DNA of 64,000 bases from Calliopum simillimum (Eukaryota; Arthropoda; Insecta; Diptera; Lauxaniidae), in NCBI GenBank assembly GCA_951812925.1, contig OX638370.1, positions 2,008,001 through 2,072,000 on the forward strand, in the 5' to 3' direction. The translations under genes were made by a program, and so were the position numbers. Positions 1 through 64,000 of the stretch are shown here, piece by piece (the stretch's first letter is position 1; each line of letters starts with the position of its first letter). The notes under the pieces were generated by a model. It saw only the letters and a program-made list of their open reading frames with translations. It ran no database searches and was not told the DNA's origin.

Positions 1-539
1 ATTTCGAGTCTGGATTCGGATGAAGCACCAACAAGGTTATCGAAAATGACTATTTTGGTTTTGTTTTTTTTTTTTGTAAATGTACCGTTTTTCTACCTTA
101 TTTTAAGAAACGATCAACTAGGAATTTAATCGGAACAGATTTTGAAACTTTGAATAACTGGAATAAGATATCGTGAACTATTACATTAGGAATTTTCATT
201 GAACTTATTTTTGATTGAAGATAGGTGTGTAATACACACACAAATAAATCTTTTTTGCAAATATTTCTTTGGTCATAATTACCACACATCATTTATGAAT
301 TTACTTAAACTTAAGGGGGGGGGGGGTGGTTAAGGGTTTCAGCATAAAAGAAAACACATTTTTTTAAACGCATGGATTAAGAAAATTTATTTTAATCTTT
401 TGTTCATTATTAAGTGTACTTTAAGCAATATTTTGAAATTTTTTCATTTGGAAATATTGAAAAATAAGTCGATGATAGAGCTTGTCCGAGAACATCTCGG
501 TCGAAAATTATCTGAAATAAAAAATCATTAAAATTAAGT

Positions 540-681
540 CCTCCCCCCAACGTTCTCTGATTATTAGTTTTTTCATTTTAAAATTTTTGGTGGTCATCTA
601 AAGTGAAAACTGCTGTTTTCCAAGAAAAATTCCACCATTTTGTGTGTAAAAGAAAATTCTAAGCTTAACGTTGGGGGGAGG
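540..681. repeat. Small hairpin with 15-bp perfect inverted ends
   Basis: A 15-bp sequence (CCTCCCCCCAACGTT, 540-554) is repeated as its exact reverse complement at 667-681, with about 110 bp of AT-rich sequence between. The C/G runs stand out from the AT-rich surroundings. It could be a tiny MITE or a chance hairpin. No target-site duplication is obvious. Confidence 0.45.
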
Positions 682-3362
682 TATTTTATATGTAGAAAAT
701 GTATACCAAGTTTGAAATGAATCGGTAATTTAGTTTTAAAATGACAGTGAACACGGACTTTGAAAAAGTAGTTTCGAGAAAAATGCTTTTAAAATTTAAA
801 ATCTAAAAAAGTGAAAGTAAAAAAGTAAAGGACAGGAGACTAACAAGACAGTAACTTCAAGAGTTTTGCTCAGATCGACTTAAAATTTTGAGAGTATATT
901 CTTGAAATGTTTGACAATAAGAACAAATGAAAAAATCGTTTTTTTTGAAAACGAAATACCTTACTCTCCCCCTTATATAAGAAAAAAATTAAAATTCTTA
1001 ATTATGAATAAATGAATATGGTCCAATATCTCAATTTTTTACTTAAAAAAAAAAAAACAAATATTTTATATAACTTTGAACTTGAATAATATGTTTTTAT
1101 ACTGAATTTTTTTCGCTTGAATTGTAATTTTGTGATTGAATATACACCCTTACTGCGTAGTGCTTCCTATTTTTAGTGCAATTTCAACTACTCGTGTTCT
1201 TTTTGTTGTTGTTGTTTTTATTTCTTTTTGTAGTTGATGCTGCTCATGTTGCAGCCAACAACTGCTGTTGTTGCCTGCTGCTGCCGCTGCTGTTGTTGTC
1301 GTGTGGCAAATGCGACACTTTAATTGAGGTTAATTAGCAGATTCTACAGGTGGATGGATTCTTTTCATGTTACTCTGCTTTATTTGTGCGTTGATTGAAA
1401 TTGAAAATAAATGCCAACGTTAAATAGAAAATGAATTTGTAAAAAAATTAATTCGTTGAAATTTCGTGTGAGTCAGATTGTTGCAAACGAATTCAAGAAA
1501 AACGAAAAAAGACTATTTAAACTATTCGAAATGGGGACGATAATTCAAATTAATTTAACCACTAGGTATTGGCATAATTTTTGTAGATAAAAGAAAAATA
1601 TTTTTCTTTTTTTCTCAGTCTTTCCACACCAAACTATCACTCGTTGTTGTTAAAGTTTTTATTGCATTAATTCTGTTGAATTTTTGGAGCCCCATTTTGC
1701 TTCTTGACATACGCCGTCGGATGAATATGAGCCTGATCACCATAACGCGTTATGGAAGCGTAGATCATAAATCTTGTGTTGACTTGTCAGCTGTCATATC
1801 ATACATCAGTCTGTTTTGTAATGATACATAGTTCAAGAATGGCGCATGTTTTAAAATAAAAACTTTTGCTGTAAGATCTCTTACCCTTGCGGCATGCGTA
1901 ATCTCCCATTATGCGAACACTACCCTTATTTTAAAGTTGGTTAAAAAAAGATTATAAAATGTTAATTTTTTGTTCTTTGATTTGAATTCTATAAAACTTA
2001 ATAAAATTGACTGTACTTCATATTTTTAAAATGACGACTCTACCACTAAATGGCATGCTAGCAGCGCTTTTAGTAATTTTACCACTTTTTGTGTTTCGCA
2101 AAACTTTCCACCAACAAATTAAAAACTCAAATTTAACGCTCGAACAAAAGTTGAGCCATCACCATCACCACCACTTCCGGAGGGCTCACAATTACAACAA
2201 ATCAGCATAAAAAGCGCAATTTCCATTATCAATTACAAGCATCAAAGCTTCAAAACCGGAAAAGCAGACAATATGTACGCACTCGCACTCAAACAAACAC
2301 ACACAGACACACATTTATAACTACATTGACGCAAAGTATAAATGGAAAACATTTCCAAAAAAGTAAAAAAACTTACTACAACTTTGAACAAAAAAAAGAA
2401 AAAACTTCCTAAAATAATTGAAACACGGCATTGAATGCCGAATGGTGAATGTTTTTTATTTTTAGTTTTATTTTAGTTTTCAACTACAATTACACATATT
2501 TAACGCACACATACACACACTCGGAAAGCAAGTTAAGCGCCATCTATATGTGACTATCTGGCAAATTGATAGTTTTCACAAATTTCCAGTTAAATTTGGT
2601 AGAAAAAGTTTTCGTTTTTTTTCCCACTCAGACGCATTAATGGTTTCTGAACAAAGTTTCTCTTTACATTTTGCTTTTAATTTTGTTAAAGTGTACAAGA
2701 GACGTTGGTAAAAATGGAGCTATATGGTATAATGAGCAAAGAGTCAGAAAGAAAAACGTTTGAACTGTGCAACCCGAGCAATAGTGATTGATACGACACT
2801 AAGTGCACGTTGGTAATGTTGATTTTTTATTAACAATTAACTTTTGAAATAAGATTTTTGTTCAGGTTTAGTTTAATGGAACTTTTTTCCATAAAGTTTA
2901 ATCAATATTTTATTTTACCTTTGTTATATCTATCTTATGTCTAAAAATATCCCATGTTCTTCAAATTTGCATAGGAGATCAAAGGTTTTTTTTTTATATA
3001 TAATTAACCTTTTGAGAAGGTCAGGATCTGATGTAGGGTCCTCCAGAAATCTGAATGTAAAAATTAAAAAAAAAAAAAAATGTTTCGTTTTCATTATTTA
3101 TTCAGGCCTGTTCCGTAATCCATGTGGTTTCAATTACTTTTCATTTGAAGGCTTTTTCATGAAAATGGTGAGTCACACGATAAAAAATATGAGTATCTTT
3201 TTTATGGGGAATTACAGCTTGTACAAATAACATTGATTGGCATTAACGAAAAAGTGACCGCCAATAAAACAGAGTGGCAACTAATATGAACACGTTAATT
3301 TTTGGGTGTGGCACCGCCCATTTTTGCAGCAGATGTTATTTGACTCAATGCCTTTTATATAT

Positions 3363-3504
3363 GAGGCTATGAGTGCAATAGTGGCCTAACCCTCACTTCG
3401 TTAAAAAGTCAAAAGCAAATAACTTGTTCTCGTATCGATTCAGGTTATGTGCTTTTGCTTTATCAACGAAATAAAGGTTAGGCCACTATTGCGCTCATAG
3501 CCGC
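3363..3504. repeat. Inverted repeat, 29-bp arms
   Basis: The arm at 3363-3391 (starting GAGGCTATGAGTGCAATAG) returns as a near-perfect reverse complement at 3476-3504, with about 84 bp between. It lies between two copies of a dispersed motif containing GTGGCACCGCCCA (near 3300) and GTGGTACCGCCCA (near 3580), so it is probably part of an old repeat. Confidence 0.55.
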
Positions 3505-4537
3505 ATATATACTGAATCTCATCCATATGGATGAAACAGTTTCGGAGACATGATGAGATTTATATTTGTGGGGCGTGGTACCGCCCACTTTTTCAGCGGC
3601 TGATTTTTCTCTCTCTGCCTATTACAAACTTATCACATCTTATTTATCAGCTTCTAATAGTTTCGGAGATATGACGAATTTGTTTTTGCGGCACTATTTT
3701 TTCGATCAGATTTTGTAAAATGTGGTGCTCTCACCTTTAATCTCGAGTTTGATTTTTTGAAAAAAACTGTCCATGACTTGAATTTTTTTAGTGTACACTT
3801 TGTTGTGAATAAAAAAAACCATTATGCGACAAACATTACGGCCTCTGATTTTCATTAAGACCCATGAAAAACCGTTCATACGTTCTTCTTGTTCCAGAAC
3901 TATGCCTTGCAACTAAGTAAGAAGTTTTTACTTCCTTATTAAAGTTAGAAAATTAAATTTTTGCGCTGACCTTTATTTTAACATTTCAAAGGCTTGCTAG
4001 AAAACTATATATAATGTCGAGTTCCCAAGTCAAGATATTCGAGGTCAAAGGTCACAAAAAACCGTTTTTTGTGCTAAAGCACTTTTAAAGAAAAATTTAC
4101 TAACGCAGTTTTGTAGATCTACAAAAAAGTTAAAGTATTTTTTTTTTCACACAACTAATAAGTAGTTCAGAAGATATCCTAATTCAAACTTAGTTTAAAC
4201 AGAGTACACTCTTAGCTATGACTATTAGGGTGAGCCAAATTACCAACATTTTTTTTTTTGTTTTATTTCTTAATTCAACAAATTTAATTTGAAATTTAAA
4301 TTTTACAAAAAAGTGTCAACAGGTTTCATAGACGAATGTGCCAAATAGTTTGGTATACATTTTTGAGCAATATGTTCCGGGTTCGAATCTCAGTGTGGAT
4401 GCAAATATTTTTATTAATTTTTTATTATTTCATACCGCGTCTATGTTGGATATATGTTTCATTTTCTGCTCCGAAGACTCTTCAGACAAACTGTGTACAA
4501 ATTAATATAAATTTTAAAATTGGAATTGAAAATAACC

Positions 4538-4605
4538 GCGTGGAGGATTTGAACCTGGGCCTCTTCACGTAGCGCAAGTCACTAGACCGATATACTATCG
4601 TTTGC
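4538..4605 (-). other. tRNA-like sequence (pol III box remnants)
   Basis: On the minus strand a TATCGGTCTAGTG stretch resembles a pol III A box. It is followed at tRNA-like spacing by GGTTCAAATCC, a good B box. A second B-box-like GGTTCGAATCT lies nearby on the plus strand at 4380-4390. I could not fold a complete cloverleaf with confidence, so this is a tRNA-derived or SINE-like remnant at best, not a functional tRNA call. Confidence 0.3.
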
Positions 4606-5697
4606 TCATCTTCACAATTGACGAAATGCCAGTAACGTTATAATTTCACTGATGTAATCGATACACAATTGGACCACTTTTCATACTAATGACAGATTAT
4701 GTATTACATTTGGACCATTTTTGATACAATTGAATGACTTTGCATAACATTTGGAACATTTTTGATACAATTGATAATTAAAGTGAATTTCTTCTACTAT
4801 AGACTACTTAAAAAACACTAGACCAAAGATTGGACAATTGACAAAATTGACTCTGTCGGTCCTACAGGGATTTTCTGGATCTTATTGACTTTATTTTTCT
4901 TGAGTTTTATGATGCTTTACTAATGTTTCGATGATCTATTTGGTTACTTTTTTTTGTCTTTTGATCCTTTTCTTTGCCTTGACTTACAAATATTTTATTT
5001 CCAGCTAAGGTTAAGTTTTACTTGTTTTTCCTTTCTATTTTTATGCTCTTTTATCTGTTGTATCAAAAAATGTGAATAATTTTGGCAGTTTATTTTCAAA
5101 AAAATAAATCTTTATCGTTTTTAAATTGCATTTATTAATCATAGTAATTATTCATGCATACATATAAATGGATGTGTGTGTATACATTGATAATTATAAA
5201 AAAGTTTTAATTGCCTATATGGACTCAATTAATTGAAGTAGGGGCACTTAAAAAAGTTTGCCAATTTTTATTGTTTCGAAATTAAGTTGTTGAATTCAGT
5301 CAGCAGCAGCAACAGATACAACAAGTATCAATTAGTTAATCTCGATTTTGCAGTTCTAAGAATTGCCCAAAAAACGTGATTGATTGCCAACTGCTGAACA
5401 TTTTTTGGTCAAAAAACGAACGGCACATCTTTACCAGTTTTTCTATCAAATGCTGACAATTAAGTGATTGACACGCAATCGTTTAAAGTTTGACATCCAG
5501 AATATGTAGTATCATGTGAGAGAAGGACAGAGTAGGGATAAGTAGGCGTACCAAAACCCTTCACCATTGAAATTTGCAATATACCAAATATGTAGTGCTA
5601 GTGTTGCCATACGATATCATAGTGTTGTCAAAAATACGAAAAAAATTCAAACAAATTTGGTGCGAAAATAAAAAAAAAAACAAAAACTTTTTTGAAA

Positions 5698-5999
5698 ATG
5701 TTGCCTAGTTGCCAACAACTACAGCACTACCGTAAAACGTCCTGCTGCTTCAAAACAATGTTGTTGCTGTTTTTGATGCTATCGCCAAAATTTTCCAATG
5801 TTTTAGGTGAAATTTCGTCTGCAGCAGCAACAACCACTGGTGTCTCATCTGGTTATCCTTTGACAAATAACTTGAGGACGACAACGAGCCACTGTTCAGA
5901 GCGTAAATTCATGTCAATTTTGAATTCAATCGATGATGTTGAGGACTTGGAATTGGATGTACAAGTCAATATTGCATTGGATAATCGTCAAAAGAAAAG
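5698..5999 (+). CDS. nord: nord-like exon 1 (signal peptide)
   Basis: Starts at ATG 5698. The frame is open two codons further upstream through TTG, but that is not a eukaryotic start. Residues 21-30 (MLLLFLMLSP) form a hydrophobic core and VLG is a plausible signal-peptidase site, so secretion is expected. The exon ends AAAAG before gtaagtg at 6000 (phase 2). An Ala/Thr/Ser-rich stretch follows the signal. Confidence 0.7.
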
Positions 6000-8900
6000 G
6001 TAAGTGTTAAATGGCTTTTCAAATTATGTTGGATTTTTCAAAGCGAAAGTAATCATTTACTTGAAGGCCAATAAATTGACAAAAAAATTATCAGTAGCTT
6101 TTATTTATTAAGCTTTAAAGAGCCATCGTCAAATACGATGCATATAAATTTTATTTATATTTGTAACCTGATCTTAATCGCCTCCTTTCACTGATTACTT
6201 ACTTTGAGCCCGATTGCAATATTACTCCTTTGTTTGTATGTTTTTTCTCCAAAAAACTAGGTCATGGTTAAATGAAATAAAATGTGCCTCAAATCTAACT
6301 TTTGAAAAACTCAAAAAAAAAAAAAAAAAAAAATATTTGTTACCTAAAATCGATATGACCACATAGGAAACGAAAATTCCACAAAAAAGAAGATCTTTGT
6401 GTGTTTGCATACAAGTGTTGAAAAAGTGGCATCATTGTTTTGTTTGACATGAAAAATCATTTTGACCTCAAAAGTGGGTGGGTGTTTGGTTATAAAAATA
6501 TCTGAAGAAAATTTAAAAAAAATCCAATTTTGGCATTATATTTGGCAACATTGCTGCTGTCATAAAAGAAAGAATAAAAAAAAAAACGCAGAAAAAAAGT
6601 GTGGCAAACTTTTCTAATTCATTGCGCTGTCCGTCGCAAAGACTGACAGTCGGCCTGTCCAATTTGTCACTTATTGCCAACAAAAGAGAAGAAAAATATC
6701 CTTTTTCATTTTGCTGCTTTTTTGCTGAAAAGTTAAATTTTTTAACTTTTGATGGAAAGCTTCAGAAGAAATAAGAAAAAAAGTTAAAAAGGATAATCAC
6801 CGCATTCGCTTTATCCTTGCTAGATTTTAAGTTTTTATTTCTTAAGTAGAATTTTTGAACACGTTTGCTGCTGCTGCTTCCTTAAAACGTCAGCTGTGTG
6901 TTGCCTAATATGTTGACTTACGTGTTTCTCATGCAACGCAGCAGCAGCAGCAGCCGGAGCCGCATCCTTTTGTTTTATTTGTACATATATTCCACGTTGT
7001 TGGCTACATACGTGGAAGTACGTATGTATTAATGTGTGTGCTCCACATAAAAACCATGGGTTTTTTCGTGTTCAGGTTCCTTGCTGCTACTCCTGCTGCT
7101 GCTGCTGGCTGTTGCAGAATTTATGTGCCGTGTTATAAAATATTGTTTTTGGTTTAAAGTTGTGGCAAAAGTTTATTTGTTTGTTTGCTTTGGGTTTATT
7201 TTGCTTTTGTATTGTACAGTGGGGCAAGTATATTGTTTCTTAACAGAGATGCTAAAAAGTTGATACATACACATTTTTTCAAAAGATAAATACTAGAACT
7301 TTTTACACGGAGAAAAATCCGTGTCATAATTTTTATTTCACATTAAATTTCAAACATAAATTACCTTACCTTATACAACCATGTTGCCCCCTGCGGGTAA
7401 GGGGTCAGAATATGCCCGAGGTCAGCATGCCTGTCGTAAAAGGCGACTAAAAGCGGGTGACCAGCCAGGGTGTGGAAGGGTGTAGCGTTGGACAGCGTTG
7501 CGCCTCGAAAGAAAAACCCACAATGCCCGTAACTGGCACTGACAAGGCGAGTCGATGCCGCCTTAAAATAAGCATCTTGTCGAAATCCTGAAGCGTCTGA
7601 TCCAGAGTGGGCGGCTCCCAGGTCAGCGTCTGTTCCAGATTGGACGGCTGAAATTAAAAGTGAATTTGGCCACTATATTTGCAGCGCTTGCCGGATCCAG
7701 CTTTAAGCTTATAACTTACTGCGTGGGGCGTTGCCGAGAAGATTATACTAATGAAGCATGGATCGGAAAACGATGGGAAATAACTCTCCAAGTGGTACCC
7801 ACCAGAGTGTGGTTAATCCACCTGCCTCGGCAGCATGCACATCGGATTTGGAGGTGCAAGAAACATGCATAGTTAGGAATGATTCTCCTATAACTGGAAC
7901 CAATATGGTTTCTCAAAATTTTAAAATCCTTTCGATGAAAACTCGAACACGCATCGGCTCTTGGAATGTCCGAACTCTAAATGAACCAGGCAAAATACAC
8001 CAAGCCGTTAGAGAACTCCACAAATTATTGGCCCTATGCTCCTCCTAGGAGTTAAAGGAGAATACATACATACATACAACCATGTTGACTTTATAATTTT
8101 TTGTATTTGAACTTTACAGTAACGTAGATATCATCAAATATATAACCATTTTGACTTTAAAAATCTAGTAAAATATGTATGCTTGGACAGATATTTGCTT
8201 AATATACAATTTTTATAACACTTCATTATACGGGCCAGTAGTGCAAAGGATATGTTTCTATTTATCACACGGATGGACCACGGTTCGAATCCAAGTGTGG
8301 TCAGTTCGTTTTTTTTTTGTTGTTTGAATTTAACGGTAAGGTAAATATCACTTAATTTTTTTGAAAAAATTACTAGACTGTAAAGTCATTCCAAAATTCT
8401 GGATTGAATGAAACGGTAAGGTAAAATTCACTTCAGTTTGGAGTTGTGGCTCCCGGTAATAACGCCAGAAATTTTCTGGCAATAATTTTTGGAAATAAAG
8501 CCAAAAACTTGTAAGGAAACAATGCTAGAATTTTTGAACATAATGCCATAGGAAATCGCGCCATAGAAAATAACGCCAGAAATTTTTTTGGAAATAACGC
8601 CAGAATTTGTGTATGCATATTTTTCTGGCGTTAATTCCAAGAATTTTTTTGGTGTTATTTCCTTTCTGTAAACTGCATAGTTTTTGGAAATAAAGCCATA
8701 ATTTTTAAAAATAACTCTAGAAAAGATTTTGGCCTTATTTCCAAAACAAAATGGAAATATCGCCAGAATTTTGTATGCAGATTTTTTTGGAGTTATTTCC
8801 AAAAATTTTTCTGGCGTTATATATTTTTCTTTTCCGTAAACTACATAATTTTTGGAAATCTAGCCATTATTTTTGGAAATAACGCCAGAAAAGTTTTTGG

Positions 8901-11900
8901 TTTTATTTCCAAAACAAAATGGAAGAACGCCTGAATTTTGTATGAAGATTTTTCTGGCGTTATTTCCAAAAAAATTTCTGGTGATATTTCCTAAGGCGTT
9001 ATTTCAGGAAGCCGGGAGTTGTGACTATTTTGACTTGAAATTCTGGTAAAATTTATTATGTATTTATTTATTATTTTACCGGATGAGCGTTGTTTCCTCT
9101 TTGTCCCGGTGCGTTTTACATTTATATATATATATAGCAAACCTTGTGTAGTGTCGCCAATTTTTCTAGTTGATAACATTTGCTCTGGTGTCCTTTATAT
9201 ATAAAATAAATTCCATCCATATGCTTAGAACAGTTTCAGAGATATGTCTAATTTTGTTCTTTAGGGGCATGACACCACCCATTTTTCTAATAGGTGTTAT
9301 TTGACATAGTGCCTTTTACGTGTGTGCCAAATTTAATTCTTATGCGTCAATTAGTTTCAGAAGTATAACAAATTTCCATGATCTATACTAACATACTCTG
9401 AAAATTTCATCCAAATCGATCAAGTGGCTTCCGAGTCCATAAACGAATACCCAGACAAACTTTAATTTTTTTATATAAGAAGATAAATTACTACGTACTA
9501 TGAAAATGACTATTTTTGTTACTATTAGTAATTTTGTTTTGTAAATCTGTGACATTAAAAAAAAAAACCAAAATAAAAAAAACGAAAAATTCCAATATCT
9601 CCTGACAGGGAGCACCCAGAATTAACAGGCTTTGGGTTTTTTAATCAGCATACCCAGTTTTTTATTTTATGGCTTAGGACAAATGTGTCTTACCAAACGA
9701 TACTAAATTTCTGAGATTTTGATCATATATATCCTTCGAAAATGATCAGCAAAAATTTTGGAAAATATAGCGCTTTCATATCACGAGGCTATAGAAAAAT
9801 ACTGCACACTCTGAATATCTCTACATTTTATGCTGATAATAAGTTGCTTACAGCACGTTGTGATGGGGAAAGGGTGCTTAGATATTACCAACAACACTTC
9901 AAATAGTTTGCTTGCTCTTAACTTTTGCCTCGAAAATGTTCCAAGTTACCCATAGTGACTGTTCAGAATGAATTGTTTCCATTGTTGTTGTTGTGATTTT
10001 TATGAGTTCTTTATTGGCTGCACTGGTTAACCACTTGCTTGGTTTAGATTTTGTTTGTTTGTTTGTTTGTACGCGTTCTCGTAGTTTTAACAGTTTAAAC
10101 CATACATTTGCGTTGAGTGTACAAACAGCAAGTTTTCCCATTTTTCATAAAAAAAACAAACTTTTTTTATTTTTGGCACGTTCATAATTTTGTTGCTGTA
10201 ACATTTGGAAAACTTTTCTGATTTTACTACCTTCAGCTATAATTGCTATATGCTTGCGTATTGGCAACCCTTTTTTTCTTAGTAATAAAATGTCTATTAC
10301 GTTTTTAAAGGTATTTTTTTTATTAATTTCGTAGAAAAAAAGATCACATTTTTCCTTACCCTTATCATTGCCGTTTTATAGTTGTATAATCTATTTTGTC
10401 CTTTTTTTTGCGCTGCCGTTTTTGTTCTCTACTTCACTTTGCTTTACTGATGTATTACTGTTGTTTGTGTGCAGCAACAAATACACGGAACACGTAGGGC
10501 TGCCATATTGAAAGCAACCGGATGCGCATCGACAAATGACGTTTTATGATCTTTCCGTTACGTGAGCGTAAAATCAACGTTAGCAATGAGGGTAAACAGT
10601 GACTTCGAATAAGATTTATGTTACATTAGAGTTGCCACATTAAGAAAAAAAAAAAAAAAAACAATTCTGTAAACTTTCGTTAAAAACTTACGCGATAACT
10701 TTTGATTCACAAAAAAAAACTGGTTTAGAAGTTGCCACTTTAACCCTTTCCGAACTGCTCTTTAACCGCTGGAAAATCTTTTGTTTTTTGAATTTTTCAG
10801 TTTTCCAAAAATTTTTTGCCGTTATTTCCTGTGCCGTTATTAACGGCAGCGGTAAGACCGCTTTTATTGGTATTTGTAATTTGGTAATCGACCAAAAATC
10901 AGTTGTAAAATGTTCAGAACATGCCTAAGCACTGAACTTCACCTTAAACTGAAAACCGGTAATATTGGCCATATCTCTTATTTATGAAGATAAGATACTT
11001 TTTGTAATGGTCGGTTACATATTTAACCAATCCATTTATCCTCTTTTTGGGATGATTATCCTCTTTTTCGAGGCAAGAATTTGGGGAAGTGGAATTGGAA
11101 TATGGAAAAGGTCTTTCATTCATTTAAAAATTTTACTCGCTAAATATATTAATCGACCTTTAGCCTTCCTTTTGAAAAAAAGTCTTTTTTGACAAAAATT
11201 TTTTAAGGAAATAGCCTCCTTTTTGAGGAAGTTGTAATTGGTTAATCATACTTTTTTTTTTTCTTTAACGCTAGTGTTAGGGTGAAGGAAGGTGTTCATT
11301 TTCAGCGAATTTTAGCGTCACAAGATTTATGGATGATCCCACACATTACCATTTCAATTGTAAATTCCACAAATATTTAAAATTCCTTCTCTTGAATTCG
11401 CAAAATTTGTGCAATGTTGCATTAACGGTTTGTGTCAATAATTCAGTGACCTTTTCACGTTGCCTGCATTTATTGAATTCCTGAAATGGCAGGGTGTGTC
11501 GGGCGAATACAAAGTTGATGCAGCGCAAGGATTTTGAAAAGGAATTCCAGTATTAAATAAGGTATTTGCGTGAACGGTCGCTGAGTTATACATATGTATG
11601 TATGTATGTATGTATGTTAAGGTTATAAATGACAAGACAAATTGTATGTATATTCAATAACACTTAGTACCGGTTGAAATAAAGTAGCTGAAATTTGTAA
11701 ATTTTACTTAATTTACATTATGAAAATCCCTCTAACAATAAAACATCTGTCCTTCTGTTTCTAACAATAAAACGTAAAATTGTATCTTGAAACAAAAACA
11801 GATTTCAATTATTTTCTTCATTTTGAAAGCCAATAACAATAATTTTTATGAACATTCGTTTTGTGTTGCCACACCGACCGACTAAATGGCCAAATTGTGG

Positions 11901-14900
11901 CACTACTTATGTCGTTCGCATTTCTCCTTCCACTTCGCCAACCAAATCGTACCACTTGAACGCATTCGGTTGCCATAAAAAGAAAAAAAAAAAAAAAGTG
12001 GAAAAAAATCCACATCGATAAACGATTTCGTCAAACAGAAAATGTTGCCATAAACATGAACGAACGTGCCTTTTTCACCATAAACAAAACAATAAGGAAA
12101 AAGGCGCAATACAAGAAAAACAACAACAGCAACAACAACAGCAACAATACGAACCAGCCTCTCTTCACAAGAGGAGCCTTGGTGTTCGTGTTGGCACAAA
12201 AAAGCTGCCGCCAACAGTGCCTCCTTTGAACAGCGCGCAAGCAATGGAAATAACAGCCATAATTTACCACAAATGATGTTGTTAATTTGTTAAGCACCCT
12301 GTATTAAGCGACTACAAGCCAATACAAATTAAATTTTAATTAAAGCAAACGAAGTTGATGCAGAGTGTGCGAAGAAATAGGACAAAAGAAATAATAAAAA
12401 ATGGAAAATATTTGATGTAGGAGTTAAATAAAGAGGGTGCGAAAAGAACGGGGTTACAAGAGAACGACAGTAATTTTCCAACTTTTGGTTCTGATATTAA
12501 CTTCAATGGTACTAATGTCTATATATCGGCATTTACACAGAAAGGCAAACCGTGAGCCTAAAAATTTAATCATTATATCTCTTAAAATGTTTAACGTACA
12601 TGGGTGAGATTTGATACAATTGTAAAAAGCGCCAAGGCAAAAAATGTGAACTGGAAAATATGAGGTATCACGCCCCCACAAAGTATTTTTCACCTTTGGC
12701 AACATTTAGCGACTTTTTCAACAACTTTTGGTTTTATTAGTATTTTTCACCTTTGGCAACATTTTGCGACTTTGTCAACATTTTACGATTTTATTATTGT
12801 AGCATTTTTCGATTTTGGCAACAGTTTTTGACTTTTTGAACAATTTTTGGTTTGATTAGTATTTTTCACCTTTGGCAACATTTTGCGACATTGTCAACAT
12901 TTTACGATTTTATTTGCATTTTCCGATTCTGGCAACATTTTTCGACTTTTTGAATAATTTTTGGCTTGATTAGTATTTTTCACCTTTGGCAACATTTTGC
13001 GACTTTTTCAACAACTTTTGGTTTTATTAGTATTTTTCACCTTTGGCAACATTTTGCGACTTTTTCAACATTTTACGATTTTATTAGCATTTTCCGATTT
13101 TGGCAACATTTTGCGACTTTTTCAGCAACTTTTTGTTTTATTAGTATTTTTCACCTTTGGCAACATTTTGCGACTTTGTCAACATTTTACGATTTTATTA
13201 GTATTTTCCGATTTTGGCAACATTTTTCGACTTTCTGAACAATTTTTGGTTTGATTAGTATTTTTCACCTTTGGCAACATTTTACGATTTTATTAGCATT
13301 TTCCGATTTTGGCAACATTTTTCGACTTTTTGAACAATTTTTGGTTTGATTAGTATTTTTCACCTATGGCAACATTTTGCGACTTTGTCAACATTTTACG
13401 ATTTTATTAGCATTTCCCGATTTTGGCAACATTTTTCGACTTTTTGAACAATTTTTGGTTTGATTAGTATTTTTCACCTTTGGCAAAATTTTGCGACTTT
13501 GTCAACATTTTACGATTTTATTAGCATTTTCCGATTTTGGCAACATTTTGCGAATTTTTCAAAAATTTTTGGTTTGATTAGTATTTTTCACCTTTGGCAA
13601 CATTTTGCGACTTTGTCAACATTTTACGATTTTATTAGTATTTTTCGACTTAGTCAACATTTTGAGTTTTTATTCAAAAATGTTGCGACTTTGTCAACTT
13701 TTTGTATAAACTTTTCATATGACTTCATTCAAAAGGTCAAATTAGTGTTTTGCAATAGTTCATAATTCAAGAGTTTAATGAAATCTTGCACCTAAATAGA
13801 ATTAAATAGCTGCGGAAATTGAAATTTAAATTTACAATTTAATAAAAACATTAAAAAAAGTTAATTTTCTTTTAATAAATAATAAAATTTAATTAGCTTC
13901 ACAGAAAAGCATTGCATTTATTATTTAGTATTACTAATTCTCAAGGCAAAAATAAAAATGTTGTTATGTTTTGATGGCGCCAAACGATGCAATGATTCTT
14001 AGTACAACGTTCAGCAACATAAAGTGCACAACAACAACAAAAAAACACAAGAAAAAATTAAAACAAAAATGCATAAAATTGAAACAGCATTTACAATAAA
14101 CAATTTTATTGAATTTCAGCTCGAATGACAACTCATTTTAATGACAGCAACAGTGCCAGCAACAACAACAACAACGACAATAACAATAACATCTACGGCA
14201 ACATCTACGGCAACACAGCAACTTAAGTTTTTTTAAATCATTAAGTGCGCAACAACATGTTCAAGATCATTGAACAGCTTCCCGCGCAAAACGACACGAA
14301 CTTTTGCCATTATGGCAACACTAATAATAACAACAATACGAAACGCATGCACAGTGTTGCCAATTTTTGATTTTTTTTTTTGTAGTGTTGGTATTGTTGT
14401 GTGCTTTTGTATGTATGTAGGTAGTGAAAATGTACCAAACCATGAATGAAAGCAGCGAGATCAAACATGCGATCAATCGAATGTTTATTTGTGTTGTACG
14501 AAACTCTTTTGTTTTGCTTTTGCTTTTTATTTTGTGAATAAAGAGAAGAAATTAAAGAAAAAAGGAGCAGGAAAAAGTTTTAAAAACCATGCCAATAAAC
14601 CATAAATATTTATTTTTATGATTTGTTTACAAAATCATTGCAAATTGTTTGTTGAAGTGTTTTTTGTTTTTTTTTTGCTCTTCGCTTGATATCTTCTTCT
14701 CACCCTCAATTCCTCGATTATTTTCAGAATATAATGATTTGTCATCTTAAGCCATGACCATGTGAGTTGTTTTATTTTTCATCAAAATGTAAACAAAATG
14801 TTCTGAGCTTCTAGCCTTAATCATCTGGAATAAACATACTTTACTTTAGAGCTGCGCTATATTGCTTTGTGTCGAGCAACATATTTGATATTGCCGTACA

Positions 14901-16607
14901 TTTCCGTCTTTCGGAAAACTATGAGTGCTAGTAATAGTTTGTAGAGATCTTAATTTCGAGATATGCTGACTCACTACATTGCTTGCTGAAAAAAGTCACT
15001 ATTGAAATGTTGGCAATCTTGAATTTGGCGCTTACAAATCTTATGACATTTTCTTTCTTTTCGTAATTACGCATGTTATAGCTAAATAAATGTAAAAGTA
15101 TCAATAAATTGCGCTTACAATCGAAAATCGTCAACAGAAACATCATGCAAACTCATATAGGAAAAATTGAATGAAGCAGAAAAGCAAAACAAAACCACAA
15201 ATCAAACAAAAATTGCACTCATTTTCTAAAATAAAAAAAATAAAAAATAAAAAAAAAATTTAAAACGAAGCGGAAAATTTTCTATTTTAATATTTTGTAA
15301 TGAATAAAAATAAAAAAAGGAAAAACTCGTGAAACACTGAAAAAAATACTATATGAAACTGACGCATATTCACAATTTCTGATTTACTTGGCCTGTTTCA
15401 TAATGCAAATAATTTACACTACATGAAATTGAAGAGTTTTAAAAAGCGCTATTTTAAACGTTTTACTTTCCATAGTGGAATCATGTACTTTTAAGGTTTA
15501 GATAAGAGTATAAGTCAGTTAAAAACTGAGGGAATTTCTTACTTGGTAGTTTTGCAGACTTTTTGAATGTTAAAAATTTCGCTTCAAATCTATATACTTG
15601 AAATTGGAATAAGAAATAGAGCGGTACACAATGGTCTATGAGAGAGCGCTAGTATATATATTTTAAGCACAAAAATTCCAAGAAATAATACCATCTTCGT
15701 GTTTTCGTGTCTTGAATTTGATAATTTCAGAAAATATAAATTTCTTTCTAAAATCCCTTAAAAAGTGAGAAATAAGTATAGCTTCCAAAACGACACGGTC
15801 CTATCTCCTAAAACTTATATTAAGATTTACATACTTAGATGCTAGTCCTTTTTTTAATATAAAAAGGGAATACGGATTAACAAAACAATCACAAATTTTA
15901 TTTCCCAAATTTACGAATTTTGCACTCTGTGGATTACAGCTTAAAAATTTTATGGAGTTGCAACAGCTGTATCATTTATGTGCTTAAGGTTCTCTGCAAT
16001 TATCAATGAGTTTTTCTTCAGCGACTTTCCTATATTCTCCAGTTTCGTAAGACTACCAATAGCATAACACGGTCAAAAAAAAAAAAGCTGACAAGGATTT
16101 TTAGCTAAAATAGTTGGTTCTCCGCCTTCTTTATGATTGTTAATATGTAGTATGCTTAATAACTAAAAATTGTTGTCAAATAGTGCATTTAAAACAACGA
16201 TATTTAAAAAAAGGGTTTTAACCGAAAACCAAAAAGTTGATATGATTGCATATAAGCAGCAAAATTTAGGGATTGTGGACATATCGCGTACAATTTGATA
16301 TGGTGAGTCTTCTGTATGATAATTTTGGAAAGTTTTTTGAAAACAGAGAGTTTATGAAGTCACACTGGAAGTGGCCGTTCAAGAAAAAAAAAAACTGAGA
16401 GGGAAGACAAAGGCGTAGTAAAAATAGCCTTGCGCGATCGGTTCAAAACTAGCCTCAAAATTGCTGCGGAGATAAATGATTACCAAAATATGGAATAAGC
16501 ACCTCAACTGTACAGCACTGCTTGTGAGAAAATAACTTTTTTGCCCGCAGACCTGCGAAAAAACCGATTCTCACACACAAAATGCAGTATTTCTCATTAA
16601 AATGGTG

Positions 16608-16638
<31 letters not shown>

Positions 16639-19600
16639 GTGTATAACGATTGGACTGAAGTCATATTCTTGATAGGAGTGAAAAAAATCTCATCAGTCCG
16701 ATTTGGGGTGTACGGTAAGCAGCAAAAAAAAAAAAAAATTAAAAATATAGTTTTTAGTGTGTACAAAGCACTCCATATGTGGTGGGCTGGGCCAATGGAT
16801 TGAAGAGATTTATCTTCTAGAAGGCTATATTAACTCCGCAGTTTATATTGACATCATTAAAATCGGCGTTATACCCAGCATCGACCGACTAAGCGAGCTC
16901 TTAGCAAAAGTCATGGTTCAAGATGATTCTGCACCTTGTCATCGTTGAAAATCGCTAGATGTCTCACTTACCATTATGTTTTGCTTTATTTTTTCGGTAA
17001 ATTTATAAGAACGAGCTATTTATTTTCGCGTTGGAAAATAAATATAATGACCTTTTGTGAATTAAGTCAAGCAAATGGCCCAAACTCAATCCGATTGAGA
17101 ATGTTTAGGCCATTTTAAAACGAAAAGTGTGCCAGAAAAAACCAAATATTTTTAATAATATTATACTTAATAATGTTAAACTTAATAATTTTAAGCTTAG
17201 GACAGTTAAATAAGGGTAAATATTGGTTTACACAACATTTTTAAAATATCTTTTTTTGACCGTGAGTGTATTTGAAATATACCAAAAATATTTGATATCT
17301 GAGATAATATTGGTGGCATCTAGTTATTTGTTGCAATACTCTGCTCGATAGTTTGACATCATTCAAACTCTACTGTCTTCTCTTTCAAGTGTCAAAATGT
17401 TTGTCCGCCATTCTGCTTTCGAAAAATGTTATCCAAGATTTAGAATCAGCGAATTCAAAAAATTAATTTTTAAGAAAATTGTCCGTTCAGTTTTAGTACT
17501 TATTTTGCTATTTGGAACAAAATAGAAAAGATCATTTATCATCCCAGGTACAATGACAAATCTGAACCGAAAAGAAAACAAAAACCATGAAGTCAGTGTC
17601 AGTCATTCTCTTTGTGCAGTGTCCAATTTTCAGCTCTGTGTGACCACGTATTTTGTCGTTGTTAATATTGAAAAATTTTAATTTAATTTTACCTGGCCTA
17701 ATGACTAAATATTAAAATAATTTTAAATTTATGCACATTTACACACAAATACCTTTCTAATGGTGTATAATTCAAGGTCGTGCTCCATTTCTAACACAGT
17801 AAAAAAGGTAGAACAAATATTTGTCTTGCGTCTTAATATATAGATTTCGTTGACTGTGTATATATTTCGAATTTAATTTAGTAATTATTTTTCTCTGTGT
17901 ATACAGTAGGAGCAGGAGCAGCTGAAACACAAAATCAATGCCGTAATGTAATGAGAAATATGTAGTGAAAAGACACAAAAATAGATTGGCAGCCAACGAA
18001 AAAGGAAAAAAAACGAAAAAAATTGGCTTTTAATGTAATGCTCAATGCTTTTTCCTGTGATTACTTTTGTTAGTTTGGGTTAAAATAAAAAAAAGTGTTT
18101 TTGAATAGAAGCAAATGTTTGACAAACGTACTGCATATGCCAGTGAATATATAAATAGATTGAACATTTCGTTCTTTTTCGCTTGCTTTTTTTTGGGAAG
18201 ATGTCGCCAAAATGTCTGCGATGGCCATTTAAATAGTTGAGTGATTTTTATATTTTGAGTGCAAACAAATGTTGAGCTTATAACAATGGTCCTCTCTACT
18301 AAGGAGTTTAGTAACAATTGCGGAAAAATCGGATGTAATTTGATGTCAAGAAAATAAACACTTTCAACGTGTAGTTGTAAGAATGAAATCAGCTTATGAC
18401 GGGATCAAAGAAAAAAGGTTAAACTCGTGAATATATTCATCTTAAATTACTTACTAGACTTCGTATGTGACAATAAAAAAAAAAAAAAAATAAATAAAAT
18501 ATGCGGAAATTGGGGAATAATGTTGTCTACGTATAGTCACCTTCGTACTACAACTAGGTAACTTCTAAATTTAAGAAAAAACAAAACTATGAAATCCTAT
18601 CAGTGTAAATTAAAATATCCAAAAAATCTTAGAATTGAATTATCTCAAAACTAGAAGATTTAAGTTGTAGTATTGAGGTTGCGATATGTAAAATTGGTTG
18701 TTTGCAAATAGTGTGTAACGTTTTCAAGCAAAATATACTGAACCGATTTTAATAATTTTTCTTAAGCACAAGAAATTTGTGTTACAGAAGATACTGGCAT
18801 ACTTATTTTTTAAATTTTTTTATGTTTCTGAGAATTTAGTATCAACATTGGAAAAATTTTCTCACAAGCATACAAATTTTCGTTTGCATTAACGCTGTTT
18901 ATGCTTCGCTGTCTTGCATTCTGTGTTGTTATTATTGTTTTTTGTTGTTGTTTCTATAAAGTCAATCTTCGAAGATTTTTTCAAACGAGTCCGCACAAAT
19001 CCGTCTAATATCGATATACATCGTACCTAGGGTAAATTTTAATACAAACCTTTTGAAAAAATGCAGCCGCCCCGAAGTGCCCGAAGATATTTTTTAGGAG
19101 TTTGTTGTATTTGTAATAAATAATCCCAAAGAAACAACTTTTATTGAAAAAGATGTTATTTGGCATGAAATGCCATTTTGTTTTACAAAAATAAATTTCA
19201 TATTCTTAATCAGCGACCTCAATAACTCCAATATGCTGCATTCCTGTTGGTTAATATAGTGGTCAAAATTCGACCGCAAACGTATTAAATAATTTTTTGT
19301 ACTTTTTGGACACTTTTAGTACTTTTTTGCTATTTAGTATGAAATGGAAAAGCTCATTCATCATCCCTGGTATAGTTCAATGTAAGCAAAACAAAAAACA
19401 TGAAGTCTGTGCTATGCTTTTTGTCTTTCTCTTTGTGCTTTATTCTTTTTCACCTCTGTGTGACCGTGTATTTTGTTTTTGTAAATATTGAAAGATTTAA
19501 TTTTACCTGGCTTAACTTCAAAATATTAACATAACTTTAACTTTGTGCACATCTACACACAAATGCCTTTCTAATGGTGTATTATTTAAAGAAGTACTCC

Positions 19601-22600
19601 ATTTCCAACATTGTAAAAACAAATGGATAGTTTTTGTCCTACGTATTAATGTATAGATTTGCACTAAGGGGCTGGTCACTGTAGATCCATCATTTTGTTT
19701 TTTGAAAAATGGATTTCAGATTCGTAATCAGCATCATCGAAAATTCCTTATTTTTGATTTTGCGACCACTGTGTTTCATAATTTCAACATTGAAAAAAAA
19801 AAAAATTTTATTGTTAAGTTTATTTTATTTAATCATAATAAGAGTATATAATTCTTCTTTTAACTGGAGTAAAGCGTATTCCCTGATTTAAATTAATATT
19901 ATGTGTGGTCATATCCATTTTAAGTTTATCATCTTGATGTTGCCTCAGTTTTGATAGTTTACTTCTTAACTTTTGCTTAGTGCGTGAACGTCGTTCAGTT
20001 CGTTTTTTAGTTTTTTGAAGCCTCTTTGACTTGGCCTCGATTTTCTTAGCGAGCTTGAGTGCTTTATGCCTTTTTACGTTAAGAGATTTCCAATTGAAAC
20101 GCTTCTTACCGTAGGGTGTAAAATACCAAAAATAAAAAATTTCTCCAATGAAAAATATCAGACTGAATGCGATACCAACTATAAAAATTGCGAATGGACC
20201 TTGAAGATGATCGGTAGTCAAGACAATAGCGGCCTCTGTGTTCAAAAAATTATAATGTTTCAGTATTGTTAATATGCACGTATGTTACACAAACTTACCT
20301 TTGAAGTGTGGACGCATTTTCGCAATTCGATTTAATATCGTGTTATTATACACAAAGTCCTGATCAATTTTTGTAAAAATGCCATAATCACGCATATATC
20401 GTATTTTCCAATTAAAATCCATAAGAAATGGGAAGCCTGGTTTCATTATCATTTGTAAAGGGCTGGAGAAAACATTAGTCGGGAATGCAAAAATACTATC
20501 CGAGATATTGTGTTGTAAAATGTACATGCGACTGCTGAGTATAACACGTTTGCCATATTTGACTGCTTCAAGATTTTCCGATTCAGGCTCAAAGTATTGA
20601 GAGTAATTGTATTTATTAAATATCCACATATCATCATCATTTTCAAACCAGTCACGTTGCTCTTCGAGACCACCTTAAAACGAAAACTCAATAATTATAA
20701 CTCCATAACTCTATAGTGCAAACACCAACCAAATGGTATATTCTGCTCCACAGCTTCTTCTATCTCATCGATTTGATGCAAAAGACCTGGATTTGTAAAA
20801 ACCGATATCAAATTTGATGTATAGATGGCGACCACATTTAAGCCATATAGCGTAAGCGCCAAAAAGAATATACGCGAAGCACTGTAGAGTGGCCGTTCTG
20901 CCACAGCGTGGCCAATAGTGACGCTGATAGCATTAATGCAGGCCAAAGAGATCTCCTTGTGGCGTAATGGTTCCGGTAACATATTTACAAAAACGTACCA
21001 AAAGAACCAACTGATCAGTATGATTAAAATAAAGCACAACCATGTCTCATTTTCAAATATCGAATATAACGCTATATAGGGTGGTCGTGGATCTGCCAGT
21101 TTTACAAACCAAGTAAAACTATCGGCCAAATAGCAATCTGTAGCCCAAAAGCTTTCCAACACCTCATCGTCTGGATAGAAGCCACCTAATATGAAATCAC
21201 AATGGCGTTCATTTAGTTTGGCCAAGAGTCCGGTCCAATTACCATTGTCTTCGAGAACTCCACGATTATCATGCTGACAGCTTTGATTTATCTGCGAGGT
21301 AAAGTTGAATTTTGAAGGAGTAACTTGGCAAATATGTCGATAAAACTTACTTGAACATTAAGTCGATTTTTTATAAAACTAATTATTCTCATCTCTATCC
21401 CTCGTATGCAGTCTGCCTCAACAAATGGTGCCGCTATGGAAGCGCACATGTTAAACGTACAATTTTGTAGATTCACATTGCTGAAGTACATCTTCATCGC
21501 AGCGTTTACAGCTGCCACATTGGGATATGCAGCGCCATCTCTGCATTCACCGATGAGACGCAAGCGCACAGTACGACACTCTTCATTGTTGAAATAGTCC
21601 AAAGTCCAGAAGTTGTATGTTATCATGTCCGTTGAGAATAGCACCGCAACCCGATTTACATAATGAATTTCTTGCATTTCGGTGAAAATGTCCTTCACAA
21701 TGCGCCGTTCATCGTCACGTGAACGAACGTTATTGAAAAGCACCAGAAACTTTGCACCAGGATTCCATGAACGCATGTGACTCACATAATTCCGCATTAG
21801 ATTTTCAAGTCGGGCAACGGCATCGATGACAAAAACATAACAGTCAGCCATCAGTAGCGCACCACCTCCCATCCGATACACAACATATGGATGTGCGTCC
21901 GAAACGACGCGTAATTGAAAAAGTTGGCGCGTTACGGCCCGCTCGCTGACAGCTTCATTTATGAGCTTAAGGAAGCCATCCTGAATTTGTGCCGCTGGTG
22001 TTGACATGTTGATGACACTGGATAACACCATGTTGTAGGAGCGCGTATACTTTTCGGCACTTGGAAAGTAGATGCCGCTAAACATATCGATACATTGTAC
22101 GCCAGCTTGCCAGGCAGTTGGCCCAATTTCATTTGGTCTACGCAAATAGATGACTTCATTAGCCGTTTGCTGATTAGGATTCACAATGGCATTAGTAAGC
22201 GTTGGTCTCAGGCAGGCGTAAATTATGCAAATTAACGGTATCATTGCTTGAAGCCTGGTGGTTTAGTCCTCGTTGAATGCACGCGGCGCTTGCTGTTTCC
22301 GAAATACTTGGGTTCTCACCGGTTCGCTGGCATTTATACTGATGCAACAAAAGCAAGTGCTTGCATGTGTTCTTGTTTGCATTTTCGGCTGGTTAACAGC
22401 GAATTTGGTCTTGAAAAAATTGTCGTGTTTATTTTTTCAATTAAAAGAAGAAGCGTCAACATGTTGCGCGCCAAAGTAAAAATGTGCAATCCGTGATTTG
22501 TGGATTATGGGTCTGGTGGAAACTGTAAATAGAAAACAAATATTTGATGTTTTTTTGAAAATTAGGGACATGCAAGATTGCAGGAGTTGTCAGTTTGCTG

Positions 22601-23874
22601 TGTTATTTGATCATATACAAAGTACTGTGTTCTCTTCCCAAGGGGAAAAAAATTATTTCAAAGGTCTTTCTGAAGTGCTACTTTTTAAGCCATAAGCGCT
22701 TCCGCTCCATAAGTACTATTCTTTCTTTTTAAATTGCATTTCCTAGAACCGCAGGCTTCCAAAAAAAGGCTTTTTGAAGTGCTTACTTATAATGCGGCAG
22801 CAAGCGTTCTTTCAATTAAAAAAAAAAAAAACTTACCGCAATAGGATTCCAACCGGTGTCTGTCCGTGTGATAGATAGAAACATATTATTTTTACTACAA
22901 CTACAAACTTGGAAAAGTAAAAAAAACCTGCCCGCGGTGGGGATTGAACCTACAAATCGATCGTGTGTGTAAAATTTCCATATTAAACAAATTATTTGGG
23001 CGATTCCTTTAAACGTGTAAAAGCCTCGAAAACCTCGTAATACTGTCAAAGTTTGTATTGATTTTGACAACTTTTACGAGTTTACGAGATTTTCGAGGCT
23101 TTTACACGTTTAAGGAAATCGCCCAATTGTTTTTTTTCAATATTTTTTTCTAACTTTTCCTCTTTTTATTAAAAATAAGTACTGCTGAAATATTAAAATA
23201 AACATGTCTCGTCAAACAGGATTTGATATTCGAATGCTTACTGCAGCCTTACAAAAAATCATTGTGTAAGCACTTCTAAATTCCTATAGAAATAAGCGCA
23301 TTAGAAGTGCTTTCCTAAGGAGTGCTTGATATTTTTCCCTTTGGGTAATAACTCTTGCCCATAATAAAATGAAAGCAATTCTTTGTCCTGATTCCTATTC
23401 GTCGGCATTACTTTCTGACTATCATATGAATCGCATTTATCAAAAAGTACTATTTGGCAGGTGTGACAGATTTTTATAGGAAAAAACAGTATTTTTGACA
23501 GGAAAGTTATTTGATGAGGAGACAAACTTGAAATTGCAGAGTTGTTGATATCTGTCAAATTTTGTCAAGTTAAAGATTTCTGCTCTGCTCAAAAATGCCT
23601 TTACTAAGAGGATTCCTAGAGAGAAAAGCATGCCGAAGGGAGAAGTTGGAACTTATAACTTTTGCCTTGAGCATATCTAAAGTGAATATAATCCATATAA
23701 TCATATCACATGTAAAAGTAATCATAACGACGCCATCTTTCATATCTTCTTGGAAAAAAATATTAATGACACTGGCAATAAAACTCCAACCCACATGCAT
23801 ATCCTTAAAAATGAAAAAAAAGTCATAAAATTTCAAGAGAAAAAACCAAAGGACACAAGAACATATGACAAAAC

Positions 23875-23906
<32 letters not shown>

Positions 23907-26900
23907 GTAGCGCCATTAAAACTGCCGCTACTGTTGTTGGCTGCCATTTTTAAGTGCATTTTAATATTTGGCAGCATTGGTAATAAAATATGCCAAAATG
24001 ACGCATAACAATCACAACAACAACAAATTTGAAAAACAATAGCAACTGCAATAACGACAGTTACTTTTCACTTAAGTGTCGTCGTTGTCGTCATCATCAA
24101 AGACGCCAACACCGTCGCCATATTGAAAGATGATTTTTATGAGATAAAACATGGTCCTTTGTTCTATTTGACTTTTAAAAGAAAACTCCAACACATAGCA
24201 GCCTACAATGAGCTATGTATGTGTGTGTGTATGGAGTTATCCTTAAGGCAAAACAATCAAAAAAATTGTTTTATTGTCCTTTTTAATGTGCGTTGCTATG
24301 AATATCACTCACTGTTGGTTTGCGTTAAGTTTTGTCATGTTGGCAACATGTTTATATGTTTAACTTAAGTAGAGTTGTTGCTCCACCAACAACCAAAAGC
24401 TACTGCAGGTTTTGTTTCCGTTTTGTGTGCAAGATGGCGTAACATAAAGTAACACAAATTCATAGCAAGAGTAGGTAAAAATGCAGAGAAATTTAAAAAA
24501 TCAGAAAAAATGCCTATGAAAAATCAATTTAAAATTCGGAAATAATGCAAAAAAAAACTTACAAAAATTACCAAAAAAGTAGTTGCCCATATTTGTTTAA
24601 TAAACAGCTTGTATTTAACTTCAAAAGTATAGTATAATTTACTTAGAGTATTCTCTCTTTTGTCCCATCGTACATCGTAAAATATCAGACAGCAAGGAGC
24701 ATCTTTTAATGCGTTACTTGCTAATGTAGTGAGTTATCGCATTTCTTTTTTCCTTTTGCTTTACTGAAATTTAGATGAGGACATATTATGGATGGGTATT
24801 CGGTTGGGTTATACTCTTCGTCTGTAGGAATTTTTGAATTTTCCCCTAACAAGAACTCAAACGCATAGTCAAAAGGATATTAAATTTTTTTATGCGGCTA
24901 GACATATGCGTTGGCAGCACCGCTGGCTGCTGTCTTGGTTTTTAATGATGATTTCCTTCCTTCAATGGTTCAGTGTATTTTTTTTGTCTCTCCTTTTTCA
25001 AATATGCGAAAGTAAATTATTTTTGAAAGAATCTATTCGCATCTTTCCCTCTTGGGACTGTTGTTGCAGCCAATTTGTAGAGCCGAATTTTCTTAGACAC
25101 CCACGCTCAACATTGTTGCATTTATAATAATAATTTTGAAAAATATGCTTTTCTTTCTGAATTGCAAATACTGAATGTCCTACGCAAAAAAAAAAGACTT
25201 AAACATTGGGCAGCTAAATATTCAATTTGTTATATTTATAGTCAAGGAGTATTATGCGAAGCACTATAAATATTGATAAATTTTAAAATGTTAAGGATTA
25301 CGAAAAAATATTCCGAAATATTCAGGCATGTTGTCAATTCCGATTTCAATCGGAATGGGAATGGAATCAATCACAAACCACCACTAATAAAACCACATCG
25401 GATTTACGTTTTAGCAAATCGGATTGAAACTAATAGCAAATTTTATTTATTGCAATAAAATACGATTCCAATTTGTTTTTCGAAAAGCAGACAGAGCACC
25501 TTAAGATTGATTTCATTTATACCCCGGTCAAAATCGGAATTAAGGACATGCCTGATTAATATACAAGGAGAAAAAAAATTCTTCGTACACTTTATTCTAG
25601 AAAATTTTACTAGAATTTCAAGCCAAAATAGTGAAAACTCCCCAATAAAATAAATTTTACCTCATTGTTTTGTAAATTCAGAATTTTCGAATAATCTTAT
25701 GGTATAGTAATTTTTTTGAAAATATTGAAGTGATAGGTATTAATCTTACTGTAAAGTTCAATTTAAAAAACAAACAAAAAAAAAAAAAAACACCAACTGA
25801 CCACACTAGGATTCGTACCTCTACACCATTCACCTATATGGTGAAGAGGTATAGAATTTGTATATGGGGCATTACATACCGTTTCGGATAACATTTGACT
25901 TTTGCATTTCCGATTTTTTTGGGAGGCCCCTTAAGGGGTGGATAAAAGGTGCTAGTATGCTGGAGAAAAATATTGGGGAGGAAAAATCAATGGGGGTCTG
26001 TGAAAATTTTTTTTCCTCTCCCGGCAATGATTAATTTTTTTGTTATTTGTATCAAATTTTGTATGAGGCTGTGATCATCTCACTTTTTTCGAAATTTGCA
26101 GTTGGGTTCTCTGATTTTTATAAAAATTCACAAAGATGTTCTCAGTGCTTAGCATGGAGACCTCTCATTATTGGTTTTGCGACAAAATTTTTTTTTTTCA
26201 ATTTAATGTGCATGGAACTTCAGAGTGTCCAAGTGGTGTTTTTGCGAAAAATCGATGCAATCGAGCTTCTATTTTCTAAGTAATGGAAGTTATATCCTTG
26301 TACTTTGAAATTTTTTTTTTGGCCACCTAGTGGGTGTAAATGAAAGCACAAAACAAAGTTAAAAAATTGTCACGTGATTTTTTAGAAAAAAAATTTCTGT
26401 GGCTCTCACAGCCATTTAGCGCAAAACAAGTCTTCTACAAAATGTTTGTATTTCATTCACCGCCATTTAGTAAATTTTCAAAATTTTCCAAATTTAAAAA
26501 TGGAAAATAAATTAACGTTTAAAATGCTACAAGAATTCGAAAACAAAAATTAAAAAAATTTATTTTTGACAAAATGGCGGGACTTACAAAAAAAATTGCA
26601 TCGATTTTTCTCAAAAACACCAATTGGACACTCTGAAGTTCCATGCCCATAACTTGGAAAAACATTTTTTTTCGCAAAACCAATAATGAGAGGTCTCCAT
26701 GCTAAGCACTTAGAACATCTCTGTGAATTTTTATAAAAATCAGAGAACCCAACTGCAAATTTCGAAAAAAGTGAAATGATCACAGCCATGGGAGAAAAAA
26801 TTAGTATATTTAAAAAAAATGTTGGAGAAGAAAAGCTAATCGGGGTCGGTGAACATTTTTACCCTCTTCCGGCAACGAAGAATATTTTAGTGCTCGTTCT

Positions 26901-29900
26901 CTCACTTTTTTGTTAAATAAAAATTTTAATAAAAAATAGATCCCATCGTTTGCCCATTCTAAAAATAGTCTTAAAATTTGTCAAATTCATGAAAGTTTTT
27001 TTAGAAACTTTTTTAAAAAAGTCGAAGAGTACAATCATTAATAAAAATAGCAATTTTGTTTCAAAAGTTGAAAATTTAATAAAAACTTTTTGATTTTTTT
27101 TTTTATAAAAATTTAGTAAAAAAAACTTTTAAAATACATATCATCATTTGGATGACTATTCACGGAGCTATGAGCATTTCAAAACACTCCTAAATGTTGT
27201 TTTTGCAGCTTTTTTAGTTTTTTGAAAATTTATATCTCTGAAACGGCTCGATGAAAAAAAATTTAAAAAACCATAGATGCTAATCTCAACTAAGTAGTAC
27301 TATTAGACAAAACAGTTTCAAAAAAAATCGGAGACGCAAAAGTCAAATGCTATCCGAAACGGTATGCAATGCCCCAAATATATTGAGCAAATCACGGTGT
27401 GTCTTAACCCGTTCTAAATCGGACGTCGTAGCACATCAAATTTTTTTCCAGATTCTGTTTACTTATCGTTCAAATGATGCATAAAAAAATTTTCACTCGT
27501 GACTCCTCGACTAAATTTTGAGATAATCGCTTTTCCAATTGGGGCATTTTCCCATACAAAAATAAAAAACAAATTTTTTTAACTACCTACATTAAACAGA
27601 AATTGAAATAAACACAATCGATGTGTTTTGCTATGCTTAACGCGAATCCAACCTCAGAATTGCTCTATCGTGTATAGCTTATGAGACATTGTAACCTAAA
27701 GACCAAAAAAAGTTGTTTTTTGCCATTATTTGAAGCTATATAACTATGTAACATATCATTTATTCGTCAAATGTGGCTTAGATTTTTTAAAGTCCCAATC
27801 TTTTCCTTTAAGACCTAGTTTAAATTATATTTATATCTTCATGCTTCTAAGAGATATCGTAGACCGAAATATTGTCAAAACGGGTTTTTTGCACTTTTGT
27901 GTCTTTTTAGGTTAAGATATCTTTGAGGAAAAAAAAGATATCAACATAATTTAAATTAGGTTTTAAAGGCAAAGATTAGGATTTTAAAGTTGCTTACCAG
28001 ACTTAACAAAATTAAATTTTCTTTCACATTTTAAACATGTTCAACGAACCGACCATTTCAAAATTCAGCCGTATGCCATACACGTAACAACAACATCGGG
28101 GTGTCAAACGGCTGAATTTTGAAGTAGTCGGTTCATTGAACATGTTAAAAATGTGAAAGAAATTTTAATTTCGTTAAGTCTGGCAAGAAACTTTAAAGTC
28201 CTAATCTTTGCCTTTAAAACCTAATTTAAATTATGTTGATATCTTTTTTTTCCTCAAAGATATCTTAACCTAAAAAGACACAAAAGTGCAAAAAACCCGT
28301 TTTGACAATATTTCGGTCTACGATATCTCTTAGAAGCATGAAGATATAAATATAATTTAAATTAGGTTTTAAAGGAAAAGATTGGGACTTTTAAAAATCT
28401 AAGCCACATTTGACGAATAAATGATATGTTACATAGTTATATAGCTTCAAAAAATGGCAAAAAACAACTTTTTTTGGTCTTTAGGTTACAATATCTCATA
28501 AACTATACACGATAGAGCAATTCTGAGGTTGATTTCGCGTTAAGAATCGCAAAACACATCGATTGTGATTATTTTAATTTTTGTTTAATGTAGTTAAAAA
28601 AATTTTTTTTTTCTTTTTGTATGGGAAAATGCCCCAATTGGAAAAGCGATTATCTCAAAATTTAGTCGAGGAGTCACGAGTGAAAATTTTTTTATACATC
28701 ATTTGAACGATAAGTAAACAGAATCTGGAAAAAAATTTGATGTGCTACGACGTCCGATTTAGAACGGGTTAAGGCACACTGTGAAATGCCTATCCAAACA
28801 TAATTTTTTTTTTCTAGAATTATACAGGGAAAATCTGATCTGGATTACTTTTTTTTGACTAACTTAATGTCGATGATTCTGAAACTGGTAACCGTTTTTT
28901 CCTATCACGTCTTAGAACTGAGTTATCCTTGATTTAATGTGCAGAAAACGCTATTTTCAGACATATGGCAAACATCCAGGAAATAGTGTAGTTCATTTTT
29001 GTCAGAGCCATTGAATAGCCCTGATCTACCTTAACACTTTCAACTGAATCATTTCTTTCCGAGAATTCATTCATTGAAGTAAAGGTATACAAATTTAATA
29101 TAATACTTTGCAGGGATTTGCGACACCTAGCGACCCTAAATTAATTAAAAAAAGTTATCTAAATCAAATTCAGATTGGTTTCCTATCAATTTGTTGCACT
29201 GTGCTTTATAAGGCAAAGTAATTTGTGGTTTAGTGCTAATTACTTTAATTTTTCGCTACCAGAGTGGAGTAAAAATTATGACACTGATTTTTATCCGTGC
29301 AAATCTAAAAATTTTGAGATATATTTTTGAAAAGATCAAAAATTTTGGAAAAATATAATTTTCAAATAATGTTGACAAAACTCAATATAATCGAAAAATT
29401 TTGGAAAGATAGAATAAATTTTGAAAATATCGAAAATGACCAAATTTTATGAAAAGATGAAAAATAAAATGGTTTATGTTGACTATATGACAATTATACT
29501 AATTTTATGAACTTTAGTCAATGTTTTTGCAAGAACGGGCTAACCGAACCGTCAAAACAATGATTGCGCAGCTAGCCGACAATCAACAGCGCAATTGGGA
29601 TGAGAACCTCCCCGAAATCTCGTTAGCCATCAACACTAGCAAGTCCGAGTCTACGGGGTACAGCCCCGCATTCCTCACGCAAGGCCGTGAACCTCGTTTG
29701 CCCAAGACGCTGTACGACGAAGTCACTACAGGGACCGATACAACAAGCCAAGATCCGACGGACCGAGCGGTGAGGTTGAAGGAAGTGTTCAAGCTGGTGA
29801 AGCATCGTCTCTCTCAAGCCGCCACAGACCAAGCCCAGCACTACAACTTGAGGAGGCGACCGTGGAAACCAAAAGTGGGGGAACTAGTTCTGGTGAGACA

Positions 29901-32900
29901 ACACCCGTTGTCCAGGGCCATCGACAGTTTTGCGGCGAAACTCGCGCCGAAATACGACGGCCCATACCAAGTCGTGGGATTCGTGTCTCCGGTGATCGTG
30001 CAGCTCAAGCGCGATGGGGACAGAAGAATGAGAAGGGCACATCTCAGCGAGCTTAAAACCTACCATGGCGGGGTCCAAATCTAAAACCAAAACCCTTAAC
30101 CCCCCTCTTGCCCACTCGTTACCGCCAAACACTAATGAAGTTCCTCTCTTTTCTTCCACTAGAATCACTGAGGAAACAAACTTCAAACTTCACAAACAAC
30201 CGGAACAACCGAAACAAACAAATATGAAGCGCCAGAGACCATGCAACCCCAACCAAGAGATGCCAGCAGCGGTGACCCACGCCGGGAAACCAGTGGCGGT
30301 GGTGCCACCGAACAACCGGGGATACGAGCGGCAGGTCGGCATGTCGGACTTTCGAACGGCACAGCTTCTAGGGGCCGGGGCGTTTGGCAGCGTCTTTCTG
30401 GCGAAGAAGACCAACGGTCGCGATATTGGACGGTGCTATGCGCTCAAGGTGGTGGACAAAGCAAGCTTGTTTGAGTCAGGGGAGCAGACGAAGCTGACCA
30501 TGGCGGAGCGCCAGGTCTTGGAAGCGGTGCGGTCGGGGCCATTTCTGGTGCAGATGCACTACGCTTTTCAGACGCCGACGAAGGTGTACCTGGTCCTTGA
30601 CTATGCGCGGGGTGGTGACCTGTTCGGGCACCTCAGCGAGACGGAGAGCTTGGCAGAGGCGCATGCTCGGTTTTACTTAGCCGAGGTGGTGGTGGCAGTC
30701 CAGTTCCTCCACGGGCGCAACATTGCCCACCGCGATATCAAATCAGAGAACATCCTCATCGATGCAAAAGGCCACCTCCTCCTGAGTGACTTCGGCTTGT
30801 CGGCGATGACACCCATGGGCGCGGTGCCCAGGTTTCGCAAATACTGTGGAACGCCGGAATACATGGCTCCCGAGTTGCGCAAAATAAGTTCCAGAGGGTA
30901 CGGGTTGGCGGTGGACTGGTGGGCCGTAGGGGTACTGGCCTACGAAATGCTGGCGGGGACGACGCCATTCACGAGTACCGAACGGATTTCGCAGATAGAG
31001 GTGGAACGCCGCATCAACAAGCTCCGGCCGTCAATTAGCGACGAGGGTCGTGATTTCGTGTGCCAGTTGCTGACGACCGATCCAAAAAAACGTCTGGGCA
31101 ATAAGGAACGCGGTGCGGAAGTCAGCCGACACCGGTACCTGGCTGAAATTAACTGGCTCCAGCTGCTCAGCCAATCCCTGGAGCCACCGTTTCGTCCCAA
31201 TACCCGCCACCAACACGCCGTACCATTGTACGAAACGCTGCGGGACTCCATGGCATTGGACGCAGCCGCCGCTCGGGCAAGACTGTGCGGGTACTCTTAC
31301 GCCACCAGCGCGGGCAGCATCAATGATCCACCCGGCAAGCCGACCACGCCAAAGGTCAGCGTGATCTCGATAAGTGACACCAGCAGCGAGGGACTGGTTA
31401 GCAAGGCCGCGAGCAGAGAGCCAAGCGGGGCAATACCTCCATCGTCACCAGCACCGCCACACGAGACGGCCAGGCCCAAGGACAGCGGCGCACGACAACC
31501 TCCTTGCCCTGCCACATCCGAAGACGGGGTACTTAGGCTTCGGACGACTTCGATGGCCAGCACCGTGAAGCGTCCGACCAAGGAAGAAACCCAGCCCGAC
31601 CCCCTAGTAGGAGTGGACCTGGTGCCGTTCACGAAGGCGGAGGCAGAGGAAATCCGGCAAATTATTCGAACAGTCGTACTCAGCGGAGAGAAACGGTTCC
31701 ATGTTCAGTAGTTTTTTCTTTTCTCCTAATTGTCATAATATGCATGGAATTTTCGATTCTTGCAAAAACATTGACTAAAGTTCATAAAATTAGTATAAGA
31801 TGAAAAATATTTAAATGTTGGAAAACCTAAGAAAGTTTGGAAACACAAAAAGTTGAACGTTTCTGAAAATTACAAAAACAAAAAATTTAAAAATATTGCT
31901 AAGCCAAAAAATTGCTAAAAACTATTATAGTTTTCTCTGCAAGTAGTTTTAAAATAACTACATTTCTACAGCCCTTCCAAAAGTTATATTGCATTTGTAT
32001 GAGTAGTATTTGCTTTAATCGAATCTCTTGAAGTTGCCATAAAAGGATTAGATTTTTGTGTACAATAAAAAATGTACTTAAGTTTTTGTATTAATACTAT
32101 AGAGTGGCATTTGGCCACTGTCACAGTAGTTGCATTTTGTGAAATTGAAATTGAAAATGGAAATCAAAATATTTTCACACTTACACAATCAAATAAAAGT
32201 AATCAGATTTTCGCTGCTGTTGCTCTTCCTGTTGAGGTTGTGTACCGTCGTCGTCGCAAGGCGCACTTCCGTTTCCGTTGTGACACAGCATTTGCCTCAT
32301 CTATTGCTGTAAGGCATGGAATTAAATTACGTTTTTTTCGATTTTTCCATTTCTTCTAATTCTGTATCTTTTACTTTCTTGAGAATCACCGCAGTTAGCA
32401 AATCAACCATAGCATATTTTAAAATAAATATTGCGAGAATTTATAAAATAATAAACAGTTGGATTTGAATGCTGAAATTCCATTTTAGTAGGAAATGAAA
32501 TTCACTTCTTTTTTTTTGTCCTTGCAAGCCTTGGCTTATTTTGTTGGCATAGCAGCCAGTCGCATATTTAGTATGCTTGTGCATTAATAAAGGTATGCAA
32601 ATATTTCTATCCTTATGTTGTCCTAGTATCCTTGAGTTAAGTTCAATTTGGTTTTCTCAATAGAGAAACTCAAATTAAATTTTACTTTGTTAAGATGAAA
32701 TTTGTTCAAATCGTGATAAATTCTGCATTGGACTGCCAACTGAGTTATGGCCGTTCATAAAGTTTAATTTTATTTATTTTTTTTTTTTGTTTTTCTTCCA
32801 AGTATCTAAAGGTGCGGTATGACAGAAAATTATGTTAAAAGGAAATTAAAATAACTTCCGGAAGGCAGCAGGAATTACAGCTTGGCCAAAATATTTACGC

Positions 32901-35900
32901 CAGCCAAAATATGTACAAGAAATATAATTGGGTTGAATTTGGTAAAATAAAAGCGTGTAGTTAAATAGAGTAATTTGATTAAGATCAAATACAGAGAAAT
33001 AAATAACACTGCTGCCTAAGAGTTAATTAAAATATTTTAATTATAAACTAAGCAACATAAATTTTTGAGAAAGATGAAAAATCTTCATTCGACATTATTA
33101 ATACAAGGATGCTTTAGCTACAGTGGTGGGCTCATAATCAGAAACACATGCACTTTATTTGGATGGTACAGATTTTTCTCAAAAAGTATAAAATTTTACT
33201 TTTCATAGTTAATTCCTGATCGATCTCATAATGAAAAAAAGTCCTAAGCTTCAAGCTGGTAAATTTAATTTGATAAAAAAAAAACAACAAAAGAAAAAAT
33301 TTATATTATGATTTTACTGGATCAGCTCCATCTTAACTGCAGTTTGAGCGCAAATTGCCCCGAAGATGTCAGTTATCATTTTGAAGATATATACTTAGAT
33401 GAAGTCCTATTGGGCGCGAACATGCACACACACACACAAACTCTTTTATATGTCTTCCACTCAATGCACATCACATGTGACACTTGATGGCATAACAGCA
33501 GTCGCCACGGTGTCTTCCACTGACAGCTGCAACATTGTCGCAAATTATGAAAACATTTCCATTTAAATGCAATTTCAAGCCACTGGTATACTCATCCGCT
33601 TCCAATAGCAATAATGACAGTATCTCGTGTACATATACATGGATAAACATGTGAGTATAGGAACAAAATCAGGAATACACAAAACGCCAAATCAAGCGAC
33701 ACTTTGAAAAGCTTCCAGCAAGGCAGCAACACTTTAATTGAAACTCTTTAAAATATTTTTATGTAACACCACAGTAATTGTTCTTTAGCCTTTTTGAACT
33801 GCTATGTACCAAAGACGCTGATATCTTGGCTGTCTTGGTTTTGGTCTTGGTCACAAGAATCATTAAGACCGAGACTTCTTTTCAGTCTTGGTAATTTATA
33901 GTTAGGTGTTTTACGTCCCTCAGTTCGAAATTTGGCATCTTAAAAACACAACTGCTTTGGAAAAATAAGGTTTCAAAATTCTGAATACTCAACAATCTTC
34001 AGAAATTTTTTTTAAGACCAAGACCAAGACCGAGACAAAGACTTAATGAGCAAGATCAAGACCAAGACCAAGTCTGCTATGGGTTTGATTTGCTCATCAC
34101 TAGTTTTGATCCCCGGGACATTGAATGCTACGTTTTTTGGAGAATCACCCTCATATAGAAACTGAGTAAAATTTAATTTGAACTGAGTCATGGATATATT
34201 TGAGTAAAATTTCACACAGTTTCACTTTCCTAAAAGTGAATTCATGCTGTTTTAATAAATTGAGGAGTGGCCGTACCAAAGGGCCTAAGTACCATTTCGA
34301 GACAAAAGTAATGTCATACTTTTTATGTGCTTTGTAGTCGGTTATTTGACTGCCATAATTTTTTCAATATAATGAGATGAATTTCACACAATCAAGTAAA
34401 TTTCTAATGAAAACAGAATACAATTTTATTAACTTCTTACAAAATGTCACCCGTTTCATATAATGACACTACTTTTGCCTCGAAATGGTACTTAGGCCCT
34501 TTGGTACGGCCACTCCTCAATTGTTCTAGTAATGACACGAACATTTTTGCCATAATTTTTTAATTTAATTCTGGCAAAAATATAACAACTTTACTTAATT
34601 AAATTGAGATTTAAGGAAAGCAAATTATGTTCTTTAACTTATTATTCACTTTGTTAGATTGTCATCTTTGTATTTACGTTCGTTAATTCTTCAACCAACA
34701 TTTTACTGTATGAAACTTACTTTGGTTAATAGACCAAAATACCAAAGGACATTCGGGGAAAAGTAAAAAAAAAGAAATGAAATTAACATGAAAATTATTT
34801 CAGTTGTGATTCTTTTTCAAGATTTTCATTTCTTTTTTAAAGCTCATCCCCATTTGTTAACGCTGCAAGCCGACTTTTATCTCGCTTTTCTGCTCATTTA
34901 TCTTATCGCAATTTTCAGCACACTTGCAAATAAGGATACACCACGAACTCGAGAGAAAACTCTAATGGCAAACAATAATTTCCGCATGTTTTGCGAGCAG
35001 AAATGAAAACATTTTTGTCACTGCGTTAACCAAAAAAAATAAAAAATCTCCAGTTACTGAATACCGAGAGCATTGAAATGCGAATATACCCAAGCGGAAA
35101 CGAAGGGCTTCAAACACCCTTCTGAAGTGCATCTTTTTCACCAATAAGCGCTTCCGTTTCGTAAGAACTATTCTTTCTTTTTACCATTGCATGTCCTAGG
35201 ATGTAAGCGCGCTTAAGCTTACCATAGTCTTACTTCATAAGGCAAAAAAAAAAAAAATATAAAAAAAGTTTAAAAAGAAATTACCAGCGCCGGGTTCCAA
35301 CCCATGTTGTTCTTACTAAAGCCTTACATGGAATTATTGTGTAATCAATTTTAATTTAATTAAACAAAAGTAAATACTTAAATAAGAGAAAGGAAAATGG
35401 AAAAGTGATGCAAAAAAATGTTTAATAAAAAATGGAAATTTTTTCCTCTTGGGTATGTATGTGTGTGTGTGCAAAAGACGGGAAAAGAAAACAACAAGAC
35501 ACAACAAATTGTGAATAAATATGAGAAAAATTTAATATGGAAGCTGCTTGTTGCCATTTTTATTTGCAGCATTGTTTGTGCCTAAGTGGTGGCAACAACA
35601 ACAACAACAACAAAAGTTAAAGATATCTGCAGGATAATTGCTGCCGTGTAAAGCAAAAATGTTGAAGTAAACGAAGACAAACGAAAAAAAGTGACAGTGA
35701 AAAAATTGCTACAGAGGCATACGAAATGGCTTAAGTGGAGACAATTTCTTGGAAAAGTTACAATTTATTTAACGTCCTTAAGTGTTTCCTCCGTTGGCCG
35801 TTGTCGTCATTTTTTTTTTTATTAAAAGAGCAGAGTACAAAAAAAAAAAGGATAACGCAATATTATTTCAAGCACAAAAAAGGATTTCCTTTTCATTGTT

Positions 35901-38900
35901 ATGCAAACGTGTATTTACGGTCAACAAGGCGCAACATTCAAATGGCCGTGCCACTTATGGAGAGTTTAATTTTAAGGAAGTTGCATTTTATTCTCTTTGA
36001 AGGAAAAGGTTAACTTAATTTTGTTTAGTATTTGGTATATCCTGGGGCAACTAATTTACGATAACTTAATTTTATATAAATTGTAAAAGTTATTTTTTTA
36101 TTAAGTTAAAATAAAACAAGAAATTTTGTTACTGAACTTTTTCGAAGCTGTTTGAATACAATTTCGACTTAAGGCAGTTTTTAAAGGATTTGAATTGGCT
36201 CAAATTGAGTTAAGAAAAGTAATTTTGTTTTTTTTTTTTTTTTGACTACAATTTCTTATAAATTGACTGATATGAAATTTATTTCAGCATTTAAGTGACT
36301 TAAGCGGCTAGTTTTATTTAATGTCCAAGCCTTAGATAATATACTTCATTAATTTTTCAGTGCAATATCTTTAAAATGGAGTTATTTTAGATCTTCACAA
36401 CTACCATAGCCACACTATTGTTATTAACATTCACTTTACTTTTTACTTCACAGTGTAAATACATTTTTGCCAGCTTTATTGCACTGCAATTAATTTAAGA
36501 CTGAACTGCGTTACCAACCTCTGCACTCTCATATACTAACTGCTGCAATTAACTGTAATGAAGGTTCTAGCATCAGCTAGATGGCCATTTTTCATAATTT
36601 ATTTTTAACAAATTTCACCATATGAAACAGTGTTCTTTTCAATTTGCTAAAAATTTATTGCATGCTTTTAGGCTGACTTAATTTTGCTTCCAGCACAGTG
36701 GAGGTCATACAATTATTATGGCACCATATTTTTTTAGTGTTTAAAATTTACTGGTATTTTTAAAAATTTTTTGATAATTTTGAATTTATTTCAATAATAT
36801 TGCTTCCATGAGTGCACTTTTCAATATACTTAATTTAATTTTTTATTGTTAAAATCAAATATTTTAAGAGTCAGCAAATTTCTCCTATTTCTATTGGTAT
36901 ATAGCCTGTAGTAGTCATCATGCAGCCAGTCCTTGTAATTTTATTTATCTCCTCTTTTCCTGTGTAAATGCGGAACAGCTGTGTCCATTTTCCTTTCTTT
37001 TTATACTGAGTGTATGACTTTTGCTGTATTTGAACATCATGATTTATGCATACATCGACATCATTATTTACTCCTTGTATATGAACGAGTTGTAGTAGTA
37101 GTAAGTAAGTAGGTACTAGCATTCATGTTATTTATAACAAATAATCCTTTTCAGTGTTTAACAAAAGGATGAATGCACTTCCGGGTCCGGTTTGTCTCTC
37201 CGATTTCAGTCTCTTTAACAGAACAAGCAACGATGTTTGTTTGTTTGAGCAGCATTTACTTATGTTTCTGGGAATGCTTTTTGCAATGTTTGCATTATGA
37301 AGCATTGCTGCTTTAACTTCCTGTGCTTAAGTTTCAATGCAGCAATTTGTGAAAACTTTGCAATTGATATTAAATTGGGTTGATATTGCTATGAGTTGGG
37401 CCAAGTGTTTTATTTTCAATTTAATTCTTGTAAATATAATTTTAATGAGCTTAAAACACTACATATTTAGGTAATTAGCCTATAGACCAAGTTTCCCCAT
37501 TTTCTACTTGAATTATTAATCTTCAACTTATAGAAGAATATGCTTTGAGTACTTCAACTGAAAATAATTTCCATAGTGGCTAAAAATAATGAGCTTTTCG
37601 TATTTTCTTTCATTTTATTTTGAACTTTCATTTATGTATTTCACATTAATTAACTGTTTTCTCTCAATCATTATTTATTTTTCAGATTTCTTTTAATCCT
37701 CAACTATTCCACGCCGCTGACCATAAATTTCTCACAGAACGTTGCGCGGAAAATTTATTTTAATCAAACAAGTAAGTTTGCACTGATTTCGCTTGACTTT
37801 ATGCCATTTTTTATTTAAAGTAAAAAAAAAAAAACTTAAAAACAAAAGAAAATTTGTAAAAATGAAACTTCCGCTTTCATTACTTTCGCCCAGCTAATTT
37901 ATCGCGTTCCTTAAAGTCAGATCAACGTACAGTGCTTTTTCCCTGCGCACTGAGTGGCCAATACGATGTTTTTCTGCAGGCCAAGCATCGTGGTTCAATT
38001 AAAGTGGAAGCACACGCGGGCCATCCGCAGGCGAATTGGCCATTGCTGAATCGCACAAATCGCATCAACATACGCAGTCAGAATCGTGTGGGCAAGCGTC
38101 AAATGATTGTGAAGTGGGATAGAAGGTAAGTCATTAAATGAATGAATGAATGATTGAGTGAGAGAATGAATGAATGAATGAATGAATAAATGAATGAATG
38201 AATGAATGAAAGAATGATTTACTAACTTAATAAATGAATGAATGACTGACTGAACGAGCCTTTTGCGTAAGTTCTTTTAAGTACATAGTGCAGTGTATAA
38301 GAAAACCTAATTTTCAGCAAGTTAGACGTCCATGCTGTACATTACTGTCTAATCATCAACACGAAGCGATCACAAAAAAATTTCTGTACTGCAGTTCATG
38401 AATATATCACTAGTGTCACACGCAAGGGTAGCTGTTATACCGGCCCCGTTATGGATTATATATGGCTGAAACCGCCGGAACGTGCAAAAAAAATTGGTAG
38501 GATAAAAATTTTGTGAAATTTTATAGGCCCACTATTTCTTATTGAATCAATGCACTTTAAGATCCGCGTTGGACAAATGTAATCTGCACTGGTTTACGCA
38601 CCCAGCAGTTACTTAAAGGTCTGACGCCGAATACCAGTTACTTTTTGGATATCTTTGGTGTGCATACAAAACGTCAAAATCTTACATTCCATATGGCTTC
38701 TACGTTGGTGCACTTTAACCGCACCCATCCAACGGCACTGCGTGAAAATTCTTTTGCCATTGAGAAATTGACTGGATTGCATGGTGTGCAGGTATTCAGC
38801 TTTAAAGTGAGTAATTCCGTGGCCAATCTTTTGAAGTAAAGAGTTTTCAAATCTATTTATCATTTTTACAAACGTTCTTGGTTGGAATTTGATTTTTTTT

Positions 38901-41089
38901 TGTTTTTCTATTATTCTACGTTTCACAATTCATCCCTAAGATACCTGCACCGGATGAATACTTACAGCAACAGCAGCAGCAACAACAATTGCGTTATCTT
39001 GTTTTACCCTGCGGTGGTAGTGAGGTCGATATCCGAATATTAAAACAACGAAAAACTGTTGGTAATGTCAGCGGTATCTATAGGCCAACCTATATTAAGC
39101 TACCAATAGTGCAGTCGGGTGAGCGGTATATTATGCGCATACTGCCCAGTAATGAAGATGAGGTGCTTCGCGCCAATAAAGTGGGGGTGAGTGCATTACA
39201 GAGGTCCGATAACTTTGCACAAAGTGAAATTATGTTTATGTTTCTTTTTTTTTCGCTATTATTTTCGATTGATTTTTTACTTTGTTAAAATTTTTGTATA
39301 CTACAAATTTCTTTATGCATTATGTACTTTTCAAACTCTGATATCGATTTTCAAGCGTACTCCTTTCTTCAAACAAACTTAAAGTACATATATACTTTAT
39401 TTGTTTATTATTCAAACTTCTTTATTCTTACTTTAGCTTTCAAATTTATAACTCATTTGCAAACATTCTATTTTTTGCTTTATTTTGAAATCATACTTCA
39501 TTTTTCGAACTTCATAACATGTAATTAGTTTTTAAGTCATACTTCTTTTTTTCATACTTCAATTTTCAAGCATCGCACTTCTTACTTCAATCTTCTCAGC
39601 TTATCCTTAATTTTAAAATCTAGATTCATACTTCATCTTGTAGTTTTCACTAAAGACTTAAAATTTTATTTAATTTTTCAAACTTAATAATTCATTTTTT
39701 AAACTTCATTTATCAATGCTTCACATACTTCATTTTTTTCACAATTTATCACAACGAGCCAGAAGTAATGTCATACACATATTATACCATTATAATCGGT
39801 TATTTGACCGATATCATTTTTTCATTGTAATATCATCAATTCCACACTACCATGTAATTTTTTCGTGAAAACAGAGATCAATTTTACTGATTTCTTACAA
39901 AATGTCAGTCAATCCATGGTATGATATTACTTTTGCGTCGTTGTAGGCTTACCCCATTTTCAAAATAAACGGCTCATATTCGAGTACAATTTTCATTTCG
40001 CTCATCACAATTCATTACACTTTGTAATTGTCAGTGAATATGCACATCTCTTTCTCACATAATAACCTTTGCCCTTTCTATAGCTTGCCGTAACTACTGT
40101 GCGCACTTTCACCCATCTACCCGAGCTGCCTGAGAATATCACAGTATTTGAAGTGCGTTCACGTTGTAAATCGTCAACAATTGCTTGGTATAGCGCACCG
40201 GAAATTCGCACAATGAGGTAAGAAAAACGACCAAATAGCGAACACCAGCGCGTGCATTTCCGTTTCCGCTTAGCCGTGTGGCACGCTCTCTTTCAAATGC
40301 AAATGCATAGAGCAGCGCATAGCAACCCATGTGAAAGCATAGCAACAAAGTAACGGAAGTCATTGCGTGTTGGTCAGTCGGTTAGTCGCTTAACCACATT
40401 TTGCTTAATAAAGCGTGAGCTCATTAATTAAACCAACAACCGTTCATATCGGTTAAATTTACTGATATTTTTTTTCTCTGTATATCTAATTTTTGTTGTG
40501 TATTTTTTCGCTTTTAACCTACTTACGCGTAATGCGAATTCAACCGAACTGAATTTTGTGGACTTTGTGGTTTGGTTTCCAACGAATTCACGTATCTGGA
40601 CTGCAGTTATTGCATTATTGTTTTCAACTTGCCGCATCGAAATCGAAGCTCTGTCGATTATACGAATTACTGCATGGATTTTGGAAAGCGATTTAAACAG
40701 CATCCGCTATTCTACTCCATTGAATGCACAGAAAAACGCCGTAGGTGAGTGTGTACTTCAATTTGAAACTTCAAAGCCACTGCTAATTGAGTTACCTATA
40801 CGCACAGTGTAATTTTCATGCAATGCCTAATTTACATATGTACAAATTGGCTTTTTGGCGATGAAAATCTAATAGAAATAGCTGACGATTGTATTTTTCC
40901 AGCCCACAGCCACTTGAAACTCATACCATCTTTAATCTTTCACCTGGTGAAAGTTATCTCATCTATGTCACGGCAAACCTTAGTGAACCAGATGGCAAAG
41001 CGTTGCCCTATCAATCGCTGAGGGTGAAGATGAGCCAACAATGTCACAATGAGCTTTACGACTCACGTGAACAGACAGCGTATTACTAA
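5698..41089 (+). CDS. nord: nord/NDNF-like secreted FN3 protein, 8 exons
   Basis: CDS joins 5698-5999, 37686-37771, 37894-38125, 38318-38496, 38562-38806, 38941-39186, 40084-40217 and 40903-41089: 1611 nt, 536 aa, in frame across every GT-AG junction. Exon 1 gives a signal peptide. The later exons give beta-rich fibronectin-III-like modules with a YFLDIFGVHTKRQ stretch and an ATTVRTFTHLPELPE-like linker typical of the neuron-derived neurotrophic factor (NDNF) family, of which Drosophila nord is the fly member. From family knowledge, NDNF proteins are secreted glycoproteins, and fly Nord modulates BMP/Dpp signalling and has a memory phenotype. The odd feature is the 31.7 kb first intron, which hosts a receptor gene on the opposite strand and many transposons. 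The ATG at 5698 is the first in frame; an alternative at 5758 sits just before the hydrophobic core. Family assignment is by motif recognition only. Confidence 0.78.
7373..7386. repeat. Target-site duplication, left (RTE-derived element)
   Basis: ATACAACCATGTTG occurs here and again at 8074-8087, directly flanking the element between them: a 14-bp exact duplication of the kind made by target-primed reverse transcription. Confidence 0.85.
7387..8073 (+). mobile_element. Internally deleted RTE-type LINE derivative (687 bp)
   Basis: This is a non-autonomous retroelement. It begins CCCCCTGCGGGTAAGGGGTC with the TGCCTGTCGTAAAAGGCGAC block. It then carries the start of an apurinic-type endonuclease (TRIGSWNVRTLNEPGK, a motif of RTE-like LINEs) at about 7940-8000, jumps to a short 3' end, and finishes with a (CATA)n tail at 8062-8073. 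Exact 14-bp duplications flank it. Most of the endonuclease and all of the reverse transcriptase are missing, so it would have depended on a partner element. Its moderate GC content contrasts with the AT-rich host. RTE assignment is from the motif and tail type; clade confidence is moderate. Confidence 0.8.
8451..9016. mobile_element. Foldback-like element with 9-bp target duplication
   Basis: The 566-bp unit starts TCCCGG and ends CCGGGA. It is filled with direct and inverted copies of a short motif, GGAAATAACGCCAGAA with variants. Flanking 9-mers AGTTGTGGC (8442-8450) and AGTTGTGAC (9017-9025) differ by one base. The related repeat near 25.6 kb has the same flanks joined without the insert, giving an empty site. 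Short repeated motifs in inverted arms plus 9-bp duplications are hallmarks of the FB/Foldback group, though Mutator-like elements also make 9-bp duplications. No ORF of its own is convincing. Confidence 0.7.
9230..9440. repeat. Dispersed repeat related to the 3290-3620 region
   Basis: A run containing GGGGCATGACACCACCCA, then GTGTTATTTGACA and GTGCCTTTTA, parallels 3300-3370 (GTGGCACCGCCCA, TGTTATTTGACTCAATGCC) and 3570-3620. It ends with a motif about CATCCAAATCGATCAAGTGG, as in old dipteran dispersed repeats. No coding content. Confidence 0.45.
9441..12680. other. Intronic sequence without recognised genes
   Basis: AT-rich with poly-A runs, a (GTTT)n patch near 10050, a (ATGT)n tract near 11590-11620 and a CAA/CAG-rich stretch near 12120-12150. 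Open frames here are low-complexity translations of these tracts. I see nothing functional. Confidence 0.6.
12681..13703. repeat. Minisatellite, ~57-bp half-units in ~114-bp units
   Basis: About 1 kb of tandem repeats. One half-unit reads around TTAGTATTTTTCACCTTTGG, then CAACATTTTGCGACTTTGTC; the other reads around TTAGCATTTTCCGATTTTGG, then CAACATTTTTCGACTTTTTG. The halves alternate to give a higher-order period near 114 bp with some dropped halves. Because the period is a multiple of three, long repetitive open frames arise by accident; I do not regard them as genes. Confidence 0.85.
13704..16063. other. Intronic sequence without recognised genes
   Basis: AT-rich, with a CAA/CAG/CGA triplet-rich patch at about 14140-14230 and poly-A tracts near 15230-15270. 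No gene, RNA or transposon was recognised. Confidence 0.6.
16064..17271 (+). mobile_element. Degenerate Tc1/mariner-type transposon
   Basis: Inverted ends are visible: CACGGTCAAAAAA at about 16068 and TTTTTTTGACCGTGAGTGTA at the right end, the latter carrying the TA expected for this superfamily. Between them lie broken transposase pieces. The middle encodes a VQDDSAPCHR-like stretch ending at about 16946. About 17080-17145 reads as KWPKLNPIEN, V, stop, then AILKRKVCQKKPN, the conserved C-terminal end of Tc1-like transposases with an in-frame stop. Upstream, about 16210-16440 resembles the DNA-binding region but in several frames. It is dead: multiple stops, frame changes and poly-A insertions. 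Confidence 0.75.
17515..17790 (+). repeat. Dispersed direct repeat, copy 1
   Basis: Shares ordered blocks with 19325-19620: CATCATCCC/CATCATCCCAGG, CATGAAGTC, CTCTGTGTGACC, GTATTTTGT, ATTTTACCTGGC, and CTTTCTAATGGTGTAT near the end. Copies differ by substitutions and small gaps. No coding potential; the class is unknown. Confidence 0.6.
19325..19620 (+). repeat. Dispersed direct repeat, copy 2
   Basis: Matches copy 1 at 17515-17790 in the same order and orientation, about 1.8 kb apart. This suggests either two insertions of one element family or an old local duplication. Confidence 0.6.
19829..20235 (-). CDS. IR exon 4 (TM3 and basic tail)
   Basis: Acceptor gaacacag. Encodes EAAIVLTTDHLQGPF, TM3, then the Lys/Arg-rich tail to a TAA at 19831-19829. 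AATAAA-like sequence overlaps and follows the stop, so the 3' UTR may be very short. Confidence 0.8.
19829..22244 (-). CDS. Ionotropic receptor (IR family), 4 exons, 745 aa
   Basis: Complement join 21351-22244, 20730-21291, 20299-20673, 19829-20235 (2238 nt, in frame). This is a membrane receptor of the insect chemosensory IR family, related to ionotropic glutamate receptors. It has a signal peptide at residues 1-19, a large extracellular N-terminal region, and a ligand-binding S1 region ending before TM1 (about 382-403, with WLCFILIILISWFFW). TM2 with the SNLISVF motif is at about 438-462, S2 follows, then TM3 (about 623-648, GPFAIFIVGIAFSLIFF). Introns are tiny (59, 56 and 63 bp). The C-terminal tail of about 95 residues is unusually long and Lys/Arg-rich, with coiled-coil character. 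It lies antisense inside the nord-like intron. Its N-terminal length and sequence suggest a divergent, probably gustatory IR; an Ir60a relationship is possible, but that rests only on memory of map position. Confidence 0.85.
20299..20673 (-). CDS. IR exon 3 (S2)
   Basis: Acceptor ttttaag; reads GLEEQRDWFENDDDMW and the rest of the S2 lobe. Ends CACTTCAAAG before gtaagt. Confidence 0.85.
20730..21291 (-). CDS. IR exon 2 (S1, TM1, pore, TM2)
   Basis: Acceptor ctcgcag; continues INQSCQHDNRG and covers the end of S1, TM1, the pore region and TM2. Ends CCATTTG before gttggt (phase 1), a less common but usable donor. The glycine codon is completed by exon 3. Confidence 0.82.
21351..22244 (-). CDS. 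IR exon 1
   Basis: ATG at 22244-22242 opens a hydrophobic signal peptide (MIPLICIIYACL). The exon encodes most of the extracellular N-terminal domain (298 codons) and ends GTTCAA before gtaagt (phase 0). Confidence 0.85.
22665..22830. repeat. Dispersed repeat, copy 1
   Basis: GAAGTGC, CATAAGCGCTTCCG, GTACTATTCTTTCTTTTTA, ATTGCAT and TCCTAG occur in the same order at about 35115-35240. The two copies diverge at the ends. A pol III B-box-like sequence on the minus strand lies just downstream in both places (about 22930 and 35290), so this may be a larger tRNA-related repeat. Confidence 0.5.
22997..23125. repeat. Hairpin, 44-bp near-perfect arms
   Basis: The arm at 22997-23040 (starting TGGGCGATTCC, ending CCTCGTAA) returns inverted at 23082-23125 with few mismatches, leaving a loop of about 40 bp. 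Probably a small MITE; ends and target duplication are not resolved. Confidence 0.65.
25555..25870 (-). repeat. Dispersed repeat with tRNA-like B box, copy B
   Basis: Inverted relative of the repeat at 7305-9060. On the minus strand it reads CGAATCCTAGTGTGGTCAGTT, T run, TTGAACTTTACAGTAAG, then GGTAAAATTTATTTT and TATTTTGGCTTGAAATTCTA. It lacks the RTE-derived and Foldback-like insertions of copy A, so it gives the pre-insertion arrangement. Confidence 0.6.
25857..27383. repeat. Rearranged inverted repeat, ~1.5 kb
   Basis: Ends 25861-25912 and 27330-27383 are reverse complements (GGGGCATTACATACCGTTTC and kin). Inner arms of roughly 235 bp at 26045-26280 and 26560-26790 are also inverted copies. 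A GGAGAAAAA...CTCTCCCGGCAA block near 25960-26030 recurs in direct orientation near 26790-26880, so the element is not a simple palindrome. Matching open frames on opposite strands are a by-product of the symmetry and resemble no known protein. Confidence 0.7.
27392..28784. repeat. 1.4-kb near-perfect palindrome
   Basis: Left arm starts TCACGGTGTGTCTTAACCCG at 27392 and the right arm ends as its near-exact complement at 28784. The axis is near 28088, in a short spacer (about 28080-28105). Arms are about 690 bp with scattered mismatches and one-base gaps. No protein is recognisable. It is a large hairpin-forming element, Foldback-like or derived from an inverted duplication. No clear target duplication was seen. 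Confidence 0.85.
28785..29493. other. AT-rich intronic sequence
   Basis: Nothing recognised apart from repeated AAAATTTTGGAAA-like runs near 29300-29410. It forms the left flank of the GC-rich kinase block. Confidence 0.5.
29494..29535. repeat. 42-bp inverted repeat, left
   Basis: Begins TTATACTAATTTTATG and ends TTTTTGCAAGAA. It is an exact reverse complement of 31757-31798. It ends on the GAA codon where integrase homology starts; an in-frame TAG sits just before the ATG at 29521. Confidence 0.95.
29521..30084 (+). pseudogene. Truncated Ty3/gypsy integrase C-terminus
   Basis: The open frame of 187 codons begins with an ATG lying inside the inverted repeat. Real homology starts at about residue 5 (ERANRTVKTMIAQ). 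It then matches the end of the integrase catalytic core and the C-terminal domain: WDENLPEISLAINTSKSEST, a GREPRLP motif, GELVLVRQHPL, and a GPY/F module (KYDGPYQVVGF) ending RRAHLSELKTYHGG. The HHCC zinc finger and the catalytic Asp/Asp residues are missing, so it cannot be an active integrase. The pattern fits Ty3/gypsy elements of insects. TAA at 30082-30084. GC-rich codon use like the kinase that follows and unlike host exons. Confidence 0.9.
30065..31711 (+). CDS. AGC protein kinase, MSK/JIL-1-like, in a retroelement
   Basis: Intronless, 548 aa. Start ATG 30065 has an ideal context (A at -3, G at +4) and overlaps the integrase end by 20 nt in another frame. The kinase domain is at about residues 96-365. 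All core residues are present: glycine loop GAGAFGSV (103-110), K128 in YALK, HRDIKSEN (222-229), DFG (242-244), activation-loop T263 in CGTPEYMAPE, D284, R343. An INWLQLL/PFRP segment matches the AGC tail. TMAERQVLEAVRSGPF and MHYAFQT point to the N-terminal kinase of MSK/JIL-1, which phosphorylates histone H3; the second kinase domain of that family is absent. Residues 1-92 and about 400-548 are Pro/Ser-rich and look disordered. Later possible starts are M54 and M93. Active catalysis is predicted; substrate and chromatin role are inference. Confidence 0.93.
   Translation: MAGSKSKTKTLNPPLAHSLPPNTNEVPLFSSTRITEETNFKLHKQPEQPKQTNMKRQRPCNPNQEMPAAVTHAGKPVAVVPPNNRGYERQVGMSDFRTAQLLGAGAFGSVFLAKKTNGRDIGRCYALKVVDKASLFESGEQTKLTMAERQVLEAVRSGPFLVQMHYAFQTPTKVYLVLDYARGGDLFGHLSETESLAEAHARFYLAEVVVAVQFLHGRNIAHRDIKSENILIDAKGHLLLSDFGLSAMTPMGAVPRFRKYCGTPEYMAPELRKISSRGYGLAVDWWAVGVLAYEMLAGTTPFTSTERISQIEVERRINKLRPSISDEGRDFVCQLLTTDPKKRLGNKERGAEVSRHRYLAEINWLQLLSQSLEPPFRPNTRHQHAVPLYETLRDSMALDAAAARARLCGYSYATSAGSINDPPGKPTTPKVSVISISDTSSEGLVSKAASREPSGAIPPSSPAPPHETARPKDSGARQPPCPATSEDGVLRLRTTSMASTVKRPTKEETQPDPLVGVDLVPFTKAEAEEIRQIIRTVVLSGEKRFHVQ
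31757..31798. repeat. 42-bp inverted repeat, right
   Basis: Exact reverse complement of 29494-29535. It is separated from the kinase stop by 45 bp of AT-rich sequence, which contains TAATTGTCAT (31727-31736), the complement of ATGACAATTA at 29487-29496 on the other side. Confidence 0.95.
33822..34073. repeat. Small foldback repeat (GTCTTG / CAAGAC arms)
   Basis: The left end is rich in GTCTTGGTTTTGGTCTTGGT and TTAAGACCGAGAC. The right end repeats AAGACCAAGACCAAGACC and GACAAAGACTTAATGAGCAA in inverted sense. The arms are built of 6-bp repeats, so this is a short hairpin MITE or paired microsatellites. Confidence 0.55.
34258..34522. mobile_element. MITE family, copy 1 (265 bp)
   Basis: Inverted ends of about 60 bp beginning AATTGAGGAGTGGCCGTACC. 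The interior contains TTACAAAATGTCACCCGTTTC and a GGTTATTTGACTGCC block. Nearly the same length and organisation as the copy at 52478-52743. No ORF. Target duplication not clear. Confidence 0.85.
35115..35260. repeat. Dispersed repeat, copy 2
   Basis: Same ordered blocks as 22665-22830 (AATAAGCGCTTCCG, CTATTCTTTCTTTTTA, TCCTAGG), followed by an A run. Its end near 35290 carries GGGTTCCAACCC, B-box-like. Confidence 0.5.
37686..37771 (+). CDS. nord: nord-like exon 2
   Basis: Acceptor ttttttcag, donor gtaagttt. Reads FLLILNYSTPLTINFSQNV, joining exon 1 in phase 2 and leaving phase 1. Confidence 0.72.
37894..38125 (+). CDS. nord: nord-like exon 3
   Basis: Acceptor tcgcccag, donor gtaagtc. Encodes NLSRSLKSDQRTVLFPCAL, GQYDVFLQAKHRG and KRQMIVKWDR, part of the conserved N-terminal beta domain of the family. 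Confidence 0.8.
38126..38260. repeat. (AATG)n microsatellite in nord-like intron 3
   Basis: Imperfect AATG/GAAT tandem tract immediately after the exon 3 donor. Confidence 0.85.
38318..38496 (+). CDS. nord: nord-like exon 4
   Basis: Acceptor attttcag, donor gtagga. Encodes KLDVHAVHYCLIINTKRSQ, then NFCTAVHEY and MDYIWLKPPERAKK. Paired cysteines suggest a disulfide-linked extracellular module. Confidence 0.8.
38562..38806 (+). CDS. nord: nord-like exon 5
   Basis: Acceptor actttaag, donor gtgagt. Encodes the FN3-like LLKGLTPNTSYFLDIFGVHT segment and LTFHMASTLVHFNRT, the most recognisable NDNF-family stretch here. Confidence 0.85.
38941..39186 (+). CDS. nord: nord-like exon 6
   Basis: Acceptor ccctaag, donor gtgagt after GTG GGG. 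Starts IPAPDEYL and a run of eight glutamines, then LRYLVLPCGGSEVDIRILKQ. The polyQ is in CAG/CAA codons and could vary in length. Confidence 0.8.
39751..39944. repeat. Diverged relative of the MITE family, copy 3
   Basis: In nord-like intron 6. Inner sequence matches copies 1 and 2 (AAGTAATGTCATA, CGGTTATTTGACCG, CTTACAAAATGTCA), but the outer ends read ACAACGA instead of AATTGAGGAGTGGCC. A subfamily member or degraded copy. Confidence 0.65.
40084..40217 (+). CDS. nord: nord-like exon 7
   Basis: Acceptor ttctatag, donor gtaaga. Encodes LAVTTVRTFTHLPELPENIT and the start of the last FN3 module (CKSSTIAWYSAPE). Confidence 0.82.
40903..41089 (+). CDS. nord: nord-like exon 8 (C-terminus)
   Basis: Acceptor tttttccag. 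Completes the FN3 module (HTIFNLSPGESYLIYVTANL) and ends QTAYY with TAA at 41087-41089. Confidence 0.85.
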
Positions 41090-41276
41090 GGTAGTGGGGA
41101 AGCCATGGCAGTAAAATGAAATTAAATAAAAAATTTCATTTGGCAGCACTTGTAAAAATACACTACACTATAAAAATATGAATTTGTGCAAAAACTTAAG
41201 CGCTAAAAAGACTTTATGATATAAAAAAACAGAAGAAATTTAAGTTAAGAAAATTAAAAGTGTTCATTATTGAAAG

Positions 41277-41282
41277 AATAAA
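41277..41282 (+). terminator. nord: Candidate poly(A) signal of the nord-like gene
   Basis: First AATAAA in a run (GAATAAATAATAACC) about 190 bp after the stop codon. Other AT-rich candidates exist nearby. Confidence 0.4.
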
Positions 41283-42749
41283 TAATAACCATATTTTAAG
41301 ATACATATACTTATGTATGTATGTATTTATTGAAACTGTTTGCCACTTATACGAACTTACGAATATGTATATGCGTAGGTTGAAGTTTAAATTTTAGTTA
41401 AAACAGGATAATTTGTGTGTGCTTAAAAGAAACAACAATTAACAATTCAATTCCATTTCAAGCGAACTGTGATAGTGGCAAAACCCTCCAATAGAAGTGC
41501 CTAAAAATATGCAATGTACGTTATTACATAAAGTGAAGCAGCCATAATTTATTGCATTTGATGACATACTTTTAGGCTGTTTAAAAAAATATCCACTATC
41601 AAGAGTTTTCTCTATGAAATGGCTGAATTGGTGAGTTTTTTGTTATTATTTAGTTTTTAATTTTAGTATAAAATTTTCATTGTTGATTTTCGATTTGTTA
41701 ATTTGTGCTTGCTTTAGTATGCGTGTGTAAATTTTTATAATAATTATTTTTTTTCTTTATATAGGTATGCATAAATTTTATATAATTTATTTAATAATTA
41801 ATGTAAGTATTTTCAGTAAATTAGTTAAACGTTTAGCTTAAGTACCTACGGCATAATAACTTTAAATTGATTTGCCTATGAATGTCTTAGTTTTAGTTTA
41901 TCCGCAACAAAAAAAAAAAAAAGTATGGCCAAACCAACAAATGACAATAAATTGTTCGATACTCTTAAATTTAAATGCTTATTCGTATACTTAATAAAAA
42001 AAATTAATTAATGTAATAATATATATTTCCACAAACTTACAATGTTGCAGCATAAAAACTTTGTGGAAAAAATTAAAACTCCATTTTGATGTTTAAAATG
42101 CAATAAACCAAAAACGCAAAAGTTGCATTAAGATACACAAAAGTTTGTTTTCTTTTGGGCAGAAATGAATCGCTTTCATGCATGCGACGACGTTTATTTT
42201 ACTCCCTGACTTTTGTAGTTTTTGGATTTTCTGCTTCGGCGACCTTTTCCAGTAGACTTTTGGTTCAATGCGGCCTCCACTTCCTAGCGGATTAAACGAT
42301 TTTACTTTTTATTTAACAGCGCAAACACTTTTTACTTATTTGTCAACACCACAACTTTAATGCACTGCAATCAAGCTAAAAGTGGTCCGAAACTCAAAAA
42401 ATATTTACTTACTTATGAAGCATCTGCTGGCGATAGTTCATGAAAAATGTGCTAATATCTACGACTATCTGGATGGTTCTGAAAAAACTCTTTAGATACA
42501 GGTTGTAAACTTTAAAGTAACGAAGTAAGGCGATAGAGGATGTCTGGACTTACAAAAAATTGTATGAATAGGATAATCTAAAACCATAATTTTCTGATAT
42601 GCTTTACAAAAAAAAACATGTCTTCCTTTATCCTAAGTTTTAGGGAAAACTTTTCAATGGAAAATTTGAAGCCAATTGTATGAGCTTTTTAATGGTGGAA
42701 CTGGTTTTTAAAGTTGAAAAGAATTTCGGAAAGTTTTGTGCCTTAAAAG

Positions 42750-43220
42750 TTGAAATTTTAATTTTTTTTTTACTTTGGCGGCCATTTTAGTATGAACTAA
42801 TAAGGGTGTATATTTTGGCCTGACCAAACATTAAATATCCTACACTGCAGTATTTTGAAAATTTTGCTTCTATAGGAGGTGCCACGTCCTTTTATTCGAG
42901 TTCACCCAAAGCTTGCATTAATAGTTCTTAGTGTCGGAGTGAAATTCGGTTGGATTATCTCAAAAAACGTTTTAATACAGCGTTTTGAAGTCTTTTCTTA
43001 CATGGGTGGTGCCACGTCCTCTTGTCCTCTTCTAGTTTAAGCTCAGAGTGTGCATTTATAGTCCTTAGTAATCGAGTGAAATTTAGTTGGATTATCTCAA
43101 AAAACACTTTCAGTATAGCATTTTGAAATGTATGCTTACGTATATATGGGAGGTGCCACGTCCTCTTGTTTGATTTTACCCAGTTTTTGCTTAGAGCTTG
43201 CATTTATAGTTTTTACTGTC
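42750..43220. repeat. TATGGGAGGTGCCACG-type dispersed repeat
   Basis: Degenerate tandem-like units of about 135 bp. Each has GGAGGTGCCACGTCC, then CTTGT, a T-rich part, GCATTTATAG, GTGAAATT and TTGGATTATCTCAAAAAAC. Related units occur near 44330-44470, 60880-61230 and 63690-64000. Confidence 0.7.
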
Positions 43221-43470
43221 TCACAGTGGTCAGAAAATCGTAAAAGCTGGCCAAAATTCTGAAAGTCGGTAATAAGGGGTTTTTGATGATGCTGATTACG
43301 AATCCGAAATCCATTTTTAAAAAAACAAAATGGCGGATCCACAATTGTGCACAAATAATGCTTAACCAAATATATTCTCACGAAAGTCGGTAATTTTAGG
43401 TTTGTGATGATGCTGATTACGAATCCGAAATCCATTTTCAAAAAAACACAAAATGGCGGATCCAAAATGG
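43200..43470. repeat. Direct duplication with AAAATGGCGGATCC motif
   Basis: GAAAGTCGGTAAT, TTGATGATGCTGATTACGAA, TCCGAAATCCATTTT and AAAATGGCGGATCCA occur twice about 120 bp apart, with a more diverged third and fourth unit to about 43720. The same motif appears inverted at about 19690-19760. Confidence 0.7.
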
Positions 43471-44329
43471 TGGACTAAAAACTGCTAAGCTGCATTTATT
43501 ACCACCAAAAACGGTACATTGGAGTTTCAGATGTTGCTTATAATGAATCTGAAACCTAGTTTACGAAATACAAAATGGCGGATCCAAAATGACGAACCGT
43601 TTAGTGCAAAACTACATTAATCAATAAGAAGAGAGTTATTGGGGTTTATGAGGTTGCTGATTGGAAATATGAAATTAATTTTTGTAACACAAACTGGCAC
43701 ATATAAAATTTCCGTCAAAATATGCTGAACAGCATCTTTATCTACGAAAGTTTTGTTTCTGGGATCAATTATTACGAAAATGAAATACGAAAGTCCTAAT
43801 ATCTTTTTCAGGGACACCTCGGGGCAGCTAATTTTTTTACAGGTTTGTAGAAAAATGTACTCTGAATAAGATGCATGTAGAAACTAGACGGATGGCCGTG
43901 GATGCTATAACATTTATCATATTAAAAACCACTTCAACAATTTTTTTGTGTATATATTTTCACGAAACAGTTGCCCATTTACATAAACTGTGAACGAGAT
44001 AAAACGCTTTGGATTTGAGAAACATATGAAACAAACATTCACTGAGAGACTCCACTTCGTTACATTGCAAAAAGATGAATAGAAGTTATTTTTTCCACTT
44101 GTTTACTGAGACGCTTTATATTAAAAAAAAATATGAAAAAATTCTTCGCAAGAATAGGTGAACTTCAAACTCAAACGAGAAGAGTTTTTTAGGCACAGAG
44201 GTCTTTTTGACCACTCAAACGATCAAAGTGGATAATATTCTACCATTACCAACAATTAAAAGTGAAAAACAACAACTTTATTTTTCGATTTTGACCAGCT
44301 TTTTTGATTTTCCGACCAGTGTGTGTCTT

Positions 44330-44840
44330 AGTAAAATTTAGTTTGATTATCTCAAAGAAACAATTTCAGTATAGCGTGTTGAAGCTTTTCTGTATATGGT
44401 AGATGCTATGCCCACTTGTCCGAACTCGCCGAGTTTTGCTTAGAGCTTGCGCTAATAATTCGTAGTATTTATGTGTATTTTGGTTGAATTGTCGTGCAAA
44501 ATACCCATAAAGTTGCATTTTGAATATATTTTTTGTATGGGCGGTAGGCGTGACCGTTAACCGATTTCGCTAATTTTCAATTCCACGAGCTAGCTTTGAC
44601 GACGGAGGCAGTGTACCAAATTTCATTGAATCATCTTGCTCAGTTTTCTCGTAAAAAATATTTCCACGCACATCCAGCCACCCAGCCAGCCATCCAGACA
44701 GACGGACATGGCTATATCAAATCAGAAGGTGACACTGATCAAGAACATACATCTACACTTTTCTAAAGCTGCCGCGCCTCCTTCTCTGCGTTACAAACGG
44801 AAGGACAAAGTGAATATACCCTGGGTGTAAAAAGGTCCTA
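44330..44840. repeat. Dispersed repeat 3' module
   Basis: Repeat units as at 42750 lead into a distinct end: CCAGCCAGCCATCCAGACAG, GACGGACATGGCTATATC and GAATATACCCTGGGTGTAAA. This end is familiar from many old dipteran dispersed elements; the class is uncertain. Confidence 0.55.
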
Positions 44841-46084
44841 TTCACATACCTTTTTATAATGTTTTTGTTATATTTCTCGTTAAATTTTCTTTAATTTGAG
44901 AACACGTCATATAATTTTTTTGATTTGAGAATCGTTTTGCAAATTTACTTTTTTGAAAAACGTCAGTGACAAAATAATTCCGCTCCTAAATTTTAAAAAT
45001 CCTTTCGAAATTAACTTAATCTTTTCACTTAAAGTGTTCGACTAAATTAAAGGAATTTTAACGAAGATTCCAAAGAAAATTATAAAAGTCTATGTTAATT
45101 GGACTTTTTTCATATTGAAATGGCCACAAAAATAATTGTCCAAAATTCTTTTAATCCCATAAAGCAATTCCACATTTAGAAAGCTTATATAGCTGGTTAA
45201 AAGTTTCCTTCGGAAAAGTCTTCTCTAGAACGTTGGGTTGAAGAAGCAAGAAATTTTTTTCTGTAAAATATGTCAGAAAATTAGGTTTTTTTTTTTCGCT
45301 TAAACTCCTCAGTGGTACAGTTTAGCTACAATTTTTTATTAGGCTAGGCCTCCTGTATCACCTCCAAGAAGCTTCGTAACTTTTTGCTTCACATTGCCGT
45401 ATAGCGTAAGAATCATCTCAATGGATCTGGTGGTTCCTTTTCTTATATATCTTTTTTCGGTTTTGTTACTGTATAGACATTATTCGAAAGTATTTGAAAT
45501 TTATAATAAAAAATTTTCTATTCTCCAAAGATTCTAGTTTTTTAATTTGATAAACAAATAATTTCAATACTGACAAAATACTTCTAGCTCTTAATTTACC
45601 TCTCGTATGTTCTTCTAAAAATACTCGTATTAAATTATTTGTTTTCGTTTTATTTTTGGAAATATTCAGCAAAATAACAAAAATTCAGTCTATAGGACAC
45701 CACTTATTAAACAAACTGGCTGGTAGTAGCAACAAAAACAACAAAAACAACAAAACAAACTGCAAACAGTAATAAATCTAAAATAAATTGCAAAATACCA
45801 ATACATAAAAAATACACACATACCTGCATGTAAATATGTATGTATGTGCATGTGTGTAGGTGGTCATGGGTAGGCACGGATAGCAAAATGTAATAAAATG
45901 TCGATGCGTCAAAATTTAAATGTTAAACATTAAAATTTGCACATGCAAACAAAATCATTACAACAAACACATGCCGCATTGATGTGCAAGTGTCAAATGA
46001 CATATCCTAATTTACATTGGTAACAAATGTGAGCACTGAAAGAAAATACATTTCAATTTGCATAGTCGTTAAAATAAAAACATG

Positions 46085-46155
46085 TAAGATTGAACCCATG
46101 ACTCTCGCGGTATTAGGCGACGCTCTAACCAGTCGAGTTAATGCGACGGTTGGCC
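46085..46155 (-). other. tRNA-Ile-like sequence, probably derived
   Basis: On the minus strand: GACTGGTTAGAGCGTCG (A-box region), CCTAATACCGCGAGAG (resembling the anticodon arm of tRNA-Ile AAT) and GGGTTCAATCTTA (B box). The D arm and T arm look plausible, but the acceptor stem is not clearly paired. I therefore call it a tRNA pseudogene or tRNA-derived SINE head. Confidence 0.45.
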
Positions 46156-46362
46156 ATCAGATGCTTACGTCAGTTTTGTATTTGTTTTTTTCTTGATATA
46201 TCTTCCTACTAACCAAAAAAATTACATTCCACATTCCTCTTTACAGCCATTCCAAAAACTCAAACGAAACGTTTTCTTATTTTCCCCAAGTGTTTCTAAG
46301 TGTATGGATTATATCCTTACACATGTTTATCAGCCATTACATTTTGAATGAATGTAAAGGTA

Positions 46363-47105
46363 CATTAGACCGGGTCGAAATTTAGATTCATCCCGAAAGC
46401 GACTCAAAAGTGCATAAAGCAAAAAATAGAATACGTGTGAATTTTTTCGGAATTTTTTGAGCTATTTAATATTTTTTCAAATCATGGTCAAAAAAATAAA
46501 ACATAAAAAAAAATTCCAAAATTTCTGAAAAAATTCACAACAATTTTTTGAAGAATTCTGAGCATTTAACGTTATATGAAATTTTTTCGTAGATGCCTTG
46601 GGTTTGAGTAAACCTAGCATTTTGCTGACAAACTTGAGTTTAACAGCAGAAAACTCAATTTGAAAATTTTTTGAAAAAAATAAAAAAAGAATTCCAATAA
46701 TTCTGAAAAACTCACACATATTTTGTGGACAATTCAAAGTATTTTTTGTCATAATAATTTTTTTTCGTTAGATGCCTAGCTTTTGAGTAAAAAAATTTGT
46801 TAAAATATCGATTTTGGGATGCGAATATTATCTATAACCGCAAAAAAAATTTATTATTTTCAAGCGCCAAAATTTTTGTAAGAATATAGTCTTGGTATTA
46901 ATTTTGTAATGCAAAAATGTTATGACCAAAAACATGTTTTTTTTTTTAGCCAAAATGAGCCTTCAGTAGAATCAAAAGTGCGCCATTGGTTCTTCGCGGA
47001 ATGAAAAAAAAAATATGCAATATCGTTTTTAAGAGTCTTTCTAATATTTGAGTCGGTTTCAGGATGACTTTATTTTGCATCATACAAAATCGACCCGGTC
47101 TAATG
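46363..47105. mobile_element. 743-bp non-autonomous element with terminal inverted repeats
   Basis: CATTAGACCGGGTCG at 46363-46377 is exactly complemented at 47091-47105. A second, imperfect inner pair (TCATCCCGAAAGCGACTCAAA / GAGTCGGTTTCAGGATGA) supports real ends. The interior is AT-rich with internal duplication (AATTCCAAAATTTCTGAAAAA-like twice) and no transposase. Flanking target duplication is not evident. Confidence 0.7.
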
Positions 47106-48639
47106 CACATGTGCATATGTTTGTGTATTTTTCATGTGATCTTAATGAAATGCGACATATTTAATGCCAACAACATTTTGCAAATGGATTTTACAATAAT
47201 TGCATTTACATACATATCTATATATTTACGTTTGTGTGTGTATATGCTTGTTTTTGGATTGTGTTTGCTTTCCTATGCGATTTAATGCCTTGTTTGCATT
47301 TTTAATGAATTTTGAAAAATTTTCGAAAAATTTGTCATCAATGCGGTGGCCTAAAGAACACATGTCCATAATTTGATTCTTTGTGTTATTGTTGTTGCTG
47401 TTGTTGCAATGTTACAACAACCACAACCTCGGCACAACAACAAAATCATCAATACCGACATCATTACGTGTAATTGATCGGATACGCGCTTTTGGGTTGC
47501 CGCTGATTACATTTTGAAAATTTGTTTTTCATCTGTGTCCTTCAATTTTGTTATACGTCATTTCATTTTGATGGCAATGCAATAATGATGATTTGGAGTT
47601 AATCCAAGAGAAGTGAACAAAAATAGCTCTCTGCAGAGTCACCGAAAAAAGTTACATGTCATTACGAAGTTAATTAACTTTATAACACAATTCTTGGAGT
47701 TAAAATAATCTTTAATACCGACTTGCCATTTTTAGTAAAAAAAATAAATCCATAAAACCTACATGAAATATAAAAATAAACACATAAATAAATAAATGAA
47801 CGCAGTAGCAACGATTACAAAACATTCATTGATAACAATTTAATTAATGAAAAGCCTAAACATATGCAATGCGAAAATTATCAAATAATTGCGTTGTACC
47901 GAGAATCAATGTACGATCAAATAAATGAACCACCCACAAAGGTGTACCACCATCGAGTACCATCGATAAAGCAACGCGCAATCAAAAATGAATTATCGCC
48001 GAAATCCTTTGCGCATATAAGCACTAAGACCATAATGTTGCTTCAAATGACAATGACGATATGATATGGTGATAATGATGACGAAACTAATGATAATGAT
48101 AATAACAATCATATTAATGTTGATGAATGTTCAACATTGTCGTGTTATTTTTGTATTTTTTTTTATCAGTTGATAAGCATTTGCCAAAATTTAGCGACCT
48201 GCAGCACTTGTAATGAGATAACAACGGTAACATTGGCTAAACCGACAGCTGCCTCTTGCCACTGCTTAAAGGCCGAAATTGTAATTAATGCCTTATTGAA
48301 TGTTTTTCATTCTGTTCAGTTGGATTGCGCTCGTTGTCATTATCGTTACAAATGCGGTGTAGTAAAATTTGGAAAAAAGTGAAGCATAACTATAGGCATA
48401 TGAGTACATTTTGCATTCAATCGGATTTTAAATTGAAAAAGTGAATTTTGTGCAGTGTTTCAGTGTTGCCATTGTTTGCGAAATTTTGCACCAAGTTTTC
48501 TATCAGATATAGTTGTGAAATAAATATCAGTAAAAAAAGTGTTTCAAAAACTCAAAAAACTGAATCTATTTCGTTCGTGAAAAATTTTCGAGAGAAACTG
48601 CTAAATAACTCAAAAAAAAAAAAAAACAATTCTACAAAG

Positions 48640-49021
48640 GCATTTATAAAATTGAAGCCCATAAAAAATCATAAAATTCATCTCTACAAAGTTTCCTTAA
48701 ATTGTTGAAGTTGAAGAAGTTATAGCGAATCTAAGACCTCAGTACAAAATATCAAAAATAGGATGTTTAAAAACGAAAATCGCCCCCTAAAACTATGCAA
48801 TATTATTTTTTTTAACATTTGACATTTCAAACAGTATGCAAATAAATAAAAAAAAGAATCTTGCATAGTTTTACGGGGCGATTTACGTTTTTGAAACATC
48901 CAGTTTTTTATATTTTGTACTGAAGTTATAGATTCGCTTTAACTTCTTCAACTTCAACAATTTGAGGAAACTTTCTAGAGATAAATTTTATGATTTTTTA
49001 TGGGCTTCACTTTTATGAAGT
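48640..49021. repeat. Foldback repeat, ~160-bp arms
   Basis: Left arm at about 48640-48804 and right arm at about 48857-49021 are near-perfect reverse complements (for example TTGAAGTTGAAGAAGTTATA against its complement), with a spacer of about 50 bp. It lies about 0.6 kb upstream of the GPCR start. Confidence 0.8.
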
Positions 49022-49079
49022 ATCCTTGGCATCTTAGGGTGGTAGGAACTCAGATAATGAGTACAACTAGTCGAAAAAA

Positions 49080-49280
49080 ACATTTGAGATAAGTTACTTC
49101 TATATATAGCCCACATCGAGACACTTACAACGATATGCTATATTTGATGATCGGACGTCAAATGGCAGAGCAATAGGAAAAAATCAAAAACATTTGAGAT
49201 AAATTACTTCTACGAAAGAAATATAGCCCACATCGAGACACTTAAAACGGGGTATACCAAACTTGATGATCGGATCAAAT
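49080..49280 (+). repeat. Short direct repeat
   Basis: ACATTTGAGATAA, TTACTTCTA, ATAGCCCACATCGAGACACT and TTGATGATCGGA occur twice about 105 bp apart just upstream of the GPCR gene. Could be a small tandem duplication. Confidence 0.65.
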
Positions 49281-49594
49281 AGCATATTGTTAAGAGGTCA
49301 AAAAAAAAATTTTTCCCCTAAAAATCAAAACCGATAAGGTTTCAAAATTGGGAGCTTACAACGAATTTTTTTTGAGATACTATCTAGGCAACACTGAAAA
49401 TTAATGAGGCATTATGTAGGCATTATAATAATTTTACTTCTACTCCTATTTGAACAGATTTGATGCCAAAAATATAAAACAAAGTGATTGTACAAAATAT
49501 TTGATTAACAAAATAATTGTTCACACAAAAACCATACTAACTTCATTGGTAACGATTCCTTAAGCAATTGTTCCTTTGATTCAGTGACTTCTCA

Positions 49595-50062
49595 ATGGCA
49601 TTCACGAGTGACAGTTTGCAACAAATCAAATTACTGTTACGCTTTTTGAACACCACCAACGGTAACCGCAATTCAAATGAAAATCCCTACGGTTCCTTTT
49701 CTGCCAGCAGCAGTAGCAGCAGCAGCAGCAGTGAGGACTCTTCATCTTCAAATGCCACGGATGATGATTCCACTAGCGCTGACTCAGATGAGTATGCCGT
49801 TGCCGATTATCCAGGAATTTTAGATGTCGACCTAACATCGTTGACAACGGAGCAGCGCACCGTATTCATCGCTACGGTTTTCGTGTTGTTCGTACTGTCG
49901 ATATGTGGCAACATTGGCACGTTATTTGTGAACATCCGTCGTAAAATACGTCCGTTCTTTCGCTCTTGCCTGATTTCGTTGGCAGTCAGTGATTTGCTGA
50001 GTACGATATTTTTAACAGGAACGTATATGTCGCAGTTTTTTGTGGATTATGTGCAGATTTGG
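49595..50062 (+). CDS. GPCR exon 1 (N-terminus to TM2/loop)
   Basis: ATG at 49595. Encodes the Ser-rich N-terminus, TM1 and TM2, ending VQIW before gtatgc. The AGC/AGT serine repeat around 49708-49732 may be length-variable. Confidence 0.85.
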
Positions 50063-52240
50063 GTATGCAAGCATTTACAATGTTGAAAGAATTTTAAGCT
50101 TAACCGACTCAATTTTTATTTCTTTATTCTATGCGGCACCGATAGGGTCTTGGATGCTTCATGTGCAGTTTTGTGCCTTTCATCACTACAGTCGCCATAT
50201 TGGCTAGCAGCATGATCTTAGTCGCCATTGCGCTTGATCGCTATTTTGCTGTGATGAAAGCTGCGATCGGATTTTGGAATCCAACTGCTTCTTTCGGCTG
50301 TATCTGCATGACTTGTATTTGGGCAGCTGCAATTGGTATTTCAATTCCGGTATTGTGGATTTATGAGATAATTCCGGTTTATATACTGACAGAATTGCCA
50401 CCCTCAACCGGTGAAGATGGTGGTGGAGCGAATACCACGATTTCATCAATTGCAACAAAAAAACCACCACATATTGTGCATCCGGCAGTACTGACATCAA
50501 CAATAGCAACAACAGCAAGTTCATTTTCTTGGCTGCAAGAAGCATCACAGGAAAACCTAACATACACTTTGGTGCGTGAAGAGGAGTTGGTGTTAATGTG
50601 TGTTTCAAATAAGGTAGGTGGTATTGGATTATGCAAAGGCTGTGTGCTAAAAATACACAACTGTATTAAGGGGCTTATCTTAGGCTCAGAACTTGATGAT
50701 AATAAATCCCTGTGCGTTTTTTATCTAACGTTATCAAATACCAATAGCGCCGACCAACTACGACAAAGTGGGCTTATGACTGACGCCAATTTGAAGTGGT
50801 ATGATAGAAACCTTTTATATGTGCCAAAATGTCATTCAAATGCTAATAAATTATTATCGTATGTATGTATGAAGTGCACAGAATAAGCTTTTAAATATTA
50901 AAATATATATTCGATAAATAATTAAGTACCTAAAAGAACAAATGAACTTTCAGCTACTTTTACGCTACGAAAACTAGCCGTTAAATTATTATTTTTACTT
51001 GTAAATTTTCAGTATCATTAACATTTACATATACTGAACTCACGCGCTTAAGAAAAAACTTTTATTAAACACTGTAATCAAACCAATACTGAAGTGCTAT
51101 ACCATAAACAATGCCTTTTGTACTAGTTGATGAGTGTGTTATTAGAATCCTTGAGTAAAAGTTTAACCCATCGTCATTTCTTATCGTTGCTTGCAACCAT
51201 ACGCATAATTTGCCTTTTTTTTCTTTCAGCGCAATGTGGGTCTCTACTATGTCATTGTATTCTCCATCATTTTTATACCTTGCATTATCGCATTCATATG
51301 GCTAAATACAATTATTGCCAAAAAGCTGTGGATACGGCGTCACACGGGCCATACAAATCAAATACTAAGAAATCGAAAATCCAAATCAAAGTCCAAATCC
51401 CTAACGAATTCCTTTGAGCTGATGAATGCCAATATGAAGGTACCACAAAACCCAAAAGCACCCATTAAACCCTGCAAATGTAAATTTGGTAATCACGCTG
51501 GCGGCCATAACATTTTACCAGCGAAAATCACTGAATCTGCTGGACAAACCAACGTGCTGCCCACAACGCCTACCAGCGCAACGGTGAGCAATGGTAACAC
51601 CACACGCACATCACGTCACATACGCATGTTCACCATTGTGATATTGCTGATGACGGTCTTTCTGCTCTTTCGCTTACCAGCTTGGATCTTTCTCGTCATG
51701 CGCATGTACGGTTCCTACTCGAGGAGTGAACATTGGATTATATACTTTTGCTTTGGTATACTCAATCTAACAAGCTGTGTCCTGAATCCGCTCTTCTATA
51801 CATTTCTTGCGCAAACTATCGCTTATATCACATGCATTAAAGTCACTCTATGGGATAACTGTTGCGGTTTGCGTCTTTGCTTTAAACGTGATGAACATAT
51901 ACCTACAGAGGCACCAATATTTGTGGATAAAAATGGTGCGCCGCCTGAACCGCAACCACATTGGTCATGTGGTTGTTGCTGCAGTGCTTGTGGTTTATCA
52001 AAACCATCATTCTTTTATGATGGACCGCCTAGAAAACGTGATGGTTCTTTGAAAACCGAGGATGTGCCACCAGTCATAGTCAAGCAACCACCACATATGC
52101 TGAAGGATGATAAAGATGAGGGAGTCGAGTGTAGCGACTATGGTGATGAGGATGGTGATAGTATGAATGGTTTTTATAATGAACGCGTTTATACCATCTT
52201 TCCAATGGCATTGGTTTCCACCTCAATGGGATCGGATTGA
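49595..52240 (+). CDS. Class A (rhodopsin-like) orphan GPCR, 3 exons, 648 aa
   Basis: Join 49595-50062, 50146-50613, 51230-52240 (1947 nt, in frame, all junctions phase 0). Seven-helix receptor: TM1 about 90-112 with GN at 105-106; TM2 about 123-147 with LAVSD; TM3 ending DRY (187-189); TM4 about 206-229; a long second extracellular loop of about 80 residues; TM5 about 316-340; TM6 about 443-470; TM7 with NPLFY (498-502). The N-terminus has a Ser run and N-glycosylation sites. The third intracellular loop is about 100 residues. The C-tail is Cys-rich (CGCCCSACG). TM6 has FRLP (459-462) where most class A receptors have CWxP. Ligand unknown; insect orphan group, possibly peptide- or amine-like. 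Acts at the plasma membrane. Confidence 0.88.
50146..50613 (+). CDS. GPCR exon 2 (TM3, TM4, ECL2)
   Basis: Acceptor ccgatag; resumes GLGCFMCSFVPF. Donor gtaggt after CVSNK. Reading continues open past the donor, but that extension lacks GPCR features and is intronic. Confidence 0.85.
51230..52240 (+). CDS. GPCR exon 3 (TM5-TM7, tail)
   Basis: Acceptor tctttcag; resumes RNVGLYYVIVFS at TM5. Stop TGA 52238-52240. An AATAAA at 52301 is a plausible poly(A) signal. Confidence 0.88.
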   Translation, partial: RNVGLYYVIVFSIIFIPCIIAFIWLNTIIAKKLWIRRHTGHTNQILRNRKSKSKSKSLTNSFELMNANMKVPQNPKAPIKPCKCKFGNHAGGHNILPAKITESAGQTNVLPTTPTSATVSNGNTTRTSRHIRMFTIVILLMTVFLLFRLPAWIFLVMRMYGSYSRSEHWIIYFCFGILNLTSCVLNPLFYTFLAQTIAYITCIKVTLWDNCCGLRLCFKRDEHIPTEAPIFVDKNGAPPEPQPHWSCGCCCSACGLSKPSFFYDGPPRKRDGSLKTEDVPPVIVKQPPHMLKDDKDEGVECSDYGDEDGDSMNGFYNERVYTIFPMALVSTSMGSD

Positions 52241-54723
52241 GAGGAGTTGAAGTCAATTGAAATTTGTAGAAGAAATTGTGATAGACAATTCAATAACCCC
52301 AATAAAATTGTTAATATGGGTGGAACTGTTTTTGGTTTTATTTTCAACGAAGGGTAAATCAGGGAGATGTGGCACCCCCAGGTGATTTGGCACCACTTTA
52401 AATTTTAATACTTTGGGCTTTCGTATCAATTAATTATGGACAAAATTTAATTCAATTGCGCGAAAGACTTTATGGTAAATTGAGGACTGGCCGTACTAAA
52501 GGGCCTAAGTACCATTATTAGGCAAAAGTAGTGTCATAATATGAATCGGGTGATATTTTGTTAGGAATGATTAAAATTGTTTTCTGTTTTCATGAAAAAT
52601 TTACTTGGTAGTGTGAAATTGATGGTATGATATTGAAAAAATTATATCGGTCAAATTACCGATTATTAAAGCATATAATAAGTATGACATTACTTATGCC
52701 TCGTAATGGTACTTAGGTCCTTTGGTACGTCCACTCCTCAATTGTTTGTTTAGCTGCAGTTTCTATAATTATTTGCGAGAGAGATTCGGAATGTAAACGG
52801 CAGACTTTTTTTTGCATATGTTTCAAGAGGCAACGCTCTGTTGAATATTTGATACAGGTTTATGGTGCATGTATCAATATAAATGTTATTTCGTTTTTGA
52901 ATGAATACGATCGCTAAAAAAAATGTTTATTAGTTTCGTGGCAATATTATTCTGTTAATACCAAAGAGGAAATATGGCACCTAATTACTGTGGGTGATAT
53001 AGTTTGGGTGCCATTCCTTCCTATGCATGTTATAAGATATTTGGTAGTTCAAATATGATGCACTTAAAGTTACAGACATTCCAGAATAGCAGAATTTTCG
53101 TCAGGTAGGATCTTTACTTATTCCTTTTTTTATTTTTACGTCAGTTGATTAGCACTTTTTCATTTTTATCTTATCAATTTTCGTTAATGTTTTAGAAAAC
53201 TCTGTGGAAACCCTGAATTCAAGTGACATCACGCCTGAAAAAGTATTAAGTTTAATCTCAGCTGCACCAATGAATTCGAAATACTCTAAAAAAATAAACC
53301 GCGAGAGCTCTAACATTTTCTGATAACGTAGTCCAGCAGAAAAAGGAAAACTGGATGCGGAAAACTTTACCAAAGCAAAGTTGGGTAGTTCCAAAGGGCA
53401 GGATTTAAAAATGAAAGTTGGTTGCTAGTTGTACTTCTTCCGGGTAAGGTGAAGGAGCATCACAATATCTAAAATTACATGGAGAGATGCTCAGAATGCG
53501 TGTTTACTTAATGAATGAACTTGAAAAGTGAGGTGAGAAAAAATTTTTCAAGTCACACTTCAGAAATATGACGGAGATGGCGCTGTCTCACAATGCACCG
53601 ATGTCCCCTACATATTTGAACTTCATATTGTTATCATATACTAAAATAGACATTGGTTGCCATAAAATTCATTCAAAGTTGCAAAAAAGTAATTAATTCA
53701 ATCATATTAATTACAAACTGATTAATTGTCAACATTTTTATTAAGCAACCACGCTAATCTTATCATTGCAACAATAAAAATAAAAGGACAAAAACAAACA
53801 AAACGTCAATACAAATTTCCGTACAATTGTTGCTTTCTCCCATCATACGTATGTACACAGCCATACAGACATATCTGAACTGAACCACCAACTAAAAATT
53901 CTATGCAGTTTGGTTTTGCTTTATTGTTGCTACAGTCAGTCGCCTCTGCAAAGAAAAAAGAAAAAACTAACAAAAAATTTTTATTTTTATTTTCATTATT
54001 TTTGTTTTTGTTTTTTTTTTTTATTTGCATGTTAAATTGCAATTGCATTTATTTGACACTTGGGGCAAATGTTGTTGTTACTGCGGAAATTCCGCATTCA
54101 TTGCAAGTTACAATTGCAGTTGGTTGTTGTAAAAACAATGACAATTTTCATCTGACATAGAGCATAGTAAAGTGTGCAAGAATACAACAAAACTAAAAAA
54201 CATTGCATATTTTACGGCAGCATAGTTGTTTGTTGGCAAAAACTAAGTTTCAAACAATATGCAGCTGTCAAAATGTTACAACGGTAGTTATTGGTATTAT
54301 AACACCAATGCGCATATATTCACACTTCTGTCTATGCGAACTAATACTTAAACAGCATTAGTGTGGCACTTATTCATTTGAATCGAACAAATTCAAGTGC
54401 AATTTTTATTGTTTTTTATATCTTAGGAGTATTTTGGTTGGCTTGAAACAAAAATTACATTTCTCAAAAGTCGCAAAAAATAGCATCACCAAATTGATAA
54501 AATAAACTCAAAATTCTTGGTATTACACATAGCCAAATACGGTCAACTTTTAAAAAATAGAAGGACATTTTTTTTTTATATATGTTTTTTCCACTATTTT
54601 ATTTTTCTTCAAATATTTTTTTAAAATTTTTTTTTTTTTAATATTTTTTTATTGCAAATTTTTGTTTGAATCACTTTTTTTCCAAATTTTTGTTTGTAAA
54701 TTTTTTTTTTTTTTTATTGTTTG
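52241..54723. other. Intergenic region between GPCR and Jockey element
   Basis: GPCR 3' UTR, MITE copy 2, then AT-rich sequence with poly-T tracts near 54560-54720. No gene recognised. Confidence 0.55.
52478..52743. mobile_element. MITE family, copy 2 (266 bp)
   Basis: Ends AATTGAGGA...TCCTCAATT with arms like copy 1 (CTAAAGGGCCTAAGTACCAT). The interior is in inverted orientation relative to copy 1. No ORF. Confidence 0.85.
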
Positions 54724-54736
54724 CTCAAAAAGTAAA
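54724..54736. repeat. Target-site duplication of the Jockey-type element
   Basis: CTCAAAAAGTAAA here and at 59682-59694, exactly bracketing the element. The left copy merges into the GTAAA-repeat tail, so its inner edge is uncertain by a few bases. Confidence 0.75.
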
Positions 54737-55093
54737 GTAAAGTAAAGTAAAGATTTATTGAGACTTTTTTTAAAAAAATTAGGTGTTACATTAAAAATGT
54801 TTGATTTAACGAGTACTTAGAATTATATGTATTATTCTAAACAGATTATTAGATTACGCAACATGCTTGTTTTATAAAAGTTTTTTTCTATATTGAAACA
54901 TAAGAGGATAAGTTGTGTTTGCTCCCGACACATAGGCGATTACTTTGGACGTTATTGTCCCTTTGAAATCTTAAAGACTAAAATTAAATAATATCTTAAA
55001 ATACAAAACTACAAGCTAAATAATATCTAAAACTAAAATTAATATTTACATACATATATACAAGATTTAAAAAAAAAAGGAAACTAAATTTAT

Positions 55094-58013
55094 TCAACCT
55101 CTATGAGTAAGAGGAGTTGTATTTTTGTAAAATTCAGGTAAAAGCGAAAAGTCAATATTGTTAGGACTAATGGAAGTTTGAATGTTTTCATTTAGAATTC
55201 CAATAGGAGAGAGGTAAAGACTGTTTGACCAACTAAACGCGCTTTGTTGATTTAATATATCTGACATCAGGATGTTCTCGTGATATCTCAGTTTATCGGA
55301 ATAACGGTAAAGCATTAAAAGAGCATACACCGAAAATGGAATTACTTTAGCTCTGCTATAAATAAAATGATTTGAGAAACGTTTAGCATAAGATTCGTAA
55401 TTTCGATCAACACAAAGTCTTAATACACTTCTTTCAAGAATTTCTAGCTCTTTTGCTACTGTAGGGGATATGCTAAACCAAACAGGAAACCCATACAACA
55501 TAGCAGAACGTATACTTACTTTATATATAAGTAATTTTGATTTGGAGCTCAAATATTTATTGAGAAGTAACTTAATAAACATTGATTTAATTCGTATGGC
55601 CTTAGACTTAGCAATTCGCGCATGTTCATTAAATTTTAGTAATTTATTGAATGTAATGCCAAGATATTTAATTTTGTCTCTAAACGGGATTTCAATGTTG
55701 TCTAAAAGGAGATGCAGGGTTTTACTACGAGGAACAACATAATAGGGGCACTTTCCAGATGGATTTCTCAGACAAATAGCTTCAGATTTAGCAGGATTGA
55801 TTTTTATTCCCCATTTTTTATAGTAATTATTTATAATAGTAAGATGGTTAGACACTCTATCTAAAGCTATTTTTGGACAGGTAGAATGGGCATATATAAG
55901 AGAGTCATCGACGTACAAGATACTTTGTGAACCATTATATTCATGTGGAAAATCGCAAATCAATATGTTATACAAAAGGGGTGCCAGGATTGCTCCCTGA
56001 GGAACACCACTACTAATTTGACTAAGGTCTGACTGAGCATTATTTATTTCAACTAAAAATTTTCGGTTTTCAAAAAAACTTTTAAATATTTTAATGATGC
56101 TAGGATTGCAACCGATCCCAATTAGTTTATAAAGAATGCCATTTTGGTAAGCGCGATCAAAAGCTTTCTCAATATCAAGTGATACAGCAATGGTGCATTT
56201 TTGAATGCGAAGGTTACAAATTACGTCGTTATGGAATTTTACCAAAGCATCGACTGAAGAATGGCGCCTTTTGAAACCGAACTGGTGATGAGGTATAAAA
56301 ACAAAATCTAAGTCAGCTTCCATCTTTGCTTTGATAATACGCTCATACAGTTTTCCCAAGTTTGAGAGCATTGAAATCGGCCTAGAGTTGTTCAGACAAT
56401 AATCGTTAGCTTTTTTTTGCAGTGGATATATTTTTGCTATTTTCCAAAAGTCCGGAAAATATCCATTATTAATGCAGTTGTTAAAAATAATACAAAGACA
56501 CTCAAAAGCAGATAAAGGTAATTTTTTAATAATGTAATTTGAAATTTTGTCTATACCTGAGGACTTTTTCGCATTCAGTGTTTTCGAAAGAATTTGGAGG
56601 TCTAAAGTAGATATAAATTGAGGTAAATTGGAGTTATTTAATGAATTTGTAGACGAAGAAAAATTTTGAAGAGTATTGCAAGAGGATAAACAGTTATCAA
56701 TTGAAGAATTGATGTCTAAAATATCTGGTCGATTTGGAATGTTTGGTCTGTAAATATCAGAGAAGTGTCTCCTAAAGTGTTCTACTTTATCCTCATTATC
56801 GGTGTACGTTATACCGTCAACAGTAATCTTACTAAAGCCTCTACTTTTTTTGTTACCTACGCAACTGTAAATTTGTTTATATGCCGCAGGTCCAGGCTTA
56901 ATGTTGCTTAGCCGAAGGTTGAACTGTGTAGCTTGGTGCAGTTCAACTTGTTCCTTAATAATAATTTTTTAATTGAATTTGTGTTGATAACGTCTGATAT
57001 TGAGCGTTTTTTCTATTGCAATTTCTGTGATAAATCTTTTTCAATTCTTTTTGCCAAATATATTTTATACGAAAAAGTTTTTTGATATTGTCGGGAATGA
57101 TAAATTTTTTATTTTTATATTCAATTTTTTCGGAGTGTATGTCAGTAACTGAATTAATACAATTGGTAAAACTGTGTATAGAGGCATCGATTTCTGCATT
57201 GGATAAATTTTTATCTGATGGCAAGTCTAAGTCCAACAACACTAACTCCAAATCAGATTGAAAATCGCTCCACACTGTTTTTTCGAAAGAAGAATAAACA
57301 CGAGGTGGTACAAGGAGAAGATCGAAATCGGAAAAGTTGAATTTAAGCTTTAAAGGAAAATGATCCGAAAAGGAGGGAATTGTTGTTATAGAAAAATTTT
57401 GGTTATTAAAATCAATTATATTTGTGCTGATAAGAAAATGGTCCAAATAAGAACTTCCGTTCGGAAAAGTTGGCGAAATATCACACAATCTTAAAAAATC
57501 CAAAGAAGAATTTTGAAGCCAATCATCAAGACTTTTGCCATTTAAATTAAATAAAAGGTCACCCCAAGATGTGCTCTTAGCATTGAAATCTCCTCCAATA
57601 AAAACTCCGTCATAACTCGTCGATAAATGTTTTATCTTATCTAGACCAGCGCAAAAATCATTAGGGTAGAAATTACAGGGAATATAAACACTTCCTAGTA
57701 GAAACTTCTTAATTTGTCCCGAAAAAGTTACTGAAATTTCAATAAAGCAGTTTGGAAACTGTATGTCCGAAACTGAGACAACAGAGTATTTAGTTTGTTT
57801 TTTTATCACTATTGCCGTTCCTTGTGGTGAGGAATCTCTAATGATAATAAAATCCTCCAAAAATACATTAACATTTTTTGCAAGATGAGTTTCTTGCAAA
57901 AAACAGACGTCAATGTTGTGATCATTTAAAACTTTGATAAGTTCAATACGCCTGCTTGTCTCAATTAAAGATCTTACATTAAAAGAAAGTAAGTTTAGAA
58001 ATCTACGGACCAT
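55094..58013 (-). pseudogene. Jockey ORF2: endonuclease-reverse transcriptase, one frameshift
   Basis: Starts ATG at 58013. The endonuclease part (to 56955) has the APE-type motifs: N12 (FNVRS), E41 (QETH), GGDFNAK (D142, N144), D191 (LDH) and SDH (216-218). At 56965-56970 a T6 run (A6 on the coding strand) shifts the frame: the current frame stops at 56955, while the other frame runs open from there through AKKSSGIDKI, RPISML, SLDIEKAFD, SGVPQG and YVDD to the stop at 55094. One base too many in that run explains everything, so this is either a single inactivating mutation or a sequencing error. Combined length is about 970 codons. The finger-to-palm reverse transcriptase motifs are intact, with YVDD in place of the common YADD. 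Confidence 0.88.
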
Positions 58014-59550
58014 ACTTCATTAAAACATCACGGAGCAAGCTCCTGTATTCTAACTTGGCCTGTTCTTTTGGCAATGACTTAAATGTTAGCAAAAAAGCTC
58101 TTATCTTACTTTCTAAAGATGAATTATCAGAGTCTTCAAAATATTTACCAATATTTAAAAACTCTTCAACTAATAGAGGAAGCTGTTTACTCTTAAGTAT
58201 GTTATTTTGAGAGACTGGCTCAGTGTGAAAGTTACTAGCGTAAGACTTATCTGCAGTTACAAAATTCGACTTGTTAAGGGCTGCTTTAAGATTATTAGCA
58301 GCTTGATATTTTCTGTCCTTAGCCGAATTTAACAGTTCGAATTTTCGCTTCATGTAAGTCTTGTAAACCGAACAACCCCTATAGTTTGCCGTATGTCCTG
58401 TCTCTTTGCAATTAACGCAAGTAGGAGATAAATTTTCTCCCACTTTCACACTGCAATCACCTGGTGCATGTGAGTTATCACATTTTACACAAGCAAATTT
58501 TCGATTGCAGTTACGGGCAATGTGCCCCCATTGTTGACACCTGTAACACTGTACCTCCTTTTGTTTTGACTTTGGAGATTCCCATGAAATTGATTGGTTT
58601 AAAATATAGCGAAGGCCCTCTATATCACTAAGTTTCTTACCAGAAACAAGAGTCACGAGAAAAAGACTTGTATCGTAATTATTTTTAACAGAGAAAGGAG
58701 TAACAAGTTTTTTAACTTTGTCAACAGTTCCTGAAATCTCAGCATCCAGTGCTTCTTTTATTTCTTGTGTGTCTGTCAAGTAATAAAGACCTCTCATGAC
58801 TATACTAATTTGCTTAAGTTCAGGAGGAGTAAAAGAATGAGATTCAATATTTTGGGTGCGTAATAATTCCATCATTTCAAGGTAAGCGGGTAGATCTTCA
58901 AGGTATAATTTACTTTTAGTTTTACTTTTATTTACAATTTTGTAAACAATTTTTGGGGTTTTGGCATTTAGTTGGTCTACAAGTTTTTTAATATTAACGT
59001 TAAATAGCATTATTGGAGGGCAAAAACCAGACTTCTTTTTTTTACCCAAATTTTGTACATTGCTTTTATTATTAGAATTAGGAATAATATTTGTATTAGG
59101 CGCAGAAGGCTTCTTGCTGGTTTCAATATTCATTTCACCTAATATAGCAAATCGATTTGTCGAAACTGTTACTTGCCCCAGGGACGAAACATCAACATGC
59201 TTGGCGTTCATGTTAGGTTCGCCTTGTTTTGCACTCTTACGTTTGCGACTCGAATCAGATACTTCGTCAAAAGTGTCATTTTCACTTGAAAGACCATCCA
59301 TTGAAATGTCAACTTCACTTAGTTCATTTGTCTCACCTGCGATTGTTCCAGATGTAGCTTTGAAGTCATCTATTTTATCTTCAGAAGTAGAGTTTGGTGA
59401 TAAAACTGCATTTCTTAACGCTTGGCCAATATTTGATGTGATTTTTCGATTTCTCTTCAGTCTTGACTTTTTTTTCTGGATAGACTTATCCGGCGGCATT
59501 TTTTTTGGATGGTCTTTTACATCCAGATTAAAAAGTTTATTATCCACCAT
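58003..59550 (-). CDS. Jockey ORF1 (Gag-like, three zinc knuckles)
   Basis: 515 aa, ATG at 59550. Basic Lys/Arg-rich N-terminus (residues 17-40), acidic/Ser linker, then a domain at about 200-310 resembling the PRE_C2HC region of insect LINE Gag proteins. Three CCHC knuckles follow: C335-C338-H343-C348, C354-C357-H361-C366 and C378-C381-H386-C393. The C-terminus (about 480-515) is helical and charged. These proteins package the element RNA into ribonucleoprotein particles. The stop overlaps the ORF2 start. Confidence 0.92.
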   Translation of the reverse strand: MVDNKLFNLDVKDHPKKMPPDKSIQKKKSRLKRNRKITSNIGQALRNAVLSPNSTSEDKIDDFKATSGTIAGETNELSEVDISMDGLSSENDTFDEVSDSSRKRKSAKQGEPNMNAKHVDVSSLGQVTVSTNRFAILGEMNIETSKKPSAPNTNIIPNSNNKSNVQNLGKKKKSGFCPPIMLFNVNIKKLVDQLNAKTPKIVYKIVNKSKTKSKLYLEDLPAYLEMMELLRTQNIESHSFTPPELKQISIVMRGLYYLTDTQEIKEALDAEISGTVDKVKKLVTPFSVKNNYDTSLFLVTLVSGKKLSDIEGLRYILNQSISWESPKSKQKEVQCYRCQQWGHIARNCNRKFACVKCDNSHAPGDCSVKVGENLSPTCVNCKETGHTANYRGCSVYKTYMKRKFELLNSAKDRKYQAANNLKAALNKSNFVTADKSYASNFHTEPVSQNNILKSKQLPLLVEEFLNIGKYFEDSDNSSLESKIRAFLLTFKSLPKEQAKLEYRSLLRDVLMKYGP

Positions 59551-59902
59551 AAAAAGTTTTGATTATGCGACAAATTAAATGAAAATTATGTAAAATTTTA
59601 AATAATTTTTTTTTTTTTTTTTTTTTGTAGAAAATCAATTTAAAAATTTTATTTTCGTCAGAGAAAAAAAGCGTGCGCTTCCTCAAAAAGTAAAATTTTT
59701 TTACTTCATATTTTTTTTTCAAAATATTTTTCCCAAAATTTTTATTTTGAAAATCTTTTATAGTTTTTATTAAGTTCAATGTCAATAAAGTGCAATGCCT
59801 TTGAACGAAGCAAACCCTGTGTGTCAGACGGACCCGTCTCAAATCCGTAATGGGTTCCCTTTCTTTGGCCTGGCCAAAAACTAAATACCCTACACTGCAT
59901 TT

Positions 59903-60818
59903 TAAGTATATTACACAGGTTTACAAAAAAATAAAAAATGTCATGGCGTTTTGACCAGACTATATATTTCCAAGAGACTTTGACGTCTTGACTCCGAATC
60001 CCGGGCCCGTTTTCTTTCAGAACGTCTGAGAAAAAAAGATTTCATGGTCATATGGAGGTCAAAATGTAGATCATGTTTTGTTTAGTGATAGTTTCGCCAA
60101 AATTCTGAAACTAATTTTTAATCATTAAGCTTTTAGGTTTTAAAAAGAATAATATGGAATCAAAAAGGGTATCTCGGACCTAGTTTCGGAGATATAGCCA
60201 TCGAAAGATCAGAATATATATCTTCTATGAAAACCGTGTGAGAAATTTGGAAAATATTGTGGTCGTATGAAAGGTATTTTGTTGGTGTTGTTATTGTTGT
60301 TGTCGTTTTTGTTGTTGTTGTTGGTGTTGTTGATTTATATGTTGTTGTAATTGAAAAATTTCACAAAATTTCAAAAAGGTCATATCTCGAAAACTATGAA
60401 TCCAATTGAAAATATGCTCGAAACATTTTTATAGGCTGTCAAAATACCTTTCATATGACACCAACATTTTACAAATCCATCCAAGGGTTCCCAACTTATA
60501 GCGGTTTTCAAAGAACACATATCCGGATCTTTCGATGGCTATATCTCCGAAACTAGGTCCGAGATACCCTTTTTGATTCCATATTCTTTTAAAAAACTAA
60601 AGGCTAAATGATAAAAAATTAGTTTCAGAATTTTTGCAAATTAATCACTAAACGACACATGACCTCCATATGACCTTGAAATATTTTTTCTCAGACGTTC
60701 TGGAAAAAAACGGACTTGGGATTCGGATTCAGGACGTCAAAGTCCCTAGGAAACACATAGTCTGATCAAAACGCCATGACATTTTTTTATTTTGTAAACC
60801 TGTGTTATTAAACACTTA
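59903..60818. repeat. 0.9-kb palindrome with GTT-rich centre
   Basis: Left arm from TAAGTATATTACACAGGTTT (59903) and right arm ending at 60818 are near-perfect reverse complements over roughly 400 bp each. The axis is near 60340-60360 in a GTTGTT-rich spacer. Arms contain CATGGCGTTTTGACCAGACT and CATATGGAGGTC. No protein recognised. Foldback-like element. Confidence 0.85.
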
Positions 60819-60869
60819 GTTGATAAATACTATGCAATATTCTTGTACGTACATACAAGTTTTTATTAA

Positions 60870-61240
60870 AAAAAATTTTATTATTGCTTATATGGGAAGT
60901 GCCACGCCCTCGTCTCCGAGTTAATCTAGATTTTGCAAAGAGTATGAATTTACTGTTCTGAGTGATTGAGCGCAATTCGGTTAGGTTTGCTTAAACAAAA
61001 ATCTTTCATTGTAGCATTTTAAAACTTTCGTTCAAATGGGAGGTGCCACGCCCTCTAGTCCTACTTCACCTCCTTTTTGTTCAGAGTTTACAATTAATGT
61101 TTTAAGTGTTTGGGTGAAATTTGGTTGGATTATCTCAAAAAACAAATTGGTATATCATTTTGAAACTTTTGCTTATATGAGAGGTGCCACGCCATATTGT
61201 TCGAGTTCGCTTAGTTTTTTCTCAGAGCTTGCATTTATTA
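60870..61240. repeat. TATGGGAGGTGCCACG-type dispersed repeat
   Basis: Two to three units with GGAAGTGCCACGCCCTC / GGAGGTGCCACGCCCTC and GGTTGGATTATCTCAAAAAA, related to 42750-43220. Further on, GTTCGAAATGGAGG / GTTCGAAACATATCC pieces recur near 61270 and 61560. Confidence 0.65.
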
Positions 61241-61939
61241 ATCTGTTCATTTGTTTTTGATGTACGTTGCGGGTTCGAAATGGAGGCTCATCTGTTTTTG
61301 TGCACATTGGGCATTAACATTAATTAAAGCAAATCCGTTCTGAGTTCGTGTTTGAAGTTCTTTACGGGTTCAAAATGGACTTACCCAGGTTCAAATCCTA
61401 CCACAGGTGGATTTTTATCCTTTTTTTCTTCCTGTTTATCTTTTATTTTTTTATTTTAATTGTGAATAAGAGCATCAAAACTTTTATTTTTTGTAAATAT
61501 ACTGCATTAACATTATTTAAAGAAAATCCGTTTTGAATTCGTTTTTGATGTACGCTAAGGGTTCGAAACATATCCGCATCCGTTCTTGTGCACATTGGGA
61601 AGTTACACCCTTTTCCAATACGATCATATGTATATGTACTCGAATATTCGAATTGACATTTGTAAATGAAACTGTCAATTGTCATCGATGAAGTTTAACA
61701 GAAACTGTAAAAAAATTGCAAAAAAAAAATGAAGTTTTGAACGCACACAACAAACGAACTTTCGTCATTTAACAAAGTACTGACTGATAGCTTTCTGTTA
61801 GTTGGCAAAAGTTAGCGGCGTTTTCTTTTAGTCAGTACGATATTCCATAAACTGCACATTAGTTAACCACGCTATCACAACCACGACATTGACATTTTAA
61901 ATGTCAAACATTATGCTCTTCTTTTTTTTTGCTGCTCCT

Positions 61940-62745
61940 CTTGTTCGTAACTTTTGAATGTCGAAGAATTCGTCAACTTTGAAGTGCGGAAGTTTCGTAC
62001 AAATGTTTAAATTTCAATGCTACGTCATATTAAATAATGAGAGTAACAAAAGTTTTATGGAATATTTGTTGTAATTGAATCAGTCATTTTTAAAAGGAGA
62101 TATATGACAAAATTTTTACTTGTGACAAAGTTAAGAAAAACCCCTATATGTTTGATAAGTCTTTTTTTAATCCAAATTTAGTGTTGGGGTTAACTCAAAT
62201 TGATAGTAAGCCGTAACCTGTGTTCTTAGGAAAAGGATAGACCAACCAGCGCCATCGTCACAACATAAAAAAAGCAAAAAAAAAAACCAATTTTCGGACG
62301 AGCGACACATATCCCCTTTTAAAAATGACAGATTCAATTGTTTCTGTATAACTTTGAACATTCCTAAGCAGTTTAATGTTGCATCGCTACGAAATTTTCA
62401 AAATCTAACGAGTTACATCGTTATAAAGTTTTCATCATAAAATGTTGCCACTTTCGAGAACTTTTTGATATTTGAATTTTCTTGCGCGTAACTATTGAAT
62501 GTCGAAGAATTCGTCAACTTTGAAGTACGCAAGTTTCGTATAAATTTCATTCAAAATGCTACGTCATATTAAATAATGAGTTTGACAAAAGTTTTGTCGA
62601 ATATTTGTTGTAATTGTTTCAGTACAAGCAGTTAAAAGTTGCATCGCTGTGCAATTTTCAAAATCTAACGAGTTACATCGTTATAAAGTTTTCATCATGA
62701 AATGTTGCCATTTTTGAGTGCTATTAGATATTTGAATTTTCATGA
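61940..62745 (+). repeat. Direct repeat pair in ABA'B' order
   Basis: Block A (TTGAATGTCGAAGAATTCGT, GCTACGTCATATTAAATAAT, AATATTTGTTGTAATTG) is at 61940-62080 and 62480-62620. Block B (GCATCGCT, AAATCTAACGAGTTACATCG, TTATAAAGTTTTCATCAT) is at 62382-62470 and 62643-62740. It looks like a tandem duplication of about 0.4 kb with an insertion in the first unit. Confidence 0.7.
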
Positions 62746-63689
62746 ATGATAGCAAGGCAGTAAAACAAAAAATTTAATTTGTTATTTTTCAATGATGAAA
62801 ACTTCGTGAAATAAGTTTGGTCTGATTGTCAGTTATAAAGATATTGTTTGTGGTGTTCAAAACAAAACAGATATATTACAACAATGAAACATGCTGATCA
62901 AATCTTCCCAATTCAGGCCTACTCACCCGATTTGAGGAATTACTCAACTATCTTGACCATTCATTGGACCGTTATTTCTTATAATTCCAAGATAAATAAA
63001 ACCTTTACCAGTCGATAGAGAATTTATCCCCAAATAACACATCAAATTGGGCCTTCGGAATTTTTTTGAAAATTATCTAAATTGCGGCATTCCACATGCA
63101 GCGAGCAGGTAATGATTTTTTACTAATATTTGATTACAGATCTAGACACAAAATATTTTTACAGTATAAAGTTTGATTAATAATTTGATGCAAAGTAACG
63201 CATACCTACCGAATAGTCAAATTTTTAAGGCCCTCTTGCTCATTAACCAGACTTTATGCTGTAAAAATATTTTACATCTGCAGAGTACACATATAGATAT
63301 ATAAAAAATTAAGCAAACTTCTCCGCCTCTGGGAAATATTTACACTTTTTTAGTAAGATGCCTTGGTTTTCCCTAATACTGAAAAAAGACTTACACGGCA
63401 TCACTATATTGTTAATAACTTTTGCGCAAATATCGATTATCCCAATTTTTTGTCTAGGATATAGTTTCTACACATAGGAGAGTGCTTACATATTTTTTTA
63501 AATATTTTTTAGAGGCGGAAAAGTTGCTTAACCCTGCGTCCATACATGGTAAAAAATTGCGTGAACCGTCTATGAGGTACAATTATACCCTAGTACATTT
63601 CTATTGGAAAATTTGGGAAGAGTCTGAATTAATATGCAAATTAATTGAATCTATTCCATTATTTATTAAAAAGTACAGAGAAAAAAATT

Positions 63690-64000
63690 TAAACTAGTAA
63701 GGGTGTAACTTTTGGCCCGGCCAAACATTAAATACCCTGCACTGCAGTATTTTGAAAATTTTGCTTATATGGGAGTGAAATTTGGTTGGATTATCTTAAA
63801 AAATGTTTTCAGTATAGTGCTTTGAAGCTTTTGCTTATATGGGAGGTGCCCCACCCTCTTGTCCGAGTTCATCTAGCTTTAGCCCAAAGCGTGTATTTAT
63901 AGTCCTTAGCATTTGTGTGAAATTACGTTGAATTATCTCAAAAAACTCTTTCAGTAAAGTATTTTGAAACTTTTGCTTATATGGGAGGTGCCACGCCCAC
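63690..64000. repeat. TATGGGAGGTGCCACG-type dispersed repeat (runs off window)
   Basis: Starts near AGTAAGGGTGTAACTTTTGG and GGCCAAACATTAAATACCCT, which is also seen at 42805 and 59868. It then carries the unit described at 42750. Continues past the window end. Confidence 0.65.

Follow-up and report, generated by a model that had tools for sequence, protein, structure and literature searches.

The fragment at the locus

The window, by which we mean the whole 64,000-nucleotide stretch of Calliopum simillimum DNA that was analysed, contains a dead element fragment that consists of the end of an integrase followed by a kinase as third open reading frame (ORF3), and that is cut at both ends. It is flanked by inverted pieces of an unrelated, high-copy, foldback-like repeat. 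The features are the following (L numbers denote other loci of the same genome, P numbers proteins used for comparison):

29463..29535, + strand: left foldback-like repeat piece, 98.6% over 71-73 bp to L050, L051 and L052
29494-29535 / 31757-31798: perfect inverted repeat of 42 nt, whose left arm is the inner 42 nt of the left repeat piece
29533..30084, + strand: Ty3/gypsy integrase fragment, from the presumed third catalytic acidic residue through a GPY-type domain to the stop
30140..30162, + strand: putative 3' splice site, a pyrimidine tract plus AG, judged by eye from the sequence
30224..31711, + strand: kinase ORF3, with ATG 30224 as the likely natural start; the open frame reaches up to 30065
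30353..31105, + strand: AGC kinase domain (Pfam Pkinase, residues 97-347), with P-loop, Lys, HRD, DFG and APE motifs and a predicted fold
31289..31306, + strand: equivalent of the AGC C-tail hydrophobic motif, GYSYAT, by alignment
31361..31390, + strand: SUMO-interacting-type motif VISISDTSSE, by motif pattern
31628..31699, + strand: start of the ORF3 C-terminal segment, cut here; L022 and L024 go on for 23 and 25 residues to the stop
31699..31798, - strand: right inverted repeat piece, truncated at its outer end, 86% in a 115-column alignment that contains a gap of 15 nt

The frame at 29521-30084, which an earlier note on this DNA had described as a truncated integrase frame of Ty3/gypsy type, encodes the C-terminal half of such an integrase (187 aa). 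We take the E of its ERANR to be the third catalytic acidic residue. The C-terminal domain is GPY/SH3-like, of the gypsy type; the Pfam match to SH3_Tf2-1 is under its cut-off, and in the PDB the fragment matches Ty3. It agrees at 58-67% with the better-matching fly and other gypsy pol proteins (63% with an element of Musca autumnalis), and at 98% with two copies elsewhere in the genome that have open frames of 1058 aa.

The frame at 30065-31711 (548 aa) encodes an AGC kinase without interruption (Pfam Pkinase, E 2.3e-60). It is, however, not quite the full-length kinase described in the earlier note: compared to L022, about 23 C-terminal residues are missing, and the last three codons and the stop are supplied by the flanking repeat. 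An alignable full ORF3 end is present in L021. The GC-rich composition ascribed to both frames is found in their third-position GC, which is 0.64 for the integrase and 0.67 for the kinase, whereas six other window ORFs have values of 0.27-0.50.

The kinase does follow the integrase, but the 20-nt overlap described between the two is probably not the real arrangement, because an acceptor-like site precedes ATG 30224 and both are seen in other copies. A pyrimidine tract plus AG lies between the integrase stop and ORF3 in all seven copies compared by eye, and the ATG, which is codon 54 of the 548, recurs as ATGAA in L021, L022, L024 and L027. The natural window ORF3 would probably have 495 codons and be made from a spliced RNA.

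Of the flanking repeat, the genome has at least 40 further matches, and 39 of these span the query completely; the scoring covered 40 of 1057 candidates. The three copies compared contain inverted repeats of 427 bp (L050, 100%), 241 bp (L051, 100%) and 214 bp (L052, 99.5%); direct repeats are present in L050 and L051 but not in L052. With this abundance, the repeat pieces at both edges and the perfect 42-nt inverted repeat, the pair in the window could be seen as a mobile unit, in which a foldback-type transposon has picked up integrase and kinase and moves them. We find this unlikely. The three copies have no integrase or kinase match, the right outer end in the window is truncated, and a target duplication of the repeat was not recognised. 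Such a unit would, furthermore, account for the window copy only, and not for the kinase-bearing family.

A kinase-bearing Ty3/gypsy family

The window was compared with the genome of the same fly (690 Mb). By sequence, an integrase is located just upstream of the kinase at seven loci, namely the window, L021, L022, L024, L026, L027 and L068. It is of the same kind at all of them, which removes the earlier reservation that the kinase might occur only here or next to unrelated sequence. L021 is a whole LTR unit, with 877-bp LTRs that are 100% identical and have TG...CA ends, a 4-bp target duplication (CACT), a TGGCGCCCG-type primer site and a purine tract; the fragment in the window has none of these. 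The anticipated layout of LTR, gag, pol, kinase and LTR is realized in L021 in part: a gag piece, the integrase and an open kinase frame of 574 codons lie inside, with rve and H2C2 over the Pfam cut-off, but the reverse transcriptase (RT) is deleted. The purine tract and the LTR start come after the kinase also in L022, L023 and L031.

It is important to point out that gag and protease-RT-RNase H-integrase in order were not found together with the kinase in any of the 20 stretches examined, and that in no examined stretch are pol and kinase both open. Related pol proteins that lack a kinase do show the order protease, RT, RNase H, integrase. The closest open-pol copy examined, L041, has lost the kinase by an internal deletion that left the ORF3 end behind, while in the second 98% copy, L049, the stretch examined reaches an LTR-start motif after 295 nt, with no kinase-sized frame ahead of it. 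The kinase is therefore dispensable, at least for a time. The objection that intact gypsy relatives end without it holds by half, considering that L041 reached this state by deletion and that the third ORF differs in other members of the wider family. In-frame stops are present in the aligned pieces of 9 of 16 element-type kinase copies, and many copies are truncated. No relatives were found among viral contigs, using either the kinase or the family pol alignment as query.

The family shares with the Ty3/gypsy elements (Metaviridae) of Diptera the pol order of the related pol proteins, the LTR, primer site, purine tract and 4-bp duplication of L021, and an integrase that reaches 67% to related elements. 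Its third ORF, on the other hand, is a kinase and not env. The insect errantiviruses (gypsy/gypsy clade) also have a third ORF after pol with an acceptor-like site ahead of it, and their env is described as spliced (PMC12992720); the word "kinase" does not occur in the main text of that paper. In contrast to them, the Pfam matches of ORF3 over cut-off are to kinase families only, and it does not have the character of an env-type fusion protein. A Ginger DNA transposon was also considered and rejected, as the window integrase lacks the DDE core, the inverted repeats are those of a different repeat, and L021 has LTRs. In the literature searched (titles, abstract openings and exact phrases) we found no report of insect gypsy elements with a captured kinase, which does not prove that none is in print. 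Overall, there is good support for a Ty3/gypsy family that bears a kinase.

Affinity, descent and selection of the kinase

Protein searches with the kinase gave kinases of other genes among the matches listed (the best 120 of 2503 and the best 120 of 1021 significant ones), with MSK/JIL-1 as the best, at up to 48% and 49%. In the search giving 49% the kinase was set in a longer reference, which made proteins of about 990-3150 aa the candidates. The best solved-structure match of the window kinase is ribosomal S6 kinase alpha 5, i.e. MSK1. Like the N-terminal kinase of MSK/JIL-1, the element kinase has the AGC domain with its motifs and the hydrophobic-motif equivalent; P-loop, Lys, HRD, DFG and APE are kept in both the window and L021, as in an N-terminal AGC kinase. 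It differs from MSK/JIL-1 as follows. There is a single Pkinase stretch in the window and L021, the C-terminal CaMK-type second kinase domain being absent; the activation-loop Ser before FCGT is replaced by K or R (RKYCGT in the window, RRYCGT in L021, RRRCGT in L028-L030); and ORF3 adds a SUMO-interacting-type motif and a C-terminal segment of its own.

In the unconstrained tree, the element kinases are placed beside cyclorrhaphan JIL-1 (94/94). A tree with these kinases outside MSK scores slightly higher, however, and is not rejected (p-AU 0.69), and a position firmly inside dipteran JIL-1 was therefore dropped.

The eight element kinases form one clade with 100/100 support in a tree of 54 rows, from which 23 of 77 rows had been dropped, including el_L036 (host JIL-1), el_L037, el_L038, host_L013 and host_L020. 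An earlier kinase tree used 75 named proteins of 240, with the window as the sole element on a very long branch, and another one, by a quick method, left out the rows of 12 proteins. For the integrase, a tree of 46 rows, of which 23 are selected proteins and 23 come from the fly itself, has a 96/97 split, on one side of which are the seven kinase-bearing copies, L041 with its deleted kinase, the remnant L053 and L054, as well as P0254, an outside protein on a long branch. The 12 other integrases of the genome are all on the opposite side of this split. The tree keeps the groups of an earlier quick tree of 70 rows, in which L041 was the only kinase-free integrase of this genome, without settling the order among groups. 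This pattern fits one capture, followed by joint descent of kinase and integrase.

The ratio dN/dS across copies, suggested earlier as a check, is 0.14-0.21 for the kinase domain in six non-saturated comparisons with the window, and 0.28-0.29 for the integrase in two. Pairs whose synonymous distance exceeds 1.3 or is infinite were set aside (L021, L026-L030, L033-L040); the kinase-domain ratios among them include 0.14 (L027), 0.10 (L033), 0.04 (L034) and 0.34 (L038). L021 versus the decayed L026 gives 0.41. Judged by the non-saturated comparisons, the element kinase is under purifying selection.

In acutely transforming retroviruses, host kinases have been captured by LTR elements and have lost their regulatory parts. 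The present kinase differs from those in that it has diversified and been inherited with the integrase under purifying selection. The suggestion that an element had captured an MSK/JIL-1-type kinase is thus upheld by the seven loci, the LTR pair of L021 and the selection. The window almost certainly holds a dead fragment of a Ty3/gypsy LTR family in which the captured N-terminal AGC kinase of an MSK/JIL-1-type gene is the third ORF, in the place of the errantivirus env; the fragment is now enclosed by two inverted pieces of a foldback-like repeat unrelated to it.

A possible role for the third ORF

A SUMO-interacting-type motif is present in 12 of 15 third ORFs compared to 0.125 expected from shuffles, a count for which the pattern was written after the sequences were seen and the 15 were chosen, leaving out long-tailed pol proteins such as P0297, P0302 and P0306. 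Among 11 copies scanned, the motif also follows the kinase domain in L021, L022, L025, L026, L028, L029 and L030. In P0276, a Ulp1-type SUMO protease domain comes after the integrase in the third-ORF place (E 5e-21). Its combination of a gypsy-type integrase with a SUMO/ubiquitin-protease-type domain is like that of Ginger1, described as cut-and-paste DNA transposons of a gypsy-type integrase lineage with added Ulp1 or OTU domains (PMC2836005, where "kinase" is not in the main text).

Gene order, the LTR unit, common descent, purifying selection and motif recurrence are the observed basis on which we propose a mechanism, tentatively and with somewhat less than even confidence. ORF3 would be translated from a spliced subgenomic RNA. 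The kinase is probably uncoupled from MAP-kinase control, because the second kinase domain of MSK and the activation-loop phosphosite are lost. By its SUMO-interacting-type motif it would attach to piRNA/heterochromatin silencing complexes marked with SUMO, and by phosphorylating locally, either in the H3S10 manner or on silencing factors, it would keep the element transcribed. In relatives, other cargo, e.g. the SUMO protease, may do the same.

That the captured kinase resists silencing is plausible, and is helped by the recurrence of SUMO-interacting-type motifs and by the SUMO protease in one related third-ORF place. In JIL-1 mutants, transcription of the HeT-A retrotransposon is lower, and H3K9me3 and HP1a at the HeT-A promoter are higher (PMC3521665). 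JIL-1 depletion, on the other hand, reportedly causes only slight changes in H3K9me2 (PMC6877644), which we count against anti-silencing. As a whole, the kinase-bearing family together with an anti-silencing mechanism is the best explanation, and we hold it with slightly better than even confidence.

Another option is that the kinase serves the life cycle and not chromatin, by phosphorylating Gag, integrase or host trafficking and cell-cycle factors for assembly, nuclear entry or spread. The constraint on the kinase domain and its inheritance with the integrase would agree with this, being compatible with any useful function. However, the nearest kinases are chromatin kinases of MSK/JIL-1 type, and the SUMO-interacting-type motifs and SUMO protease of related third ORFs point to SUMO biology, and we consider a life-cycle role rather improbable. 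Even less probable, by a wide measure, is a functionless passenger spread by hitchhiking. The loss of the kinase from L041 and the many stopped or truncated copies would suit such a capture, but not the low dN/dS between lineages, the catalytic motifs kept in the window and L021, the preserved SUMO-type motif and acceptor site, or the identical LTRs in a copy with an open kinase. That the JIL-1 gene of this fly gave rise to a retrocopy which inserted next to a gypsy fragment, as an intronless kinase of MSK/JIL-1 type had allowed, has practically no probability left, since the window kinase is at 46% to host JIL-1 pieces (L036) that are themselves at 74% and 97.5% to Lucilia JIL-1, the integrase-kinase adjacency recurs, the element kinases are a single clade, and the LTR unit L021 refutes it.

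The C-terminal ends of the third ORFs were also compared. By HMM, the window segment has no significant match to other ORF3 ends, 991 of 1845 shuffles being as good in a test where one of seven tails (P0273) was wrongly cut; with corrected tails, the window kinase is not among the HMM matches listed. Pairwise, 49, 78, 183, 259, 470, 686 and 811 of 1000 shuffles are as good, and for the L021 and L022 ends by HMM the numbers are 494/1000 and 134/1000. A profile-profile comparison of five kinase-type ends (L021, L022, L024, L031, L028) with six others, which include L046 but not P0273 or P0276, gives a weak match, with a score of 18.5 (probability 8%) where 100 column shuffles reach 15.3 at most. 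A relationship between the kinase-type and the other ends is suggestive only. A fold search with the P0243 model has integrases among the 50 matches listed, and gives no structural name for the C-terminal domain.

Extending the anti-silencing explanation, this dipteran gypsy family may possibly, although we rate it as doubtful, have a modular third ORF built round the SUMO-interacting motif, with cargo that varies by lineage: the captured MSK/JIL-1-type kinase in this one, and in others serine-rich proteins or a Ulp1-type SUMO protease. Such an ORF would disarm SUMO-dependent piRNA/heterochromatin silencing as a counter-defence.

Transposons are silenced via chromatin and SUMO, and few are known to encode proteins that act against such silencing. 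If true, the anti-silencing explanation would make this family a direct animal example of an element that encodes its own counter-defence, and ORF3 gives a protein testable in cultured fly cells. The family also shows that kinase capture can be a lasting trait of LTR elements, and not a brief oncogenic accident.

The window copy and its flanking repeat

Six features describe the window copy, the end of a Ty3/gypsy integrase followed by an AGC kinase of MSK/JIL-1 type:

29463-29535, left piece of the flanking repeat
29494-29535 and 31757-31798, perfect inverted repeat of 42 nt bounding the integrase-kinase pair
29521-30084, plus strand, integrase frame of 187 codons, matching the end of Ty3 integrase (E 5.7e-7, solved structures)
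30065-31711, plus strand, kinase frame of 548 codons (Pfam Pkinase, E 2.3e-60)
30140-30162, putative splice acceptor (pyrimidine tract and AG)
31699-31798, right piece of the flanking repeat

The two plus-strand frames are as the earlier note had described them, and their GC-rich composition is confirmed, third-position GC being 0.64 in the integrase and 0.67 in the kinase, compared to 0.27-0.50 across six further ORFs in the window. The best solved-structure match of the kinase is MSK1 (E 5.9e-84). Its model has a mean pLDDT of at least 80 in 24 of 29 ten-residue blocks from residue 91 to 380, and the best fold matches are the kinase domains of RSK2, PKC, S6K and AKT. The frame, which had been called intact, is indeed uninterrupted, but its last three residues and stop are supplied by the flanking repeat.

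The 42-nt repeat occurs at just those two places within the window. In the genome, the flanking repeat to which it belongs has at least 40 other matches (40 of 1057 candidates scored), 39 of which cover the whole 93-base query. The three copies that were read are long inverted repeats of 427 bp (100%), 241 bp (100%) and 214 bp (99.5%), two of them with direct repeats as well. Compared with other kinase copies, the retroelement part of the window begins only at the third acidic residue of the integrase and breaks off near 31699. Since both edges are cut and repeat pieces lie on both sides, the window copy is a retroelement fragment enclosed by a foldback-like repeat.

Elsewhere in the window, a large palindrome-like repeat (27387-28789) has 522-nt arms (93% complementary, 23 nt apart) that contain or overlap 200-nt arms (97%, 1003 nt apart). 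The minus strand at 55094-59550 has frames of a non-LTR retrotransposon, namely a zinc-knuckle ORF1-like one, an endonuclease and an RVT_1 reverse transcriptase. Pieces of a rhodopsin-family GPCR gene are found at 49595-52240 on the plus strand (7tm_1, E 6.7e-8, in 51236-52240; no Pfam family in 49595-50086), and frames resembling an ionotropic-receptor type gene at 19829-22244 on the minus strand, with a sub-threshold Lig_chan match in 20695-21225.

Capture, gene order, descent and selection

The elements have captured a kinase, and the gene order recurs. In the 690-Mb assembly, where the window is G000:C3:2008001-2072000, there are at least 89 kinase matches, host kinases among them (79 of 263 candidates scored). 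In five of 20 stretches fetched around such matches (L021, L022, L024, L026 and L027), the family integrase lies directly upstream of the kinase, in the same order as in the window. At another locus, L068, an integrase match (52%) covers 7-408, and kinase pieces (35% and 47%) follow at 799-1289. Counting the window and L068, the pair is present at seven loci, one of them (L021) inside an LTR pair, and it also shares descent in the trees. Among the remaining 15 stretches, L036 is the host JIL-1 gene, L037, L039 and L040 look by their motifs like other host AGC kinase genes, and 11 of the 20 hold kinase pieces with no integrase within the stretch. A purine tract and LTR start follow the kinase in L022, L023 and L031.

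Three element kinases (L028, L029 and L030; C5:64.18, 64.30 and 64.31 Mb), without stops in the matched stretch, lie close to long arrays of tandem repeats and have integrase pieces ca 4-9 kb upstream; they were perhaps duplicated together.

L021 (C2:80162500-80172499) is a whole LTR unit. Its two 877-bp direct repeats (3661-4537 and 9074-9950) are 100% identical, with the ends TGTGAGG...GTTACA and a CACT duplication in the flanks. The left LTR is followed by TGGCGCCCGAGCAGGGAC, and a purine tract lies ahead of the right LTR. Between the LTRs are frames for part of gag (134 aa), for integrase (348 aa) and for the kinase (574 aa), the RT having been lost through an internal deletion. The identical LTRs mean that the insertion is recent; lacking RT, L021 probably moved using the enzymes of another copy, or lost its RT during or after insertion. 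Its LTR has at least 41 matched pieces genome-wide, from 33 candidates.

In a 54-row tree, eight element kinases (window, L021, L022, L024, L026, L027, L028 and L029) form one clade (100/100). The free tree places the elements, on long branches, beside cyclorrhaphan JIL-1 (94/94), yet a topology that puts them outside MSK has a slightly better score and survives the AU test (p-AU 0.69). At positions discriminating MSK from RSK/S6K, the window kinase agrees with MSK at 16 and with RSK/S6K at 7, and differs from both at 15. In two matched pieces, host JIL-1 and the window kinase share 46% identity; against Lucilia JIL-1, these pieces reach 74% (147 columns) and 97.5% (81 columns), with other parts of the Lucilia protein matching at 29-51%.

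A 96/97 split in the integrase tree has on one side the kinase-bearing window, L021, L022, L024, L026, L027 and L068, together with L041, L053, L054 and one long-branched outside protein (P0254), and on the other the remaining 12 fetched integrases of this genome. The groups (window, L022, L024) and (L021, L026) are present in both trees; the integrase tree leaves the order among groups unsettled. The pattern fits a single capture, after which kinase and integrase would have been inherited jointly.

For the kinase domain, dN/dS is 0.14-0.21 in six comparisons with the window (L022 0.16, L024 0.14, L025 0.21, L031 0.15, L032 0.20, and L023 0.19 on 57 codons), and for the integrase it is 0.29 (L022) and 0.28 (L024). 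Between L021 and the decayed L026 the value is 0.41. Because decayed copies inflate dN/dS, the constraint in living lineages is probably stronger than these values show. For one and the same copy, synonymous distance is greater over the kinase than over the integrase (0.65 vs 0.225 for L022 against the window; 0.19 vs 0.09 for L026 against L021), exchange between elements being one possibility.

The third ORF and its cargo

The integrase has at least 151 matches genome-wide (150 of 1948 candidates scored). Apart from the window itself, the two highest-ranking are 98% identical and have 1058-aa open frames, at C4:33432469 (L049) and C2:127413111 (L041). At L041, identity spans the integrase and splice acceptor, after which the sequence passes straight to the final residues of ORF3, the purine tract and the LTR (end by eye), which means that the kinase was deleted there. 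L049 has no kinase-sized frame and reaches an LTR-start motif 295 nt into the stretch read. The kinase is thus accessory to the element.

Other integrase copies were read for 2 kb past the integrase, with frames measured stop to stop. The third ORF is 509 aa and serine-rich in L046, at least 662 aa in L044 and 361 aa in L043; none was recognised in those 2 kb in L042 and L045. L048 and L047, which fall with the kinase-bearing copies in the integrase tree (there as L053 and L054), have only N-terminal ORF3 remnants, resembling by eye those of L021 and L027. The third ORF of L044 (C1:66951750-66953749) terminates in tandem repeats within the stretch read.

Among proteins, the window integrase has 76 matches at E 1e-3 or better (585 candidates), the closer ones 58-69% identical and from sources including Musca autumnalis, Calliphora vicina and several Drosophila species. 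Some of these pol frames continue into a third ORF. In P0276, residues 1104-1273, past the integrase, form a Ulp1-type (C48) SUMO protease domain (Peptidase_C48, E 5e-21) with His, Asp and Cys at the usual places (by eye). The precomputed Pfam lists give a kinase family in none of the 76, and the protein matches listed for the kinase include no close relative (best 49%).

A pyrimidine tract ending in AG lies between the integrase stop and ORF3 in all seven copies compared (window, L041, L021, L022, L024, L026 and L027), and the window ATG at 30224 has ATGAA counterparts in L021, L022, L024 and L027. With its acceptor-like site, this arrangement resembles that of insect errantiviruses, whose env is made from spliced RNA (PMC12992720). 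P-loop, Lys, HRD and DFG are all intact in the window and L021. In these two and in L028-L030, K or R stands where MSK/JIL-1 has its activation-loop Ser, and ORF3 of the window and L021 has no counterpart to MSK's second kinase domain.

Past the hydrophobic motif stand VISISDTSSE (window), VIYISDSEDD (L021) and IIVISDDSSD (L029). This SUMO-interacting-type pattern, set after the motifs had been seen, occurs in 12 of 15 hand-picked third ORFs, against 0.125 expected from shuffles, and in 11 of 240 full-length kinases from the protein searches and 6 of 76 pol parts of 850 aa. It is absent in the Ulp1-bearing P0276, P0311 and L043. The C-terminal segment of P0243 has a high-confidence fold model (beta-alpha-beta-beta-beta); a kinship with kinase-type ORF3 ends is only suggestive.

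A possible opponent of silencing

In JIL-1 mutants, according to PMC3521665, transcription of the HeT-A retrotransposon is down, and H3K9me3 and HP1a are up at its promoter. For the present family the data show the capture, the gene order, the descent and the selection, and we infer kinase activity, a substrate, SUMO binding and an effect on silencing. A kinase of MSK/JIL-1 type with a SUMO-interacting-type motif, in a family with one relative whose pol protein has a SUMO protease at the equivalent position, is most simply read as an element-encoded kinase that would oppose SUMO-dependent silencing.
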